This document shows positions 1 to 64,000 of a stretch of DNA of 64,000 bases, piece after piece. Within the stretch, counting starts at the first letter, position 1. Each line of letters begins with the position of its first letter. The notes beneath the pieces were generated by a model. It did not search any database. It saw only the letters and a list, made by a program, of their open reading frames with translations, and was not told where the DNA came from. Source of the stretch: Flavobacteriaceae bacterium (GTDB taxonomy: Bacteria; Bacteroidota; Bacteroidia; Flavobacteriales; Flavobacteriaceae); the NCBI GenBank assembly GCA_023257625.1, contig JALRBW010000069.1, positions 1 through 64,000 on the forward strand. The letters run 5' to 3'. Position numbers and translations under genes: made by a program.

Positions 1-2
1 TG

Positions 3-227
3 GGCCTGCCTGTGTTCAATACCGTGGCGGAGGCGGTGGATAAAACCGGCGCCAACGCATCGGTCATTTACGTGCCTCCCGCTTTCGCCGCCGATGCCAT
101 TCTCGAGGCGATCGATGCCGGCGTACCGCTGGTCGTGTGCATCACCGAAGGTATCCCGGTGATGGACATGGTGCGTGTCAAACGTGTACTGAAGGCGTCC
201 GGAACCCGCCTCGTGGGTCCCAATTGC
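3..227 (+). pseudogene. sucD: Foreign fragment of succinyl-CoA ligase alpha subunit (partial at both ends)
   Basis: The reading frame from base 3 translates as an internal piece (about 75 residues) of the alpha subunit of succinyl-CoA synthetase, the TCA-cycle enzyme that couples succinyl-CoA cleavage to nucleoside triphosphate synthesis. Recognisable blocks are GLPVFNTV near the start, [17 protein letters not shown] and LVGPNC. In the family LVGPNC is followed by PGVI, but here the homology stops at that point (base ~227) and the frame runs on into unrelated AT-rich DNA. The piece is very GC-rich with proteobacterial-type codon use, unlike everything else in the window. The most likely reading is a chimeric join rather than a gene of this organism. 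The family call is secure; the source organism is unknown. Confidence 0.9.
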
Positions 228-228
228 C
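218..228. other. Chimeric junction with ~11-base microhomology
   Basis: The stretch TCCCAATTGCC fits both flanks. Read on the plus strand it continues the sucD codons for GPNC. Read on the minus strand it encodes the QLG that follows SWW in the patatin protein. Base composition changes abruptly here from GC-rich to AT-rich. Neither gene continues on the other side. Confidence 0.8.
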
Positions 229-1069
229 ACCACGATTTCATTTGTTCTTTATCAAAAACCAAAGAATGCGTGGTGAGCACTTGCGGAGTATAAAAAATTC
301 TTAAATCTGCTTTATAATCTTCAGCTAACAATTTTCCGATATGTATATTCTGAGATGCAATACGATCAGAAATAAAATCAAAAATGACGCCTAACGCATC
401 AAAGGGATTAGAAGAATGCACTCGATTGGTTTGCTGAAATTCAGTGTCTAACATTATTGCGTCAATATGGGTAGCACCCATGTTAATTGCTTTTTCAATA
501 GGTATTATACAACCTAATCCTCCATCTGCATATTCACAACCTTCTTTAGAAACCAAACTCATAAAAGGAACATAATTACAAGAAATCCAAATCCAGTCTA
601 AAAAATCGTGATAATCAAAATCATGAATACTTTTATATTCAACACTATTAGTAGATAAATTGGATACACATACTATAACATCTTTATTTCCTTTTTTAAC
701 ACTTTCAAAAAACGATTTTGAAATTTCATAAGCCAACAAACGCCGAAGATTAAAACTTTCTCCAAATGTTTTTCTTCCTTTAATAAAGTTTTTAAGAACA
801 TTGAGGTGATTGATTTTAATATGATGCGTCCCTTTCTTTTTACGAATTAAAAAGGGATTATTATCAAATATACTAGATTGCGTGACATGAGTAAATGCAT
901 GCTTTATTTCTTCAATTTTATTAGCAGCTAAATGAGTAATCAATAAGCTTCCAGTAGAGGTTCCTAAAAATAAATCATAGGATTTTCCTTCCTCTTGCAT
1001 TAAATATTGGGCAACACCTCCGGCAAAAGCACCTTTGCTTCCACCACCTGAGATAACTAGTGCACGCAT
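228..1069 (-). CDS. Patatin-like phospholipase, C-terminus cut off by a chimeric junction
   Basis: Predicted serine lipid acyl hydrolase with the patatin fold. The start at base 1069 gives a protein opening [15 protein letters not shown], placing the oxyanion-hole glycine loop (GGGSKG, residues 8-13) right at the N-terminus as in flavobacterial homologues. The nucleophile elbow GTSTG is at 36-40 (Ser38) and the catalytic Asp lies in ADGGLG (Asp182). The longer upstream frame adds only non-homologous residues. About 280 residues remain, ending near SWWQLG; homologues continue past this point, so about 15-25 C-terminal residues are probably missing where the sequence switches to foreign DNA. 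There is no signal peptide, so it is likely cytosolic. It diverges from recG. The substrate cannot be told from sequence. Confidence 0.85.
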
Positions 1070-1136
1070 AAATTCTTGTTTTGGTATTCCTTTTTTTAAA
1101 TTTACATGCTTTCCACCGAATAAAAAAAACAGATTG

Positions 1137-3236
1137 ATGAATGTTATGCAAACGGCCATAGAATATCTTAAAGGAGTTGGTCCTGAAAGAGCCCGTTTGC
1201 TAAAAACAGAATTACAAATACATTCTTATCAAGATTTAGTACATTTTTTTCCGAACCGTTATCTTGATAGAACTCAATTTCATTCTTTAAGTAATCTTCC
1301 TCAAAACAATTCGGAAATACAGCTAATTGGTGTAATTACCTCAATTGAATATGTTGAACAAAAGCATGGAAAACGAATGATAGCTACCTTTTCTGATGAA
1401 ACTGGAAGTATAGAATTAGTTTGGTTTAGAGGATATAAATGGATTCGAGAATCGTTAAAATTAAATACCCTATATGTAATCTTTGGTCGATTAAATTGGT
1501 TTAAAGGAAGGGCTAGTATGCCACATCCTGAAATGGAACTAAAAGAAAACTATGAACAAGGGGTAAAAGCAGCTTTTTATCCTATATATCCAACAACTGA
1601 AAAATTAACTCAAAAAGGAATTTCTCAACGTGTCATTCAAAAGTTAGTAGCCTCCTTGCTTCAAGAACATGCTGAATCTTTTGCCGAAACCTTGCCAGAT
1701 TATCTTTTACATCATTTTAAATTTTACTCGAAAAAAGAAGCGCTTTGGCATATTCATTTTCCAACCACACAGCATGAATTATCACGCGCACAACAACGCC
1801 TCAAATTTGAAGAGTTTTTCTTTTTACAGGTTCAATTGCTTTTAAAAAATCAACAACGCAAACAAAAAATAAAAGGATATACCTTCAAGATGGTAGGTCC
1901 AATTTTTCATGAATTTTATGAAAATCACCTTCCCTTTTTACTTACTAATTCTCAAAAAAAAGTAATTAAGGAAATTCGAAATGATATGGGATCAGGAAAA
2001 CAAATGAATCGTTTGTTACAAGGAGACGTAGGTTCTGGAAAAACTATTGTAGCCTTGTTTGCCTCTTTGATAGCAATAGACAATCAATTTCAGTCTTGTA
2101 TAGTTGCCCCTACTGAAATTTTGGTACAGCAGCATTATCAAACCTTATCAGAATTACTCTCTAAATCTGAGGTCAGTTGCGAAATGTTAACAGGTAGTAC
2201 TTCTAAAAAAGATCGTGTTTCAATTCATGAAGGATTACAAAATGGAACTATTCATCTGTTAGTGGGAACCCATGCAATTTTTGAAGAAACTGTACAATTT
2301 AAAAATCTTGGATTAGCTATTATTGATGAGCAACATCGTTTTGGTGTAGCCCAACGCGCTAAACTTTGGCATAAAAATGATATTCCTCCTCATATACTTG
2401 TTATGACTGCCACACCAATACCCAGAACCTTAGCGATGAGTATTTATGGTGATTTAGATTATTCTTTAATAAATGAACTTCCTCCCGGAAGAAAACCTGT
2501 AAAAACACTTCATAGATTTGATAAAAATCGATTACAAGTTTTTGCCTTTATCAAAGATCAAATTGACCTAGGAAGACAAATTTATATTGTCTATCCATTA
2601 ATACAAGAATCAGAAAAATTAGATTATAAGGATTTAATGGATGGTTATGAAAGTATTTCACGAAGCTTTCCTTCACCAAAGTATCAAATTAGCATTGTTC
2701 ACGGTCAGATGAAAGCCGATGATAAGGCTTATGAAATGGGTCGTTTTGTTCGTGGAGAAACAAACATAATGGTAGCAACAACCGTAATTGAAGTAGGAGT
2801 TAATGTTCCTAATGCTAGTGTAATGATTGTAGAAAGTGCGGAACGCTTTGGATTGTCCCAATTGCATCAACTAAGAGGCCGTGTTGGACGTGGTGCTGAT
2901 CAAAGTTACTGTATACTAATGAGCAGCCATGCTTTAAGTGATGACGGAAAAGTTAGATTAGAAACTATGGTAAAAACAAATGATGGTTTTGAAATTGCCG
3001 AAGTAGATTTGAGATTAAGAGGCCCTGGTAACGTAATGGGTACACAGCAAAGCGGTATACTTCAACTTAAAATTGCAGATTTAGTAAAAGATGCTACCCT
3101 ACTTAAAGCTGCACGTGATACTGTAAAACAATTGCTTAAGAATGATCCTGAATTAGTAAGTGCACATCATCAGTGCGTTAAACGGACCTTATCTTCAATG
3201 CGAATAGATAGCAATATTTGGAACTTCATTAGCTAA
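1137..3236 (+). CDS. recG: ATP-dependent DNA helicase RecG
   Basis: RecG is the double-strand DNA translocase that remodels stalled replication forks and branch-migrates Holliday junctions. The start at ATG 1137 gives MNVMQTAIEYLKGVGPERA, matching the usual N-terminus of flavobacterial RecG; an ATG at 1146 is the alternative. The ~699-aa length is normal. An N-terminal wedge/OB domain is followed by the helicase core: Walker A GDVGSGKT near residue 296, DEQH box (IIDEQHRFG) near 396, motif III TATPIPRT near 422, and the RecG motif with the Q-rich HQLRGRVGRG segment. It diverges from the patatin gene across about 67 bases, which must hold both promoters; no clear TAnnTTTG box was found for recG. 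Confidence 0.97.
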   Translation: MNVMQTAIEYLKGVGPERARLLKTELQIHSYQDLVHFFPNRYLDRTQFHSLSNLPQNNSEIQLIGVITSIEYVEQKHGKRMIATFSDETGSIELVWFRGYKWIRESLKLNTLYVIFGRLNWFKGRASMPHPEMELKENYEQGVKAAFYPIYPTTEKLTQKGISQRVIQKLVASLLQEHAESFAETLPDYLLHHFKFYSKKEALWHIHFPTTQHELSRAQQRLKFEEFFFLQVQLLLKNQQRKQKIKGYTFKMVGPIFHEFYENHLPFLLTNSQKKVIKEIRNDMGSGKQMNRLLQGDVGSGKTIVALFASLIAIDNQFQSCIVAPTEILVQQHYQTLSELLSKSEVSCEMLTGSTSKKDRVSIHEGLQNGTIHLLVGTHAIFEETVQFKNLGLAIIDEQHRFGVAQRAKLWHKNDIPPHILVMTATPIPRTLAMSIYGDLDYSLINELPPGRKPVKTLHRFDKNRLQVFAFIKDQIDLGRQIYIVYPLIQESEKLDYKDLMDGYESISRSFPSPKYQISIVHGQMKADDKAYEMGRFVRGETNIMVATTVIEVGVNVPNASVMIVESAERFGLSQLHQLRGRVGRGADQSYCILMSSHALSDDGKVRLETMVKTNDGFEIAEVDLRLRGPGNVMGTQQSGILQLKIADLVKDATLLKAARDTVKQLLKNDPELVSAHHQCVKRTLSSMRIDSNIWNFIS

Positions 3237-3254
3237 TTTGGCCTTATAGATTCC

Positions 3255-3262
3255 TATATTTG
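3255..3262 (+). promoter_or_regulatory. -7 promoter box of pheT (TATATTTG)
   Basis: Perfect match to the Bacteroidota -7 consensus TAnnTTTG, 25 bases before the TTG start of pheT and in the short recG-pheT gap. No TTTG box at the usual -33 distance is obvious. Confidence 0.6.
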
Positions 3263-3287
3263 TAACAAATTTTTAAAATCTTTTCCA

Positions 3288-5696
3288 TTGAAAATTTCCC
3301 ATAATTGGCTGCAACAATTTATCAAAGTCAATCTTCCAATTGAAGAAATCGCGAGGCTATTAACCGATCTTGGACTTGAAGTAGAAGGTATTTATCCCTT
3401 TCAGAGTTTAAAAGGTGGTTTACAAGGTGTCGTTGTAGGAGAAGTTTTAAAGTGTGAACCTCATCCAAATGCGGATCGGTTAAGAATTACAGAAGTTAAT
3501 TTGGGAACAGAAGGAATTGTACCTATAGTTTGCGGTGCACCTAATGTTGCTAAAGGACAAAAAGTAGCTGTTGCTACAGTAGGTACAACATTATATATGT
3601 ATAACGGTACTGAATTAAAAATTGGGAAAAGTAAAATACGTGGTGAAGTAAGTATGGGAATGATCTGTGCAGAAGATGAACTAGGTCTAGGGTCTAACCA
3701 TGATGGAATTCTTATTCTTGACAATACACTTTTACCAGGAACACCCGCATCAAAAGTGTTTTCAATTGAAAATGATACCGTATTTGAAATAGGTCTTACT
3801 CCAAATAGAGCTGATGCAATGAGTCATATGGGTGTAGCTAGAGACCTAAAAGCCCTATGCATGTTAAGAGAAATTCCCTTTGAATGGAATATTCCAGAAA
3901 CATCATCTTTTCATATTGAAAACACAAAATCAACTATACAAGTAGAAGTAATTGACACAGAAAGATGCACACAATATTATGGAGTAACACTTTCTAATAT
4001 TAAAGTAGCCCCTTCTCCCTCTTGGCTTCAAAATAGATTGAAAGCCATTGGAATAAATCCGAAAAACAATGTTGTTGACGTTACAAATTATGCCCTTCAT
4101 GAATTAGGGCAACCCTTACATGCTTTTGATGCTTCAAAAATTGATTCTAAAATTAAAGTTCAAACCTTTCCCAAGGGAACTAAGTTTACCACTCTTGATG
4201 GGGTTGAGCGCACCTTGAGTGATGAAGACTTGATGATCAGTGATGCATCTACACCCCATTGTATTGCGGGAGTGTTTGGAGGAATGAATTCTGGTGTTAC
4301 AGAACAAACCACAACTGTTTTTTTAGAAAGTGCCTATTTTGATCCTGTTAGTATTCGCAAAACAGCTAAACTTCACGGGTTATCAACCGATGCTTCTTTT
4401 CGTTTTGAAAGGGGTATTGATCCTGAAATCGGAATTTACGCTTTAAAGAGAGCTTCATTGCTCATTAAAAAAATAGCAGGTGGAGTTATTTCTAGTGAAA
4501 TCCAGGAACATTCAAAGCCCCTTAAAGTATCTTCACCTCTCTTTTTAAGTTATGAGCTAATTGAAAAAACAATTGGTGAACCTCTTTCCAAAAACGTATT
4601 GAATACTATATTGAATGCCCTTGAAATCAAAATTAATTCTGTTTCTGAATCAGGTATCGGAATAACCATACCAAATTATCGAGTAGATGTGATTCGGCCA
4701 GCAGATGTTATTGAAGAAATTTTAAGAGTATATGGTTATAACAACCTATCAAGTAAACCGCTTCAATTTATTGCAAATCCCCCTTACAGTTGGAAAGACA
4801 CCCACAAACTAACGGAGTCTATCGCAAACAAACTAACCCATTTTGGATTTTATGAAGTTCTTAATAATTCATTAACTTCACCAGAGTTCAAATCTGATTT
4901 TTACCATCCCGTGACACTAGTTAATCCCCTTGGAAAAGAGCTGTCAATGATGCGTCAAAGCTTGTTACATCCCTTGTTAGAAAATATTTCATTTAACTCT
5001 AATAGGCAACAAAAACAAATCAAACTGTTTGAATTTGGATCTGTTTATGGTCAAAAAGACAAACAGTACATCGAATCAAAGCGATTAGGATTAGCTTTGG
5101 TTGGTCCAACTTTTGAGACTCATTGGGATTCAGTACAATCACCTCAACCCTTTTTCTTTTTCAAGGGTATTCTTGCTGATATATTTTCTGGTTTAGGACT
5201 TTTCTCTCATGAGTTCCAATCTATTAAACACGGTTTTTTTGATCAAGCATTTAGCATTGTTTACCTTAAAAAATCTTACGGAATAATGGGGCTACTTTCT
5301 AAGAAAATTGAATCTCAATTTGAAATTAATCAAGATGTTTACTTTGCAGAATTGGATTGGGAAGCACTTATTAAAAAATCTTTTGATAAAGGGGTAACCT
5401 TTGAAGATATATCAAAATACCCTATTATGCGAAGAGATTTTGCTCTCTTAGTAGATGAGTCGATTCCATTTGAAGCATTGCAAAAAGCTGCATTACAAAC
5501 TGAACAGAAAATACTTAAAGAGGTTCAGCTTTTTGATGTTTATGAAGGGAAAAATCTTCCAACAGGAAAAAAATCTTATGGCTTAAGTTTTAGTTTTCAA
5601 GACAACAGTAAGACATTAACAGATCCTCAAGTAGATAAGGTAATGGAAAAATTAAAACAAAATTTCAAAAAACAATTCGGAGCTGATTTACGTTAA
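3288..5696 (+). CDS. pheT: Phenylalanine--tRNA ligase beta subunit
   Basis: Beta subunit of the (alpha-beta)2 phenylalanyl-tRNA synthetase, involved in tRNA binding and editing of Tyr-tRNA(Phe). The 802-aa length is typical. An EMAP-type tRNA-binding domain lies at about residues 40-150, the B3/B4 editing region follows, then B5, the core, and a C-terminal FDX-ACB anticodon-binding domain from about 710 (KYPIMRRDFALLVDE). The start codon is TTG at 3288: the protein opens MKISHNWLQQFIKVNLP, the conserved beginning of PheT, and there is no ATG in that position. The catalytic alpha subunit pheS is not in the window. A -7 box just upstream suggests its own promoter. Confidence 0.97.
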   Translation: MKISHNWLQQFIKVNLPIEEIARLLTDLGLEVEGIYPFQSLKGGLQGVVVGEVLKCEPHPNADRLRITEVNLGTEGIVPIVCGAPNVAKGQKVAVATVGTTLYMYNGTELKIGKSKIRGEVSMGMICAEDELGLGSNHDGILILDNTLLPGTPASKVFSIENDTVFEIGLTPNRADAMSHMGVARDLKALCMLREIPFEWNIPETSSFHIENTKSTIQVEVIDTERCTQYYGVTLSNIKVAPSPSWLQNRLKAIGINPKNNVVDVTNYALHELGQPLHAFDASKIDSKIKVQTFPKGTKFTTLDGVERTLSDEDLMISDASTPHCIAGVFGGMNSGVTEQTTTVFLESAYFDPVSIRKTAKLHGLSTDASFRFERGIDPEIGIYALKRASLLIKKIAGGVISSEIQEHSKPLKVSSPLFLSYELIEKTIGEPLSKNVLNTILNALEIKINSVSESGIGITIPNYRVDVIRPADVIEEILRVYGYNNLSSKPLQFIANPPYSWKDTHKLTESIANKLTHFGFYEVLNNSLTSPEFKSDFYHPVTLVNPLGKELSMMRQSLLHPLLENISFNSNRQQKQIKLFEFGSVYGQKDKQYIESKRLGLALVGPTFETHWDSVQSPQPFFFFKGILADIFSGLGLFSHEFQSIKHGFFDQAFSIVYLKKSYGIMGLLSKKIESQFEINQDVYFAELDWEALIKKSFDKGVTFEDISKYPIMRRDFALLVDESIPFEALQKAALQTEQKILKEVQLFDVYEGKNLPTGKKSYGLSFSFQDNSKTLTDPQVDKVMEKLKQNFKKQFGADLR

Positions 5697-5731
5697 ATTG
5701 GCCATCTTTTAAATCCAAAAAAAATTATTTC

Positions 5732-5739
5732 TATTTTTG
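5732..5739 (+). promoter_or_regulatory. -7 promoter box (TATTTTTG)
   Basis: Matches TAnnTTTG, 21 bases before the ATG at 5761 in the gap after pheT. Confidence 0.5.
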
Positions 5740-5760
5740 TGATACAAATGATTTGGAACG

Positions 5761-6450
5761 ATGAAGATGAAGTTACTCACCCCTACTAATATTGAATCAG
5801 AATTAAAAAAAATCCGAAACCAAGAAAGTGAATCTACTCTCTTTGAAATTAATTTAAAAGAGTTATTAAATGAACAAAAAATTGTATCCAAGAACAATTT
5901 TTCTCTTGATTTATTAAAAACTGATAATATTTTTCATTTAGACCAAATTAAAAAGGTTTGTATCGATTACCGACTTCGTTTTTTAGACCTTGCCTATTTT
6001 AAAGGCAACCTTCCTGAATCAGCGGAAAGCGAAATTGAACTACTAGAAAAGGAACACCAAACCCAGTTAGGTGATTTTAAATTAATGGCTCCTTCAGTTT
6101 TATTTAGATTGGAAAAAACAGACGATCCGCTACTATTTGTACCTATTGGTAATCAATATTATTATCTAGTCCATAAATGGGGAAACGATCTTCATCCACT
6201 CCGTAAAATTTTAATGTGGCCTTTTAAAGGTATTTGGCATTTATTGAGCTTAGTTTTGGTTATAAGCTTCTTAGTGACGTTAATTACTCCGATTTCCATT
6301 TTTACTAAATCTACGGATGCTTCTGCATTTTGGATGCTCTTTTTCTTTATGTTTAAAGCCATTGCTTCCGTTGTCCTTTTTTATGGTTTTGCACTTGGTA
6401 AAAATTTTAATCCTGCAATATGGAATAGTAAATACAATAAAGCACTTTAA
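5761..6450 (+). CDS. Conserved two-helix membrane protein of unknown function
   Basis: 229 aa; I do not recognise a named family. The first ~150 residues are soluble and charged. Two hydrophobic segments follow at about 159-181 and 189-211, with a short polar C-terminus (IWNSKYNKAL). There is no signal peptide, so the N-terminal domain is probably cytosolic and anchored to the inner membrane by a C-terminal hairpin. It starts 64 bases after pheT behind its own -7 box and is separated by one base from a DUF2007-type protein, so the two are probably co-transcribed and may act together. No function is claimed. Confidence 0.75.
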   Translation: MKMKLLTPTNIESELKKIRNQESESTLFEINLKELLNEQKIVSKNNFSLDLLKTDNIFHLDQIKKVCIDYRLRFLDLAYFKGNLPESAESEIELLEKEHQTQLGDFKLMAPSVLFRLEKTDDPLLFVPIGNQYYYLVHKWGNDLHPLRKILMWPFKGIWHLLSLVLVISFLVTLITPISIFTKSTDASAFWMLFFFMFKAIASVVLFYGFALGKNFNPAIWNSKYNKAL

Positions 6451-6451
6451 A

Positions 6452-6673
6452 ATGTCTCACAAGTCTTACCAAAAACTATTTGTTGGTTCTTCTATAGAAG
6501 TAATTCCTCTTTATGATCTATTAGTAGACCAAAATATTGTTCCTGTTATTAAAGACATAGCGGAATCAGGAAGATTAGCAGGATTTGGTTCCCTCTCTAC
6601 AGATCAAGAAGTTTGGGTTCATTCCGACGAATGGAAAATGGCACAACAAATTTTAAATTCACTTGTTCACTAA
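6452..6673 (+). CDS. DUF2007-type putative signal-transducing protein
   Basis: 73-aa small protein beginning MSHKSYQKLFVGSSIEV, resembling the DUF2007 family (PII-uridylyltransferase C-terminal-like, often called putative signal transducing protein). The family pattern is an initial beta strand, a helix covering a residue run like LLVDQNIVPVIKD, and a final VWVHSDEWKMAQQIL segment. The start at 6452 lies two bases after the stop of the preceding membrane protein, so translational coupling is likely; the longer upstream frame is overlapping read-through of that gene. Cytosolic; no known ligand. Confidence 0.8.
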   Translation: MSHKSYQKLFVGSSIEVIPLYDLLVDQNIVPVIKDIAESGRLAGFGSLSTDQEVWVHSDEWKMAQQILNSLVH

Positions 6674-6721
6674 AAAATAGTTTTCTTATTTTTAGCCAAA
6701 CCAATGAATTAAACCAATCCT

Positions 6722-9960
<3,239 letters not shown>

Positions 9961-10020
9961 TTACACATTTCTATGGGAGCTATTTAAAACACTCATTAGA
10001 AATTTTAGAAGAGAATATTG

Positions 10021-10028
10021 TAATTTTG
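10021..10028 (+). promoter_or_regulatory. -7 promoter box almost touching the start codon (TAATTTTG)
   Basis: Perfect TAnnTTTG box ending only four bases before the GTG start at 10033. If functional it would yield a leaderless or near-leaderless mRNA. Confidence 0.5.
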
Positions 10029-10032
10029 AAAT

Positions 10033-11418
10033 GTGAAAAATCCATTTATTATCTCTTGTATTACAGGTTTAGCATTATTCGCATGCTCTCCTTCTAACCC
10101 TAAGACAGGAATTTTTTTTGCTGGACAAATAATAAATCCTTCATCACGACAAATTACCTTATATCAAGGAGATCAGACAGTTGACATTGTTGCTTTAGAT
10201 GAAAATTTACGCTTTGAAAAACAATACGATTCTATGGTCAGTGGAATATATAAATTAGAACACTTACCTGAATATCAAACACTTTTGTTGGAAACTGGAG
10301 ATAGCCTTTGGGTTAGAATTAATGCCGCAGCATTTGATGAATCCATTGTATTTTCTGGTCTAGGTGCCTCCAAAAATAATTTTTTAATGGAATTGTTTTT
10401 AAAGCAAGAGGAGGAAACTCGATTTTTATCCTCTAAATACTCAAGTAGCAGTAAAACTTTTAATAGAATACTTGACTCTCTTGTAAAAGACAAAAAAAAT
10501 ATTTGGATTATAATGGATTCATTAAACACCCTTTCTCCTATTGCACAAAAAGTAACCCAAGCAGCTTATATTTATCCTTATGCTAGTATTCGTGAAAGAT
10601 ATGCCTTACTGAGAGGATTGCAATGGAATAGTTATGAAGATAGTGTTTATTTTGGTTATCGTAAATATTTAAGTTTTGAAGATACAGATTTGGCTTATTT
10701 TGATCCTTACGTCAATTATATACTTAATTTTATTAGTGTGGAAGCGCAAGATCGTTCTCTACCCTATTTTCAACAAAAGAGTACAACAAATTTCAATATA
10801 CGTCGACTCGAAGTTTTAGATCGTAATATAAAAGGTTCACTTTTAAGAAACAATTTAGCGCGAGCAATTGCCTTAGAAGAGATACTGACTTTTGAAAACC
10901 ATTCTCAACATGAAAGATTTTTACAATTTTATTCTACGGTAAACACCTCTCCCAATTATTTAGCAGAAGTGCTCGATTTACACACAGATATCAGTTTAAT
11001 GGAGCCTAAAAAAACACTACCTGAAATTGAACTTGAAAACACACATCGTGAAATTGTTAGCAGTATGCTTTTGGCTAATGGAAATCCTACGGTAATTTAT
11101 TTTTGGTCACAAACTCAAATGAACCACTACCGCGATACATTAGAACGGGTAAAACAAATGGAAGATCAATACCCTTCTATTCGTTTTGTTGGAATTTGTA
11201 TTCAACCCTTTAATAACATGGTAGAACAAGTGCATGAAATGCTAGAAGTACGTAAAACCGATCAATTTGCACTTGTAGATTTTGAAAAAGCTGGTAAAGC
11301 ATGGGTGTTAACCCTTTTAAATAAAGCCATAGTACTCGATCAAAAAGGAAAGATTGTTGAGGGCTTCGGTAACTTTCTAGATAATGACTTTGAATTAATA
11401 TTAAAAGGCCTAAATTAA
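10033..11418 (+). CDS. Lipoprotein with C-terminal thioredoxin-like domain lacking a CXXC pair
   Basis: 461-aa predicted lipoprotein. The signal peptide ends in lipobox LFA-C (Cys18), so the mature protein should be membrane-anchored in the periplasm. Residues ~20-110 resemble the N-terminal beta domain found before TlpA/AhpC-type thioredoxin folds in Bacteroidota. The C-terminal ~130 residues have the fold pattern ([29 protein letters not shown]), but the usual WCxxC site reads FWSQTQM without cysteine, so disulfide exchange is not expected. GTG at 10033 is chosen because the signal peptide requires it and no other start is near. It converges on the transaldolase gene, sharing TTAA at 11415-11418. 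The role is unknown. Confidence 0.85.
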
Positions 11419-12068
11419 TTTCCTTTTTTGTGGTCTGCTAAAAACTGTGCAAGTCCAATGTCAGTCAAGGGATGCTTTAAGAGGCCTTTGATTGCAGATA
11501 AAGGTCCAGTCATAACATCTGCCCCAAGTTTAGCACAATTTACAACATGCATAGTGTGGCGGACAGACGCAGCTAAAATTTCAGTTTCAAAAGCATAATT
11601 ATCATATACCAATCTAATTTCTTCAATTAATGTTAATCCATCAGTAGAATTATCATCCAAACGTCCAATAAACGGAGAAACATAGGTTGCACCTGCTTTT
11701 GCAGCTAATAAAGCTTGTCCAACTGAAAAAACCAAGGTGCAATTTGTTTTAATTCCTGCATCATAAAAATACTTAAGTGCTTTAACACCTTCCTCAATCA
11801 TTGGTATTTTAACTACAATTTGAGGATGTAATTTCGCTAAGGCCTCCCCTTCTTTAATCATTCCCTTTAAATCTACTGCTATTACTTCTGCAGAAACATC
11901 ACCGTCCACAATATTACATATATCTACATAATGCTTTAATATGTTTTTTTCACCTATAATTCCTTCTTTTGCCATTAATGAAGGGTTAGTTGTTACACCA
12001 TCTAAAACTCCAAGAGATTGGGCTTCACGTATTTGATCTAAGTTTGCGGTATCAATAAAAAATTTCAT
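11415..12068 (-). CDS. fsa: Transaldolase / fructose-6-phosphate aldolase-like protein
   Basis: 217-aa short-form transaldolase of the TalC/FSA family, cytosolic. Members either transfer dihydroxyacetone units in the pentose phosphate pathway or cleave fructose 6-phosphate; sequence does not decide which. The protein starts [13 protein letters not shown] as in the family. The Schiff-base lysine is in VVKIPM (Lys87), with TTNPS at 26-30 and FIGRLDD further on. Length is normal. It lies 10 bases downstream of a short-chain dehydrogenase on the same strand and is probably co-transcribed with it. The symbol is by family only; tal is the alternative. Confidence 0.92.
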
Positions 12069-12078
12069 AAGAAGTGGT

Positions 12079-12885
12079 TTATAATTTATAATGATTCATA
12101 ATTAGTCTTTCAAACTGATTTGCAGGTAAAATCCTTTTTAAAATAACAGATAATTTCTGCATTATTGGACCTTGAAAATAATGAACATTTACCTTAGAAT
12201 TTGTAATTATTTTTTCAATTTCTAGTGCAATTTCGAGAGGTGAATTTCCGTTGTCTACATGTGAATTCATACTAGCTAAACTACTTTGATAGGCTTTCTT
12301 ATAAGGTGAATTTTCTACTATTGGAGCATGATAACGCCTAGAAGCAATATCAGTGGCATAATCACCGGGAGCTAAAGTACAAACCTCTATTCCAAAAGAT
12401 TTCACTTCTATTCTCAAACTTTCCGACAATATGGACAAAGCACTTTTTGATGCAGAATAAACCCCACGAAAGGGCAAACCCATCGCTCCTGCAATTGATG
12501 TAATGTTGATGATGAGTCCCCTTTTTTGAACTCTCATTTGAGGCAATACAGCTTGAGCCATTAGAAGTGGGCCAAAACAATTGGTTGAAAAGTTTTTGCG
12601 TACCTCATCAAGATCTATTTCTTCCATTGGACCAGTAATCCCTACACCTGCATTATTAATTAAAACGTCAATAAACTTTTCTTTTTCTAAAATTAAATTA
12701 ACACAATGTTGAATGGATTTTTGATCTGTAATTTCTAATGGTAGCAATGGAAAATCAAATGATTCTTTATAACGCTTTGGATCTCGACTGGTACCATAAA
12801 CCTTGTACCCTAAAGCATAAAGGTGTTGTGCTGTAGCTCTTCCTAAACCTGAAGAAGCACCCGTAATAAGAACAACTTTAGACAT
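12079..12885 (-). CDS. Short-chain dehydrogenase/reductase (SDR family)
   Basis: 268-aa classical SDR with an NAD(P)-binding Rossmann fold: TGASSGLG at 8-15, NNAG at 77-80, and the catalytic Ser130 (NITS), Tyr143 and Lys147 (YSASK). The C-terminal extension ([23 protein letters not shown]) may bind a membrane or large substrate; the substrate is unknown. The ATG at 12885 begins only 16 bases after the 3' end of the SRP RNA gene on the same strand, with no room for a separate promoter unless it lies inside the RNA gene. It is followed by the transaldolase gene. Confidence 0.92.
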
Positions 12886-12895
12886 TGTTTTTTAT

Positions 12896-12908
12896 AAAAA
12901 AGGGCAAG
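12896..12908 (-). terminator. Terminator formed by the closing stem of the SRP RNA plus U6
   Basis: The 3' arm of the SRP RNA terminal stem (CTTGCCC partner of GGGCAAG) is followed on the minus strand by TTTTTT. This would end transcription just before the dehydrogenase gene, or let some read through to it. Confidence 0.5.
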
Positions 12909-12999
12909 CTACCTACATCACACCGCTTCGACCGCCTACCCTTGCTGCGTTCCCACCCTGGGGGATTCAGCAGGAGCTGGTTGTGTAGAACTTGCCCGC
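12902..12999 (-). ncRNA. ffs: Signal recognition particle RNA, small bacterial (4.5S) type
   Basis: About 97 bases on the minus strand with the SRP RNA hallmarks. Terminal arms GGGCAAG and CTTGCCC pair with each other (12991-12997 and 12902-12908). The apical Ffh-binding helix carries CCCCCAGG..GGAACGCAGCAAGGG, corresponding to the conserved asymmetric and symmetric loops around a short tetraloop. The RNA pairs with Ffh to target membrane proteins. The terminal stem followed by six U residues (12896-12901) can act as its terminator. A strong promoter lies directly upstream. Confidence 0.93.
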
Positions 13000-13001
13000 A
13001 G

Positions 13002-13031
13002 CAAATATAAGCCTTCCTAAGATTAAGACAA
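13002..13031 (-). promoter_or_regulatory. Promoter of the SRP RNA gene (TTG-N19-TATATTTG)
   Basis: On the minus strand TATATTTG (13002-13009) is preceded by TTG (13029-13031) with a 19-base spacer, the textbook Bacteroidota -33/-7 arrangement. The predicted transcript begins a few bases downstream, at the 5' end of the SRP RNA stem. Confidence 0.8.
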
Positions 13032-13095
13032 TCATTTTAAATATGTAATTTCGCTATTGAAAGACACTTAATAACTATACTTAAATTATAATCAT

Positions 13096-14112
13096 ATGAA
13101 ATTTTCAGCAGCCTTTTTATTTGCCTTTCTTGTATTGAAATGTGGGAGTGCTGATATTCCTAATATCAAGATTAAAATTGGTGTATCTAATGATAAACCC
13201 ACATGGGGTGATACCCTTAACCTTTCTTTATCTAAAACTGATGGAGTTAAAGAGGTTATGTTTTTTTTGGATGATAGTCCAATAATACCTAATCATGTAT
13301 TAACCAATGAGACAATGGGACACCATAGTCTTAAAGCTAAAATGATTTTAAATGAACAATCCATAGAAATTAATTCAACACTCACCTTATTTGCCCCTGA
13401 ACCCCCAAAATTATATTCTTATGAATTGCTTAGCTCATATCCTCATGATATTTTAGCGTATACTCAAGGTCTAGAATTTGAGGGTGGTTTACTGTATGAA
13501 AGTACTGGATTAAATGGACAGTCATCACTTAGAGTGATAGATTTTAAAACGGGAGAAATCTTTGAAAACAAACCCCTTGATAATGCCTATTTTGGTGAAG
13601 GACTTACTATTTTAAAAGATAAAATTATACAATTGACTTGGAAGGCTATGCAAGGGTTTGTTTATGATAAAGCTAGTTTAACCATGTTAAAATCATTCCC
13701 GTATACGGAAAGCAAAGAAGGATGGGGCTTGTGTAACGATGGAACAAAACTTTATAAATCAGACGGTTCTGAAAAAATTTGGATTTTAGATTCCAATACT
13801 TACAGCGAAGAAAGATATATTCAAGTAATGACCAATAAAGCTGCTTTAAAAAATATTAATGAATTAGAATGGGTAGAAGGGAAAATATATGCAAATACAT
13901 ATCAATTTGATAGAGAAGTTGCTGTAATTATTGACCCATCTAGCGGAATTGTTGAAGGTGTTATAGATTTTTCAGGGCTTAAAAAACTTGTTAAACAACA
14001 TCCTGAATTAAATGTTTTAAACGGAATTGCGTATCATCCGGAGAGAAAAACCCTTTTTGTGACTGGGAAAAATTGGGACACCCTTTTTGAAGTTAAAATT
14101 GTACCAAAATAG
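13096..14112 (+). CDS. Glutaminyl-peptide cyclotransferase (plant-type glutamine cyclotransferase), exported
   Basis: 338 aa; five-bladed beta-propeller glutamine cyclotransferase family, converting N-terminal glutamine of peptides to pyroglutamate. Diagnostic stretches are PHDILAYTQGLEF, YESTGLNGQSSLR, YFGEGLTIL, WKAMQGFVYD, KEGWGLCNDG and INELEWVEGKIYANTYQ. The N-terminus is hydrophobic with a Cys at 16 (VLK-C); Lys at -1 makes the lipobox atypical, but an exported, probably lipidated protein is likely. Residues ~20-105 form an extra N-terminal domain found in bacterial members. It is followed by a thioesterase gene with a one-base overlap. Together with pxpABC at 45-47.6 kb it gives the organism both a producer and a degrader of pyroglutamate. 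Confidence 0.9.
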   Translation: MKFSAAFLFAFLVLKCGSADIPNIKIKIGVSNDKPTWGDTLNLSLSKTDGVKEVMFFLDDSPIIPNHVLTNETMGHHSLKAKMILNEQSIEINSTLTLFAPEPPKLYSYELLSSYPHDILAYTQGLEFEGGLLYESTGLNGQSSLRVIDFKTGEIFENKPLDNAYFGEGLTILKDKIIQLTWKAMQGFVYDKASLTMLKSFPYTESKEGWGLCNDGTKLYKSDGSEKIWILDSNTYSEERYIQVMTNKAALKNINELEWVEGKIYANTYQFDREVAVIIDPSSGIVEGVIDFSGLKKLVKQHPELNVLNGIAYHPERKTLFVTGKNWDTLFEVKIVPK

Positions 14113-14510
14113 TGAACGAATTCTTTGAACATAAACTCCAAGTAAATATATCGCATTTAGATAACCTAAAACATGTAAATAATGTACAATATTTGCAATG
14201 GGTTCAAGATATATCTAATGCTCACTGGAAAAAATTAACAGAGGGAGTAACTTACAGTATTGGAATTTGGGTTGTACGCCGTCATAAGATAACATATAAA
14301 CGGCCTGCAAAACTAAACGATTGGTTAACTCTTAAAACTTATGTGACTAAAACTGAGGGCTTTTTATCTGAACGAAGAGTACATATATATTTTAAAGATA
14401 CCTCAATTTTAGTTACTCAATGTGAAACAGAATGGTGTTATTTGAATCCAAAAACTTTAAAGCCAGAACTTATTCCAGAAGAAGTACTTCGGATCCTATT
14501 TAAAAAATAA
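14112..14510 (+). CDS. Acyl-CoA thioesterase, 4HBT/YbgC-like hot-dog fold
   Basis: 132-aa hotdog-fold protein of the 4-hydroxybenzoyl-CoA thioesterase/YbgC group. The helix segment LDNLKHVNNVQYLQWVQD is the family signature, although the catalytic Asp usual in the DxxGHVNN motif is not in its canonical place (LDNLKHVNN), so activity is an inference. GTG at 14112 overlaps the TAG stop of the upstream gene by one base, indicating co-translation with the cyclotransferase. Cytosolic. It converges on glyA with a 13-base gap. Confidence 0.85.
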   Translation: MNEFFEHKLQVNISHLDNLKHVNNVQYLQWVQDISNAHWKKLTEGVTYSIGIWVVRRHKITYKRPAKLNDWLTLKTYVTKTEGFLSERRVHIYFKDTSILVTQCETEWCYLNPKTLKPELIPEEVLRILFKK

Positions 14511-14523
14511 AGGAATTTAATTT

Positions 14524-15807
14524 TCAATAAGTAAATAAAGGGCGTCCTTTCATTAATGCGTGAACTTCTTTAGCTACTTTAGAAAGTACAGTTTCATTTT
14601 CGTGATTTTGTATAACATGATCAATGAGAGACACCACAGTTTCCATTTCTAACTCCTTAAGTCCTCTAGTAGTAATTGCTGCTGATCCAATTCGGATTCC
14701 CGAAGTGACAAAAGGTGATTTATCATCAAATGGAACCATGTTTTTATTAGCTGTAATTTCTGCTTTCACCAAAGCAATTTCAGCTTCTTTACCTGTAATG
14801 TTTTTATTGCGTAAATCTATTAACATCATATGATTGTCTGTTCCTCCTGAAATAAGATGATACCCTCTAGCAACAAAGGCTGCGGCAAGAGCTTGAGCGT
14901 TTTTCTGAACTTGTTGAATATAAGTGTTATAACTAGGCTGTAGAGCTTCTTGAAATGCAATAGCTTTTGCAGCAATTACGTGCATTAAAGGACCTCCTTG
15001 ATTTCCGGGAAATACAGCCATGTTAAGTAAATGAGACATTTTTTGGAGAGTTCCATTTTTTAATGTTATTCCAAATGGATTATCAAAATCTTTCCCCATT
15101 AATATCAAACCTCCTCTAGGTCCTCTAAGCGTTTTATGTGTGGTGGTGGTAACAACGTGACAATGTGGCATCGGATTACTTAATAAACCCGTTGCAATTA
15201 AACCAGCAGGATGAGAAATATCTGCAAGTAAAAAAGCGCCTACTTCATCTGCAATTTTTCTAAATTGTAAAAAGTCAATATCACGTGAATAGGCTGAAGC
15301 ACCAGCAATAATCATTTGAGGTTTTACTTTTTGAGCCGTTTTAAGAATTTGACTGTAATCTAAACGGCCTGTTTCTTTTTCAACTCCATAAAAATGTGCA
15401 TCGTATAAACGCCCTGAAAAATTTACCGGAGAACCGTGTGTTAAATGCCCACCATGTGATAAATCAAAACCTAATATTTTATCTCCAGGCTTTATAAAGG
15501 CATGAAATACAGCAGTATTTGCCTGAGAGCCAGAATGTGGCTGAACATTGGCATATTCTGCCCCAAATAATTTTTTAGCACGATCAATGGCTAATTGCTC
15601 TACTTCATCTACTACCTCACACCCACCATAATATCGTTTTCCAGGATATCCTTCTGCATATTTATTGGTTAGAACAGAGCCACATGCTTCCATCACCGCT
15701 GGACTCGTAAAATTTTCAGAAGCAATTAATTCAATTCCATTAAGTTGACGTTGTTCTTCACGATTGATAAGATCAAAAAGGGCATTGTCTCTGGTGGCCA
15801 TATACAT
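14524..15807 (-). CDS. glyA: Serine hydroxymethyltransferase
   Basis: PLP enzyme interconverting serine and glycine while charging tetrahydrofolate; main one-carbon source. 427 aa, normal length. It has the N-terminal [11 protein letters not shown] block, the [13 protein letters not shown] loop and the PLP lysine in [14 protein letters not shown] (Lys225). The start may be ATG 15807 or ATG 15801 two codons later (MYMATRD); sequence does not decide. serA and serC occur elsewhere in the window, so much of serine/glycine synthesis is present although not in one operon. Confidence 0.97.
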
Positions 15808-15929
15808 AAAAATTTATATGGTAAAAATACGGATTTAGACCACCTTTAGAGCATCATATATATAAAAATGAAATAACTTATCCTATGGTAATTAACAAGT
15901 TCTTAGTACATTGAATTAAAACTCAACTT

Positions 15930-17429
15930 GTGAAAATATTTACTGTAAATCAATTGCGTGAAGCTGATGCTGCTACAATAAAAAAGGAATCGATTACTTC
16001 CTTTGAATTGATGGAACGAGCTGCTAATTCTTGTTTAGATTGGATTATTAATCAGTATCCGAATTCATCGCAATTTGTTTTTTTTTGTGGAATAGGAAAT
16101 AATGGCGGTGATGGGCTAGTATTGAGTCGATTATTACAAGATAAGGGATATAAAACTTTAACCTATATTGTAGATTATGGTGGTAATCATTCTCCTGATT
16201 TTTTAAAAGCTAAAAGCCAAATTACACCTTCCCTTTTGATAAAAAATCAAAAAGAATTTTCGTATTTAAATCTCCCTCCCACTTCTGTTTGCATCGATGC
16301 GCTTTTAGGCAATGGGACCAATCGTCCAGTCTCAGGTATTTTAAAAGCTGCTGTAATGTTTTTAAATCAACAAGAACTACCTATTATCAGCTTAGATTTA
16401 CCTTCAGGTTTAGTTCCAGAATTCTATCCTCAATTACCTAAACAGGGTATCATTTCAGCTACACATACCTTAACTTTTCAACATCCTAAACTCTCCTTTT
16501 ATTTATCTGAAAATGGAGAAAAAGCAGGAATAATACACATACTAGATATAGGGCTTGATAAAGATTTTTGTAATAATTGTAAAACTCCTTATAAACTGAT
16601 TACTCAAACCCTTGTTAAATCATTACTTAAACCATTAAATAAATTTAGTCATAAAGGAAGTCAAGGTCACTTGGCCTTAGTTGCTGGTAAAAAGGGAAGT
16701 ATCGGAGCTGCACTTTTAGCAGGAAAAGGTGCTATTCACAGTGGATTAGGAAAACTCACTTATATTGCCCCTGAATGTGGAATTCCTTTTATCCAATCTA
16801 ATTTTTGGGAAGCGATGATAGTTCCCCATTGTGGAGATGAGTATTTGCAAAAGGTTCCAAAAGAAATTTTCCCCACATATGCTATTGGACCAGGAATAGG
16901 AACTCACAAAGACACACAGTCATTTTTAAAAAGGCTAATATCAGTAATTCATTCACCTATGGTTATTGATGCTGATGCATTAAATATTATAAGCTTACAT
17001 TCTGATTGGATGAAATCAATACCTAAGCTGAGTATTTTAACACCACATTTAAAAGAATTTGATCGTCTGACTGGATCATCAGTTACTATTGAAGAAAGAC
17101 TAAAGAAACTTCAGAACATGGCAATAACTTATGAATTAATTTTCGTATTGAAAGGAGCACACTCTGTTATTGCTTTACCTGATGGTGATTTATATTTTAA
17201 TACCACAGGCAATGCAGGAATGGCTACTGCTGGTAGTGGTGATGTACTCACTGGCATTATAGGTAGTTTTCTTGCACAGGGCTATACTTCAATAGAAGCA
17301 GCATTTTTAGGAGTTTTTCTTCATGGTGCTGCCGGAGATATAGCTACTATTAATTATAATCCCCGAATAGTAAGCGCTTCTATGATTCCAGATTATTTAC
17401 AAAAAGCTTTTAATCAACTAGATAAATAG
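15930..17429 (+). CDS. nnr: Bifunctional NAD(P)HX epimerase / ADP-dependent NAD(P)HX dehydratase
   Basis: Metabolite-repair enzyme that restores hydrated NADH/NADPH. 499 aa, fused form. The N-terminal epimerase (YjeF_N) has GIGNNGGDG at about 54-62 and an Asp in VCIDALLGNGTNRP. The C-terminal ribokinase-like dehydratase has GPGIGTHKDT, VIDADALN, LTPHLKEFDRL and the phosphate-binding NAGMATAGSGDVLTG motif. GTG at 15930 is the start because the protein then opens MKIFTVNQLREAD, the family N-terminus. It diverges from glyA across about 120 bases. Confidence 0.96.
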   Translation: MKIFTVNQLREADAATIKKESITSFELMERAANSCLDWIINQYPNSSQFVFFCGIGNNGGDGLVLSRLLQDKGYKTLTYIVDYGGNHSPDFLKAKSQITPSLLIKNQKEFSYLNLPPTSVCIDALLGNGTNRPVSGILKAAVMFLNQQELPIISLDLPSGLVPEFYPQLPKQGIISATHTLTFQHPKLSFYLSENGEKAGIIHILDIGLDKDFCNNCKTPYKLITQTLVKSLLKPLNKFSHKGSQGHLALVAGKKGSIGAALLAGKGAIHSGLGKLTYIAPECGIPFIQSNFWEAMIVPHCGDEYLQKVPKEIFPTYAIGPGIGTHKDTQSFLKRLISVIHSPMVIDADALNIISLHSDWMKSIPKLSILTPHLKEFDRLTGSSVTIEERLKKLQNMAITYELIFVLKGAHSVIALPDGDLYFNTTGNAGMATAGSGDVLTGIIGSFLAQGYTSIEAAFLGVFLHGAAGDIATINYNPRIVSASMIPDYLQKAFNQLDK

Positions 17430-17522
17430 TCATTTTGACATTTAAATCTACAAGATTAATGACATTAAGTCATTTGAAAGTCAATGGAATACGTTTTGCA
17501 AGTTGCTATAAAAACGAATGCC

Positions 17523-20114
17523 ATGAATATGAATCAACTTACCCTAAAATCGCAAGAAGCCCTTCATTCTGCTCAGCAATATGCATTTGAAAAAGACCAT
17601 CCTCAAATTGAAAACGAACATTTGCTATATGGACTCATTGAAACCGATACAAGTGTAATACCCTATTTATTCGACAAACTAAATTTAAATCTTGAATTAA
17701 TTAAATCGTTAAATGAAAAACACTTGAATTCATTACCTAAGGTAAAGGGGGGTAATCAAGTGTTTTCACAAAATATATCACAAACTTTAATGAGTGCCCT
17801 AGCTTTGGCCAAAAAGCAACACGATGATTATGTTTCTACAGAGCACTTAATTGTTTCATTACTAGACTCTAAAAGTACTGCTGCTAAACTTTTAGCGAAC
17901 CAAGGAGTGGAAAAGAAAGCTTTGGAAATAGCTATTCAAGAACTACGTAAAGGGGAAAAAATTACTTCTTTTTCAGCAGAAGATTCCTTTAATTCACTCT
18001 CTAAATATGCAAAAAACTTAAATGTCCTTGCGCAAGAAAACAAGCTAGATCCCGTTATTGGTCGTGATGAAGAAATACGGCGTTTACTTCAAATTTTAAG
18101 TCGTCGAACAAAAAACAACCCTCTTTTAGTAGGAGAACCCGGAACTGGTAAAACAGCTATTGCTGAAGGGTTGGCTCATAGAATAATTGATGGTGACGTT
18201 CCTGAAAATTTAAAAAATAAAAAAATATTTGCCCTAGATATGGGTGCACTAATTGCTGGTGCTAAATTCAAAGGAGAGTTTGAAGAGCGATTAAAAAGTG
18301 TGATAAAAGAAGTTACCCATAGTGATGGAAATGTTGTACTCTTTATAGATGAAATTCACACTTTAGTAGGAGCAGGTGCAGGAGAAGGAGCTATGGATGC
18401 TGCAAATATCTTAAAGCCTGCACTAGCCCGCGGAGAATTGCGTGCAATTGGGGCAACTACGCTTGATGAGTATCAAAAGTATTTTGAAAAAGACAAGGCA
18501 TTAGAGCGACGTTTTCAAAAGGTAATGGTAGAAGAACCTGATTGTGAAAGTGCCATTTCTATTTTACGAGGAATTAAAGAAAAATATGAAACCCATCATA
18601 AAGTTAGGATTAAGGATGAGGCTATTATTGGAGCAGTAATGCTATCAGATCGATATATAACAAATCGATTTTTACCCGATAAAGCAATTGATCTGATAGA
18701 TGAAGCGGCCTCAAAACTACGTATGGAAATTAATTCTAAACCTGAGGAATTGGATTCATTAGATCGTAAAATTCGTCAAATTGAAATTGAACTTGTGGCT
18801 ATTAAACGGGAAAAAGAGGAAGAAAAAATTACGCTTTTAAACCATGATCTAGCTAATCTCAAAGATGAACGCAATTCGTTATTTTCAAGATGGAGTCAAG
18901 AAAAAGAGTTGGTAGATGCCGTACAACAAACCAAAATAGATATTGAAGAGCTTAAAGCACAAGCAGATCGAGCTGAAAGGGAGGGTGACTATGGAAAAGT
19001 AGCTGAAATACGCTACGGTAAACTTCAAGATGCGCAAAATAAAATTGAAAAACTACAACTCGAAATTGATAAAAATCAATCGGGCGACGCTTTAATTAAA
19101 GAAGAAGTAAATTATGATGATATTGCAGAGGTAGTAGCAAAATGGACAGGGATTCCCATAAGTAAAATGCTACAATCTGATCGTGAGAAATTACTTCAAT
19201 TAGAAACAAAATTACACAGTCGCTTAGTTGGTCAAGAAAAAGCTGTTGTAGCTGTGAGTGATGCGATTCGAAGAAGCAGAGCAGGCTTACAAGACAGTCA
19301 TCGTCCGATTGGAAGTTTTTTGTTTTTAGGGACCACTGGGGTTGGCAAAACAGAGCTTGCCAAAGCCCTTGCCGAAGCACTATTTGATGATGAAAATAAT
19401 ATTACTCGAATCGACATGAGTGAGTATCAAGAACGACACGCTGTAAGTAGATTAGTAGGTGCTCCCCCAGGTTATATTGGATATGAAGAAGGTGGACAAT
19501 TGACTGAGGCTGTACGTAGAAAACCCTATTCAGTAGTTCTTTTGGATGAAATTGAGAAGGCCCATCCTGATACTTTCAATGTTTTACTTCAAGTGCTAGA
19601 TGAAGGACGCTTAACAGACAATAAAGGACGATTAGCTGATTTTAAAAATTGTATCATAATAATGACAAGTAATCTGGGTAGTCAAGAAATACAAAATGCT
19701 TTTGAAACCCATCTTGATTTTGAAGAAGCTGAAACAGCAGCAAAATCAGCTGTTATGCAACAATTACGTTATCAAATTCGACCTGAATTTATAAATCGAA
19801 TTGATGACATTATACTATTCTCTCCGTTAACTAAAAAAGAGATCAAGCTTATTGTCCGTTTACAATTGAATCGGATTGCCCAGCGTCTTGAATCTCAAGG
19901 ATTAAAGCTAAACGCTTCAGAGGAAGCTTTAGATCAATTGGCTATTCTAGGTTTTGATCCTCAGTATGGAGGTAGACCAGTAAAACGAGTTTTACAGCAA
20001 CACATATTAAATCCATTAAGTAAAGCCTTGTTGGGTAATACAATTAAAAAAAATAGTCCCGTTTTAGTAGACTATTTTGAAGAGGATTTTATTTTTAGAA
20101 ATGAGAGTATCTAA
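17523..20114 (+). CDS. clpB: ATP-dependent protein disaggregase ClpB
   Basis: HSP100 disaggregase that works with DnaK to rescue aggregated proteins. The start at ATG 17523 (MNMNQLTLKSQEALHSA) fits the family N-domain; the frame extends 13 codons further upstream to ATG 17484 without homology. About 863 aa. Order: two Clp_N repeats (1-145), NBD1 with GEPGTGKT, a coiled-coil middle domain (~400-520, rich in E/K, e.g. EREGDYGKVAEIRYG), NBD2 with GTTGVGKT and VVLLDEIEKAHPD, and the C-terminal D2-small domain. No CIRCE-like element was seen upstream. smpB follows 30 bases later with its own -7 box. Confidence 0.97.
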   Translation: MNMNQLTLKSQEALHSAQQYAFEKDHPQIENEHLLYGLIETDTSVIPYLFDKLNLNLELIKSLNEKHLNSLPKVKGGNQVFSQNISQTLMSALALAKKQHDDYVSTEHLIVSLLDSKSTAAKLLANQGVEKKALEIAIQELRKGEKITSFSAEDSFNSLSKYAKNLNVLAQENKLDPVIGRDEEIRRLLQILSRRTKNNPLLVGEPGTGKTAIAEGLAHRIIDGDVPENLKNKKIFALDMGALIAGAKFKGEFEERLKSVIKEVTHSDGNVVLFIDEIHTLVGAGAGEGAMDAANILKPALARGELRAIGATTLDEYQKYFEKDKALERRFQKVMVEEPDCESAISILRGIKEKYETHHKVRIKDEAIIGAVMLSDRYITNRFLPDKAIDLIDEAASKLRMEINSKPEELDSLDRKIRQIEIELVAIKREKEEEKITLLNHDLANLKDERNSLFSRWSQEKELVDAVQQTKIDIEELKAQADRAEREGDYGKVAEIRYGKLQDAQNKIEKLQLEIDKNQSGDALIKEEVNYDDIAEVVAKWTGIPISKMLQSDREKLLQLETKLHSRLVGQEKAVVAVSDAIRRSRAGLQDSHRPIGSFLFLGTTGVGKTELAKALAEALFDDENNITRIDMSEYQERHAVSRLVGAPPGYIGYEEGGQLTEAVRRKPYSVVLLDEIEKAHPDTFNVLLQVLDEGRLTDNKGRLADFKNCIIIMTSNLGSQEIQNAFETHLDFEEAETAAKSAVMQQLRYQIRPEFINRIDDIILFSPLTKKEIKLIVRLQLNRIAQRLESQGLKLNASEEALDQLAILGFDPQYGGRPVKRVLQQHILNPLSKALLGNTIKKNSPVLVDYFEEDFIFRNESI

Positions 20115-20132
20115 GCCTTTGTGGAATAGTAC

Positions 20133-20140
20133 TACCTTTG
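20133..20140 (+). promoter_or_regulatory. -7 promoter box of smpB (TACCTTTG), four bases before the start codon
   Basis: Perfect TAnnTTTG ending at 20140; the GTG start of smpB is at 20145. The transcript would start at or within a few bases of the initiation codon. Confidence 0.5.
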
Positions 20141-20144
20141 CAGA

Positions 20145-20606
20145 GTGCAAAATAAAATTGACATAAAAAACAAACGTGCGCGTTTTGAATACGAATTACT
20201 TGATCAATACGTTGCTGGGATTGTACTTACAGGAACAGAAATAAAATCACTCAGGAACAGTCAAGCCTCTATTGTTGAAAGTTTTTGTGAATTTTCACCT
20301 CGTGGTGAACTTTTTGCTATTAATATACAAATTGAAGAATACGCCTTTGGCACCCGATTTAATCACAGACCAAAAGCTGAGCGAAAACTATTACTTCAAA
20401 AGAGCGAACTTAAAAAACTTCAAAAAGAAGTTAAAAACAGTGGGTTAACTATAGTGCCCTTAAACTTATTTATTAATGAAAAGGGGCTTGCTAAAATTCG
20501 AATTGCTTTGGCTAGAGGCAAAAAATTATACGACAAAAGAGAAACGCTAAAAGATAGAGACAACCAAAGAAATTTAGATCGAATTAAAAAGGGGTTTAAG
20601 AAATAA
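20145..20606 (+). CDS. smpB: SsrA-binding protein SmpB
   Basis: 153-aa tmRNA-binding protein needed for trans-translation and ribosome rescue. The OB-fold core shows KRARFEYELLDQY, GIVLTGTEIKSLR and the C-terminal KGKKLYDKRET-like block (ARGKKLYDKRETLKDRD), ending in the basic tail IKKGFKK that enters the mRNA channel. GTG 20145 is the only start that gives the conserved MQNKIDIKNKRARF beginning. The tmRNA gene itself is not in the window. Confidence 0.97.
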   Translation: MQNKIDIKNKRARFEYELLDQYVAGIVLTGTEIKSLRNSQASIVESFCEFSPRGELFAINIQIEEYAFGTRFNHRPKAERKLLLQKSELKKLQKEVKNSGLTIVPLNLFINEKGLAKIRIALARGKKLYDKRETLKDRDNQRNLDRIKKGFKK

Positions 20607-20633
20607 TTAGTGTAACTTTCATTTAATTTTTTT

Positions 20634-21419
20634 ATGCGCATTACATTCCTTTTATTTATGGTTTTTGCTGTTTCATGGAGTCAAACTCCCCTTGAAAGGC
20701 TTGAAAATTCACCCCGTCATCACGAATGGGTTAATTTTAATGTAAATGATAAAACGATCCAAAGTTTTTTAGTTTACCCGGAAGTTTCAGAAAACGTACC
20801 CGTAGTAATCGTAATTCACGAAAATCGCGGACTCAATGATTGGGCTCGAAGTATGGCAGATCAAATTGCAGAAATGGGCTATATTGCTTTAGCACCTGAT
20901 TTTCTTTCAGGCACTGCTCCTAACGGAGGAGGAACTGCTGACTATGCAGATCCAGATGAAGCTAGAACTGGTATCTACAACTTAACTCCTGAATACATTA
21001 AAACACTTTTAGATACTGCGGTTGATTACTCACAGGCCATCCCCTCTGGAAATGGTAAAGTTGCTGTTATTGGGTTTTGTTGGGGAGGAAGTCAGTCCTT
21101 TTCTTTTGCAACCCAATCCTCTGCCATAGAAACTGCAATTGTTTGCTATGGAACTGGTCCAACTACTGCCGAGGAATACAGTTCTATAGAAGTTCCTGTG
21201 TATGGTTTTTATGGAGGAAATGACAATCGTGTAAACGCAACGATACCGATGAGTGAATCAGCCATGAAAAATGCAGGTAAATTTTATGAACCTATTATTT
21301 ACGAAGGGGCGGGTCACGGATTTTTTCGAGCAGGAGAAGAGGAAAATGCCTCTCCTTCAAATCAAAATGCCCGAGAAAGGGGATTAGATCGCTTACGTTC
21401 TATTTTATCCTCGCTTTAG
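20634..21419 (+). CDS. Exported dienelactone hydrolase family protein
   Basis: 261-aa alpha/beta hydrolase with a signal peptide (residues 1-16, cleavage near SWSQ), so probably periplasmic, unlike the classic cytosolic enzyme. It has the dienelactone-hydrolase nucleophile elbow GFCWGG (Cys149), an HENRG oxyanion region at 62-66, and the acid and base regions in GGNDNR and YEGAGHGFFR. The family hydrolyses lactone or ester bonds; the physiological substrate is unknown. It lies 27 bases after smpB on the same strand. Confidence 0.9.
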   Translation: MRITFLLFMVFAVSWSQTPLERLENSPRHHEWVNFNVNDKTIQSFLVYPEVSENVPVVIVIHENRGLNDWARSMADQIAEMGYIALAPDFLSGTAPNGGGTADYADPDEARTGIYNLTPEYIKTLLDTAVDYSQAIPSGNGKVAVIGFCWGGSQSFSFATQSSAIETAIVCYGTGPTTAEEYSSIEVPVYGFYGGNDNRVNATIPMSESAMKNAGKFYEPIIYEGAGHGFFRAGEEENASPSNQNARERGLDRLRSILSSL

Positions 21420-21444
21420 AAAAGAAACACCCAATTTTAATCCT

Positions 21445-21452
21445 TATTTTTG
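21445..21452 (+). promoter_or_regulatory. -7 promoter box of aroB (TATTTTTG)
   Basis: Perfect TAnnTTTG 16 bases before the aroB ATG at 21469. Confidence 0.55.
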
Positions 21453-21468
21453 TTTTTCATTTAAAAAA

Positions 21469-22521
21469 ATGGAACACTCAATTCGTTTCGGAAAAGAAGG
21501 CCTTTTATCTTTAGCGTCAAATATAAATAATAAAGGCTATAGTAGTCTTTTTGTGTTAACAGACACTAATACCGCCCATCATTGCCTAGATCGGTTTTTG
21601 AGTATTTTAGAGTTAACTCCTGTAAATGTTCTCACCATGAATGCTGGTGAAGAAAATAAAAATTTGAAAACTTGCGAAACACTCTGGCACGAACTTTCGT
21701 CTCGAGGAGCAGATCGAAATAGTGCGCTAATTAATTTAGGCGGTGGTGTAGTTACAGATTTAGGTGGTTTTATTGCATCTACATTTAAACGTGGAATTGA
21801 TTTTTACAACGTGCCCACTACCCTACTTGCTATGGTTGACGCTTCAGTTGGCGGAAAAACAGGAATTGATCTAGGTCCATTAAAAAATCAAATCGGAATT
21901 ATTCAGGAACCTGTTCAAGTGATTATTGACAGCCATTGGCTACAAACTTTACCCGATGCTGAATTACGAAGTGGTTTTTCTGAAATGCTTAAACACGGCT
22001 TAATTGCTGATAAAATTTATTGGAATAAATTACTTTCTCTTTCTAAACTCTCACCTAAAGAGCTTATTCCGTTTATAGAACGATCGGTAGAACTCAAAAA
22101 TGAAGTTGTCTTGCAAGATCCAACAGAAAAAAACCTTCGTAAAATATTAAATTATGGCCACACTTTAGGTCATGCTATTGAATCCTATTATTTAAATCAT
22201 CCAGCCCAAGTAAGACTTTTGCATGGTGAGGCAATTGCTATAGGTATGATTATGGAGGCTTACTTATCGGTTACCACGTGTGGTCTAAGCATGAAAGAAG
22301 CTAAAGAGATAAGGCAGGCATTTAACCGCTGGTTTTCGGTTATAGAAATTTCTACTGAAGACAAAAATGAAATTCTTTCCTTACTTCGACATGACAAAAA
22401 AAATAAAGGAAATGCTGTCCGTTTTGTATTACTTGAACAAGTAGGAAAACCTAAAATTGATATTGAAGTTACTTCCGAACAAATTTCAGAAGCTTTTCAA
22501 TTTTATTCTGATTTAAGCTGA
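21469..22521 (+). CDS. aroB: 3-dehydroquinate synthase
   Basis: Second step of the shikimate pathway: NAD- and metal-dependent conversion of DAHP to 3-dehydroquinate. 350 aa. It has the NAD-binding GGGVVTDLGGFIAS block, NVPTTLLAMVDASVGGKTGID, and metal-ligand regions RKILNYGHTLGHAIE and LHGEAIAIGM. Start ATG 21469 behind a -7 box. The gene converges on ppc and their 3' ends overlap by 9 bases, so transcripts from the two strands must interfere or terminate inside each other's genes. Confidence 0.96.
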   Translation: MEHSIRFGKEGLLSLASNINNKGYSSLFVLTDTNTAHHCLDRFLSILELTPVNVLTMNAGEENKNLKTCETLWHELSSRGADRNSALINLGGGVVTDLGGFIASTFKRGIDFYNVPTTLLAMVDASVGGKTGIDLGPLKNQIGIIQEPVQVIIDSHWLQTLPDAELRSGFSEMLKHGLIADKIYWNKLLSLSKLSPKELIPFIERSVELKNEVVLQDPTEKNLRKILNYGHTLGHAIESYYLNHPAQVRLLHGEAIAIGMIMEAYLSVTTCGLSMKEAKEIRQAFNRWFSVIEISTEDKNEILSLLRHDKKNKGNAVRFVLLEQVGKPKIDIEVTSEQISEAFQFYSDLS

Positions 22522-25101
22522 ATTTCTACTTGCATTAATATTTCCGAATAAAGAACGCATTACCATAGTGGATAAAATATCAATCTCTTGACTATTTGAT
22601 TTATTTGATGCACGCAATTTTTGAATTTGCATTAATGCATATTGTTGAATCGTAAGTAAGGGCTGAACAATTTCCTCCCTTGCCCTTATAGAAGCCCTTC
22701 CTGCAGGTTCATTTTCCATTAATTCTGAGAATTCACTCACTTTAAGTAACATTTCTTTAGTCCTTAAAAATTCATCATAAATTAATTGCCAAAAAGCACC
22801 AAATTCCTTATCCTCTCTCATATATGAAGTAAGAGGGAAAAAGGATTTTGTCATACTCATCATACTATTAAAGATCAAAGTGCGAAAAAAACGAGAGTTT
22901 TTATACAATCGTTTTACGTCTTCAAACTTACCTTGGTCGGCTAATTCTTTAATGGCTGTACCTACACCATAAAAACCAGGTACGTTTTGTTTTAACATGC
23001 TCCAACTTCCAACAAAGGGAATAGCGCGAAGATCTTCAAAACGTAATTCCTTTGATTTTCCTCTTTTAGAAGGTCTGCTACCTATGTTGGCTTTTGCATA
23101 AAAAGGTAAAGTTGACATGCGTTCTAAATACGGTAAAAATTGGGGGTGTGCCTTAAAATCACTATATGCTTTATAACCGTGTTGAGCTAGTGCTTCCATC
23201 ACTTCACGATCTTCTGGCGAAAGATTATTTTTTTCAGAATTAAATACTTGACTTTCAATTCCTGAACTAAGCAACTGTTCTAAATTATACTGGGATGAGT
23301 CAAGTGTCCCAAAATTTGAACTTATGGTTTGCCCTTGAACGGTCAGCTGAATATCGTCACTTTGGATAGTGTTTCCCATTGAAGCATAAAACTCATGTGT
23401 GTTTCCGCCACCACGAGCTGGCGGTCCTCCACGTCCATCAAAAAAAGCAATACTAATTCCGTATTCTTTTGCTAAACTACTTAAAGCTTCTTTAGCTTTA
23501 TAAATGCTCCAATTCGCAGTTAAATAACCTCCATCTTTTGTTCCATCAGAAAATCCTAGCATTATGGTTTGTTTGTTGCCTCGAAGTTCTAAATGTTCTT
23601 TATATACATCGTTTTTAAACAATCCTCGAATTACATTAGAAGCCTCTTTAAGATCGGTAATTGTTTCAAATAATGGAATAAAATCTATAGTTGGGTTTTC
23701 CCAACCTGTCATTCTGCACATGGCAAAAAGTTCGAGAATATTTTCTAACGTTTGACAATTACTAATAATGTAACGATTACACCCTTTTTCTCCATTCATT
23801 TCTTGAATGTTTCGAATAGCCCTTATGCTGTCTAGGGTTTGGTGAGTTATTTCATCCTGAAAAATCGTTGAAGGTAAATCACCCGTTACCTTAGATAAAA
23901 TTTGGAGTCGCTCGTTTTCATTGCATTTAAAATAGTCTGAGGGCATTGCCTTAATCCATTCACGAATTTCTGGATGACTAACAATTTCCTTAAACACTGC
24001 ATGATGCACTCTAGAATCTTGTCGAATATCTAAACTCGCAAAATGAAAGCCAAACAATTTAACTTTATGTATCATGTCTTGGATTTCTTCACGATACAAT
24101 CCTTGATGATCGCGGACAATAATTTTCAAAATATCGTCCAATTCAGATTCCATAAATTCTAAATTGAAATCAGCGTTTTTTTCAGGATAAAATAATGTAT
24201 TAAAAACTTGCTGTTCAAGATGAATCACTCTTTGTTCTACACCCGGAAAGGTCAGTTTGCCTTTTAGTTTCCGTAAATCACGATAATAATTTCTCAATAT
24301 TGAGAAGTGCAGCCTTTTTGCAGTTTTAATTGTAATTTCTGGTGTAACAAAGGGGTTCCCGTCACGATCTCCACCGGGCCAAAACCCAAAGTCAAAAATA
24401 GAATTTTCCAACACTTTAGCATCTACAATATTTTCATTGATATAATTGTATATCGTACTTGCAGAATGATAAAAAACATTTTCTAAAAACCATATTAAAC
24501 TTACGGCCTCATCATATGGTGTAGGTTTTACCTTTTTATAAAAAGGGGTATTACCCAATTGAACTAAAAGTTTTTTTATGGTATCCAATTCATCATTCGC
24601 AATGGCCTTAGACAACTCATTAATAATGACTAGCACATTATCTGGGTAAAATTGAGTTGGATGAGCAGTAAGTACTATTCTAACCTTGAATCGATTTAGG
24701 TACTCCGTAAGAGCCTTAGTAAGTTGTTTATTTTGAGCTTCTTCTTTTATATTTCGCAAGGTTCCTCTTCCGTGCATATTATTCACATAAGAATATCCCG
24801 CATCTTCAATGGCATCAAATAAAACAACCTGACGCTCAATATATTGTATGAAATTGAATAGTAAATCTCGTTGTTGCTTTTGATCAAAGTTTGGAGCATA
24901 CGCTCTAAAAAAATCCTTTACAATATGTTCAGGATTTTTGGCTTCGGCATATTGCGATTTACAATGCTCAGCAAATAGTGGTAAAAGCAAAGAAGTTTTT
25001 TTAATCGTCTTGAAAGGAAGCGTTAAAAATAAACTATTATAAATTTGAAATTTTGAAAGTATTTTTTCGTTAAAACGTTCGATTTTGGGTTTTCTAGCCA
25101 T
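22513..25101 (-). CDS. ppc: Phosphoenolpyruvate carboxylase
   Basis: Anaplerotic fixation of bicarbonate onto PEP to give oxaloacetate. 862 aa, Bacteroidota-type variant of the family. The active-site regions are recognisable: LTAHPTQ (LTAHPTE in most enzymes), FWPGGDRDGNPFVT, LGFSDGTKDGGYLTANW, FFDGRGGPPARGGG, and the QRRTG-like tail is diverged. It is preceded 14 bases upstream by an Lrp/AsnC regulator on the same strand, which suggests a two-gene operon and possible control of the gene by an amino-acid signal. Confidence 0.95.
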   Translation of the reverse strand: MARKPKIERFNEKILSKFQIYNSLFLTLPFKTIKKTSLLLPLFAEHCKSQYAEAKNPEHIVKDFFRAYAPNFDQKQQRDLLFNFIQYIERQVVLFDAIEDAGYSYVNNMHGRGTLRNIKEEAQNKQLTKALTEYLNRFKVRIVLTAHPTQFYPDNVLVIINELSKAIANDELDTIKKLLVQLGNTPFYKKVKPTPYDEAVSLIWFLENVFYHSASTIYNYINENIVDAKVLENSIFDFGFWPGGDRDGNPFVTPEITIKTAKRLHFSILRNYYRDLRKLKGKLTFPGVEQRVIHLEQQVFNTLFYPEKNADFNLEFMESELDDILKIIVRDHQGLYREEIQDMIHKVKLFGFHFASLDIRQDSRVHHAVFKEIVSHPEIREWIKAMPSDYFKCNENERLQILSKVTGDLPSTIFQDEITHQTLDSIRAIRNIQEMNGEKGCNRYIISNCQTLENILELFAMCRMTGWENPTIDFIPLFETITDLKEASNVIRGLFKNDVYKEHLELRGNKQTIMLGFSDGTKDGGYLTANWSIYKAKEALSSLAKEYGISIAFFDGRGGPPARGGGNTHEFYASMGNTIQSDDIQLTVQGQTISSNFGTLDSSQYNLEQLLSSGIESQVFNSEKNNLSPEDREVMEALAQHGYKAYSDFKAHPQFLPYLERMSTLPFYAKANIGSRPSKRGKSKELRFEDLRAIPFVGSWSMLKQNVPGFYGVGTAIKELADQGKFEDVKRLYKNSRFFRTLIFNSMMSMTKSFFPLTSYMREDKEFGAFWQLIYDEFLRTKEMLLKVSEFSELMENEPAGRASIRAREEIVQPLLTIQQYALMQIQKLRASNKSNSQEIDILSTMVMRSLFGNINASRNSA

Positions 25102-25115
25102 TATTTGGGGATAAT

Positions 25116-25595
25116 TTATATTTCGCTAAAGATACTGTGCATCAGCCTTTTTTTATCGTTTATACTTTCTTCTAGAGAGATCATGGTCTCGGTTCTGGAA
25201 ACACCAGGAACATCGTCAATTTTAAAAATAACCTCTTTAGCGTGATGGGTATCTTTAGCCCTAACCTTACAAAAAATATTAAATTTTCCAGTAGTAATGT
25301 GCGCTACTGTAATGTAAGGAATATTTCTTAAAGCATTAATTACAGCCTCAGTAGCACTTGTTTTTTCAAGAAAAATACCAACATACGCAATAAAGGAGTA
25401 CCCTAACTTTACATAGTCTAAATTCAATGATGAACCTCTAATTATACCCGCGTCTTCCATCTTTTTTACACGTACATGAACCGTTCCTGCAGATATAAGT
25501 AGTCGTTTAGAAATATCAGTAAAAGGAACTCTGGTATTATCAATCAGAATATCCAAAATTTGATGATCGATTTCATCTAATGCAACTTTAGCCAT
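25116..25595 (-). CDS. Lrp/AsnC family transcriptional regulator
   Basis: 159-aa DNA-binding regulator. An N-terminal winged helix-turn-helix (LDEIDHQILDILIDNTRVPFTDISKRLLIS, split by the turn, residues ~4-60) is followed by a RAM/AsnC ligand-binding domain (AYVGIFLEKTS, VAHITTGKFNIFCKVRA). Family members oligomerise around DNA and sense amino acids. It starts behind a TATTTTTG box and leads into ppc, so autoregulation and control of ppc are plausible inferences. Confidence 0.92.
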   Translation of the reverse strand: MAKVALDEIDHQILDILIDNTRVPFTDISKRLLISAGTVHVRVKKMEDAGIIRGSSLNLDYVKLGYSFIAYVGIFLEKTSATEAVINALRNIPYITVAHITTGKFNIFCKVRAKDTHHAKEVIFKIDDVPGVSRTETMISLEESINDKKRLMHSIFSEI

Positions 25596-25615
25596 TATAT
25601 TTATATTTAAAAATG

Positions 25616-25623
25616 CAAAAATA
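25616..25623 (-). promoter_or_regulatory. -7 promoter box of the asnC-type gene/ppc operon (TATTTTTG)
   Basis: Perfect TAnnTTTG on the minus strand, 20 bases before the ATG at 25595. Confidence 0.5.
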
Positions 25624-25662
25624 ATAAAAAAAAACTCCTTTTATTGTGATTTATTCAAAATA

Positions 25663-26754
25663 TTATTGATTTTCTGGAAATAATATATCTATTTGGTCTT
25701 GATTCAATGATTTTTCTGCTTTAAATTCAATAATTAATTTGGATTGACCACTAGGATTCGAAACATTACGATGTGCGCGTTGTGTTGGACTGCTCCTGAA
25801 TGAGTGCATTACAGGAATGAAATGTATTGAATCGTTCTTAAGTGTTTCTTCAAATTGGATGGCAAGAAATTGATTTTCTAAAATCTTATTATTATTTTTA
25901 ATTCGAACCCCAGAAACCACAATATCTACAAAATCGGCTTTATTTTCAGGAATATCAAAATAATCCTCATAACTGCTATAAAAGGTTTGATTAACGCAAT
26001 TTTGACAAAATATTTTATATGCCTTAAGTATATATTTTTTTGATATTTCACGTTGGTAATCCCCTGGAACATGTCCTGCTTCAAATAAAATAGTAGGAAT
26101 TCCTAATTTGGTAAAAGTATCCCCAACGCAATTACTATTAAAGGTATCATCATACCGTCCAATTCCATGAGATACAAAAGGTTTTAATTCATTTACAAGC
26201 GCAGCTATATGCTGCATAGCAATTTTTCTAGCAGAGGTAATTGAACGATCTTCATTAGCTGCAGGTGCTAAAAAAGAAATACTTGCAGAGGGTCCGTTTA
26301 TGCCGGCAGCATATATAGTCCGTTGGCCATGTAAGTTTAAACAATAATCTGGCGAAAATGAATTAAATAGTTTACGCAACGCGATACTTTCGGGTTGACT
26401 TAAGAAAGCAGCATCCCGATTTAAGTCAATACTATTGGCATTTAGTCGTGAATACGCTTTTGCACCATCAGGATTAAGCTGAGGTACGATAAACAAAGTC
26501 AATTTATTTTGTAACTCTTTTTGATTAGACTCTAAAAACCAAGGAATAAAGTCAATCAATGCCTTGGTAGTTGTAGTTTCATTGCCATGCATTTGAGACC
26601 ACATTAATATTTTTTTTGATCCTGCACCTAATTTCAAAGCAACAATGGGTCTCCCTAAAACTGAATAGCCTATTGTTTGCAATTCAACATGAGTCGCAAT
26701 TTTATTTTGAAATTCACTCCACAGTTCAGGCGGAAAATACCGTTTACATTGCAT
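25663..26754 (-). CDS. M14 family zinc carboxypeptidase
   Basis: Metallocarboxypeptidase. Zinc ligands are in MHGNE (HxxE) and LNLHGQRT; LNPDGA and the conserved DLNRD are present; the catalytic Glu is in ILFEAGHVPGD. The frame stays open up to ATG 26784, but a perfect -7 box (26772-26779) lies inside that extension, so the start is taken at 26754 (MQCKRYFPPELW, 363 aa). The longer form would add a short hydrophobic stretch before Cys13, a weak lipoprotein signal, so export cannot be excluded. The promoter carries repeated TACATATGTA-type elements, suggesting regulation. The natural substrate is unknown (peptides or cell-wall peptides). Confidence 0.85.
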   Translation of the reverse strand: MQCKRYFPPELWSEFQNKIATHVELQTIGYSVLGRPIVALKLGAGSKKILMWSQMHGNETTTTKALIDFIPWFLESNQKELQNKLTLFIVPQLNPDGAKAYSRLNANSIDLNRDAAFLSQPESIALRKLFNSFSPDYCLNLHGQRTIYAAGINGPSASISFLAPAANEDRSITSARKIAMQHIAALVNELKPFVSHGIGRYDDTFNSNCVGDTFTKLGIPTILFEAGHVPGDYQREISKKYILKAYKIFCQNCVNQTFYSSYEDYFDIPENKADFVDIVVSGVRIKNNNKILENQFLAIQFEETLKNDSIHFIPVMHSFRSSPTQRAHRNVSNPSGQSKLIIEFKAEKSLNQDQIDILFPENQ

Positions 26755-26769
26755 AAAGAGTAATATAAA

Positions 26770-26816
26770 TACAAATGTAAACAACCTTTTGTTTACATAT
26801 GTAGTTTACATATGTA
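26770..26816. repeat. Operator-like cluster: tandem pair plus inverted copy of a 13-base element
   Basis: GTTTACATATGTA occurs twice head to tail (26791-26803, 26804-26816). An inverted copy with one mismatch (TACAAATGTAAAC) lies at 26770-26782, eight bases away. The core TACATATGTA is a perfect palindrome. A further core copy, TACAAATGTA, is at 26857-26866. The inverted copy overlaps the -7 box of the M14 gene. Confidence 0.7.
26772..26779 (-). promoter_or_regulatory. -7 promoter box of the M14 peptidase gene (TACATTTG)
   Basis: Perfect TAnnTTTG on the minus strand, 17 bases before ATG 26754, and contained in the inverted copy of the 13-base repeat at 26770-26782. Confidence 0.5.
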
Positions 26817-26975
26817 TTCAGATCAAAAACAATTATCAAATTATGTTGACAAAAGTTACAAATGTAGATTAAATTTTAACTTTATATTATTAAAATTCTA
26901 ATAATCAATTACTTAATTAAAATATATGAAGTTTTTATTTAATTATTTTAAGTTTTAAATATGGAATATTATCCA

Positions 26976-26983
26976 TACATTTG
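26976..26983 (+). promoter_or_regulatory. -7 promoter box of the XRE regulator gene (TACATTTG)
   Basis: Perfect TAnnTTTG, 24 bases before ATG 27008. It shares TACATTTG with the repeat family at 26770-26866. Confidence 0.5.
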
Positions 26984-27007
26984 TTTTGCAACTTTTTAAA
27001 ATTTACA

Positions 27008-27406
27008 ATGTTAAACATAGATGATTTCATTTCTAGAATTGAAAAATTAATGGAAACTCATCAATTATCAGCTGCCGCATTTGCTGAAAAAATAGGAGTG
27101 CAACGTTCTTCAGTATCTCATATATTATCCAAACGGAATAAGCCAAGCTTAGATTTTATTTTAAAAGTACATCACCATTTTGAGGAAACCACTTTTGATA
27201 CGTTACTCCTCAGTAAAAAATCTACCCCAACCCTATTTTCAGATAAAAATGAATTAGACGAAAAAATATCATTTCAGCAAAATTCATTGGCTATGGCTCG
27301 TTCTTCAAACGATAAAAAAAGTATTTTTCCTGCTGAAGAAGAAATTCAACAAATCATTCAAGTGTATAAGGATGGTAGTTTTAAGATTTTTGTTCCTAAA
27401 ACTTAG
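27008..27406 (+). CDS. XRE-type helix-turn-helix regulator
   Basis: 132-aa protein. Residues ~8-58 form a Cro/C1-type HTH (LSAAAFAEKIGVQRSSVSHILSKRNKP, with the recognition helix at RSSVSHIL). The remainder (KKSTPTLFSDKNELDE, and a C-terminal IIQVYKDGSFKIFVPKT strand-like end) has no known domain. The start is ATG 27008: the frame extends to TTG 26981, but that codon overlaps the -7 box. It diverges from the M14 peptidase across a ~250-base gap with repeated palindromes and could be their ligand, an inference only. Confidence 0.88.
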   Translation: MLNIDDFISRIEKLMETHQLSAAAFAEKIGVQRSSVSHILSKRNKPSLDFILKVHHHFEETTFDTLLLSKKSTPTLFSDKNELDEKISFQQNSLAMARSSNDKKSIFPAEEEIQQIIQVYKDGSFKIFVPKT

Positions 27407-27420
27407 TATTTTTATACGCA

Positions 27421-27795
27421 ATGTATCGAGCTCTATTTCTTTATTTTTTCTTTTATACTTCTTGTTATAAAGTTGAACGAAATTGTTCTTCATTTCATAC
27501 TGGAACATTTGAATTTCAGCAAATTTTTAATGGAGAACTAAATACTTCTTTTTTTGTTCGTGATTCAATTTATGAAATTGAAATGTATCAAGGTAAAATT
27601 GACACTTCCACTTTACGATGGGTAAATAATTGTGAATGTATTTTAACCAAGTTAAATCCTACTTCAAATCAAGAGAAAAGACCAATACGTATAAAAATAT
27701 TAAATACTCAAAAAGACTCCTATACTTTTGAATATTCATTAGTCGGTGATACCAAAAACGTAAAGCGAGGAATTATAAAAAAAATTAAAAACTAA
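27421..27795 (+). CDS. Small putative lipoprotein, conserved near parC in flavobacteria
   Basis: 124 aa. The N-terminus is hydrophobic (LFLYFFFYTS) followed by Cys15, a weak lipobox, so it is probably exported and lipid-anchored. The mature part (HTGTFEF, FFVRDSIYEIEMYQGK, RWVNNCECIL) looks like a small beta-rich domain. Homologues are often labelled DNA topoisomerase IV in databases, an annotation carry-over from the neighbouring parC rather than a real function. Its TAA stop overlaps the ATG of the TerC gene by one base, so the two are co-translated. Function unknown. Confidence 0.75.
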   Translation: MYRALFLYFFFYTSCYKVERNCSSFHTGTFEFQQIFNGELNTSFFVRDSIYEIEMYQGKIDTSTLRWVNNCECILTKLNPTSNQEKRPIRIKILNTQKDSYTFEYSLVGDTKNVKRGIIKKIKN

Positions 27796-28547
27796 TGACC
27801 CCAGATGTTATTATTGCCTTTTTTACCTTAACCTTTTTAGAAGTGGTTTTAGGAATTGACAACATTATTTTCATTTCAATTCTGGCAAGTAAATTTCCTG
27901 AAAAGAAAAGAAAAAAATTGATGCAATCTGGTTTGGCATTAGCCATGATAATGCGCATATTATTACTTTTAGGTATTAATTGGTTGATTCATATTCAAAC
28001 TGTATTAATTTCTGTAGAACGTTCATGGTTTAGCGCTCATATTTCTATTCAGTCTTTAATTTTACTCGCTGGGGGTTTATTTTTACTTTATAAGAGCACT
28101 CATGAAATTTACCAAAAGGTGGAGGAAGTTGAAATTTTTAACAACGTTAAATCTCCCCAATCTTCTGTTTTTAAAACCTTGATCCAAATTGTATTAATTG
28201 ATATTGTTTTCTCTTTTGACTCTATCCTTACAGCAGTTGGAATGACAAACGGAATTTCATTTGCCGTATGGATTATGATTGGTGCAATAGTGGTTTCTAT
28301 ATTGATTATGATTGGGTTTGCTGGACCAATTAATCAATTTATTAATAGTCATCCCTCAATTCAAATTTTAGGGTTGTCATTTTTACTTTTAATTGGTTTT
28401 ATGTTAATTACAGAGGCAGCACATTTATCTCACACTTCACTTTTTGGAAGTACAATAGGGTCTATACCAAAAGGGTATTTATATTTTGCAATTGCTTTTT
28501 CTTTGGGAGTAGAAATGATTAATATGAAAATGAGAAAGCAAAAGTAA
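27795..28547 (+). CDS. TerC family integral membrane protein
   Basis: 250-aa protein with about seven transmembrane helices. Family marks are FLEVVLGIDNIIFISILASK and IVLIDIVFSFDSILTAVGMT, whose acidic residues in the membrane (GIDN, FDSI) are thought to bind metal in TerC proteins; the family has been connected with manganese export and tellurite resistance. Substrate assignment is by family only. Translationally coupled to the small lipoprotein upstream; it converges on parC with a 5-base gap. Confidence 0.92.
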   Translation: MTPDVIIAFFTLTFLEVVLGIDNIIFISILASKFPEKKRKKLMQSGLALAMIMRILLLLGINWLIHIQTVLISVERSWFSAHISIQSLILLAGGLFLLYKSTHEIYQKVEEVEIFNNVKSPQSSVFKTLIQIVLIDIVFSFDSILTAVGMTNGISFAVWIMIGAIVVSILIMIGFAGPINQFINSHPSIQILGLSFLLLIGFMLITEAAHLSHTSLFGSTIGSIPKGYLYFAIAFSLGVEMINMKMRKQK

Positions 28548-28552
28548 AATTA

Positions 28553-31126
28553 TTAAAACTCAAGACTCATTTGAGAATTATCAGATCCATTAACAGGCTC
28601 TTCTTCTTGAACTTCAATATCATGTAATTCAATTTCCTCAGGTATTTCATAAGGTAAAGCCTCTTTTAACTGGATAGATTTAATTTTTTTATCTGTAAGC
28701 TGATTACCTAAGGCTTTAAAGCCTTTAACTGAAATAAACTCTTCTGCGTTGATTTCCAATGGGGTTATTGGATTTTTATCTCTAGATTTTTCAAATGTAA
28801 TTTCAAGAATTGGACGCCATTCAAAACTCATAAAGAGTAATTCACCACCCTCTTTTATAAATGAATCTTCTTTATTAACAGATTCTAAACAAAACCGTTT
28901 AAGAAAATAGCGTTCTTTTTCTGGATCAAAATATACTGCAGTTATTGGTTTTTCTGGAATCCATTTTTCAAGGTATACCACTTTATCATCAAAATGAAGA
29001 TTTAAATCAGGAGTCACTGCTTTAAATGTTCCTTGAGTAACAATTAATAATTTATCATCACCCTTAAATGCTCCCAATAATTGCCCACGTGCATCTAAAT
29101 TAAGTCTACGAATACTATCATCAAACCAAATTTTTCTTGGTTTTAGAGTAGATACTCCTTTTTCTTTAAGTTCTACTTTTTTAATTCCATATTTAGTAAC
29201 CGTATTACCTCGTACGGCCCTACCTTTAATTTGTAAATCAGCAAAATCAAGATCCCACCTAAGCTTTTTAATTGAACCTGAACTTCGTAAAATAATGGTA
29301 ACGGTTTCTGCCTCACCATTTGGATTAGCAGAAAAATAAAGAATTTCAGATTGGGGTTTTCCTTGGGTTAAATCATAAATTTTATCACGTGTAATACCAG
29401 TAACTGCAAATCGCTTTATATAAGAAGCTCCTATTTTTCCATCTCGGTATATCATATTGTAAATTGTTCTTGAATCCTTTGTTTTAAATACAGCAGCATG
29501 GATAATGTGTTTTCCTACAAATAATTTACTATCCACTTTTACGACTTGCATTTTTCCTTCTTGGGTAAAAACTATAATATCATCTATATCGGAACATTCG
29601 CATACCATTTCATCTTTCCGCAATGAAGTTCCTATGAATCCTTCTTCTCGGTTCATGTATAGCTTCTGATTGCGCACAACAACTTTTTTAGCATCTACAT
29701 CATCAAATAGACGGATTTCGGAACAACGAGCTTTACCATCACCATAGGTTTTTTTAAGATGAGTAAAATAGCGGATTGCATAATCTATTAAATGATTAAG
29801 ATTATTTTTTACTTCTTCTATATCTCCTTCTAAAGCTTCAATTTTTTGTTGTGCTTTGTCCTGATCAAATTTTGAAATCCTTTTGATTTTTATTTCTGTC
29901 AACCGCACCAAATCTTCCTCAATTACTGGTCTTTTTAAATGTGCTATATAAGGTTTTAATCCTTCATCAATTGCATTTATAACTTCTTCCCAGGTTTCGG
30001 AGTTTTCAATATCTCGATAAATTTTGTGCTCTATAAATATTCGTTCTAATGAAGCATAGTGCCATTGATCCTCTAATTCTTCCAATTGCACATCCAATTC
30101 CATTTTTAATAATTGAACTGTATGATCTGTTGAAATCTTGAGCATTTCACTTACTCCTATAAAATGTGGTTTATTGTCAATTATGACACAGCCTAAAGGT
30201 GACAATGAAGTTTCACAGGCTGTAAAAGCATATAGGGCATCAATCGTTTTATCAGGTGATATATCTCCTGGTAAATGAACTAAAATTTCAACTTCAGATG
30301 AGGTGTTATCTTCAATTTTTTTAATCTTAATTTTACCTTTTTCATTTGCTTTTATAATACTTTCTATTAATGAAGTTGTATTCGTACTAAAGGGTATTTC
30401 TGAAATCACTAAAGTGTTTTTATCACGTTGTGAAATTTTAGCTCTCACTCGAACTCTTCCTCCTCTATTGCCATCATTATACCCTTGAACATCTATAATT
30501 CCACCCGTCTGAAAATCAGGATAAAGGGTAAATTTTTTACCTTTTAAATGAAGAATACTCGCTTCTAATAATTCATTGAAATTATGGGGCAATATTTTTG
30601 TAGATAGCCCTACGGCTATCCCTTCAGCTCCCTGTGCTAAAAGAAGTGGAAATTTAACAGGTAAATGAATGGGTTCTTTTTTACGACCATCGTAAGAGAG
30701 TTGCCATTTTGTGATTTTAGGACTAAATATTACCTCTAAAGCAAACTTTGACAATCTAGCTTCAATATAGCGGGGTGCAGCGGCACCATCACCCGTAAGT
30801 ATATTCCCCCAATTTCCTTGCATATCAATGAGCAACTCTTTTTGTCCAATTTGAACCATTGCATCACCAATACTAGCATCTCCATGAGGATGATATTGCA
30901 TTGTATGTCCAACAATATTAGCCACTTTATTATATCGCCCATCGTCGAGATCTTTCATTGAATGAAGAATTCGTCTTTGCACGGGTTTTAACCCATCTGC
31001 TATGGCGGGAACTGCACGTTCAAGAATAACGTAGGATGCATAATCAAGAAACCAATCTTGATACATCCCCGTAACTTTTTTCAAGGCATCTTGTTGTTCG
31101 TCAAAAATTTCGTTTTCTTCAATCAT
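28553..31126 (-). CDS. parC: DNA topoisomerase IV subunit A
   Basis: Type IIA topoisomerase breakage-rejoining subunit that decatenates daughter chromosomes. 857 aa. The N-terminal WHD/tower region has YASYVILERAVPAIADGLKPVQRRIL, HTMQYHPHGDASIG and the catalytic tyrosine in GAAAPRYIEARLSK. The C-terminal part is a diverged Bacteroidota beta-pinwheel without a clear GyrA box, ending in an acidic tail (EVQEEEPVNGSDNS), which favours ParC over GyrA. Seven bases downstream of parE, one operon. Confidence 0.93.
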   Translation of the reverse strand: MIEENEIFDEQQDALKKVTGMYQDWFLDYASYVILERAVPAIADGLKPVQRRILHSMKDLDDGRYNKVANIVGHTMQYHPHGDASIGDAMVQIGQKELLIDMQGNWGNILTGDGAAAPRYIEARLSKFALEVIFSPKITKWQLSYDGRKKEPIHLPVKFPLLLAQGAEGIAVGLSTKILPHNFNELLEASILHLKGKKFTLYPDFQTGGIIDVQGYNDGNRGGRVRVRAKISQRDKNTLVISEIPFSTNTTSLIESIIKANEKGKIKIKKIEDNTSSEVEILVHLPGDISPDKTIDALYAFTACETSLSPLGCVIIDNKPHFIGVSEMLKISTDHTVQLLKMELDVQLEELEDQWHYASLERIFIEHKIYRDIENSETWEEVINAIDEGLKPYIAHLKRPVIEEDLVRLTEIKIKRISKFDQDKAQQKIEALEGDIEEVKNNLNHLIDYAIRYFTHLKKTYGDGKARCSEIRLFDDVDAKKVVVRNQKLYMNREEGFIGTSLRKDEMVCECSDIDDIIVFTQEGKMQVVKVDSKLFVGKHIIHAAVFKTKDSRTIYNMIYRDGKIGASYIKRFAVTGITRDKIYDLTQGKPQSEILYFSANPNGEAETVTIILRSSGSIKKLRWDLDFADLQIKGRAVRGNTVTKYGIKKVELKEKGVSTLKPRKIWFDDSIRRLNLDARGQLLGAFKGDDKLLIVTQGTFKAVTPDLNLHFDDKVVYLEKWIPEKPITAVYFDPEKERYFLKRFCLESVNKEDSFIKEGGELLFMSFEWRPILEITFEKSRDKNPITPLEINAEEFISVKGFKALGNQLTDKKIKSIQLKEALPYEIPEEIELHDIEVQEEEPVNGSDNSQMSLEF

Positions 31127-31133
31127 TTCTTCA

Positions 31134-32996
31134 CTACTCCATTGCTTCCTCAGCTAAATCCAATTCTATTTTAAGATTGTCAATAATAAAATTCTGGCGA
31201 TCTAAAGTATTTTTACCCATATAAAACTCTAATAATTGCTCAATTGTTGTATTCTTATCAAGCATCACTGGGTCTAAACGAATATCTTCTCCTATAAAAT
31301 GTTTGAATTCATCAGGTGATATTTCTCCAAGTCCTTTAAATCGTGTAATTTCTACTTTTCCTTTTAATGCCTGAATAGCCTCTCTTCGCTCTTGGTCACT
31401 GTAGCAATAAAATGTTTGTTTTTTATCTCGAACCCGAAATAGTGGAGTTTGTAAAATGTAAAGGTGTCCTTCTTTAATTAATTCTGGAAAAAATTGTAGG
31501 AAAAAGGTAATTAATAAAAGTCTAATATGCATTCCATCCACATCAGCATCAGTAGCAATAACAATATTATTATATCTTAAGTCTTCAAGAGATTCTTCGA
31601 TGTTTAACGCAGCTTGTAATAAATTAAACTCTTCATTTTCATATACAATCTTTTTAGACATTCCATAGCTATTTAAGGGCTTGCCTCTTAAACTGAATAC
31701 TGCTTGTGTATTAACATCTCTAGATTTTGTAATTGAACCACTAGCGGAATCACCTTCAGTAATAAAGAGAGTAGATTCTAAACGACGATCCATTTTTAGA
31801 TCAGGTAAATGAACTCTACAATCTCTAAGTTTTTTGTTATGCAGGTTAGCTTTTTTGGCACGTTCACGAGCTAATTTTCGTATTCCAGATAGTTCTTTTC
31901 TTTCCCGTTCTGCTTGAAGTATTTTCCGCTGTATTTTTTCAGCAATTTCAGGATTTTTATGTAAAAAATTATCTAATTGAGTGCTTAAAAAATCAATAAT
32001 ATAACTACGAACTGAAGGCATGTCCCCTCCCATTTCTGTCGATCCTAATTTTGTTTTGGTTTGTGACTCAAATACGGGCTCCATTACCTTAATACTTATA
32101 GCAGAGACAATAGATTTACGGATGTCTGAGGAATCAAAATTTTTCCCAAAATGATCACGAATTGTTTTAGCCAATCCTTCTCTAAATGCGGCTTGATGCG
32201 TGCCACCTTGTGTGGTATTTTGACCATTTACAAATGAGTAATATTCTTCGCTATATTGTGTTTTACTATGCGTTATGGCCACTTCAATATCTTCTCCTTT
32301 AAGGTGAATGATCGGATAAGCCAAATCATTTTCATTGGTTTGGTCGGTTAATAAATCTTTTAATCCATTTTCTGAAATATATTTTTCACCATTTAAATCA
32401 ATGGTTAAGCCCGGATTGAGATAAACATAGTTTTTCACCATGCGATCAACATACTCCAATCGGTATTTGTAATTTTTGAAAATAGTTTGGTCCGGTACAA
32501 ATATCACTTTGGTACCCCTTCGTTTTGAAGAAGGTTCCTGTGGGGACTCTTCTTTCAAATCACCATAATTAAATGATGCCCGCTTACTAAATGAATCTCG
32601 AGAAGATTCTACTTCAAAATGGGAAGACAATGCATTTACTGCTTTTGTACCTACACCATTCAAACCCACTGATTTTTTGAATGCTCTAGAATCGTATTTA
32701 CCCCCAGTATTCATTTTTGATACCACGTCAACAACTTTACCTAGAGGAATTCCCCTACCAAAATCACGCACTTTTACACTGTTATCTTTAATTGTAATTT
32801 CAATGGTTTTTCCTGCACCCATAACAAATTCATCAATACAATTATCAATAACTTCTTTGAGCAAAATATAAATACCATCATCCGGGGAGGATCCATCACC
32901 TAGTTTACCAATGTACATACCTGGACGCATTCGAATATGCTCTTTCCAGTCAAGAGATCGAATGTTATCTTCGGTGTAGGCTGCTTGATTACTCAT
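31134..32996 (-). CDS. parE: DNA topoisomerase IV subunit B
   Basis: ATPase subunit partner of ParC. 620 aa. GHKL ATPase motifs: [10 protein letters not shown] (catalytic Glu and Asn), [11 protein letters not shown] and [14 protein letters not shown]; then the transducer domain ([13 protein letters not shown]) and the TOPRIM domain with EGDSASG and [11 protein letters not shown]. The ~620-aa length without the long insertions of GyrB supports ParE. First gene of the parE-parC operon; a ~180-base gap upstream separates it from the divergent Dabb gene and shows no clear -7 box. Confidence 0.94.
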
Positions 32997-33179
32997 AGTT
33001 GGAATGCTAATATACTTATTGCCAAGTGAACCTAAAACGCTTTGAGTTCCAAGAAATCAACAATTCTTTAAGTTTTTTGTTAAAAAGTAATTGTGTGCGT
33101 TTTTTAGTAAATATTAAACTCCCAATAAGTATCAATTCAGAAATACGTAGTTTTAATAAAATATTTAATTTTTAATCAA

Positions 33180-33527
33180 ATGAATTTAAAATCAATAAAA
33201 AATAAAACAGGTCCCTTTGTGCACACCGTATTTTTTTGGCTTAAAAATCCTACCCATACAAGTGATCGCAAAGCCTTTGAAAAAGCAATTCGCAAGTTAA
33301 TAGAGACTAATCCTCAGGCAATATCAAATCATTTAGGATGTCCTGCTGAATCTGAGAAAAGAGATGTTGTTGACAATTCTTTTACCTATTGTTATGTAAT
33401 GATTTTTCCTGATGAAGCATCACAAAATGCATATCAAACAGATTCTACTCACTTAAAATTTATCGAAGAAGCCTCTCATTTATGGGACCGTGTCTTAGTT
33501 TATGACTCTTTATCAATAAACAATTAA
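33180..33527 (+). CDS. Dabb family protein (stress-responsive A/B barrel domain)
   Basis: 115 aa; dimeric alpha/beta-barrel (Dabb) fold, with the typical FVHTVFFWLKNP start and C-terminal HLKFIEEASHLWDRVLVYDS. Members range from small stress proteins to cyclases; the function here is undetermined. Six bases upstream of the GH5-like lipoprotein and likely in the same operon. Confidence 0.85.
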   Translation: MNLKSIKNKTGPFVHTVFFWLKNPTHTSDRKAFEKAIRKLIETNPQAISNHLGCPAESEKRDVVDNSFTYCYVMIFPDEASQNAYQTDSTHLKFIEEASHLWDRVLVYDSLSINN

Positions 33528-33532
33528 ATAAT

Positions 33533-34693
33533 ATGAAAAAAAATATTCACTCTAAATCTATTCTTTTCTCTACAGGAATACTTATACACATTATTGGATT
33601 TATTCAATGTGAATCTAACTCAAAGTATTCAATAGAAAAACGTTGGACGGAAGAAAAAGCATGGCAATGGCAGGATGAATTTGGCTGGCGAGCAGGCACT
33701 AACTTTAATCCAAGTACCGCTATAAATCAATTAGAATTTTGGCAGGAAGATTCTTTTGATTTAGAGACTATTGAACGTGAATTAGCATGGTCTTCAGAAT
33801 TAGGAATGACATTACACCGAGTTTATCTTCATAACCTCTTATGGGATCAAGATTCAATTGGATTTCTTCAACGTCTTGATGCTTATTTGCAAAAAGCGGA
33901 TCAATTCAACATTAAAACTATGTTTGTTTTATTAGACGATGTTTGGCATCCTGTACCTAAACTTGGAATACAACCTGATCCTATACCCCGCGTTCATAAT
34001 TCAGGATGGGTTCAAGCTCCTGGAGCTGAAATTTTAGGTGACAGCTTACGGCATGATGAACTTAAAAACTACATAAAAGGAGTAGTTAACCATTTTGCGA
34101 ATGACAAAAGAGTTATCGCATGGGATTTATACAATGAACCTGATAATGTGGCCACACAACCTGGGCGAGTAGATTTGGAGGTTAAAAACAAGTATTCATT
34201 TTCATATGCTTTACTAAAGAAAACAGTAAAGTGGGCTAGAGAAGTGAATCCTTCTCAACCCCTTACAATGGGCTTGTGGAAAGGAGAAGTTAGCCATTGG
34301 GGTAATTTAGATTCTTTAAGACCCCTAGAGCGCTTTATGATTGAAAATTCAGATATCATCTCTTTTCACGCATATGAAGGCGATCCCGAAATCGTTAGTA
34401 AGAAAATTGAACTCTTGAAGGGCTACAATCGACCCCTTGTTTGTACTGAATATATGGCCAGAACAAATGGAAGTACATTTGAAAAGATTCTTCCTATTTT
34501 AAAAGAAAATCAAGTTGGTGCCATAAATTGGGGGTTTGTAGCAGGAAAATCAAATACCATATATCCGTGGTCTTCATGGAATGAATCTTTTGATAGCGTA
34601 CCTAAAACATGGTTTCACGATGTTTATTTACCCGATAAAACTCCATTTTCAGATAAGGAAATCGAATTTATTAAAGCTCAATTACTTAATTAA
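33533..34693 (+). CDS. GH5-like glycoside hydrolase lipoprotein
   Basis: 386 aa, predicted outer- or inner-membrane lipoprotein (signal peptide ending GFIQ-C, Cys26). The catalytic (beta/alpha)8 barrel has the acid/base Glu in WDLYNEP (Glu202) and the nucleophile Glu in VCTEYMAR (Glu306), the clan GH-A pattern, with substrate-site residues such as HRVYLHNLLW and SFHAYEGD. It probably acts on a beta-linked polysaccharide or glycoside outside the cytosol; linkage and sugar cannot be told. No SusCD pair or other CAZyme is close, so it is not part of a typical utilisation locus. It shares TTAA at 34690-34693 with the convergent lysoplasmalogenase gene. Confidence 0.88.
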   Translation: MKKNIHSKSILFSTGILIHIIGFIQCESNSKYSIEKRWTEEKAWQWQDEFGWRAGTNFNPSTAINQLEFWQEDSFDLETIERELAWSSELGMTLHRVYLHNLLWDQDSIGFLQRLDAYLQKADQFNIKTMFVLLDDVWHPVPKLGIQPDPIPRVHNSGWVQAPGAEILGDSLRHDELKNYIKGVVNHFANDKRVIAWDLYNEPDNVATQPGRVDLEVKNKYSFSYALLKKTVKWAREVNPSQPLTMGLWKGEVSHWGNLDSLRPLERFMIENSDIISFHAYEGDPEIVSKKIELLKGYNRPLVCTEYMARTNGSTFEKILPILKENQVGAINWGFVAGKSNTIYPWSSWNESFDSVPKTWFHDVYLPDKTPFSDKEIEFIKAQLLN

Positions 34694-35358
34694 ATTTGAA
34701 AATGTGTGGCATAGGCTATAGAAAAAATACCACTCCAATAGGTCGTTAAAATTAAAACTGATGACATTGAAAAATCAAACGAAAACTTAACTAAACCCAA
34801 TATACTATCAGAAAGTAAAAATAAAACTGCCCCTAAAGCAAACCAAAAGGTTGCCCTATTTCTGTTTTTAACATGTAATGAAAGTGCTTGCCAACACATC
34901 ATAGCAATACAACTCACATAAAGTAAGACTGGGTATTTTAACCCAAATAAATTTGAATACATTTGAGAATATAGAATTGTAGCTACAATCAATAGTATTA
35001 TGAGTATACTGTAATTAAATTGCATACCTCCTTTTCTAATCAATACGGTTACAAAAATTAAATGCCCAACTAAAAAAGAAGCTAAAGCAAATACAAAAAG
35101 AGAATCCCAAAGAATAAGTACATCCCCAATCAAACAAAAAATAAGACCTACAAATGTTAAAGTAATAGAAAATGTTTCTTTAGAACATGGTGAAAGTAAA
35201 GGAATCACCAAAATGAAACCTGTAGTAATGGGTTTAGCTATTTGATAAGCCAATAATGGACCTTCAATCACTAAATACAAAGACGTACAAAAACATACAA
35301 AAAGTAAACTGAGAAAAAATTGTAAACCAGACATTGATGAAAATTTTTTAAAACTCAA
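34690..35358 (-). CDS. YhhN/TMEM86 family lysoplasmalogenase-like membrane protein
   Basis: 222-aa polytopic protein with about eight hydrophobic helices. YhhN family marks include AKPITTGFILVIP, FVGLIFCLIGDVLIL and FLVGHLIFVTV. Family members in animals hydrolyse lysoplasmalogens; the bacterial role is uncertain. The start is TTG 35358 (MSFKKFSSMSG) or, more conservatively, ATG 35334. It follows ychF after 24 bases on the same strand. Confidence 0.85.
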   Translation of the reverse strand: MSFKKFSSMSGLQFFLSLLFVCFCTSLYLVIEGPLLAYQIAKPITTGFILVIPLLSPCSKETFSITLTFVGLIFCLIGDVLILWDSLFVFALASFLVGHLIFVTVLIRKGGMQFNYSILIILLIVATILYSQMYSNLFGLKYPVLLYVSCIAMMCWQALSLHVKNRNRATFWFALGAVLFLLSDSILGLVKFSFDFSMSSVLILTTYWSGIFSIAYATHFQI

Positions 35359-35382
35359 TTTAAAAAAAGAGAAGCGTTTTCC

Positions 35383-36477
35383 TTAAACATTGAATCGGAA
35401 ATGCATCACATCCCCATCTTTGACGATATACTCCTTTCCTTCTACTTTCATTTTACCAGCTTCTTTTACTTTAGCCTCTGTACCAAATTGCACATAATCT
35501 TCATAGGCAATAACTTCAGCTCGAATAAATCCTTTTTCAAAATCAGAATGGATTACTCCAGCAGCCTCGGGAGCAGAGGCACCTATGGGAATTGTCCATG
35601 CACGAACCTCTTTCTCTCCAGCAGTAAAATAGGTTTGTTGGTTTAATAATGAATACGATTCCCGTATCAATTTTGCAGCTCCTGCTTCCTCCAAGCCTAA
35701 GTCTTCTAAAAATAATTGACGTTCTTCAAAACTTTCTAATTCATTTATATCGGCTTCAATACTTACAGCTAAAACCAATAATCTAGCTTGTTCATTAGCT
35801 ATAGTTTCTTTTACCTTATCAACGTAGGCATTTCCATTTTTTGCTGCACCTTCATCAACATTACAAATGTACAATACAGGTTTGTCTGTAATTAGTTGAA
35901 GAGGTGAAATAAACATATTGCGATCTTCTTCTTTACATTGAAACGAACGTACATTTTGAGCTGCTTCTAAAGCCTTTTTGACTTCATCCAATAGCGCTTT
36001 TTCTTTTACAGCCTCTTTATTTCCAGTACGTGCTGCCCGATTGACTTTTTCTAATCTTTTATCAACCGTTTCAAGATCTTTAAGTTGGAGTTCGATATCA
36101 ATTATTTCTTTGTCACGAATTGGGTTTACTGACCCTTCAACATGTACAATATTATCATTATCAAAACAACGTAAAACATGTAAAATAGCATCTGTTTCTC
36201 TAATATTTGCAAGAAATTGATTCCCTAATCCTTCCCCTTTACTCGCTCCTTTAACTAAACCCGCTATATCAACAATTTCAACTGTAGCAGGTATAACTCG
36301 CTGTGGTTTTACCAATTCTTCTAATTTTTCTAAACGCTTATCAGGTACATTCACAACACCAACATTAGGTTCGATAGTACAAAACGGAAAGTTGGCACTC
36401 TGTGCTTTGGCATTTGAGAGACAATTGAATAAAGTGGATTTTCCAACATTTGGGAGCCCTACAATTCCTGCTTTCAT
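35383..36477 (-). CDS. ychF: Redox-regulated ATPase YchF (Obg-family P-loop protein)
   Basis: 364-aa P-loop protein of the Obg/HflX superfamily, ribosome-associated and preferring ATP over GTP. Walker A GLPNVGKS at 6-13, switch region DIAGLVKGASKGEGLGNQFL, an NVDE-type base-recognition motif (CNVDEGA, in place of NKxD), a coiled-coil insert, and the C-terminal TGS domain (FTAGEKEVRAWTIPIGASAPEAAG, discontinuous). Normal length. A TATTTTTG box lies 15 bases upstream. Confidence 0.96.
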   Translation of the reverse strand: MKAGIVGLPNVGKSTLFNCLSNAKAQSANFPFCTIEPNVGVVNVPDKRLEKLEELVKPQRVIPATVEIVDIAGLVKGASKGEGLGNQFLANIRETDAILHVLRCFDNDNIVHVEGSVNPIRDKEIIDIELQLKDLETVDKRLEKVNRAARTGNKEAVKEKALLDEVKKALEAAQNVRSFQCKEEDRNMFISPLQLITDKPVLYICNVDEGAAKNGNAYVDKVKETIANEQARLLVLAVSIEADINELESFEERQLFLEDLGLEEAGAAKLIRESYSLLNQQTYFTAGEKEVRAWTIPIGASAPEAAGVIHSDFEKGFIRAEVIAYEDYVQFGTEAKVKEAGKMKVEGKEYIVKDGDVMHFRFNV

Positions 36478-36491
36478 TTTTTAAATTTTGG

Positions 36492-36499
36492 CAAAAATA
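36492..36499 (-). promoter_or_regulatory. -7 promoter box of ychF (TATTTTTG)
   Basis: Perfect TAnnTTTG on the minus strand, 14 bases before the ATG at 36477. Confidence 0.5.
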
Positions 36500-36559
36500 A
36501 ACTTTCTTTTGGCTTTTACATTTCCTTTTAGTAATTATGGTATTTTAATAAAGTGTTTT

Positions 36560-37405
36560 ATGACCCAAAAAAAATATTTGATTATTCATGCAGATGATGC
36601 AGGACTTTGCTGGTCAGAAAATAAAGCCACTCAAATGGGCATGACAAAAGGAAGTATTTCTTCAACTAGCCTTATGGTACCCTGTCCTTGGTTTTATAAT
36701 ATGGCTCAATTTTGTTTAGAACATCCAGAGATAGATTATGGAATTCACCTTACCCTTACTGGAGAATGGAAAACTTACCCCTTTAAACCAATTACATCTA
36801 AAGAGTATATACCTTCCCTAGTTGATCGTAACGGACATTTACCTATGAAACGAGCTGCGATACGTGATTATGCTAAAACAGAAGAAGTGCGTTTAGAACT
36901 TAGAAATCAAATAGAATATGCATTTTCCTTGGGGTTACAACCTTCCCATTTAGATTCACACATGTACACTTTAGGGCTTAGACAAGACTTATTAGACCTG
37001 TATATTGAACTCGGTAAAGAATATCAATTACCAATTATCTTAAGCAAAAAATTAATTGACTATACTGGTGAAGATTCTGCAAAATTTAAAATCAATGATA
37101 AAAATTGTATTGAATCGCTTTTTATGGCTTCTTTTATTGAATTTGAAGGGATTGGTTTAGCTGCTTTTTATGAAAAAGCAATACAAGAGATTCAATCGGG
37201 ACTATCTATTTTTTTAATTCATCCTGCCCTACTCAATGAAGAAATTCGACAGGTAACATTAGATCACCCTAATTTTGGTGCAGTCTGGAGAAGTCAAGAC
37301 GCAGATTTTTTTAATAGCAAAAAATGTAAAAAGCTTTTAGAAAAAAACAACATAGAATTGGTAAACTTTAAAAGTCCAGAGGTACTTAGTCTTCTGGGTG
37401 CATAA
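36560..37405 (+). CDS. ChbG/HpnK (YdjC) family carbohydrate deacetylase
   Basis: 281-aa YdjC-fold metal-dependent deacetylase-like protein. Start ATG 36560 gives [17 protein letters not shown], with the metal-binding Asp-Asp-Gly region at the N-terminus; the longer frame up to 36488 adds a non-homologous segment. Other ligands are in [10 protein letters not shown] and PSHLDSHMY, and a late HP in FLIHPALLN. Relatives deacetylate chitooligosaccharides or hopanoid precursors; this branch is uncharacterised. The 3' end overlaps the convergent ferredoxin gene by 20 bases. Confidence 0.87.
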
Positions 37406-37739
37406 ATCGTTGTTTTCCTAAAAGGGCTTCTTCTGACTCTTTATGATTTTCATCAGGAACACAACAATCAACTGGACAAACTGCAGCACATTGGGGTTCA
37501 TCGTGAAATCCTTTGCATTCTGTACATTTATCAGGAACAATAAAATAATATTCATCAGATACAGGTACCTGAAAAGCGTCTGCATCTACAGCCTTTCCAC
37601 TTGGCAATACAACTGATCCTCGAAGTGATGTCCCATCTTGATATCTCCAATCTTCTGCACCTTCATAGATAGCAGTATTAGGACATTCGGGTTCACATGC
37701 ACCACAATTGATACATTCATCAGTTATAATTATAGCCAT
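37386..37739 (-). CDS. 4Fe-4S dicluster ferredoxin
   Basis: 117-aa ferredoxin. The N-terminal cluster motif is [12 protein letters not shown] and a second, spaced set of cysteines lies in [18 protein letters not shown], the arrangement of 2[4Fe-4S] ferredoxins with an insertion, separated by a ~50-residue linker. It should carry low-potential electrons in the cytosol. It is divergent to a LuxC-like acyl-CoA reductase, a pairing I have seen as recurrent in flavobacteria by recollection, so it may be its electron partner; this is inference. It converges on the YdjC-type gene. Confidence 0.92.
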
Positions 37740-37755
37740 AGCAATTATCTTTCCT

Positions 37756-37763
37756 TAAATTTG
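37756..37763 (+). promoter_or_regulatory. -7 promoter box of the acyl-CoA reductase gene (TAAATTTG)
   Basis: Perfect TAnnTTTG, 37 bases before ATG 37801, in the 61-base divergent gap. Confidence 0.45.
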
Positions 37764-37800
37764 TGTAAAAATAACATCTTAATCCCTTTCCCACAAATAG

Positions 37801-38826
37801 ATGAACAACTCACTTAAACGTATAAAAGCACTTTATGCCCTAGGAGATCATTTCCGATTTTATGATAGAGAAGATAAAAATTATAATCCGTTAAGTGAAG
37901 CTATTGAAAAAGCAATTTATTTGAATGGATGGTTTACTCGAAATCATGTAGAATTGGCAATTAAAAATTGGGGGGAAACACTCCAAGAACAAGAACTATC
38001 GCAATGGCTTTGTAAATATTCTATACCCAACGCAAATTCTAAAAGAAAAATTGCATTAATTCTTGCCGGAAATATCCCCTTAGTGGGTTTGCATGATGTT
38101 TTGTGTGTATGGGTAAGTGGTTATCATGCCTTAGTAAAATGTGCTTCTAAGGACAATGTATTACTTCCATATATAGCTCAATTTTTAGAAACACAATCAG
38201 GTGAAAAACGTATAGAATTTACTGATAAAGTGGTCACTGGTTTTGATGCCATTATTGCTACCGGAACAAATAACTCTGCTCGTTATTTTGATCATTATTT
38301 TTCAAAATACCCCCACATCATTCGTAAAAACAGAAATGGGGCAGCTGTTTTATCAGGAAATGAAACAGAGGAAGAACTCGAGGGATTAGGGCACGATATT
38401 TTGGATTTTTTTGGATTAGGATGTAGAAATATTTCAAAACTTTATCTTCCGAAGGGGTTTGATTTAAATCTAATATTTGGTGGGCTTTATCCCCTTTCCT
38501 ATTGTATTGATCATCCTAAATATGCCAACAATTATGATTATAATAAAGCAATATTTTTGATGAGAGAATTTCCGTTTTTAGAAAATGGCTTCCTATTGTT
38601 AAGAGAAAATGATTCATACAGTGCACCAATAGCTTGCGCTCATTACGAATTTTACGATTCACTTGATTATGTTTTTTCACAATTAAATGCAAATCAGGAT
38701 ATAATACAATGTTTAGTTAGCCATATTTCAATTGATGGAGCTATTCCTTATGGAACTACTCAAAAGCCTCATTTATGGGAATATGCTGACGGTATTGATA
38801 CTTTAGATTTCTTATTGAAATTATAA
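37801..38826 (+). CDS. LuxC-like acyl-CoA reductase
   Basis: 341-aa protein of the acyl-CoA reductase (LuxC) family, which reduces acyl-CoA or acyl-protein thioesters to aldehydes with NADPH. Family stretches are KIALILAGNIPLVGLHDVLCVW, IIATGTNNSARYFDHYF, VLSGNETEEELEGLGHDI and the Cys-containing FFGLGCRNISKLYLP (candidate nucleophile). There is no luciferase or other lux gene, so a role in light emission is not supported; the physiological acyl group is unknown. It diverges from a ferredoxin and is followed by serC and serA. Confidence 0.88.
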   Translation: MNNSLKRIKALYALGDHFRFYDREDKNYNPLSEAIEKAIYLNGWFTRNHVELAIKNWGETLQEQELSQWLCKYSIPNANSKRKIALILAGNIPLVGLHDVLCVWVSGYHALVKCASKDNVLLPYIAQFLETQSGEKRIEFTDKVVTGFDAIIATGTNNSARYFDHYFSKYPHIIRKNRNGAAVLSGNETEEELEGLGHDILDFFGLGCRNISKLYLPKGFDLNLIFGGLYPLSYCIDHPKYANNYDYNKAIFLMREFPFLENGFLLLRENDSYSAPIACAHYEFYDSLDYVFSQLNANQDIIQCLVSHISIDGAIPYGTTQKPHLWEYADGIDTLDFLLKL

Positions 38827-38921
38827 AAAAAGAAATATTAAATTTTCTATCAATTAATTTCTGTTAACAACTCAAAAAAAAATTAGTTAGAACAAGTTTT
38901 CATTTCAACTGATAATAACAA

Positions 38922-38961
38922 TATTTGCAAATAATTTTTTTATTAATTTTTGCAAGCAAAA
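38922..38961. repeat. Two adjacent palindromes upstream of serC
   Basis: TATTTGCAAATA (38922-38933) is a perfect 12-base palindrome. TTTTGC-AA-GCAAAA (38948-38961) is a second inverted repeat. Both contain TTTGCAA-like cores and lie 20-60 bases before the serC start, a possible operator. Confidence 0.45.
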
Positions 38962-38981
38962 GTTTTAATCCTTTTTACCTT

Positions 38982-40046
38982 ATGAAAGTTCACAATTTTA
39001 GCGCAGGCCCCTCTATTCTACCTCATGAGGTTATAAAACAAGCTTCAGAAGCTGTTTTAGACTTGGATCAATCAGGTTTGTCATTAATTGAAATTTCACA
39101 TCGTAGCAAAGCTTTTATTGACATTATGGATGAAGCCTGTGAACGTGCTCTTCGTTTGACAGGATTAGAGGGAAAAGGATACAAAGCAATTTTTCTTCAA
39201 GGAGGAGCAAGCACACAATTTTTAATGACTGCCTATAACCTTTTAGAAAATAAAGCAGGTTATATTAATACTGGAACATGGTCTGAAAAAGCAATAAAAG
39301 AAGCAAAACTTTTTGGTCAAGTTGATGAAATTGCAAGTTCTAAAGACAAAAATTTTAATTATATACCAAAAGGGTTTACTGTACCCTCTGATCTAGATTA
39401 TTTACATATCACTACGAACAACACCATTTTTGGAACCCAGTACAAATCTATTCCAAAATGTGAGGTGCCGCTACTCGCGGATATGAGTTCTGATATTTTT
39501 TCAAGACCCCTTGATTATTCAAAATTTGACTTATTCTATGCAGGAGCTCAAAAAAATATGGGTCCAGCAGGAACAACTCTTGTAATTGTTAAAGAATCTA
39601 TTTTAGGTAAGGTAAGTCGTAAAATTCCTTCTATGTTAGATTACAAAGAGCAAATTGACAAAGAGAGTATGTACAATACCCCTCCTGTTTTTGCAGTGTA
39701 TACTTCTTTATTGACCTTAAGATGGATCGAAGCTCAAGGAGGTTTGGAAGCTATGGGTGCAAAAAATGCAATGAAAGCGACTCATTTGTATGGTGAAATT
39801 GATCGAAATTCACATTTTAAAGGTTTTGCAGCTATTGAAGACCGGAGCGAAATGAATGCTACTTTCAATTTAAATGATGAGGGGATAACCGATATCTTTG
39901 ACAATTTATGTAAAGCCGCTGGTATTAGTGGATTAAAGGGTCATCGATCTGTAGGGGGCTACAGAGCTTCGATATACAATGCACTCCCAATGGAGAGTGT
40001 AGAATTATTGGTAGATTGTATGCAAACTCTAGAAAAAAATCACTAA
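38982..40046 (+). CDS. serC: Phosphoserine aminotransferase
   Basis: PLP transaminase converting 3-phosphohydroxypyruvate to phosphoserine. ATG 38982 is the start because the protein then opens MKVHNFSAGPSILPHEVI; the extension to 38925 lies in the promoter region. 354 aa. PLP-lysine in FYAGAQKNMGPAG, with HRSKAF and TWSEKAIKEAK in substrate-binding loops. It is followed after nine bases by serA, so a two-step serine-synthesis operon is present. Confidence 0.95.
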   Translation: MKVHNFSAGPSILPHEVIKQASEAVLDLDQSGLSLIEISHRSKAFIDIMDEACERALRLTGLEGKGYKAIFLQGGASTQFLMTAYNLLENKAGYINTGTWSEKAIKEAKLFGQVDEIASSKDKNFNYIPKGFTVPSDLDYLHITTNNTIFGTQYKSIPKCEVPLLADMSSDIFSRPLDYSKFDLFYAGAQKNMGPAGTTLVIVKESILGKVSRKIPSMLDYKEQIDKESMYNTPPVFAVYTSLLTLRWIEAQGGLEAMGAKNAMKATHLYGEIDRNSHFKGFAAIEDRSEMNATFNLNDEGITDIFDNLCKAAGISGLKGHRSVGGYRASIYNALPMESVELLVDCMQTLEKNH

Positions 40047-40055
40047 AACTATTAC

Positions 40056-41009
40056 ATGAAAATTTTAGCAAACGATGGTATTTCTGAAGCAGGAATTGAA
40101 TTACTTTCCAAAAATGGATTTGAAGTAATTACAACGAATGTCGCTCAAAATCAATTGGCATCATTTATCAATGATAACCAAATTATAGCATTACTTGTGA
40201 GAAGCGCTACAACCGCTCGAAAAGAATTAATTGATGCATGTCCAGGATTACAACTTATTGGTCGGGGTGGTGTGGGTATGGATAATATTGATGTTGATTA
40301 TGCAAAGTCTAAAGGATTACATGTAATTAACACTCCAGCCTCATCCTCAGCTTCAGTAGCTGAACTTGTTTTTTCTCATTTATATGGAGGAGTACGTTTT
40401 TTACATCAATCGAATAGAAGTATGCCTTTAGAGGGAGAAACAAATTTTAAAGGGCTCAAAAAAGCTTATGAAAAGGGCATTGAATTAAAAGGTAAAACTT
40501 TAGGAATTATTGGATTCGGACGAATTGGTCAAGAAGTAGCTCGAATTGGTTTAGGCGTTGGAATGAGGGTAATTGCAAGTGATAAATATATTCAAAACGC
40601 ACAAGTAGAGGTCAAATTATTTAATGGGCAATCACTTACTGTTAATATTGAAACTCAAGAAATTGATTCACTTCTTGCTGAAGCTGATTTTATAAGCCTT
40701 CATGTTCCTGCACAAAAAGAATATGTTATTGATGGTGCTTCCTTTTCTAAAATGAAAAAGGGTGCAGTTCTTATTAATGCTGCTCGTGGCGGTGTTGTTG
40801 ATGAAGTTGCATTAGTTGACGCTTTAGATAGTGGTCAATTATCATTTGCAGGACTTGATACTTTCGAAAATGAACCAAAGCCTGAAATCAAACTATTAAT
40901 GCATGATAAAATTTCACTTTCTCCACATATAGGTGCAGCAACTCTTGAAGCTCAAGACCGTATCGGTGAAGAACTAGCCACTCAAATTTGTTCATTACTT
41001 AAAACCTGA
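40056..41009 (+). CDS. serA: D-3-phosphoglycerate dehydrogenase (short form)
   Basis: First committed step of serine synthesis. 317 aa without the C-terminal ACT/regulatory domains, so feedback by serine through ACT is not expected. The NAD domain has GIIGFGRIGQEVARIG; catalytic residues are in RSATTARKELIDA (Arg), NAARGGVVDE (Arg) and the His of SPHIGAATLEAQ. Its coupling to serC supports phosphoglycerate as substrate over other 2-hydroxyacids. Confidence 0.92.
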   Translation: MKILANDGISEAGIELLSKNGFEVITTNVAQNQLASFINDNQIIALLVRSATTARKELIDACPGLQLIGRGGVGMDNIDVDYAKSKGLHVINTPASSSASVAELVFSHLYGGVRFLHQSNRSMPLEGETNFKGLKKAYEKGIELKGKTLGIIGFGRIGQEVARIGLGVGMRVIASDKYIQNAQVEVKLFNGQSLTVNIETQEIDSLLAEADFISLHVPAQKEYVIDGASFSKMKKGAVLINAARGGVVDEVALVDALDSGQLSFAGLDTFENEPKPEIKLLMHDKISLSPHIGAATLEAQDRIGEELATQICSLLKT

Positions 41010-41014
41010 TCTAG

Positions 41015-41344
41015 TTGCTTAAACGTCTGAAAGAAAAGTGGGGTATTGTCTCTAATAAGCAACTAATTATAATTTTTGTGGTTTTTGGAATCACAGGATC
41101 ACTTAGTGTTAAATTGGCACTTCCTGTACTACAATACCTAAATATAAATCCTGACACTTTTGAAACAATTCCTTTAGGGAATGTTATTTACTGGGTTTTA
41201 CGTATTTTAATTATTTTCCCTGTATATCAAGTACTGCTTTTAGGAATTGGCACAATTTTCTTTCAATTTCGCTTCTTTTGGGAATTTGAAAAGAAAATTA
41301 TGAACCGGCTGATTGGTAAACAATTTTTTGATGAAAATAATTAA
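41015..41344 (+). CDS. DUF6787 family membrane protein
   Basis: 109-aa protein beginning (TTG 41015) [17 protein letters not shown], with two or three hydrophobic segments ([49 protein letters not shown]) and the end [13 protein letters not shown]. Resembles DUF6787, common downstream of serA in flavobacteria. Function unknown. It shares TTAA at 41341-41344 with folE. Confidence 0.8.
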
Positions 41345-41934
41345 CTTGATCTAAATTGAATCAAGTTTAAAAATTCATTTCGTGTGTCTGTATTTTTAAA
41401 GCTTCCTCTAAAACCTGATGTAGTGGTAGTAGAATTCTGCTTTTGAACACCACGCATCATCATACACATGTGCGACGCTTCAATCACTACAGCAACACCA
41501 TCGGGCTTTAACGTGTCATTTATACAATCTAAGATTTGTTCTGTTAAACGCTCTTGAACCTGAAGGCGTCGAGCAAAAACATCTACAACACGAGGGATTT
41601 TACTTAATCCAACGATATGTCCTTTGGGTATGTAGGCAATATGGGCCTTTCCAAAAAAGGGCAACATGTGGTGTTCACATAATGAATATAATTCAATGTC
41701 TTTTACAATAACCATTTCATTATATTCTTCTTCAAACATGGCGCTTTGTAAAATTTGTTTTGGATCTTTTTCATAGCCCTCAGTAAGAAATTTCATAGCT
41801 TTCGATGCACGTTCAGGAGTTTTTAAAAGCCCTTCCCTATCTTTATCTTCTCCTAATAAATCAATTATTTCTTCATAATTAGATTTGATTTGTTCTGTTA
41901 TTGAAATGGTGTTGATGTTAAAATTTTCATTCAT
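41341..41934 (-). CDS. folE: GTP cyclohydrolase I
   Basis: First step of tetrahydrofolate synthesis: GTP to 7,8-dihydroneopterin triphosphate. The start is ATG 41934 ([23 protein letters not shown], 197 aa); the longer frame overlaps msrA. Zinc and active-site residues: [43 protein letters not shown]. It begins two bases after the stop of msrA, so the pair is co-transcribed from the msrA promoter. Confidence 0.96.
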
Positions 41935-41936
41935 AT

Positions 41937-42467
41937 TTAAGCAATTTTTTTTGAAAATAAATGTGTTAACTTTTCTATTTTGGGAGCAATTAAAGCTTGG
42001 CAATAGGGATGATTTTTATTTAAATTATAAAAGTTATGATGCTCAACTTCAGCTAAATAAAAAGGACCCGCTTCTTGAATTTCCGTTACAATAGGTTTTT
42101 CAAAAATCTTAATTGCCTCTAATTCTTTAACCACATTTAAAATAACACTCTTTTGATCATGTGAAGTATAGAAAATTGCTGAACGATATTGCGTGCCTAT
42201 ATCATTTCCTTGCCGATTTAAAGTTGTAGGATCATGGGTTTGAAAAAAAATAAACAATAAATCTTTTAAGGAAATTATATTTGTATCATAGTTAAGTGAA
42301 ATAGCTTCTGCGTGACCAGTTCTACCTGTACAAATTTCCCGATATGCTGGATTTTTAATTTTTCCTCCTGTATATCCAGGACAAACATTAGATACTCCAC
42401 GTATTTGAAGAAAAATAGCTTCAGTACACCAAAAACAACCCCCAGCGAAATAAATAGTTTTGATCAA
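41937..42467 (-). CDS. msrA: Peptide methionine sulfoxide reductase MsrA
   Basis: Reduces methionine-S-sulfoxide in proteins. 176 aa; the catalytic motif GGCFWCTEA has Cys11 and Cys14, followed by [25 protein letters not shown] and [10 protein letters not shown]. No separate MsrB domain. Cytosolic (no signal peptide). Upstream gene of the msrA-folE pair; its promoter overlaps one arm of a large inverted repeat. Confidence 0.96.
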
Positions 42468-42488
42468 CTTTTAGCAATTTTTATTAAA

Positions 42489-42496
42489 CAAATATA
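42489..42496 (-). promoter_or_regulatory. -7 promoter box of msrA-folE (TATATTTG)
   Basis: Perfect TAnnTTTG on the minus strand, 21 bases before the ATG at 42467; overlaps the left arm of the inverted repeat 42493-42556. Confidence 0.55.
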
Positions 42497-42556
42497 ACTA
42501 TAGAATTTATCAAATCCGAATCAATTCTTTTTAAATTGATAAAAATTATAGTTATA
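42493..42556. repeat. Inverted repeat with 21-base arms (18/21 matching) between msrA and lolD
   Basis: Arms at 42493-42513 and 42536-42556; each carries TATAACTATA at the outside and TATCAA/TTGATA at the inside, with three central mismatches. The 22-base centre holds CCGAATC. The left arm covers the msrA -7 box and spacer. It could bind a dimeric regulator or form a cruciform; not followed by a U-run, so a terminator is unlikely. Confidence 0.7.
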
Positions 42557-42603
42557 ACCTCAAGGAATTCAAAAAAATAAAGAGCTAGACTTTAAATAAA
42601 ATG

Positions 42604-42611
42604 TATTTTTG
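42604..42611 (+). promoter_or_regulatory. -7 promoter box of lolD (TATTTTTG)
   Basis: Perfect TAnnTTTG ending seven bases before the ATG at 42619, so the 5' leader would be only a few bases. Confidence 0.5.
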
Positions 42612-42618
42612 AAAAGGT

Positions 42619-43293
42619 ATGAAAATGCTCCTATCAGCTCGGAAAATATCAAAACATTACGGCGCAATACAGGTATTGAATAAAATTGATGTTGATGTAT
42701 ATGAAAATGAAATTGTTTCAATTGTAGGTCCTTCTGGAGCAGGAAAAACTACTTTACTTCACCTTTTGAGTACTTTAGACAGACCTAATGTTGATCCTGA
42801 TAGTTCACTTTTTTTTAAATCAACTAATCTATTTGATTTAAAAGATACACAACTTTCAAAATTTAGAAATCAAAACATGGGTTTCATTTTTCAATTTCAT
42901 GAACTTTTACCTGAGTTTACTGCACTTGAGAATGTTTGCATTCCGGGTTGGTTAGCACCAAAACATGCTAATAATATTATTGAAAATAAAGCAATGGATT
43001 TGTTGAAACGTTTGGGATTAGAAGATCGCTTGAATCATAAGCCTTTAGCAATGTCTGGAGGTGAACAACAACGTGTAGCCGTTGCTAGAGCACTAATAAA
43101 TGATCCTAAAATAATATTTGCAGATGAACCCAGTGGAAATTTAGATACTGAAAATGCTAAACAATTACATGATCTTTTTTTTGAACTTCAAAAACAAAGA
43201 GGCTGTAGTTTTGTAATTGTAACTCATAATCAAGAGTTAGCAAAACGTTCTAATCGAATTGTACGTTTAAAAGACGGCAAAATTGACTCGTGA
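42619..43293 (+). CDS. lolD: ABC transporter ATP-binding protein, LolD/MacB-like
   Basis: 224-aa single ATPase domain: Walker A GPSGAGKT, signature MSGGEQQRV, Walker B IIFADEPSGNLDTEN (the SGNLD form typical of LolD/MacB/FtsE), H-loop VTHN. LolD drives lipoprotein release from the inner membrane. The partner LolC/E permease is not adjacent, as often in flavobacteria. The start may be ATG 42619 or 42625. Its TGA overlaps the GTG of the next gene by four bases. Confidence 0.88.
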   Translation: MKMLLSARKISKHYGAIQVLNKIDVDVYENEIVSIVGPSGAGKTTLLHLLSTLDRPNVDPDSSLFFKSTNLFDLKDTQLSKFRNQNMGFIFQFHELLPEFTALENVCIPGWLAPKHANNIIENKAMDLLKRLGLEDRLNHKPLAMSGGEQQRVAVARALINDPKIIFADEPSGNLDTENAKQLHDLFFELQKQRGCSFVIVTHNQELAKRSNRIVRLKDGKIDS

Positions 43294-44057
43294 ATAGAAC
43301 CGAAATGTATTCCTTCCTAAATGAAAAAGCAGCTCATTATGAGCAGCCATTTTTCTTGGAATCCGACCCTATTCAAATTCCGCATCAGTTTTCAAAAAAA
43401 GAAGATATTGAAATTATTGGATTTCTAATTGCATCCATTGCTTGGGGAAACCGACTTAGCATAATTAAAAGTGGTCATAAAATAATTAAATTGCTAGAAC
43501 ATGATCCACTTAGCTTTGTTCTTAATCACAAAAAAAAAGACTTAGCTGCTCTACTTGACTTTACTCACAGAACATTTAATGGAATAGATTTATGTTATTT
43601 CATTAAGGCATTGCGTCATATATATCAACATCATGGGGGATTAGAAAAAGCATTTACTATAAATCCAAAAGCTGAAAATATGGATAAAAACATACATCAT
43701 TTTCGTTCGCTATTTTTCGAATTACCACATGAAAAAAGAACAGAAAAACATGTTGCAGACCCAATGCGGGGCTCCGCTACTAAAAGAATCAATATGTTTT
43801 TACGTTGGATGGTTAGAGAGTCAAAAAAAGGGGTCGATTTTGGGATTTGGAATCGAATTAGCCCAGCACAATTATCTTGTCCTTTAGACCTTCATAGTGG
43901 AAGAGTTGCGCGAAGTTTAGGGCTTATAAAAAGAAAGCAAAATGACCAAAAAACAGTTTTTGAATTAGATACTGCTTTGCGAAAACTTGACCCTCAAGAT
44001 CCTGTTAAATACGATTTTGCACTTTTTGGCTTAGGAGTTTTTGAAGATTTTAACTAA
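43290..44057 (+). CDS. TIGR02757 family protein of unknown function
   Basis: 255 aa, GTG start overlapping lolD by four bases, so translationally coupled. Recognised by MNRTEMYSFLNEKAAHYEQP, GFLIASIAWGNRLSI, VADPMRGSATKRINMFLRWMVR and CPLDLHSGRVARSLGL. The residue pattern (LRWMVR, PLDxH) recalls HhH-GPD-type DNA glycosylase folds, but I see no secure catalytic motif. Cytosolic. Function unknown. Confidence 0.85.
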   Translation: MNRTEMYSFLNEKAAHYEQPFFLESDPIQIPHQFSKKEDIEIIGFLIASIAWGNRLSIIKSGHKIIKLLEHDPLSFVLNHKKKDLAALLDFTHRTFNGIDLCYFIKALRHIYQHHGGLEKAFTINPKAENMDKNIHHFRSLFFELPHEKRTEKHVADPMRGSATKRINMFLRWMVRESKKGVDFGIWNRISPAQLSCPLDLHSGRVARSLGLIKRKQNDQKTVFELDTALRKLDPQDPVKYDFALFGLGVFEDFN

Positions 44058-44119
44058 TCCTTCTGTACTTCTTTTGTTCAGTTTGTGATCAAATTATACC
44101 TTTATTCAAAGCACATAAT

Positions 44120-45337
44120 ATGCATAAGAGGATTTTACAAAATATAGGTCCAGGAACTTTGATTACAGCAGCATTTATTGGACCAGGAACAGTTACCCTT
44201 TGCTCTTTAGTTGGGGTATTGTTTGGATTGAATTTATTGTGGGCAATAGGGGTCTCTATTTTAGCTGCTATTGCCCTACAAAGTATGGCAGTTCGCTTGA
44301 GTATCATTACAGGTCAAGGGATAGTTCCCTTAATACAAAATGGACTTATTCCTAAAGGAATAAAAATATTTTTTACAGGATTAATTTTCGGAGCCATTCT
44401 AGTAGGAAATACAGCCTATGAAGCTGGTAATATAAGTGGGGCTGTGTTAGGTATTGAAACAATTTTTGGGAATATTCCTTTTGTTCTAGGAAATACCTCA
44501 GTTAATTTATATTCTATTGGAGTTGGCTTAATTGCTGGAATTTTACTTTGGCTGGGAAAATACAAACTTATTGAAAGAACATTAATTGGTATGGTTGTAA
44601 TTATGAGTGGTACATTTCTAATTACTGCAATTACTACTGCTCCTTCATTTGTTGAAATAGTAAAAGGACTTTTTTCATTTTCTTATCCAAAAGGAAGTCT
44701 ACTTAGTATAATTGGATTGGTAGGAACTACAATTGTTCCATATAATCTTTTTTTACATTCAGCTCTTGTCCGGGAAAAATGGAATTCTAAATCGCAGCTC
44801 CCAAATGCATTACATGACATGCGAATTGCTATAGGTCTGGGGGGTATTATTTCCATCAGTATCATAATTACAGCCGCTGGAGTTCAATTAAATACCATTG
44901 AAAATGCTGCAGATTTAGCTTTAGGATTGGAATCACTTTTTGGAGCATCAGCAAAATATTTTTTATCTTTTGGACTCTTTTCCGCGGGTGTCACTAGCAC
45001 CCTTACTGCGCCTCTTGCTGCTGCATATGTTACCTGTGATTGCTTTCAATGGAAAGCAAATTTATCCGAAAAGCGATTTCGTTTAATAGGACTATTTATT
45101 ATACTCTTCGGTGTTGTAATATCTGCTTCTGGGTTAAAGCTAATTTTGATAATTCAATTTGCACAAATTATCAATGGAATTTTACTCCCTTTAATTGCAG
45201 CTATTCTTTTGTGGATGATTAATAATTCAAAACTTATGGGTTCTTATAAAAACAACAATATTCAAAATATAATTGGTGTTGGCATTGTTTTAATTACCTT
45301 GTTTTTAAGTTATCGTACCCTAGTTTTTCTTTTTTAA
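44120..45337 (+). CDS. Nramp-family transporter lacking the metal-binding DPGN motif (YcsG-like)
   Basis: 405 aa, about 11 transmembrane helices in the LeuT-like Nramp pattern. In Nramp metal transporters TM1 holds DPGN and TM6 MPHNLYLHS; here TM1 reads FIGPGTVTL (21-24, GPGT) and TM6 near residue 205 reads IVPYNLFLHS, so Asp, Asn and the Met ligand of the metal site are all gone. Loss of these residues argues against Mn/Fe transport. The gene is immediately followed by pxpA, pxpB and pxpC, as B. subtilis ycsG lies among ycsF, kipI and kipA. A role in 5-oxoproline (pyroglutamate) import is the natural inference, unproven. Confidence 0.88.
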   Translation: MHKRILQNIGPGTLITAAFIGPGTVTLCSLVGVLFGLNLLWAIGVSILAAIALQSMAVRLSIITGQGIVPLIQNGLIPKGIKIFFTGLIFGAILVGNTAYEAGNISGAVLGIETIFGNIPFVLGNTSVNLYSIGVGLIAGILLWLGKYKLIERTLIGMVVIMSGTFLITAITTAPSFVEIVKGLFSFSYPKGSLLSIIGLVGTTIVPYNLFLHSALVREKWNSKSQLPNALHDMRIAIGLGGIISISIIITAAGVQLNTIENAADLALGLESLFGASAKYFLSFGLFSAGVTSTLTAPLAAAYVTCDCFQWKANLSEKRFRLIGLFIILFGVVISASGLKLILIIQFAQIINGILLPLIAAILLWMINNSKLMGSYKNNNIQNIIGVGIVLITLFLSYRTLVFLF

Positions 45338-45347
45338 CCTATAACTT

Positions 45348-46058
45348 GTGACTAAAATACCTTATAACATAAATATTGATGTTGCTGAAGGAATTCAAAA
45401 CGAAGAAGCACTTTTCCCCTATTTATATGCATGTAATATTGCCTGTGGTGCTCATGCAGGTAATCTTGATGAAATGAAACGTGTTATTTATTTAGCAGAA
45501 AAATATAATGTCCATATAGGTGCACATCCTTCTTTTCCTGATCGCAATCATTTTGGAAGACGCTTAATTGTAATGGATGAAAACGCTCTTTATGATACTA
45601 TTGCTAACCAAATTGAAAAATTAAATAATCTACTCCAAAAGCCACTTTACCATGTCAAAGCACACGGAGCACTTTACCATAGTACGGCTCATTTAAAAGA
45701 TCATGCTGAAATTTTATTAAACGTACTCTGTACTGAATTCCCTTATGTGAAATTATTTGCCCCTCCTTACTCTGAACTCGAAAAACAAGCCCTTTTAAGA
45801 GGAATTGAAGTTTGTCGTGAAGCTTTTTTAGACCGACGCTATTTAACACGTAACGAATTAGTAGATAGATCTGAAAATGAAGCTCTATTAAACAATATTC
45901 AAAGTGTTTGTGATCAATTTATACAACTAACTCAGCACCAAAAAGTTTTTACACTCCAAGATCAATGGGTAAGTCTTAACGCCGATACCTTTTGTCTCCA
46001 CGGAGATCATCCAATGGTATTAGATTTTTTAGAAGCTATTTATAAAATCACAAATTAA
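45348..46058 (+). CDS. pxpA: 5-oxoprolinase subunit PxpA (LamB/YcsF family)
   Basis: One of three subunits of the prokaryotic ATP-dependent 5-oxoprolinase, which opens pyroglutamate to glutamate. 236 aa with family marks NIACGAHAGNLDEM, HIGAHPSFPDRNHFGRR, VKAHGALYH, EAFLDRRY and LHGDHP. The normal DLGEG start is changed to DVAEG. GTG at 45348 is the start (MTKIPYNINIDVAEG), 10 bases after the transporter. Confidence 0.94.
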   Translation: MTKIPYNINIDVAEGIQNEEALFPYLYACNIACGAHAGNLDEMKRVIYLAEKYNVHIGAHPSFPDRNHFGRRLIVMDENALYDTIANQIEKLNNLLQKPLYHVKAHGALYHSTAHLKDHAEILLNVLCTEFPYVKLFAPPYSELEKQALLRGIEVCREAFLDRRYLTRNELVDRSENEALLNNIQSVCDQFIQLTQHQKVFTLQDQWVSLNADTFCLHGDHPMVLDFLEAIYKITN

Positions 46059-46064
46059 GCAAAA

Positions 46065-46787
46065 ATGAAAACCCTAAATCCATTTAGTTTTTTTCAATTA
46101 CATCCTAATGCCCTATTAATTCAATGGAAAAAAGATCCTTCGGATCAATTGCTTAATGAAATTTTAACTTTGAAATCAGAATTATCAACACATTTAAAAG
46201 AAATTAAAGGCATTACTCAAGGTTATCAATCCCTCTTAATTTTATTTGAGAAACCCCTTAAGTCAATAAGTAAAAAACAAAATGAAATTTTGACAATATA
46301 TAATGCAATCAGCCAATTTAAAGAACCTATTGCAAAGCATTGGACCTTACCTGTTTGTTATGATCCCATTTTTGGTTATGACCTTCTTTCATTATCCAAT
46401 CAACTTGAAATTGAACCCACTAAACTTATAGAATTACATAGTTGTAGTGTATACCGAGTTCAATTTATTGGATTTCTCCCAGGATTTTTATATCTCAACG
46501 GCCTACCCAAAGTCTTAAATACGCAAAGGAAAGCTATACCCTCCCCTAAAGTACAGCCAGGATCTGTAGGAATTGGTGGTTCACAAACAGGTATTTATCC
46601 AATTGAAAGTCCCGGAGGTTGGCATATTATTGGAAATACTCCAGTTAATCTGTTTAATCCAGAAGCAAAATTCCCATGTTTTGCAGAATCTGGTGATAAA
46701 ATATCATTTGAACCGATATCACAAAATGAATATGCTAAAATTAAAAAAGCATATACTAAAGGAACCTACACCCTAAAACATGATTGA
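46065..46787 (+). CDS. pxpB: 5-oxoprolinase subunit PxpB (KipI-like)
   Basis: 240 aa, KipI domain. Conserved stretches: LPVCYDPIFGYDLLSLS, YRVQFIGFLPGFLYLNGLP, PSPKVQPGSVGIGGSQTGIYP and SPGGWHIIGNTP. In B. subtilis the homologue also inhibits kinase A; here no sporulation context exists, so the metabolic role applies. Six bases after pxpA; overlaps pxpC by eight bases. Confidence 0.94.
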   Translation: MKTLNPFSFFQLHPNALLIQWKKDPSDQLLNEILTLKSELSTHLKEIKGITQGYQSLLILFEKPLKSISKKQNEILTIYNAISQFKEPIAKHWTLPVCYDPIFGYDLLSLSNQLEIEPTKLIELHSCSVYRVQFIGFLPGFLYLNGLPKVLNTQRKAIPSPKVQPGSVGIGGSQTGIYPIESPGGWHIIGNTPVNLFNPEAKFPCFAESGDKISFEPISQNEYAKIKKAYTKGTYTLKHD

Positions 46788-47637
46788 AATTATTCATCCC
46801 GGTTGGTACTCATCCATTCAAGATCAAGGTCGATGGGACACACTTCATTTAGGAGTACCTATCGGAGGAGCTATGGATCATGAAGCTTTTCAATTAGCAA
46901 ATGCGTTATTAAATAATTCTAAATATGATGCTGTAATTGAAATGACTTATTTCGGTGCACAACTTAAGTTTCATCAAGACACACTTATTTGTATCACGGG
47001 AGCAGATATGGAGCCGAAATTGAATGGAAAAAAAATATCAAACAATAAAGCTATCGCGGTAAAAGAAGGAGATCAACTTAAATTTACACATGCCTTGAAT
47101 GGATGTCGTACTTATTTAGGCGTCTTTGGAGGCATTCAAACAGAAACGCTTCTGGGAAGTAAAAGTCAGGCCAAAGGTATTACTAGGAGTAGCAAATTAA
47201 CTAAAAATAATATTTTACCAATTGGAACAAACTCAGTAAAACCTTCAAGATTTTCTCATATTGCTTTCAATAAAAAGTACGATAACTTTAATGATCTAAA
47301 TGTTTATCCAGGACCTGAATATGATGATTTACCTCTTTTATCAAAACAAAAAATAGAACAATCTAAATTTACTGTTTCAAAAGATCATGACCGAATGGCC
47401 TTTCGCTTAAACGAAAAAATTGCCCCCCCTTCTAAATCAATTTGGACCTCACCTGTAATACCAGGAACTGTTCAATGTACACCAGATGGTACCTTGCTAA
47501 TTCTTATGCGTGATGCACAAGTTACAGGTGGATACCCTAGGATACTTCAACTCAGTGATGAAGCATTGAACTGTTTAGCTCAAAAAACAACTTCAAATCA
47601 AATTCAGTTTATTCTTTCCTCAGTAAATGACACCTAA
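46780..47637 (+). CDS. pxpC: 5-oxoprolinase subunit PxpC (KipA-like, biotin-dependent carboxyltransferase fold)
   Basis: 285 aa. Family marks: IIHPGWYSSIQDQGRWDT, GVPIGGAMDHEAFQLAN, GADMEPKLNG, TYLGVFGGI, DRMAFRLN and PVIPGTVQCTPDGTLLILM with DAQVTGGYPRI. Works as a complex with PxpB and PxpA. Last gene of the Nramp-like/pxpABC operon. Confidence 0.94.
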   Translation: MIEIIHPGWYSSIQDQGRWDTLHLGVPIGGAMDHEAFQLANALLNNSKYDAVIEMTYFGAQLKFHQDTLICITGADMEPKLNGKKISNNKAIAVKEGDQLKFTHALNGCRTYLGVFGGIQTETLLGSKSQAKGITRSSKLTKNNILPIGTNSVKPSRFSHIAFNKKYDNFNDLNVYPGPEYDDLPLLSKQKIEQSKFTVSKDHDRMAFRLNEKIAPPSKSIWTSPVIPGTVQCTPDGTLLILMRDAQVTGGYPRILQLSDEALNCLAQKTTSNQIQFILSSVNDT

Positions 47638-47664
47638 GAATAAATCCATTTTAAAATTGTTTAT

Positions 47665-47672
47665 TACTTTTG
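47665..47672 (+). promoter_or_regulatory. -7 promoter box (TACTTTTG)
   Basis: Perfect TAnnTTTG, 16 bases before the ATG at 47689. Confidence 0.5.
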
Positions 47673-47688
47673 TTGGGATCATTTTTAC

Positions 47689-48942
47689 ATGAAATTACTT
47701 CTTAAAAACGCGACTTTACTTGATGAAAAGAGCCCTTTTCACAACCAAAAGAAAGACGTTTTTATACAAGAAGGGATTATTTCTGCTATTGAAGATTCAA
47801 TTGCTACCAAAGCTGAGACTGTAATTGAAATAAATGATTTACATATTTCCTCTGGGTGGTTTGATCCCAGTGTATCTTTTGGTGAACCAGGATATGAAGA
47901 ACGAGAAACTCTTGAAAATGGATTATTAACTGCTGCAAAAAGTGGTTTTACAAATATTGTTTTAAATCCCAACACTAATCCTGTTATAGACTCCTATTCA
48001 GACATTAATCATTTACAAAACATTAGTCAAAATTTTACAACACTTTTACACCTTAGTGCCTCATTATCTGAACATGGAGAAGGAAAACAAATGGCTTCAT
48101 TAGCAGATTTAAATAAAGCTGGAGCCTGTGCCTTTGGAGATTTCAATGTTGCTATTAATAATCCCAATTTACTCCGAATTGCATTAGATTATGTTCAAAA
48201 TTTTAATGGCTTAATCCAAGCCTATCCAGTAGATACTTTGCTCTATTCTAAAGGTCAAATGAATGAAGGTTTAGTAAGTACTACTTTAGGATTAAAAGGT
48301 ATTCCTACAATTGCTGAAACAGCAGTTCTGGCGAGAGATTTACAACTTCTAGAATATACTCAGGGAAAAATGCATATTCCCTTTATTTCATGTGCTGAAA
48401 GTGTTGAACTTATCCGTAATGCAAAAAAAAGAGGCTTAAATGTAAGTGCTGCTGTAGGTTTAGCCCACCTTCTATTTACTGATAATAATCTTTTAAATTT
48501 TGACTCCAGATTTAAAATATGTCCCCCATTACGTTCTAGTACTGACCAAAGAGCTTTACGTGAAGGTCTCTTAGATGGTACAATTGATATGGTAACAACA
48601 TTACATCAACCCTTAAACCCTGAAATCAAAAACTTAGAATTTGTAAGTGCTGCAGAAGGAAGCATAGGATTAGAGGCTGCCTTTAGTTCATTACTTACCA
48701 TTTTCCCTTTAGAAAAAGTTGTTTCATTTCTCAGTCGAGGAAAAAACCGTTTTGGCATTCAAAACAAAGGAATAGCCATAGGTCAAGTTGCTGATTTGAG
48801 TCTATTTATTCCTAAGGGAAATTGGACATTACAAATCGAAAACCTTCATTCCACTTCAACGAACTGTTTGTTTATTGGTCAACAACAAAAAGGAAAAGTA
48901 ATAGGATGTATTCGAAAAAATCACCTTCAACTCAATCAATAA
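47689..48942 (+). CDS. Dihydroorotase homologue without the metal ligands (pseudo-dihydroorotase)
   Basis: 417-aa amidohydrolase-fold protein clearly homologous to PyrC-type dihydroorotases, but the signature DxHxHFREPG reads DPSVSFGEPG (Ser61 and Ser63 for the two His, Gly for Arg). The usual ATDHAPH reads TTLHQPL, which loses the catalytic Asp and the second His. A zinc site is therefore unlikely and dihydroorotase activity is doubtful. Similar catalytically dead PyrC' proteins support aspartate transcarbamoylase in other bacteria; a structural role is an inference. Databases commonly label such proteins dihydroorotase. An esterase follows after eight bases. Confidence 0.85.
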   Translation: MKLLLKNATLLDEKSPFHNQKKDVFIQEGIISAIEDSIATKAETVIEINDLHISSGWFDPSVSFGEPGYEERETLENGLLTAAKSGFTNIVLNPNTNPVIDSYSDINHLQNISQNFTTLLHLSASLSEHGEGKQMASLADLNKAGACAFGDFNVAINNPNLLRIALDYVQNFNGLIQAYPVDTLLYSKGQMNEGLVSTTLGLKGIPTIAETAVLARDLQLLEYTQGKMHIPFISCAESVELIRNAKKRGLNVSAAVGLAHLLFTDNNLLNFDSRFKICPPLRSSTDQRALREGLLDGTIDMVTTLHQPLNPEIKNLEFVSAAEGSIGLEAAFSSLLTIFPLEKVVSFLSRGKNRFGIQNKGIAIGQVADLSLFIPKGNWTLQIENLHSTSTNCLFIGQQQKGKVIGCIRKNHLQLNQ

Positions 48943-48949
48943 GTAAATC

Positions 48950-49576
48950 ATGTTAGAATATCGGATTCGGGAAGGTGCTGAAACAGAAGAACCGAACCCT
49001 GCTTTTATTTTAGTTCACGGTTATGGAAGTAACGCCGATGATCTTTTTTCATTTGCCCCACACCTCCCTAAACAATATACAATTATTTCTATTCAGGCTC
49101 CACTATCTATTGGTTTTGGTGGATATGCTTGGTATCCTATCAGTTTCGAAACTGGGGGTAAATTAAAAACAGAAATAAGTGATGCATGGAATGCAGTGGA
49201 ATTAGTAGCCAATACAATTGATGAATTAATTAATATTCACAATTTAAATTCAAAAGACATAACTTATTTAGGATTCAGTCAGGGGGCAATTTTAGGTTGG
49301 GCTTTTGCTTATACCTATCCCTATAAAGTAAGACGATTAATTGCATTAAGTGGCTTTATTCATGAAAGTGTTTCAGTTACCCAAACTACTCCATTCCAAG
49401 TATTTGCCTCACATGGCACAAATGATACTGTAATATCTATTGATCTTCCTAGAACTTCAATTTTACCCTTACAAAAGCTAAATCCATCAATAACATATTA
49501 TGAATATCCTGAGGGACATACAATTTGCCAAAAAAACTTTTATGACTTATTGGATTGGATTGCTAAAACAACTTGA
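48950..49576 (+). CDS. Carboxylesterase/phospholipase-type alpha/beta hydrolase
   Basis: 208-aa cytosolic serine hydrolase of the YpfH/carboxylesterase 2 group: LVHGYGSNADD oxyanion region (about residues 21-31), nucleophile GFSQG, acid in SHGTNDTV, base in YPEGHTI. The substrate (short acyl esters or lysophospholipids in relatives) is undetermined. Follows the pseudo-dihydroorotase gene closely and may be co-transcribed. Confidence 0.88.
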   Translation: MLEYRIREGAETEEPNPAFILVHGYGSNADDLFSFAPHLPKQYTIISIQAPLSIGFGGYAWYPISFETGGKLKTEISDAWNAVELVANTIDELINIHNLNSKDITYLGFSQGAILGWAFAYTYPYKVRRLIALSGFIHESVSVTQTTPFQVFASHGTNDTVISIDLPRTSILPLQKLNPSITYYEYPEGHTICQKNFYDLLDWIAKTT

Positions 49577-49586
49577 AATATAAAAA

Positions 49587-50357
49587 CTAAAAGGAAGTTA
49601 TTTGAAGAGTATCATAAGCTAAATAAACATTAGGAGGTAGAATTTTACTAACCTCTTCATGAAATCCTATTAAGTGGCTTAAATGTGTAAAGAAACATCG
49701 TTTCGGATTTAATTCTTTAATTAAACCTAGGGCTTCTTCTAAATTTAGATGGCTTATATGGGGTTCAATCCTTAGGACACTTAGTACGAGTACGTCTAAG
49801 TTTTTAAGTTTCTGTTTTTCTTCTTGAGGAATTGATTTTACATCTGTTAAATAACAAAAGTTATCAATTCGGAAGCCTAAAACAGGTAATTGATTATGTA
49901 ATACCTCAATTGGAATAATTTTTTTATTGTTAAAAACAAAGGGCGATTTAGGATCAACAATTTGAGTAGTTACAGAGGGTGCCCCAGGGTATTTATTTTC
50001 ATCATTTAAAATATAATCAAATCTTTTATTTAAATTTTCCAAAACTCGTTGACTCGCATATAAAGGCATTGCTCCTTTATTAAAAACAAAAGGGCGAATA
50101 TCATCTAAACCCGCAGTATGATCAGCGTGTTCATGAGTAATAAATATTGCATCCACTTTTGGACATTTTGAACGAATCATTTGTTGCCTAAAGTCTGGAC
50201 CACAGTCAATTACCAAATGGGTATTTTCCCATTTTACTAAAATAGAAACGCGTAGTCGTTGATCTTTTGGATTTTGGCTTAAACACACAGGATGGGTACT
50301 TCCAATAACTGGAACACCTTGTGATGTGCCAGTGCCTAAAAATTCAATTGTCAACAT
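49587..50357 (-). CDS. MBL-fold metallohydrolase, PhnP-like
   Basis: 256-aa metallo-beta-lactamase fold protein with GTGTSQGVPVIG at the start, metal ligands in ITHEHADHTAGLDD and further His in FFTHLSHLIG. PhnP-like cyclic phosphodiesterases share this pattern. The physiological phosphodiester is unknown; no phn operon is nearby. Divergent from the next gene. Confidence 0.9.
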   Translation of the reverse strand: MLTIEFLGTGTSQGVPVIGSTHPVCLSQNPKDQRLRVSILVKWENTHLVIDCGPDFRQQMIRSKCPKVDAIFITHEHADHTAGLDDIRPFVFNKGAMPLYASQRVLENLNKRFDYILNDENKYPGAPSVTTQIVDPKSPFVFNNKKIIPIEVLHNQLPVLGFRIDNFCYLTDVKSIPQEEKQKLKNLDVLVLSVLRIEPHISHLNLEEALGLIKELNPKRCFFTHLSHLIGFHEEVSKILPPNVYLAYDTLQITSF

Positions 50358-50426
50358 AGATAAACAAAGGTATTATTTTGCTTTTATAAACCGTTGAAGT
50401 TTGTATTTTTACCTAACTTTTGAATC

Positions 50427-51860
50427 ATGGATCAAACATTATTAGGAGACAAAGGATTTGACAATAAACCATCCATTGAAGCTAAAGCGCTTCGCATTAA
50501 TTTAAACGAATACATTTACGGAACTTTTGCAGAAATTGGGGCGGGCCAAGAGGTTGCACGTCATTTTTTTCGTGTAGGCGGCGCCTCTGGCACGATTGCT
50601 AAAACAATTAGCGCTTACGATAAAAACTTTAGTGACACTATTTATGGTGAAGAAGCTGACGGACGCTATGTAACTGAAACACGATTAGAAAAAATGTTGA
50701 ATCATGAAATGCGATTATTAGAGACTCGTATTCCTAAAAAACAACGATCTAATAAAATGTTTTTTACCCTTGCCAACACAGTAACAACTATTGATTTTGC
50801 AAAAAAGTTCAAAGGCCATGGTTGGATGGGAATTCGTTTTCAAACTAAACCGAATGAAGCCTATAGTGAAATAGTTTTGCACATTCGTTTTCATCAAAAC
50901 GAAGCAAGGCTTCAACAAGAGGTTTTGGGAATTATGGGTGTTAATTTGGTTTATGGTGCATTTTATAAATATGAAAATCCAAAAAAATTATTGCGTTACC
51001 TCTATGATCATATTGATCAAGATGCCGTTGAAATTGATACTATAAACTTTTCAGGACCTATTTTTAAAGAAGTAGATAACCGTTTGATGAGTCTTCAATT
51101 GATTCGAAATGGGATGACAGACGCTGTAATGTTTGATGCTAGCGGTAATAATATTCTACCCGCACGTATTCTTTACAAAAAAAATATTCTTGCTTTACGA
51201 GGAAGTTTTCGTCCTGTTACTAAGGTAAACATAGACATGTTTCAAAAATCTTTTGAAATTTTTTCTAAAGAAGAAAATGTGGATATTTCAAATACAGAGG
51301 TCATATTCGAAATTACTCTTTCTAATTTACGTGCTGAAGGTGAAATTGATGAAAAAGACTTTATGGATAGAGCAAAACTTTTATGTACTCTTGGTCATAC
51401 TGTTATGATTTCTAATTTTAAAGAGTATTATCGTTTAATCGATTATTTTTCAAAATACACCAAGGAGCAAATTGGGCTTACTATGGGAGTAAATAATTTT
51501 GTAGACATTTTTGATGAACAATATTACCAAGATCTAAGTGGTGGAATACTTGAGGCCTTTGGAAAAATGTTTTACAATAACCTTAAAGTGTATTTATATC
51601 CAATGATTCACGAAAAAACTGGTGAAATTGTTACTAGCAATAACTTAAAATTACATCCCAGAATGAAAGACTTTTACAAGTTTTTCAAATACAATGGTAA
51701 AATTGTTGATATCTTCGATTATGAGCATAATTACTTATCCATTTTTTCACGAGAAATTCTTCGTAAAATAAAACAAAATAAAGAAGGTTGGGATGATCAA
51801 TTACCCAATGGAATAGCGGCTTTGATTCGTAAAGAAAAAATGTTTGGATATAAAAATTAA
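50427..51860 (+). CDS. Large conserved cytosolic protein of unknown function
   Basis: 477 aa. I recognise it as a widely conserved family whose members are often labelled TonB-dependent receptor or nicotinate-nucleotide adenylyltransferase; neither fits, since there is no signal peptide, plug, barrel, or HxGH adenylyltransferase motif. The first ~60 residues are the most distinctive: LRINLNEYIYGTFAEIGAGQEVARHFFRVGGASGTIAKTISAYD (broken here by the residue limit into two recognisable halves, NEYIYGTFAEIGAGQEV and FFRVGGASGTIAKTISAYD). Later blocks are GHGWMGIRFQ, FSGPIFKEVDNRLMSLQLIRNG and VMISNFKEYYRLIDYFS. Stop abuts the bcp stop (51860/51861). Confidence 0.8.
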   Translation: MDQTLLGDKGFDNKPSIEAKALRINLNEYIYGTFAEIGAGQEVARHFFRVGGASGTIAKTISAYDKNFSDTIYGEEADGRYVTETRLEKMLNHEMRLLETRIPKKQRSNKMFFTLANTVTTIDFAKKFKGHGWMGIRFQTKPNEAYSEIVLHIRFHQNEARLQQEVLGIMGVNLVYGAFYKYENPKKLLRYLYDHIDQDAVEIDTINFSGPIFKEVDNRLMSLQLIRNGMTDAVMFDASGNNILPARILYKKNILALRGSFRPVTKVNIDMFQKSFEIFSKEENVDISNTEVIFEITLSNLRAEGEIDEKDFMDRAKLLCTLGHTVMISNFKEYYRLIDYFSKYTKEQIGLTMGVNNFVDIFDEQYYQDLSGGILEAFGKMFYNNLKVYLYPMIHEKTGEIVTSNNLKLHPRMKDFYKFFKYNGKIVDIFDYEHNYLSIFSREILRKIKQNKEGWDDQLPNGIAALIRKEKMFGYKN

Positions 51861-52316
51861 CTACCCATTCAAAATTTGAGCAGCGTGGTTTTTAGTTTCA
51901 ACTTTTGATATAATCCGTTCAACAATCCCCATCTCATCAACAATAAAGGTCATTCTGTGTATACCATTATATTCTTTTCCCATAAATTTTTTAGGGCCCC
52001 ATACTCCAAAGGCATTGATAACTTTTTTTTCTGTATCGGCCAATAATGGAAATGGAAAATCAAACTTTGAGACAAAATTTTGTTGTGCTTTTTCATTATC
52101 TGCACTTACCCCTAAAAGTGTGAATCCGGCATTTTGTAATTCTGTATAATGATCACGTAAATCACATGCTTCAGCAGTACATCCCGGAGTATTTGCTTTT
52201 GGATAAAAAAAGAAAACTACTTTTTTACCCTGGTAATCTTTTAGAGTATGTTTCTTGCCTGTATTATCTGTAACTGAAAAAAAAGGAACCCTATCCCCAA
52301 CATTTAAAGACTTCAT
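51861..52316 (-). CDS. bcp: Thioredoxin-dependent thiol peroxidase (BCP/PrxQ)
   Basis: 151-aa peroxiredoxin Q. Peroxidatic Cys46 in the NTPGCTAEACDLRD motif with a resolving Cys51 in the five-residue spacing of the alpha2 type. Reduces H2O2 and organic hydroperoxides with thioredoxin. Cytosolic. Divergent from nth; convergent with the 477-aa gene with no gap. Confidence 0.95.
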   Translation of the reverse strand: MKSLNVGDRVPFFSVTDNTGKKHTLKDYQGKKVVFFFYPKANTPGCTAEACDLRDHYTELQNAGFTLLGVSADNEKAQQNFVSKFDFPFPLLADTEKKVINAFGVWGPKKFMGKEYNGIHRMTFIVDEMGIVERIISKVETKNHAAQILNG

Positions 52317-52359
52317 ATTTCATAGCGTTTTTTAGTACATTCGAAGATAAAAATTATTA

Positions 52360-53010
52360 ATGACAAAAAAAGAAAAAGTAGATTTTACCATTACTACATT
52401 AGAGGAATTATATCCTAAAATACCAATCCCACTAGATCATAAAGATCCTTATACTCTTCTAATAGCTGTTTTGCTCTCAGCACAAAGTACAGATGTTCGA
52501 GTGAATCAAATTACACCTCTTTTATTCGAAAAAGCGGATAATCCCCTTGCTATGAGTAAACTCAGTGTAGATGAAATCAGGGAAATAATTCGTCCAGTGG
52601 GTCTATCTCCAATGAAATCTAAAGGAATTTATGAATTATCACATATTCTTTTAGATAAATATAATGGTAAAGTACCCAATGACATGAAAGCTTTAGAAGC
52701 TTTGCCTGCAGTGGGTCATAAAACGGCTAGTGTGGTTTTAGCGCAGGCTTATGGTGTACCTACTTTTCCTGTTGATACACATATACATCGGTTACTTTAC
52801 CGTTGGGGTTTTTCAAACGGAAAAAATGTAATTCAAACAGAACGTGATGCTAAACGATTATTTCCAAAAGAAAAATGGAATTCATTGCATCTGCAAATAA
52901 TTTGGTATGGTAGGCAATACTCACCTGCACGAAGATGGGATTTAGAAAAAGATATTATTACACGCACAATTGGAAGAAAAACTGTTCTTAGAAAAATCCA
53001 AAAGCCCTAA
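52360..53010 (+). CDS. nth: Endonuclease III family DNA glycosylase without the iron-sulfur cluster loop
   Basis: 216-aa HhH-GPD base-excision glycosylase/AP lyase. Catalytic Lys121 (LPAVGHKTA) and Asp139 (FPVDTHIHR) are present, as is the LLSAQSTD motif. Most Nth proteins end in C-x6-C-x2-C-x5-C binding a [4Fe-4S] cluster; here that end reads YGRQYSPARRWDLEKDIIT and the protein contains no cysteine at all. Oxidised-pyrimidine repair is still likely, but cluster-based DNA sensing cannot operate. Confidence 0.92.
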   Translation: MTKKEKVDFTITTLEELYPKIPIPLDHKDPYTLLIAVLLSAQSTDVRVNQITPLLFEKADNPLAMSKLSVDEIREIIRPVGLSPMKSKGIYELSHILLDKYNGKVPNDMKALEALPAVGHKTASVVLAQAYGVPTFPVDTHIHRLLYRWGFSNGKNVIQTERDAKRLFPKEKWNSLHLQIIWYGRQYSPARRWDLEKDIITRTIGRKTVLRKIQKP

Positions 53011-53153
53011 TTTGTTAGAATAATTTTTTGAAAATGTATTAAGCTATTTTCAGTTTTATATAGTTCAGAAAAAAGTAAAATAGCATTAATTGACTCTTGT
53101 GAGGGTCCCTCATTTTGGGCCACATTTTTTAGTACCGAGTAGTTTTTTGTCAT
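53007..53153 (-). CDS. Small protein downstream of the sigma-factor gene (48 aa)
   Basis: Open frame from ATG 53153 to TAG 53007-53009, protein beginning MTKNYSVLKNVAQNEG and ending HFQKIILTN. It lies 44 bases downstream of the sigma-factor gene on the same strand and its end overlaps the nth stop by four bases. A comparable ~45-50-aa MTKN-type ORF after this sigma factor in flavobacteria is my recollection. The central PSQESINAILLFSELY looks like an amphipathic helix. It could be an anti-sigma-like or accessory peptide; function unknown. Confidence 0.65.
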   Translation of the reverse strand: MTKNYSVLKNVAQNEGPSQESINAILLFSELYKTENSLIHFQKIILTN

Positions 53154-53197
53154 ACTTATTAATTTAAATTAAGAACGTCAAAAAACTGAGAAAAGTA

Positions 53198-53791
53198 TTA
53201 GGGACTGAGTATAATTTGATGTTCTGATATCAATTTTCGTAAATTGATAATAGCATAACGCATTCTTCCCAAAGCGGTATTGATACTCACATGTGTGTTT
53301 TCCGCAATTTCTTTAAAACTCATGTCTCGATACAAACGCATAATTAGAACTTCTTTTTGATCTTCTGGTAACTCGTAAATTAATTTTTGTAAGTCTTGCA
53401 TAATCTGTTCTTGAATTATAGTATTCTCAACGTTAACATCATGATTTGAAATGAATTGAAATACGTCATAATCATCATTATTTTCAACAGTAGGAATTCG
53501 TTTTTCTTTTCTAAAATAGTCAATGACTAGATTATGTGCTATTCGCATAACCCATGGTAAAAATTTACCTTCTTCGTTATATTTTCCATTTTTTAGGGTT
53601 TTAATTACTTTAATAAAAGTGTCTTGAAACAAATCTTCAGCTGTTTCACGATCATTTACTTTTGAATTAATAAAATTAAAAATGCGAAGTTTATGATGAT
53701 TAATTAAAAGTTCTAGCGCTTTTTCAGACCCAGAAATATAATTCTTGATAAGTGTAGCTTCACATATTCGGGTAGTATCTAAATATTCCAT
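53198..53791 (-). CDS. ECF-type RNA polymerase sigma factor
   Basis: 197 aa sigma-70 family, group 4-like. Region 2 (TAEDLFQDTFIKVIKTLKNG and FLPWVMRIAHNLVIDYFRKE) binds the -10 region; region 4 (LPEDQKEVLIMRLYRDMSFKEIAENTHVSINTALGRMRYAI, discontinuous) is the HTH. No membrane anti-sigma factor is adjacent, but a 48-aa ORF follows. It diverges from uvrA across ~190 bases. It is a conserved flavobacterial sigma factor, target unknown. Confidence 0.92.
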   Translation of the reverse strand: MEYLDTTRICEATLIKNYISGSEKALELLINHHKLRIFNFINSKVNDRETAEDLFQDTFIKVIKTLKNGKYNEEGKFLPWVMRIAHNLVIDYFRKEKRIPTVENNDDYDVFQFISNHDVNVENTIIQEQIMQDLQKLIYELPEDQKEVLIMRLYRDMSFKEIAENTHVSINTALGRMRYAIINLRKLISEHQIILSP

Positions 53792-53907
53792 AATAAAATC
53801 ACTTTAGTCCTTTATTTTTTAAAATTCGGTACGTTTAAAAGTAATTTTATGTTATAGGCTACACGGTTTAATATGAATCAAATATACATTATTTTTTAAT
53901 TAGTTCC

Positions 53908-53956
53908 TTTATTGTTGAAATTCTGTGAATACATTGGTCATTAATTTCACAATAAA
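53908..53956. repeat. Inverted repeat in the sigma factor-uvrA gap
   Basis: TTTATTGTTGAAATT (53908-53922) and AATTTCACAATAAA (53943-53956) pair with a one-base bulge around a 20-base centre. It lies 30-80 bases before uvrA and could be an operator. No -7 consensus box was found for uvrA. Confidence 0.45.
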
Positions 53957-53985
53957 TACTGTATTTTAGTTGTTTTTCTTGCGCT

Positions 53986-56769
53986 ATGGAAAACATTTTG
54001 GATTTGGATCCGAAAAATCATATTATCATTAAAGGAGCACACCTTCACAACTTAAAACATATTGATTTAGCTATTCCGCGTAATAAATTAACCGTAATTA
54101 CAGGCTTATCAGGTTCGGGAAAATCCACATTGGCTTTTGACACGTTATACGCAGAAGGTCAAAGGCGTTATGTTGAAAGTTTATCTTCTTATGCACGTCA
54201 ATTTATGGGACGTTTAAATAAACCTAAAGTTGAATATATCAAAGGACTTGCACCTGCTATAGCTGTAGAGCAAAAGGTGAGTAATTCAAATCCTCGTTCT
54301 ACTGTAGGAACACGAACTGAAATTTATGATTATTTAAAATTATTATTTGCCCGAATAGGCAAAACCTACTCTCCACTTTCTGGTAAAGAGGTTAAGAAAG
54401 ATTCTGTCACTGATGTCATTGAAAATCTTAAAACCTTAAATGAAGGAGAAAAAATTTTACTGTTAGCTCCTATTCATCCTAGCGAAAATAGAACTTTAGA
54501 ACAACAGCTCTCTATTTTTACACAACAAGGTTTTGCGCGAATTTTTTATATGGGCAAAATTGAATTATTAGATAGACTAGAAAAACTACCTAATTACCCT
54601 TTTGACTTGGTAGTTGACCGTTTAGTACTTCGTCATGATGAAGATTTTTATAACCGAGTAGCAGATGCTATAGACATTGCCTTTTTTGAAGGAAAGGGCA
54701 AGTGTTCAATTTTTAGAATGGATATTGAAGGACGTTTAAATTTTTCTAATCAATTTGAACTTGACGGACAGCAATTTATTCAACCTAATGTTCATTTTTT
54801 TAGCTTTAATAATCCATTTGGAGCTTGCCCTGTATGTGAAGGTTTTGGGGATGTTATAGGAATAGATCCTGATTTAGTTATACCGGATACAAGTTTATCT
54901 ATATATGATGATGCTATACTGCCATGGAAAGGTACGGGAATGCGAAAGTATTATAGCAAACTTGTCAATAATGCGTATTTGTTTGATTTTCCTATACATA
55001 AACCATATTTCGAATTAACTAATTCTCAAAAAGAATTAGTATGGAAAGGAAATAGTTATTTTACCGGTATTCACGACTTTTTTAAGAAAATTGAAGCAAA
55101 AAATTATAAAATTCAAAACAGGGTTATGCTCTCTAGATATCGAGGAAAAACTCGATGCAATGAATGTGAAGGCTCCCGCCTCAAAAAAGAAACCAACTTT
55201 GTTAAAATAGATGGAAAATGTTTAGCTGATTTACTTCATCTTCCTATAGACGAACTTGCACACTTTTTTGAAAATATAAATTTATCATCTCACGATTCTA
55301 ATATTGCCAATCGCACACTTAAAGAAATAAAAAGCCGATTAAACTTTGTACAAAATGTAGGGCTTGGTTACTTAACTCTTAATCGACGATCTACCTCTCT
55401 TTCTGGAGGTGAATCGCAACGCATTCAACTTGCCACATCGTTGGGTAGCAGCTTAGTAGGATCTATGTATATCTTAGATGAGCCATCTATAGGACTTCAT
55501 TCTCGAGATAATGTAAAATTAATTGAAGTATTAAAATCTCTGCGTGATTTAGGCAATACAGTTATAGTTGTTGAACATGATGAAGAAATAATGCGTGCAG
55601 CTGATTATTTAATTGATATTGGACCTAAAGCAGGAACTTATGGTGGTAAAGTTGTTGCTCAAGGTAATTATTCTAAAATAATAAGAGGCAAAGGGTTAAC
55701 ATCCGAATACCTATCTGAAACAAAAAAGATTGAAATTCCTCAAAAAAGAAGAATATCTAAAAAGAAAATACAACTAATTGGGGCTCGTGAACATAACTTA
55801 AAAAATATTACAATTGATATACCCTTGGGATGCTTAACTGTAGTAACGGGAGTTTCAGGAAGTGGCAAAACAAGTTTGGTTAAAAAAATTTTATACCCTG
55901 CCCTACTTCGTCACTTTGAAATCTATTCTGAAAAACCGGGAGCCTTTACTGCATTAAAAGGAGATCTAAACACGCTTAAAGGAGTAGAATTTGTAGATCA
56001 AAATCCTATAGGTCGGTCATCTCGTTCAAATCCTGTTACTTATTTAAAAGCCTACGATGAAATTCGTACTCTTTATTCTCGTCTTCCTTTAGCTAAAAAC
56101 AGAAATTACCAGCCCAAACATTTTTCATTCAATGTAGATGGTGGAAGATGTGATCATTGCAAAGGAGAAGGTACCATCACCATTGAAATGCAATTTATGG
56201 CAGATGTAGTGCTTGAATGTGAACATTGTGATGGAAAACGATTTAAAAAAGAAATTCTTGAGATTCAATTTAATGGTGTTTCAATTGATCTATTATTAGA
56301 AATGACCGTTGATGATGCTATATCCTTTTTTGAGTCACATAAAGCAACTAAAATTGCTCAAAAACTTCAACCTCTTAAAGATGTTGGTTTAGGATACGTT
56401 ACTTTAGGACAATCTTCTGCTACACTATCTGGAGGAGAAGCGCAACGAATTAAATTAGCTTCTTTTATAAGCCAAGGTGTTACTAAAGAAAAAATATTAT
56501 TCATTTTTGATGAGCCAACAACTGGACTACATTTTCATGATATTAAAAAATTGCTTTCCTCTTTTGAGGCACTTTTGCATCGTGGACACAGTATTGTTGT
56601 GGTTGAACATAATTTGGATTTGATAAAATGTGCAGATCATATTATTGATTTGGGTCCTGAAGCGGGTTTTGAAGGTGGAACTTTAGTTGGCCAAGGAACA
56701 CCTGAGGCAATATCCAAAATTAAGCATTCTTATACAGGTCAATTTCTAGTAAAAAAATTAAACTTATAA
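53986..56769 (+). CDS. uvrA: Excinuclease ABC subunit A
   Basis: Damage-recognition ATPase of nucleotide excision repair. 927 aa. NBD I: Walker A GLSGSGKS near 40, LSGGESQRI, VYILDEPS-like segment MYILDEPSIGLH; first zinc region CPVCEGFG / CNECEGSR. NBD II: GVSGSGKT, second zinc finger CDHCKGEG..CEHCDGK, LSGGEAQRIKLA and FIFDEPTTGLHF. ATG 53986 gives MENILDLDPKNHIIIKGAHLHNL. Its end faces the flippase gene across a strong hairpin. Confidence 0.97.
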   Translation: MENILDLDPKNHIIIKGAHLHNLKHIDLAIPRNKLTVITGLSGSGKSTLAFDTLYAEGQRRYVESLSSYARQFMGRLNKPKVEYIKGLAPAIAVEQKVSNSNPRSTVGTRTEIYDYLKLLFARIGKTYSPLSGKEVKKDSVTDVIENLKTLNEGEKILLLAPIHPSENRTLEQQLSIFTQQGFARIFYMGKIELLDRLEKLPNYPFDLVVDRLVLRHDEDFYNRVADAIDIAFFEGKGKCSIFRMDIEGRLNFSNQFELDGQQFIQPNVHFFSFNNPFGACPVCEGFGDVIGIDPDLVIPDTSLSIYDDAILPWKGTGMRKYYSKLVNNAYLFDFPIHKPYFELTNSQKELVWKGNSYFTGIHDFFKKIEAKNYKIQNRVMLSRYRGKTRCNECEGSRLKKETNFVKIDGKCLADLLHLPIDELAHFFENINLSSHDSNIANRTLKEIKSRLNFVQNVGLGYLTLNRRSTSLSGGESQRIQLATSLGSSLVGSMYILDEPSIGLHSRDNVKLIEVLKSLRDLGNTVIVVEHDEEIMRAADYLIDIGPKAGTYGGKVVAQGNYSKIIRGKGLTSEYLSETKKIEIPQKRRISKKKIQLIGAREHNLKNITIDIPLGCLTVVTGVSGSGKTSLVKKILYPALLRHFEIYSEKPGAFTALKGDLNTLKGVEFVDQNPIGRSSRSNPVTYLKAYDEIRTLYSRLPLAKNRNYQPKHFSFNVDGGRCDHCKGEGTITIEMQFMADVVLECEHCDGKRFKKEILEIQFNGVSIDLLLEMTVDDAISFFESHKATKIAQKLQPLKDVGLGYVTLGQSSATLSGGEAQRIKLASFISQGVTKEKILFIFDEPTTGLHFHDIKKLLSSFEALLHRGHSIVVVEHNLDLIKCADHIIDLGPEAGFEGGTLVGQGTPEAISKIKHSYTGQFLVKKLNL

Positions 56770-56779
56770 TCTCTTTACT

Positions 56780-56808
56780 CCATAAAAAATCATTTTGATT
56801 TTTTATGG
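56780..56808. terminator. Bidirectional hairpin between convergent uvrA and flippase genes
   Basis: CCATAAAAAATCA (56780-56792), TTT, TGATTTTTTATGG (56796-56808): perfect 13-base arms with a three-base loop, A-rich on one side and U-rich on the other, 11 bases after the uvrA stop and overlapping the flippase stop. Likely terminates both transcripts. Confidence 0.65.
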
Positions 56809-58266
56809 ATATCGATCTTTAAGTCTTTTAAGCAACAACTCCATATCTGAGGACCAACGGAAAATAAAAAACGGTATAGCAAATAAGAAAGTAATCAAAA
56901 GTGTTCTTATTGCAATTGAATAGAAAGGATGAAGTAATGAGGGAATCCAAAATACCAAACCATAAATTGCAATTAAACTTATTAAAAGTGAAACTGTTTT
57001 TATTGAGTAGGGATGAATTTTAAAAAGGTAATGTACCAAAAGTATTTTAGAAAAATTAATAAAAAACAATACCCATAAAGTAGCGTAAGCAGCGCCAATC
57101 AAACCATACCATCTTATAAAATAATAGTTAAGGGCTATAGCTAATAGTGCAGAACTTAATGAAAACCAAAAAATATATGCATAGTATTTAGAATTACTTA
57201 AAATATTATTCAAACATCCTATTGATAGACCAAACAATTTACCAACAGAAACTATAATAACTACATTGATTGCTGAAGCATAACCTTCTTGGTTTATAAG
57301 AGTATAAAAATCTATTAAATTTAGGTTAATAACCAAAAAAACAAACCCTCCAACAATCAGTAGATTAATACTACTTTTTTTGAGTAGTGACTCTAATCGT
57401 TCATTATTATTTTCACTTAAGGCTTTTGCTACTAATGGAGTTGTAATTTGAAACATAGCTCTTCCTGGTGCTTCAATAACTGCAGCTATATAAAGTGCTA
57501 CCGCATAAAAAGCTACATTTTCATCAGAAGTTAAAGCGTATAACATTGATTTGTCAATATCTAAAATAAAACTCGCTGCTGCACCCGATAAAAATATAAG
57601 AGCACTATATTTTAACATTGCGCTCCATTGCTTTGGAAGACCTATATAAAAAGTTGGAAAATAAATATAGAAACTATACCCAGCTACAAGTAAAACTCTT
57701 AGATAATAAGACCAAATTAATAAGGTAATGAAATTATCAATCGTTATTTGCTGAAAAGCAACTAGTAATAATAAAATAAAAGTGATTAAACGTGGATAGA
57801 CTTCTTTTAAAAAATTACCAAAAACGGAATGCAAATGCACGCGTAACCAACTAAAAAATATTTCAAAATAGGCTGTTGAGATAGCAACTGCCATTATAAG
57901 AAGTGGAAAACGCCCAACATTAGCATTATTATTGGAAAGAAAATCTAATATTTGGGAGTTATAGAAATAATAAGGTGGTAAGACCAAAGCAATAATAATC
58001 AATGGGAAAAACAACACAAACCAAAGTAAACGGTCACGTTCTTCATGAGATTCACAATCACTAAAAAACTTAATCAATGTATGCTGTACACCAAACGAAA
58101 CAAAGGGTTGTATCAAATTAGAATTGGCAAGTACTGCAACAATTAAACCTTGAAATTCTTTACCGGGAAAGTTAGGATAAAGATAAAGCATATTAAAAGC
58201 TCCTATAACAAATGCGATTGCTATACTGAGCGTGTTATAAATAGATTGTTTGGCAATTATACCCAT
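56803..58266 (-). CDS. Polysaccharide/oligosaccharide flippase (Wzx/MATE-like membrane protein)
   Basis: 487-aa protein with about 14 hydrophobic helices, of the polysaccharide-biosynthesis/MOP flippase superfamily (start MGIIAKQSIYNTLSIAIAFVIGAFNML, LFGLSIGCLNNILSNS, WYGLIGAAYATLW). It probably flips a lipid-linked sugar from the cytosol. No glycosyltransferases are adjacent. It ends three bases before the YfhO stop side (58266/58270) and is likely in the same operon as YfhO. Confidence 0.85.
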   Translation of the reverse strand: MGIIAKQSIYNTLSIAIAFVIGAFNMLYLYPNFPGKEFQGLIVAVLANSNLIQPFVSFGVQHTLIKFFSDCESHEERDRLLWFVLFFPLIIIALVLPPYYFYNSQILDFLSNNNANVGRFPLLIMAVAISTAYFEIFFSWLRVHLHSVFGNFLKEVYPRLITFILLLLVAFQQITIDNFITLLIWSYYLRVLLVAGYSFYIYFPTFYIGLPKQWSAMLKYSALIFLSGAAASFILDIDKSMLYALTSDENVAFYAVALYIAAVIEAPGRAMFQITTPLVAKALSENNNERLESLLKKSSINLLIVGGFVFLVINLNLIDFYTLINQEGYASAINVVIIVSVGKLFGLSIGCLNNILSNSKYYAYIFWFSLSSALLAIALNYYFIRWYGLIGAAYATLWVLFFINFSKILLVHYLFKIHPYSIKTVSLLISLIAIYGLVFWIPSLLHPFYSIAIRTLLITFLFAIPFFIFRWSSDMELLLKRLKDRYP

Positions 58267-58269
58267 AAA

Positions 58270-60708
58270 CTAAAATCCTAAATAGCGTTTTCTATATTGA
58301 GAATAGAGCATGAAGAATAATATAACTATAAATAAAATCAAACTAACCCCTCTGAACGAAGTACCAAGGTCTACAATAGGAGGTGAAAATTCAAATTCAA
58401 TAACTTTGGATTGAGCCGGAACATATAACCCACGTAAAACATAATTTACATTGTAAATTTGAGTTATTTCACCATCAATTTTAGCTTCCCACCCTTTTGG
58501 ATAATACATTTCAGAAAAAACAAAAAATTGATCTTTTGTTAGTGAAACATTATAAACTAATTTATCAGGTTTTGCTTTTGATATGGATATCTTAGAGAGA
58601 CTATCGATATCGAATACGAGTGGTTTTTCTTTAGGAATATCTCCAGAAATAAATAATGCTTCGTATTTAAAATCTGTATTTTCTAAATTTTGTAGAAGCG
58701 CATCTGCTGAGGGAAGTTCTTTTAATGAATATACAGGCCATGCGATCCCTAAAGCATTTGAATTACGCATAGGCTTTAATTGTTTAGAGTCAGGATCATT
58801 GTAAAGTATGTATTTTACATTCAGTATATCCAAAACTCCAGTAACTTGATTTGATTGATAATAATCAAATAACTCTTCAAATCGGCGAGGTTTTGCACCG
58901 TGATAACCTCCAATCGCATTATGAAAAAAAGAAGTTCTAGCACCAGTTAAACCAAGTTGGGGTTCTAAAACACGATATCGTGAAGAATCTTGCAAAATAG
59001 CTTGATCAGCAGCGGATATTGCAAAGGGTCTTTGTTGTGTTTTAGGGATAAAACTCTCTCGATCGATATAACGGGAGGAAATACCTAATAAGTCTATAAG
59101 AAGTACAAGAAAGACAAGTCCTAATGCTACAGTTCTTTTAATTTGTGAATTACGAAATGTCCATACAAGGGCAGCCAATATTGTAACAAATATGATCGCT
59201 CGTAACAGATCTGTTTCAAAAATAGAAATTCGTGCCTCTTTAATTTTATCTAGAATAACATCCCCATAAATCTGCTCAAAATACGCGTCGTTAATTCCTG
59301 AAAATGATAATATACTCTTTAAAAGAAGTAAAAATAAAAAAAACAATAATGTTACTCCCACATAGGAAAAGAATCGCCTCTGTTCCCACTTTTTATCATC
59401 AGAGAAAGACCAATGAAGCCCCATTACTGCTAATAAAGGAAAACACAATTCTAAAATTACTTGAATAGAAGAAACTGCCCTAAATTTATTATATAGCGGA
59501 AAAAAAGAAACAAAAAAATCAGTTAAAAAGGATAAATTTTTACCCCAAGAAAGTACTAAAGAAAAAAGAGCTCCAATAGTTAAAACATTTCTAAGTGTTC
59601 CTTTCGTATATAAAAACCCTAACAAAGCAAAAAAGAAAATAGTAATCCCTATATATGCAGGAGCTTCGAGTATAGGCTGATTTCCCCAATAAGTAGGTAC
59701 CTGTTGGGTGAATTGTGAAGCTTGTGATTGTGATACACCATTCTCAACCAAAAAATCATAAAGGCCGTGGTTTTTACCTAAATTTTCACTAGATCCTCCC
59801 CCCTGAATTCGAGGCACGATCAAATTTAAACTTTCAAAAATTCCATAGCTGTATTCCGTGATATAGTCATAATCTAAGCCTGAAGACTGTTCTTTAGGGC
59901 TTCCGTCGGGTAAAAATTTAAGCTCACTTTTACCTCTAGTACTAAATTCGGAATATTCGGCAGTTGTCAACAAGGGCGTTGCATTTAATCCCAGAGCTAA
60001 TATACCGGCAACAACAAAAAGTAAAAGTCCATTAGTAAAGGACATCACTGTTTTTTCTCTATAAGATTGGTACCCATACCCTAGACAAAAAATACCAACT
60101 AGCATTAGTAAATAGTAGGTCATTTGATAGTGATTTGCTCTAATTTGCATGCCAAGTGCTAGCGTACTTAAAAAAAATCCCCATAAATAACGTTTTTGAA
60201 AAAGAAGCATTAATCCTGCAAGTACAAAAGCAAAAAAGCTTATAGCCAGTGCTTTAGTATTATGCCCAACTTGAAGAATGATTAATAGATATGTTGAAAA
60301 TCCATAGGCCATTGATCCAAAAAGGGAATAATACCAAGGATAATTTAATACAGTTAAAAGGATATAGACACCTAAAAAATAAAGAAATAAGATGTGGGCT
60401 GGTCTTGGTAATATTCTAATAAAATTATATAATGGAGACAAAAAGTCTCTAGGATACTCTGCTCCTAATTGATAAGTTGGCATTCCCCCATACGCATTAT
60501 CAATCCAATAGGTTTCTTGACCTGTTTCAGCTCTGTATTCCTTTAATTGTCTTGACATTCCTTCATATTGACGAATATCTGACTGAACTAAAACTTTACC
60601 AGTTAGTAAAGGATAATAAAATAAAAGGGAAAGAACTGCTAACCCAATTATAATGGGAAAATGAATACGAAAAAAGCAATTCAAATTCAAGCTATTCAAT
60701 TTCTTCAT
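58270..60708 (-). CDS. YfhO family membrane protein
   Basis: 812-aa large polytopic protein of the YfhO family (GT-C-like fold with a C-terminal extracytoplasmic domain). N-terminal ~500 residues hold about 12 transmembrane helices, the C-terminus contains soluble sheets (FVFSEMYYPKGWEAKIDG, YVLRGLYVPAQSKVIEFEF) and one final helix. Relatives are linked to lipoteichoic acid or glycan modification with undecaprenyl-linked sugars. The start ATG 60708 (MKKLNSLNLNCFF) is preferred over 60723; both overlap DUF4834. Confidence 0.85.
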   Translation of the reverse strand: MKKLNSLNLNCFFRIHFPIIIGLAVLSLLFYYPLLTGKVLVQSDIRQYEGMSRQLKEYRAETGQETYWIDNAYGGMPTYQLGAEYPRDFLSPLYNFIRILPRPAHILFLYFLGVYILLTVLNYPWYYSLFGSMAYGFSTYLLIILQVGHNTKALAISFFAFVLAGLMLLFQKRYLWGFFLSTLALGMQIRANHYQMTYYLLMLVGIFCLGYGYQSYREKTVMSFTNGLLLFVVAGILALGLNATPLLTTAEYSEFSTRGKSELKFLPDGSPKEQSSGLDYDYITEYSYGIFESLNLIVPRIQGGGSSENLGKNHGLYDFLVENGVSQSQASQFTQQVPTYWGNQPILEAPAYIGITIFFFALLGFLYTKGTLRNVLTIGALFSLVLSWGKNLSFLTDFFVSFFPLYNKFRAVSSIQVILELCFPLLAVMGLHWSFSDDKKWEQRRFFSYVGVTLLFFLFLLLLKSILSFSGINDAYFEQIYGDVILDKIKEARISIFETDLLRAIIFVTILAALVWTFRNSQIKRTVALGLVFLVLLIDLLGISSRYIDRESFIPKTQQRPFAISAADQAILQDSSRYRVLEPQLGLTGARTSFFHNAIGGYHGAKPRRFEELFDYYQSNQVTGVLDILNVKYILYNDPDSKQLKPMRNSNALGIAWPVYSLKELPSADALLQNLENTDFKYEALFISGDIPKEKPLVFDIDSLSKISISKAKPDKLVYNVSLTKDQFFVFSEMYYPKGWEAKIDGEITQIYNVNYVLRGLYVPAQSKVIEFEFSPPIVDLGTSFRGVSLILFIVILFFMLYSQYRKRYLGF

Positions 60709-60898
60709 AATCAATGTATTCACCTAAATCTTCAGTACCTTTTTTATTCTTTTGGTTAGTAGACTGATTTTGTTCTGCAACGTATTTTGACTTAATTTGT
60801 TCAGCCCACTTTAGTATAGCAAAACGAAGTACTAATGGAAAAAAAAATCTCATAAACATGAGTATTCCAATTATGATAAGTAAAATTTTTATCAGCAA
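60692..60898 (-). CDS. DUF4834 family small membrane protein
   Basis: 68 aa from TTG 60898: one transmembrane segment (IKILLIIIGILMFMRFFFPLVLRFAIL) then a charged, acidic-ended tail (GTEDLGEYIDYEEIE). Its end overlaps the YfhO start by 17 bases (32 with the longer YfhO form), indicating co-translation. Function unknown. Confidence 0.75.
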   Translation of the reverse strand: MLIKILLIIIGILMFMRFFFPLVLRFAILKWAEQIKSKYVAEQNQSTNQKNKKGTEDLGEYIDYEEIE

Positions 60899-61016
60899 TT
60901 AAAAAAAATTAGGTTTCTCAAAAGTAACCAATTCCACTCGTTTCCTTGGAAAAATGACAAATTATTAATAAAACGTCATTTTATAATATACTAATGAGTT
61001 CTTGTATATTTACGTT

Positions 61017-62063
61017 ATGAATTTCAAGTTTTGTTGGCTCCTAATTTTACTTTATACTACCTCCTTTTTTGGACAGTATACTGATCAAATAAACTCTAAT
61101 CGCCCTGGAGCCTCTATGGGTGCATTTGCAGTTGGAAAAGATGTCATTCAGGCAGAAACAGGAATAGCCTTTAGACGTTATGTTCACAGCGGGTATAATC
61201 AATCAAATTTTGAAGGAAGGGTTCATTTCTTATCCTTACGATGGGGACTTTTAGCTGAAACAGTTGAATTGTTGTATGAGGGGAGTTTCATGACGGGTAC
61301 ACTTGAATCAAAAATTCTAACAGTTCCAAGCCTCATCAAACAAAAGGGATTTCTTCAAAATTTTCTTGGTGTTAAGTATTTAATTTACGATCCATTTAAA
61401 AAGGAAAGAGAAATTAATGTTTACAGTTGGAAAGCTAATAATGGTTTTAAAATTAGAGACCTTATACCTGCTGTATCGCTAACTTTAGGAACTAATGTGA
61501 GTCCACAAAAAAATAACCCTTTTGCTTATCGAAATATTTTTTCAAATTTATATCGTCCCATTTTTTATCAAAATATTGGTGCAAAACTAGATCAGGAACC
61601 CTTTTTCCATTTTAGAGGAACATTGGCTACTCAGTCACATTTTTTAGGAACTTGGGTATTTGTAACTAATTTCAATTATGATCGTTTTCTGTCAGATTAT
61701 CCAGAATTAAGTTATATCGTAACTTTGACCCACACGCTTAACCCGTTTTGGTCTGTTTACATGGAACAACAAGGAAGATACAGTTCACTTTTTAAAGACA
61801 ATCTTGCAAGATTAGGGGTCGCCTATTTAATCTCTAATGATTTACAAATAGAAGCGACGGTAGGAAGTAGCTTTAAGAATACACCACATATTTTATTGGC
61901 CAATGCGGGTGTTTCCTATCGCCTTGATTTTCATAAAGATTTTATTTCAAGTGAAGAAAAGCTTGAGAAAGAACAAAAAAAGGAAGAGCGCAATTTGAAA
62001 AAAACGTTTCGTGAAAATTCTAAAGAAGAACAAAAGCGAAATCGAAAAGCAAAAAGAAACTGA
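61017..62063 (+). CDS. Predicted outer-membrane beta-barrel protein with a charged C-terminal tail
   Basis: 348 aa; signal peptide 1-19 (cleavage near FFGQ). Start ATG 61017 (MNFKFCWLLIL). Many alternating aromatic strands (FLSLRWGLLAETVELLYEG, SVYMEQQGRYSS, LQIEATVGSSF) fit a transporter-type barrel. Instead of ending with a final aromatic strand it continues after SYRLDFHKDF for ~35 residues of nearly only K, R and E (EKLEKEQKKEERNLKK, KEEQKRNRKAKRN). The next gene starts two bases later, suggesting one operon. Function unknown. Confidence 0.75.
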   Translation: MNFKFCWLLILLYTTSFFGQYTDQINSNRPGASMGAFAVGKDVIQAETGIAFRRYVHSGYNQSNFEGRVHFLSLRWGLLAETVELLYEGSFMTGTLESKILTVPSLIKQKGFLQNFLGVKYLIYDPFKKEREINVYSWKANNGFKIRDLIPAVSLTLGTNVSPQKNNPFAYRNIFSNLYRPIFYQNIGAKLDQEPFFHFRGTLATQSHFLGTWVFVTNFNYDRFLSDYPELSYIVTLTHTLNPFWSVYMEQQGRYSSLFKDNLARLGVAYLISNDLQIEATVGSSFKNTPHILLANAGVSYRLDFHKDFISSEEKLEKEQKKEERNLKKTFRENSKEEQKRNRKAKRN

Positions 62064-62064
62064 A

Positions 62065-63201
62065 ATGGAAGGCAAAATACGTATTGTTCCAGTAATAAAA
62101 CCTGAAGATTATCGTGTTTTTGTAACATTTCCCTTTACTCTTTATAAAAACAACAATTATTGGGTTCCCCCAATTATTCAAGAAGAGCTCGACACCCTCA
62201 ACCCTAAGAAGAATCCAGTATATAATAATGCAGAGGCGCAATTTTTTCTCGCCTATAAAAATAATGAAGTTGTTGGCCGAATTGGAGCAATTATCAATTG
62301 GATTGAAGTTAAAGAGTTAAAAAAGAATAAGTTAAGATTTGGTTGGTTTGATGTTATTGATGATATAGAAGTCACACGTTGTCTTATAAATACAGTAATT
62401 GACTTTTTCAAACAACATAAACTTGACTATATTGAAGGTCCAGTTGGATTTTCAAATCTTGATAAAGCAGGTCTTCTTACTGAAGGGTTTGAAGAGGTTA
62501 GCACCATGATTACATTATACAATCACCCCTATTATGCCTCTCATCTTGAAACACTTGGCTTTTCAGTTGCTGCTAAATGGGTAGAGTATAAAATAAATAT
62601 ATTTGATTTTGAATCTTCACCCGAAAAAGTTAAGCGGTTTTCAAAATTAATTTTAGATAGATACAAACTCACTATATTAAATTTCAAAAACAAAAAAGAT
62701 ATACTGCCTTATATTGATGAAATGTTTGCTTTACTTGACAAAACATATAATCAATTACAAACCTTTGTCCCTATTCAACCCTATCAAATAGATCATTATA
62801 AAACTAAATATATCAAATACATACACCCTGACTTTATTAAGTGTATAATTGATGAATCTGGAAAACTCATTGCCTTTTCAATAACTATGCCTTCTTTTGA
62901 TAGAGCCCTCCAAAAAATTAAAGGCAAACTTACGTTGTGGAATAGTATCCACTTAATTAAGGCTCTTTGGTTTAATGATAGGGCTTCATTTTATTTAATT
63001 GGTATTGACCCAGAATACCAAAACAAAGGTATAACAGCAATTATATTTGACGAAATGCAACGATTATTTAATCGAAGAAATATTAAATCCGTTGAAACAA
63101 ATCCGGAACTAGAGGAAAATAGTGCAATTCAGAAACTTTGGAAAAATTATGAACACCGTTTACATAAAAAAAGAGCTACGTTTACAAAAAAAATAATTTA
63201 A
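62065..63201 (+). CDS. GNAT-like acetyltransferase fold protein
   Basis: 378 aa from ATG 62065 ([19 protein letters not shown]). Two GNAT-like halves: residues ~60-190 ([38 protein letters not shown]) and 300-360 ([41 protein letters not shown]), the latter resembling the acetyl-CoA-binding Q/R-x-x-G-x-G/A loop. Bacteroidota homologues are often mis-labelled GTP cyclohydrolase; nothing here supports that. The substrate is unknown. Downstream mnmE begins four bases later. Confidence 0.78.
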
Positions 63202-63205
63202 ACAA

Positions 63206-64000
63206 ATGTTAAGCGATGGGACAATCATAGCTCTTTCAACACCGCAAGGAAGTGGTGCACTGGGTGTTTTAAGAATTTCGGGACCTCTAGCATTTGAAAA
63301 AACTGCTTTGTTTTTTAAACCTAAATCGAAAAATAAATTAGAATTTATTCACAAAAAAGCACAGCTAGGTGAATTTAAAATTGAAAATACTATTATTGAT
63401 GAAGTAGTATTAACTAGCTACGTTGCTCCTCATTCCTATACAGGTGAAAATTGTGTGGAATTGTCTTGTCATGGATCTCCATTTATTTTACAACAAATAA
63501 TTACAAATTATCTAAAAGTAGGATTACTTCCTGCGCAACCAGGTGAATTTACGCTTCGGGCCTATTTAAATAAGAAAATGGATTTAAGTCAATCTGAATC
63601 TGTTGCTGATCTAATAGCATCTGAAAGTGAAGCGGCTCACCGTGTGGCCATCCAGCAACTTCGTGGGGGATATTCTTCAGAAATGGAACAATTACGTCAG
63701 GATTTAATTGAATTTAAAGCACTTATTGAATTGGAATTAGATTTTAGTGAAGAAGATGTTGCTTTTGCAGATTTGGAAAAATTAAAAGCCTTGCTAATTA
63801 CAGTTACCCAAAAAATAGAAACGCTACAACAATCTTTTACCTATGGAAATGCAATTAAAAAAGGAATTCCTGTTGCTATAGCGGGGAAACCAAACGTAGG
63901 AAAATCTTCTTTGTTAAATGCCCTGCTAGATGAGGAAAAAGCTATTGTGTCTTCAATACCAGGAACTACAAGAGATACCATAGAAGATTTAATAACTATT
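63206..64000 (+). CDS. mnmE: tRNA uridine-5-carboxymethylaminomethyl modification GTPase MnmE (5' part, runs off window)
   Basis: The first 265 codons of MnmE, which with MnmG modifies the wobble uridine (cmnm5) of certain tRNAs. Start ATG 63206 ([21 protein letters not shown]). The TrmE N-terminal formyl-THF-binding domain has [15 protein letters not shown] and [20 protein letters not shown]. The G domain begins with G1 GKPNVGKSS and G2/G3 [12 protein letters not shown]. The stop is outside the window. Confidence 0.95.

Follow-up and report, generated by a model that had tools for sequence, protein, structure and literature searches.

A proposed 5-oxoproline importer of the Nramp fold, lacking the metal ligands and encoded directly ahead of 5-oxoprolinase genes in a Flavobacteriaceae bacterium

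The window, a stretch of 64,000 nucleotides of DNA from a Flavobacteriaceae bacterium, contains a run of four forward-strand genes encoding a carrier of the Nramp fold and the three subunits of a 5-oxoprolinase. The genes, and the carrier motifs discussed below, are as follows.

44120..45337, + strand: 405-aa secondary transporter with the Nramp fold (PF01566), GPGT branch, ATG start; proposed 5-oxoproline importer
44180..44191, + strand: TM1 GPGT, residues 21-24, in place of the DPGN metal-ligand motif
44417..44431, + strand: TM3 Y100-EAG-N104, belonging to the G-Y-G-N-G-G pattern that marks the Slc11 orphan outgroup
44723..44746, + strand: TM6 GTTIVPYN, residues 202-209, in place of GATxMPHN
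45348..46058, + strand: pxpA, 5-oxoprolinase subunit A (LamB/YcsF family), GTG start; PF03746, 211.6 bits
46065..46787, + strand: pxpB, 5-oxoprolinase subunit B (CT_C_D); PF02682, 185.3 bits
46780..47637, + strand: pxpC, 5-oxoprolinase subunit C (CT_A_B); PF02626, 232 bits

Gaps of 10 bp and 6 bp, followed by an 8-bp overlap between pxpB and pxpC, give the carrier gene and pxpA-pxpB-pxpC the layout of an operon, and the open reading frames between 44120 and 47637, with their Pfam matches, bear out a preliminary description of this DNA in which the carrier gene directly precedes pxpA-B-C. All three PxpABC subunits are encoded together, scoring above the Pfam cut-offs and below the strict NCBIfam equivalog cut-offs. 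Promoter-like sites at the locus are no more frequent than in shuffled sequence. The sequence comes from a small draft assembly (1.93 Mb in 75 contigs), and the nearest named relative of the carrier, at 83% protein identity, comes from a metagenome-assembled genome labelled 'Flavobacteriia bacterium'. The window protein alone, used as a query against genome contigs, returned just two close relatives, and viral contigs scanned with the GPGT-branch alignment gave no match.

The carrier belongs to the LeuT/Nramp fold by its Pfam match (PF01566, 244.6 bits), by sequence matches to PDB entries and by its predicted model (mean pLDDT 86.9), which superimposes on DraNramp 6d91 with a Z-score of 47.7 and an rmsd of 2.4 over 381 residues, on EleNRMT with a Z-score of 42.9, and more weakly on the amino-acid permeases AdiC, ApcT and LAT1 (Z 27-30). 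The model predicts helix breaks at residues 20-21 in TM1 and 205-206 in TM6, a hallmark of the LeuT fold. Canonical Nramps hold the metal with the D and N of TM1 and the A and M of TM6. In the window protein, where TM1 reads AAFIGPGTVTLC and TM6 reads LVGTTIVPYNLFLHS, all four of these positions are changed relative to the DPGN/MPHN proteins (D to G21, N to T24, A to T203 and M to V206), and the His of MPHN is replaced by Y208. The DxxN and AxxM ligands of the Slc11/Nramp metal transporters are thus absent, as had been proposed from the GPGT and VPYN motifs, and the DxxG-TxxA/T site of the NRMT proteins is likewise lacking, with no Asp in TM1 and V206 in TM6. Alignments of 53 and 59 GPGT members show G21, G23, T203, T204, V206, Y208 and N209 to be invariant and T24 to be at least 90% conserved; as the sites are invariant or nearly so across the branch, the loss of ligands reflects neither chance nor sequencing error. 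Proteins of this branch nonetheless satisfy the NCBI model NF037982 and carry the name 'Nramp family divalent metal transporter', so that many of these annotations are probably wrong.

When the Nramp-like proteins of the fetched loci are aligned, their TM1 and TM6 motifs fall into several classes: GPGT/VPYN, to which the window protein belongs, DPGN/MPHN, NRMT, GTGS, GPGS, GSGS, GAGD, GVSH and GPGF/VGGTVGGY. In the tree, every class tested that has more than one member comes out as a single supported group. GPGT (support 99/98) and DPGN (100/100) are separate, the window protein not grouping with DPGN sequences; the GPGF branch is also separate (100/100), a single clade of GPGT plus GPGF not being rejected (AU p 0.40). 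GPGT members are 29-83% identical to the window protein, members of all other classes 15-28%. A Slc11 'orphan outgroup' has been described by Cellier, marked by D to G and N to T in h1, a G-Y-G-N-G-G pattern in h3, and A to T, M to V and H to Y in h6 (PMC10606218), and it was described without an assigned substrate (PMC10606218, PMC9606685). Every one of these residues occurs in the window protein, those of TM3 being G96, Y100, G103, N104, G107 and G111, and the window branch therefore appears to match the orphan outgroup, as judged by the described residues rather than by a comparison of sequences.

The branch of B. subtilis YcsG, C. glutamicum PxpT and A. baumannii MumT is a different one. 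YcsG was at first read as a member of the window protein's branch, a placement overturned by the 21% identity found in the structure comparison and by the closeness of YcsG to the GPGF class: a predicted GPGF model matches entry 9a52, which is YcsG, with 58% identity and a TM-score of 0.94, and this assigns YcsG to the GPGF branch. PxpT, reportedly 50% identical to YcsG (PMC13274462), would join it there on the strength of that figure. The window gene adjoins pxpA, as the genes of this branch do; its product lacks their TM1 GPGFLTQT and TM6 VGGTVGGY and lies outside their clade. The association of B. subtilis ycsG that the preliminary description had cited as a precedent therefore holds for the kind of operon and fails for the branch, the two proteins being about 21% identical. 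G21, N104, T204, Y208 and N352 are common to the GPGT and YcsG branches and mostly absent from metal Nramps.

The enrichment of GPGT proteins beside pxp genes that the preliminary description had anticipated is strong. Sixty-two of 101 GPGT loci adjoin pxp genes, 13 more adjoin genes for the second enzyme discussed below (HyuAB/OPLAH) and 26 adjoin neither, compared with none of 60 loci of DPGN, NRMT and other Nramps adjoining either enzyme (Fisher p 7.6e-24 vs GPGT), a comparison set drawn before recognition of the GPGF class, whose proteins likewise adjoin pxpA. The adjacency counts are lower bounds, since many loci had only about 1.5 kb of flank. In the window's family, represented by 80 genomes, each of the 49 Nramp matches within 1 kb of pxpA lies directly upstream of it on the same strand, typically at a spacing of about 100 bp, and pxpA is present in 50 of the 51 genomes with a GPGT carrier vs 7 of the 29 others (p 1e-12), such p-values overstating independence because the genomes are phylogenetically related. 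Counted by genus, the association stands at 17/17 vs 16/51 (p 2.6e-7), with YcsG-type carriers still included in the control group. One GPGT subclade, with VTYN in TM6, adjoins 2-oxoacid:ferredoxin oxidoreductase genes and may serve another role, although each of its nine fetched genomes encodes one of the two enzymes at some position.

The second enzyme, HyuAB, belongs to the 5-oxoprolinase/hydantoinase/caprolactamase family, which is not homologous to PxpABC and in which a fused single chain is the layout of the eukaryotic 5-oxoprolinase, hydantoinases being unfused (PMC8453981). Fused HyuAB, as a single chain of 1265-1279 aa, is found in four carrier-adjacent loci, and the pairing of carrier with HyuAB is seen in several families of Bacteroidota. 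It extends to plasmids of Haloferax mediterranei and Haloarcula marismortui, on which a GPGT protein, sharing 40-41% identity with that of the window, is accompanied by hydantoinase/oxoprolinase genes, HyuA starting 4 bp after the carrier; phyla beyond Bacteroidota were sampled through plasmid records alone. Exactly one of the two enzymes is encoded in each of 35 wider-phylum genomes with a GPGT carrier (pxpA in 13, HyuB in 22, both or neither in none). This exclusivity holds for those 35 genomes only, because in the window's own family one GPGT genome (G026) has both enzymes and another (G065), in which the carrier gene is cut at a contig end, yielded neither. Eighty wider-phylum genomes without a GPGT carrier have pxpA in 12 and HyuB in 4, a GPGF carrier being present in 10 of these 16, and genomes with neither a GPGT nor a GPGF carrier have either enzyme in 6 of 70. 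HyuB also occurs in two GPGF genomes, G380 and G287, the latter without pxpA. A further genome, G379, sits in the tree among congeners linked to pxp genes, has no pxpA, and on the strand opposite the carrier encodes a fused HyuAB at a distance of 619 bp. This looks like replacement of the enzyme around a carrier that was kept, and the apparent swap points to a substrate common to both pairings. A literature search, mostly outside subscription journals, found no link between Nramp proteins and hydantoinase-type oxoprolinases, and what is new in the present account is the pairing with two enzymes together with the correspondence to the orphan outgroup.

That an Nramp-family protein imports 5-oxoproline is not in itself a new idea: it has appeared in print for B. 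subtilis YcsG and for C. glutamicum PxpT, and is contested. Deletion of pxpT in C. glutamicum abolished growth on 5-oxoproline and was complemented (PMC13274462), and according to the same source a ycsG deletion in B. subtilis was reported to block 5-oxoproline use. YcsG has also been described as importing Mn2+, under the new name MntG, and a possible polar effect was raised as a caveat on the earlier ycsG phenotype; overexpression of YcsG raised cell Mn2+, and attempts at a mntH mntA ycsG triple mutant failed (PMC10448178). A. baumannii MumT was likewise reported as a Mn2+ importer within a 'urea' operon, its deletion lowering Mn as measured by ICP-MS, with complementation (PMC5050338). These measurements are not dismissed here, and together with a fold that is that of metal transporters they speak for the window protein importing divalent metal (Mn2+) too, the gene lying in the operon since 5-oxoprolinase or nitrogen metabolism needs the metal. 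Such a role is nevertheless quite improbable, as all four ligand positions are replaced in the window branch, YcsG and MumT are GPGF proteins that share only 19-22% identity with the window protein, and metal import would leave unexplained why the carriers pair exclusively with one or other of two unrelated enzymes that open lactams. An A. baumannii record matching the mum operon layout, moreover, encodes a LysR regulator, an Nramp, PxpA, a D-glutamate cyclase, a PxpBC fusion and a biotin carboxylase, and its Nramp has GPGF in TM1 and VGGTVGGY in TM6, the metal ligands being absent; the PxpA, D-glutamate cyclase and PxpBC fusion suggest that what has been called a 'manganese and urea' operon is one for 5-oxoproline. 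With YcsG, PxpT and MumT on another branch, the published experiments, whether for or against metal, do not directly cover the window protein.

Gene context and residues together indicate that the window protein is probably an importer of 5-oxo-L-proline (pyroglutamate), which is more likely than metal import because the metal residues are gone and relatives nearly always occur with enzymes that degrade 5-oxoproline. The earlier proposal of an Nramp branch moving 5-oxoproline instead of metal is thereby strengthened by the enrichment and the second-enzyme pairing and loses YcsG as a precedent from its own branch. The LeuT-fold secondary importer would bring in 5-oxo-L-proline and, presumably co-expressed with it, ATP-dependent PxpABC would open the imported lactam to L-glutamate. 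Within the carrier, the unwound G-P-G of TM1 may resemble the helix-breaking GSG or GAG of the APC amino-acid permeases, with backbone amides holding the substrate carboxylate; in AdiC the carboxylate is hydrogen-bonded by the amide of a glycine in the GSG of TM1, and xCT has GAG (PMC5877779). The best candidates for contacts to the lactam ring would be the conserved N104, T203/T204, Y208 and N352. An exported glutaminyl cyclotransferase at 13.1 kb, earlier put forward as a source of 5-oxoproline, finds no support in that part: the PF05096 protein lies 31 kb away and would yield pyroglutamyl-ended peptides. Pyroglutamyl peptidase I (PF01470) was not found in the draft genome.

Gene association by itself gives neither the direction of transport nor grounds to exclude a related lactam, hydantoin or D-5-oxoproline. 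A cargo of that kind, including glutamate, with specificity differing by subclade, draws some credit from the hydantoinases and caprolactamase in the HyuAB family, the D-glutamate cyclase of some GPGF-branch operons and the differing neighbourhood of the VTYN subclade; it is unlikely, however, for PxpABC, a 5-oxoprolinase, adjoins the carrier in the window's own subclade and the fused HyuAB has the 5-oxoprolinase layout, both of which 5-oxoproline fits best. As 5-oxoproline forms spontaneously in cells (PMC13274462) and genomics gives no direction, the protein might also be pictured as an exporter or overflow valve, though this is highly improbable, export being wasteful beside a salvage enzyme and the analogous carrier of C. 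glutamicum being needed for growth on the external compound. With 5-oxoproline import as the preferred reading, the window branch, distinct from the published one although the general idea is known, provides an independent test case in a literature split between Mn2+ and 5-oxoproline as the cargo of pxp-operon Nramps, its value lying in the absent metal ligands and the natural pairing with a second enzyme, and it offers a testable substrate for the orphan outgroup with which Nramp evolution has been rooted. A tentative wider view, held at slightly less than even confidence, is that the orphan outgroup, with members in Bacteroidota, Gammaproteobacteria and haloarchaea, consists of carriers for 5-oxoproline and small cyclic carboxylates like it that are linked with one or other of two mutually unrelated 5-oxoprolinases; the metal Nramps would then be one specialised offshoot, other branches (GPGT, GPGF, GTGS and others) carrying organic solutes by way of a GxG carboxylate site.

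Among known systems, the canonical Nramp/MntH/DMT1 proteins (DPGN/MPHN) share fold, length and Pfam family with the window protein but possess the metal ligands, are 21-25% identical to it and never adjoin 5-oxoprolinase genes in this sample. The NRMT Mg2+ transporters (DxxG-TxxA/T) have the same fold and 26-28% identity, whereas they keep the TM1 Asp, have IAPW or VAPW in TM6 and show no oxoprolinase operon neighbours. The Bordetella TRAP-type receptors DctP6 and DctP7, proposed for 5-oxoproline uptake near a eukaryotic-type 5-oxoprolinase (PMC13274462), belong to an unrelated class of transporter. YcsG, PxpT and MumT of the GPGF branch come closest, sharing the Nramp fold, the adjoining pxpA and the equivalents of G21, N104, T204, Y208 and N352, and MumT and its relatives, read directly in sequence, share the absence of metal ligands. 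In contrast to the window protein, to which YcsG and MumT are 19-22% identical, they have GPGF in TM1 and VGGTVGGY in TM6, and in the loci read their genes lie mostly 3' of pxpA, where that of the window lies 5'.

The NCBIfam model NF037982, an 'equivalog' for 'Nramp family divalent metal transporter', is matched by the Nramp-fold protein encoded at 44120-45337 of the window, and it also admits proteins of the GPGT, GTGS and GVSH branches, named after their TM1 motifs, all without the metal ligands (the TM1 D and N and the TM6 A and M of canonical Nramps). Since the model accepts proteins that lack these ligands, it probably propagates wrong names.

The GPGT branch, which includes the window's proposed 5-oxoproline importer, contains a subclade with VTYN in TM6 (loci L079, L082, L085, L090, L092 and L096, with a VAYN variant in L096). 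Genes for 2-oxoacid:ferredoxin oxidoreductase precede the carrier in L079 and L085, the two loci annotated, and upstream gene lengths are similar in the remaining ones. In one genome (L120, 6025-8531), a sodium:solute symporter (SSF) lies upstream of pxpABC, at the place occupied by the Nramp-fold carrier in other genomes, and is likely a transporter replacement. A DUF2891 gene adjoins a GPGT carrier beside gamma-glutamyltranspeptidase (L045, 344-4207) and, in another genome, pxpA (L121, 6784-7902), so DUF2891 possibly has a part in the metabolism of 5-oxoproline or of gamma-glutamyl compounds.

Proteins of the GTGS branch carry IGTGSVTSM in TM1 and GTTMxxx in TM6, again without metal ligands:

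Near position 6000 in L127, L128, L129, L138, L147, L151 and L154-L163: GTGS-type Nramp ORF

In the two loci with identified neighbours, the surroundings are sugar-acid or alginate genes, comprising alginate lyase (PF08787), SDR, a 6-phosphogluconate dehydrogenase-kinase fusion, and PFK and PfkB kinases; gene-length patterns at the other loci resemble these. Within the Nramp fold, GTGS may represent a further branch that carries organic solutes.

A very divergent protein, common across the window's family, has GVSH in TM1 and GWMPAPLD in TM6:

L125, 5984-7189 (own genome, C62): GVSH Nramp-like protein, with 11 relatives

In this genome, its gene has a sigma-70-type ORF on one side and, on the other, an ORF resembling radical-SAM lipoyl synthase. 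Two further small branches are GPGS/SSFSIAG (L106, L123, L126), adjoined by an epimerase-like gene at the one locus identified, and GSGS/ALWPN (L139, L152), adjoined by a radical-SAM HemN-like gene.

One locus has the arrangement of the mum ('manganese and urea') operon of Acinetobacter baumannii:

L195, 4704-10905: mum operon layout, A. baumannii

The Nramp in this layout, MumT of the GPGF branch, lacks the metal ligands, and because PxpA, a D-glutamate cyclase and a PxpBC fusion are encoded there, the mum operon looks like a 5-oxoproline operon.
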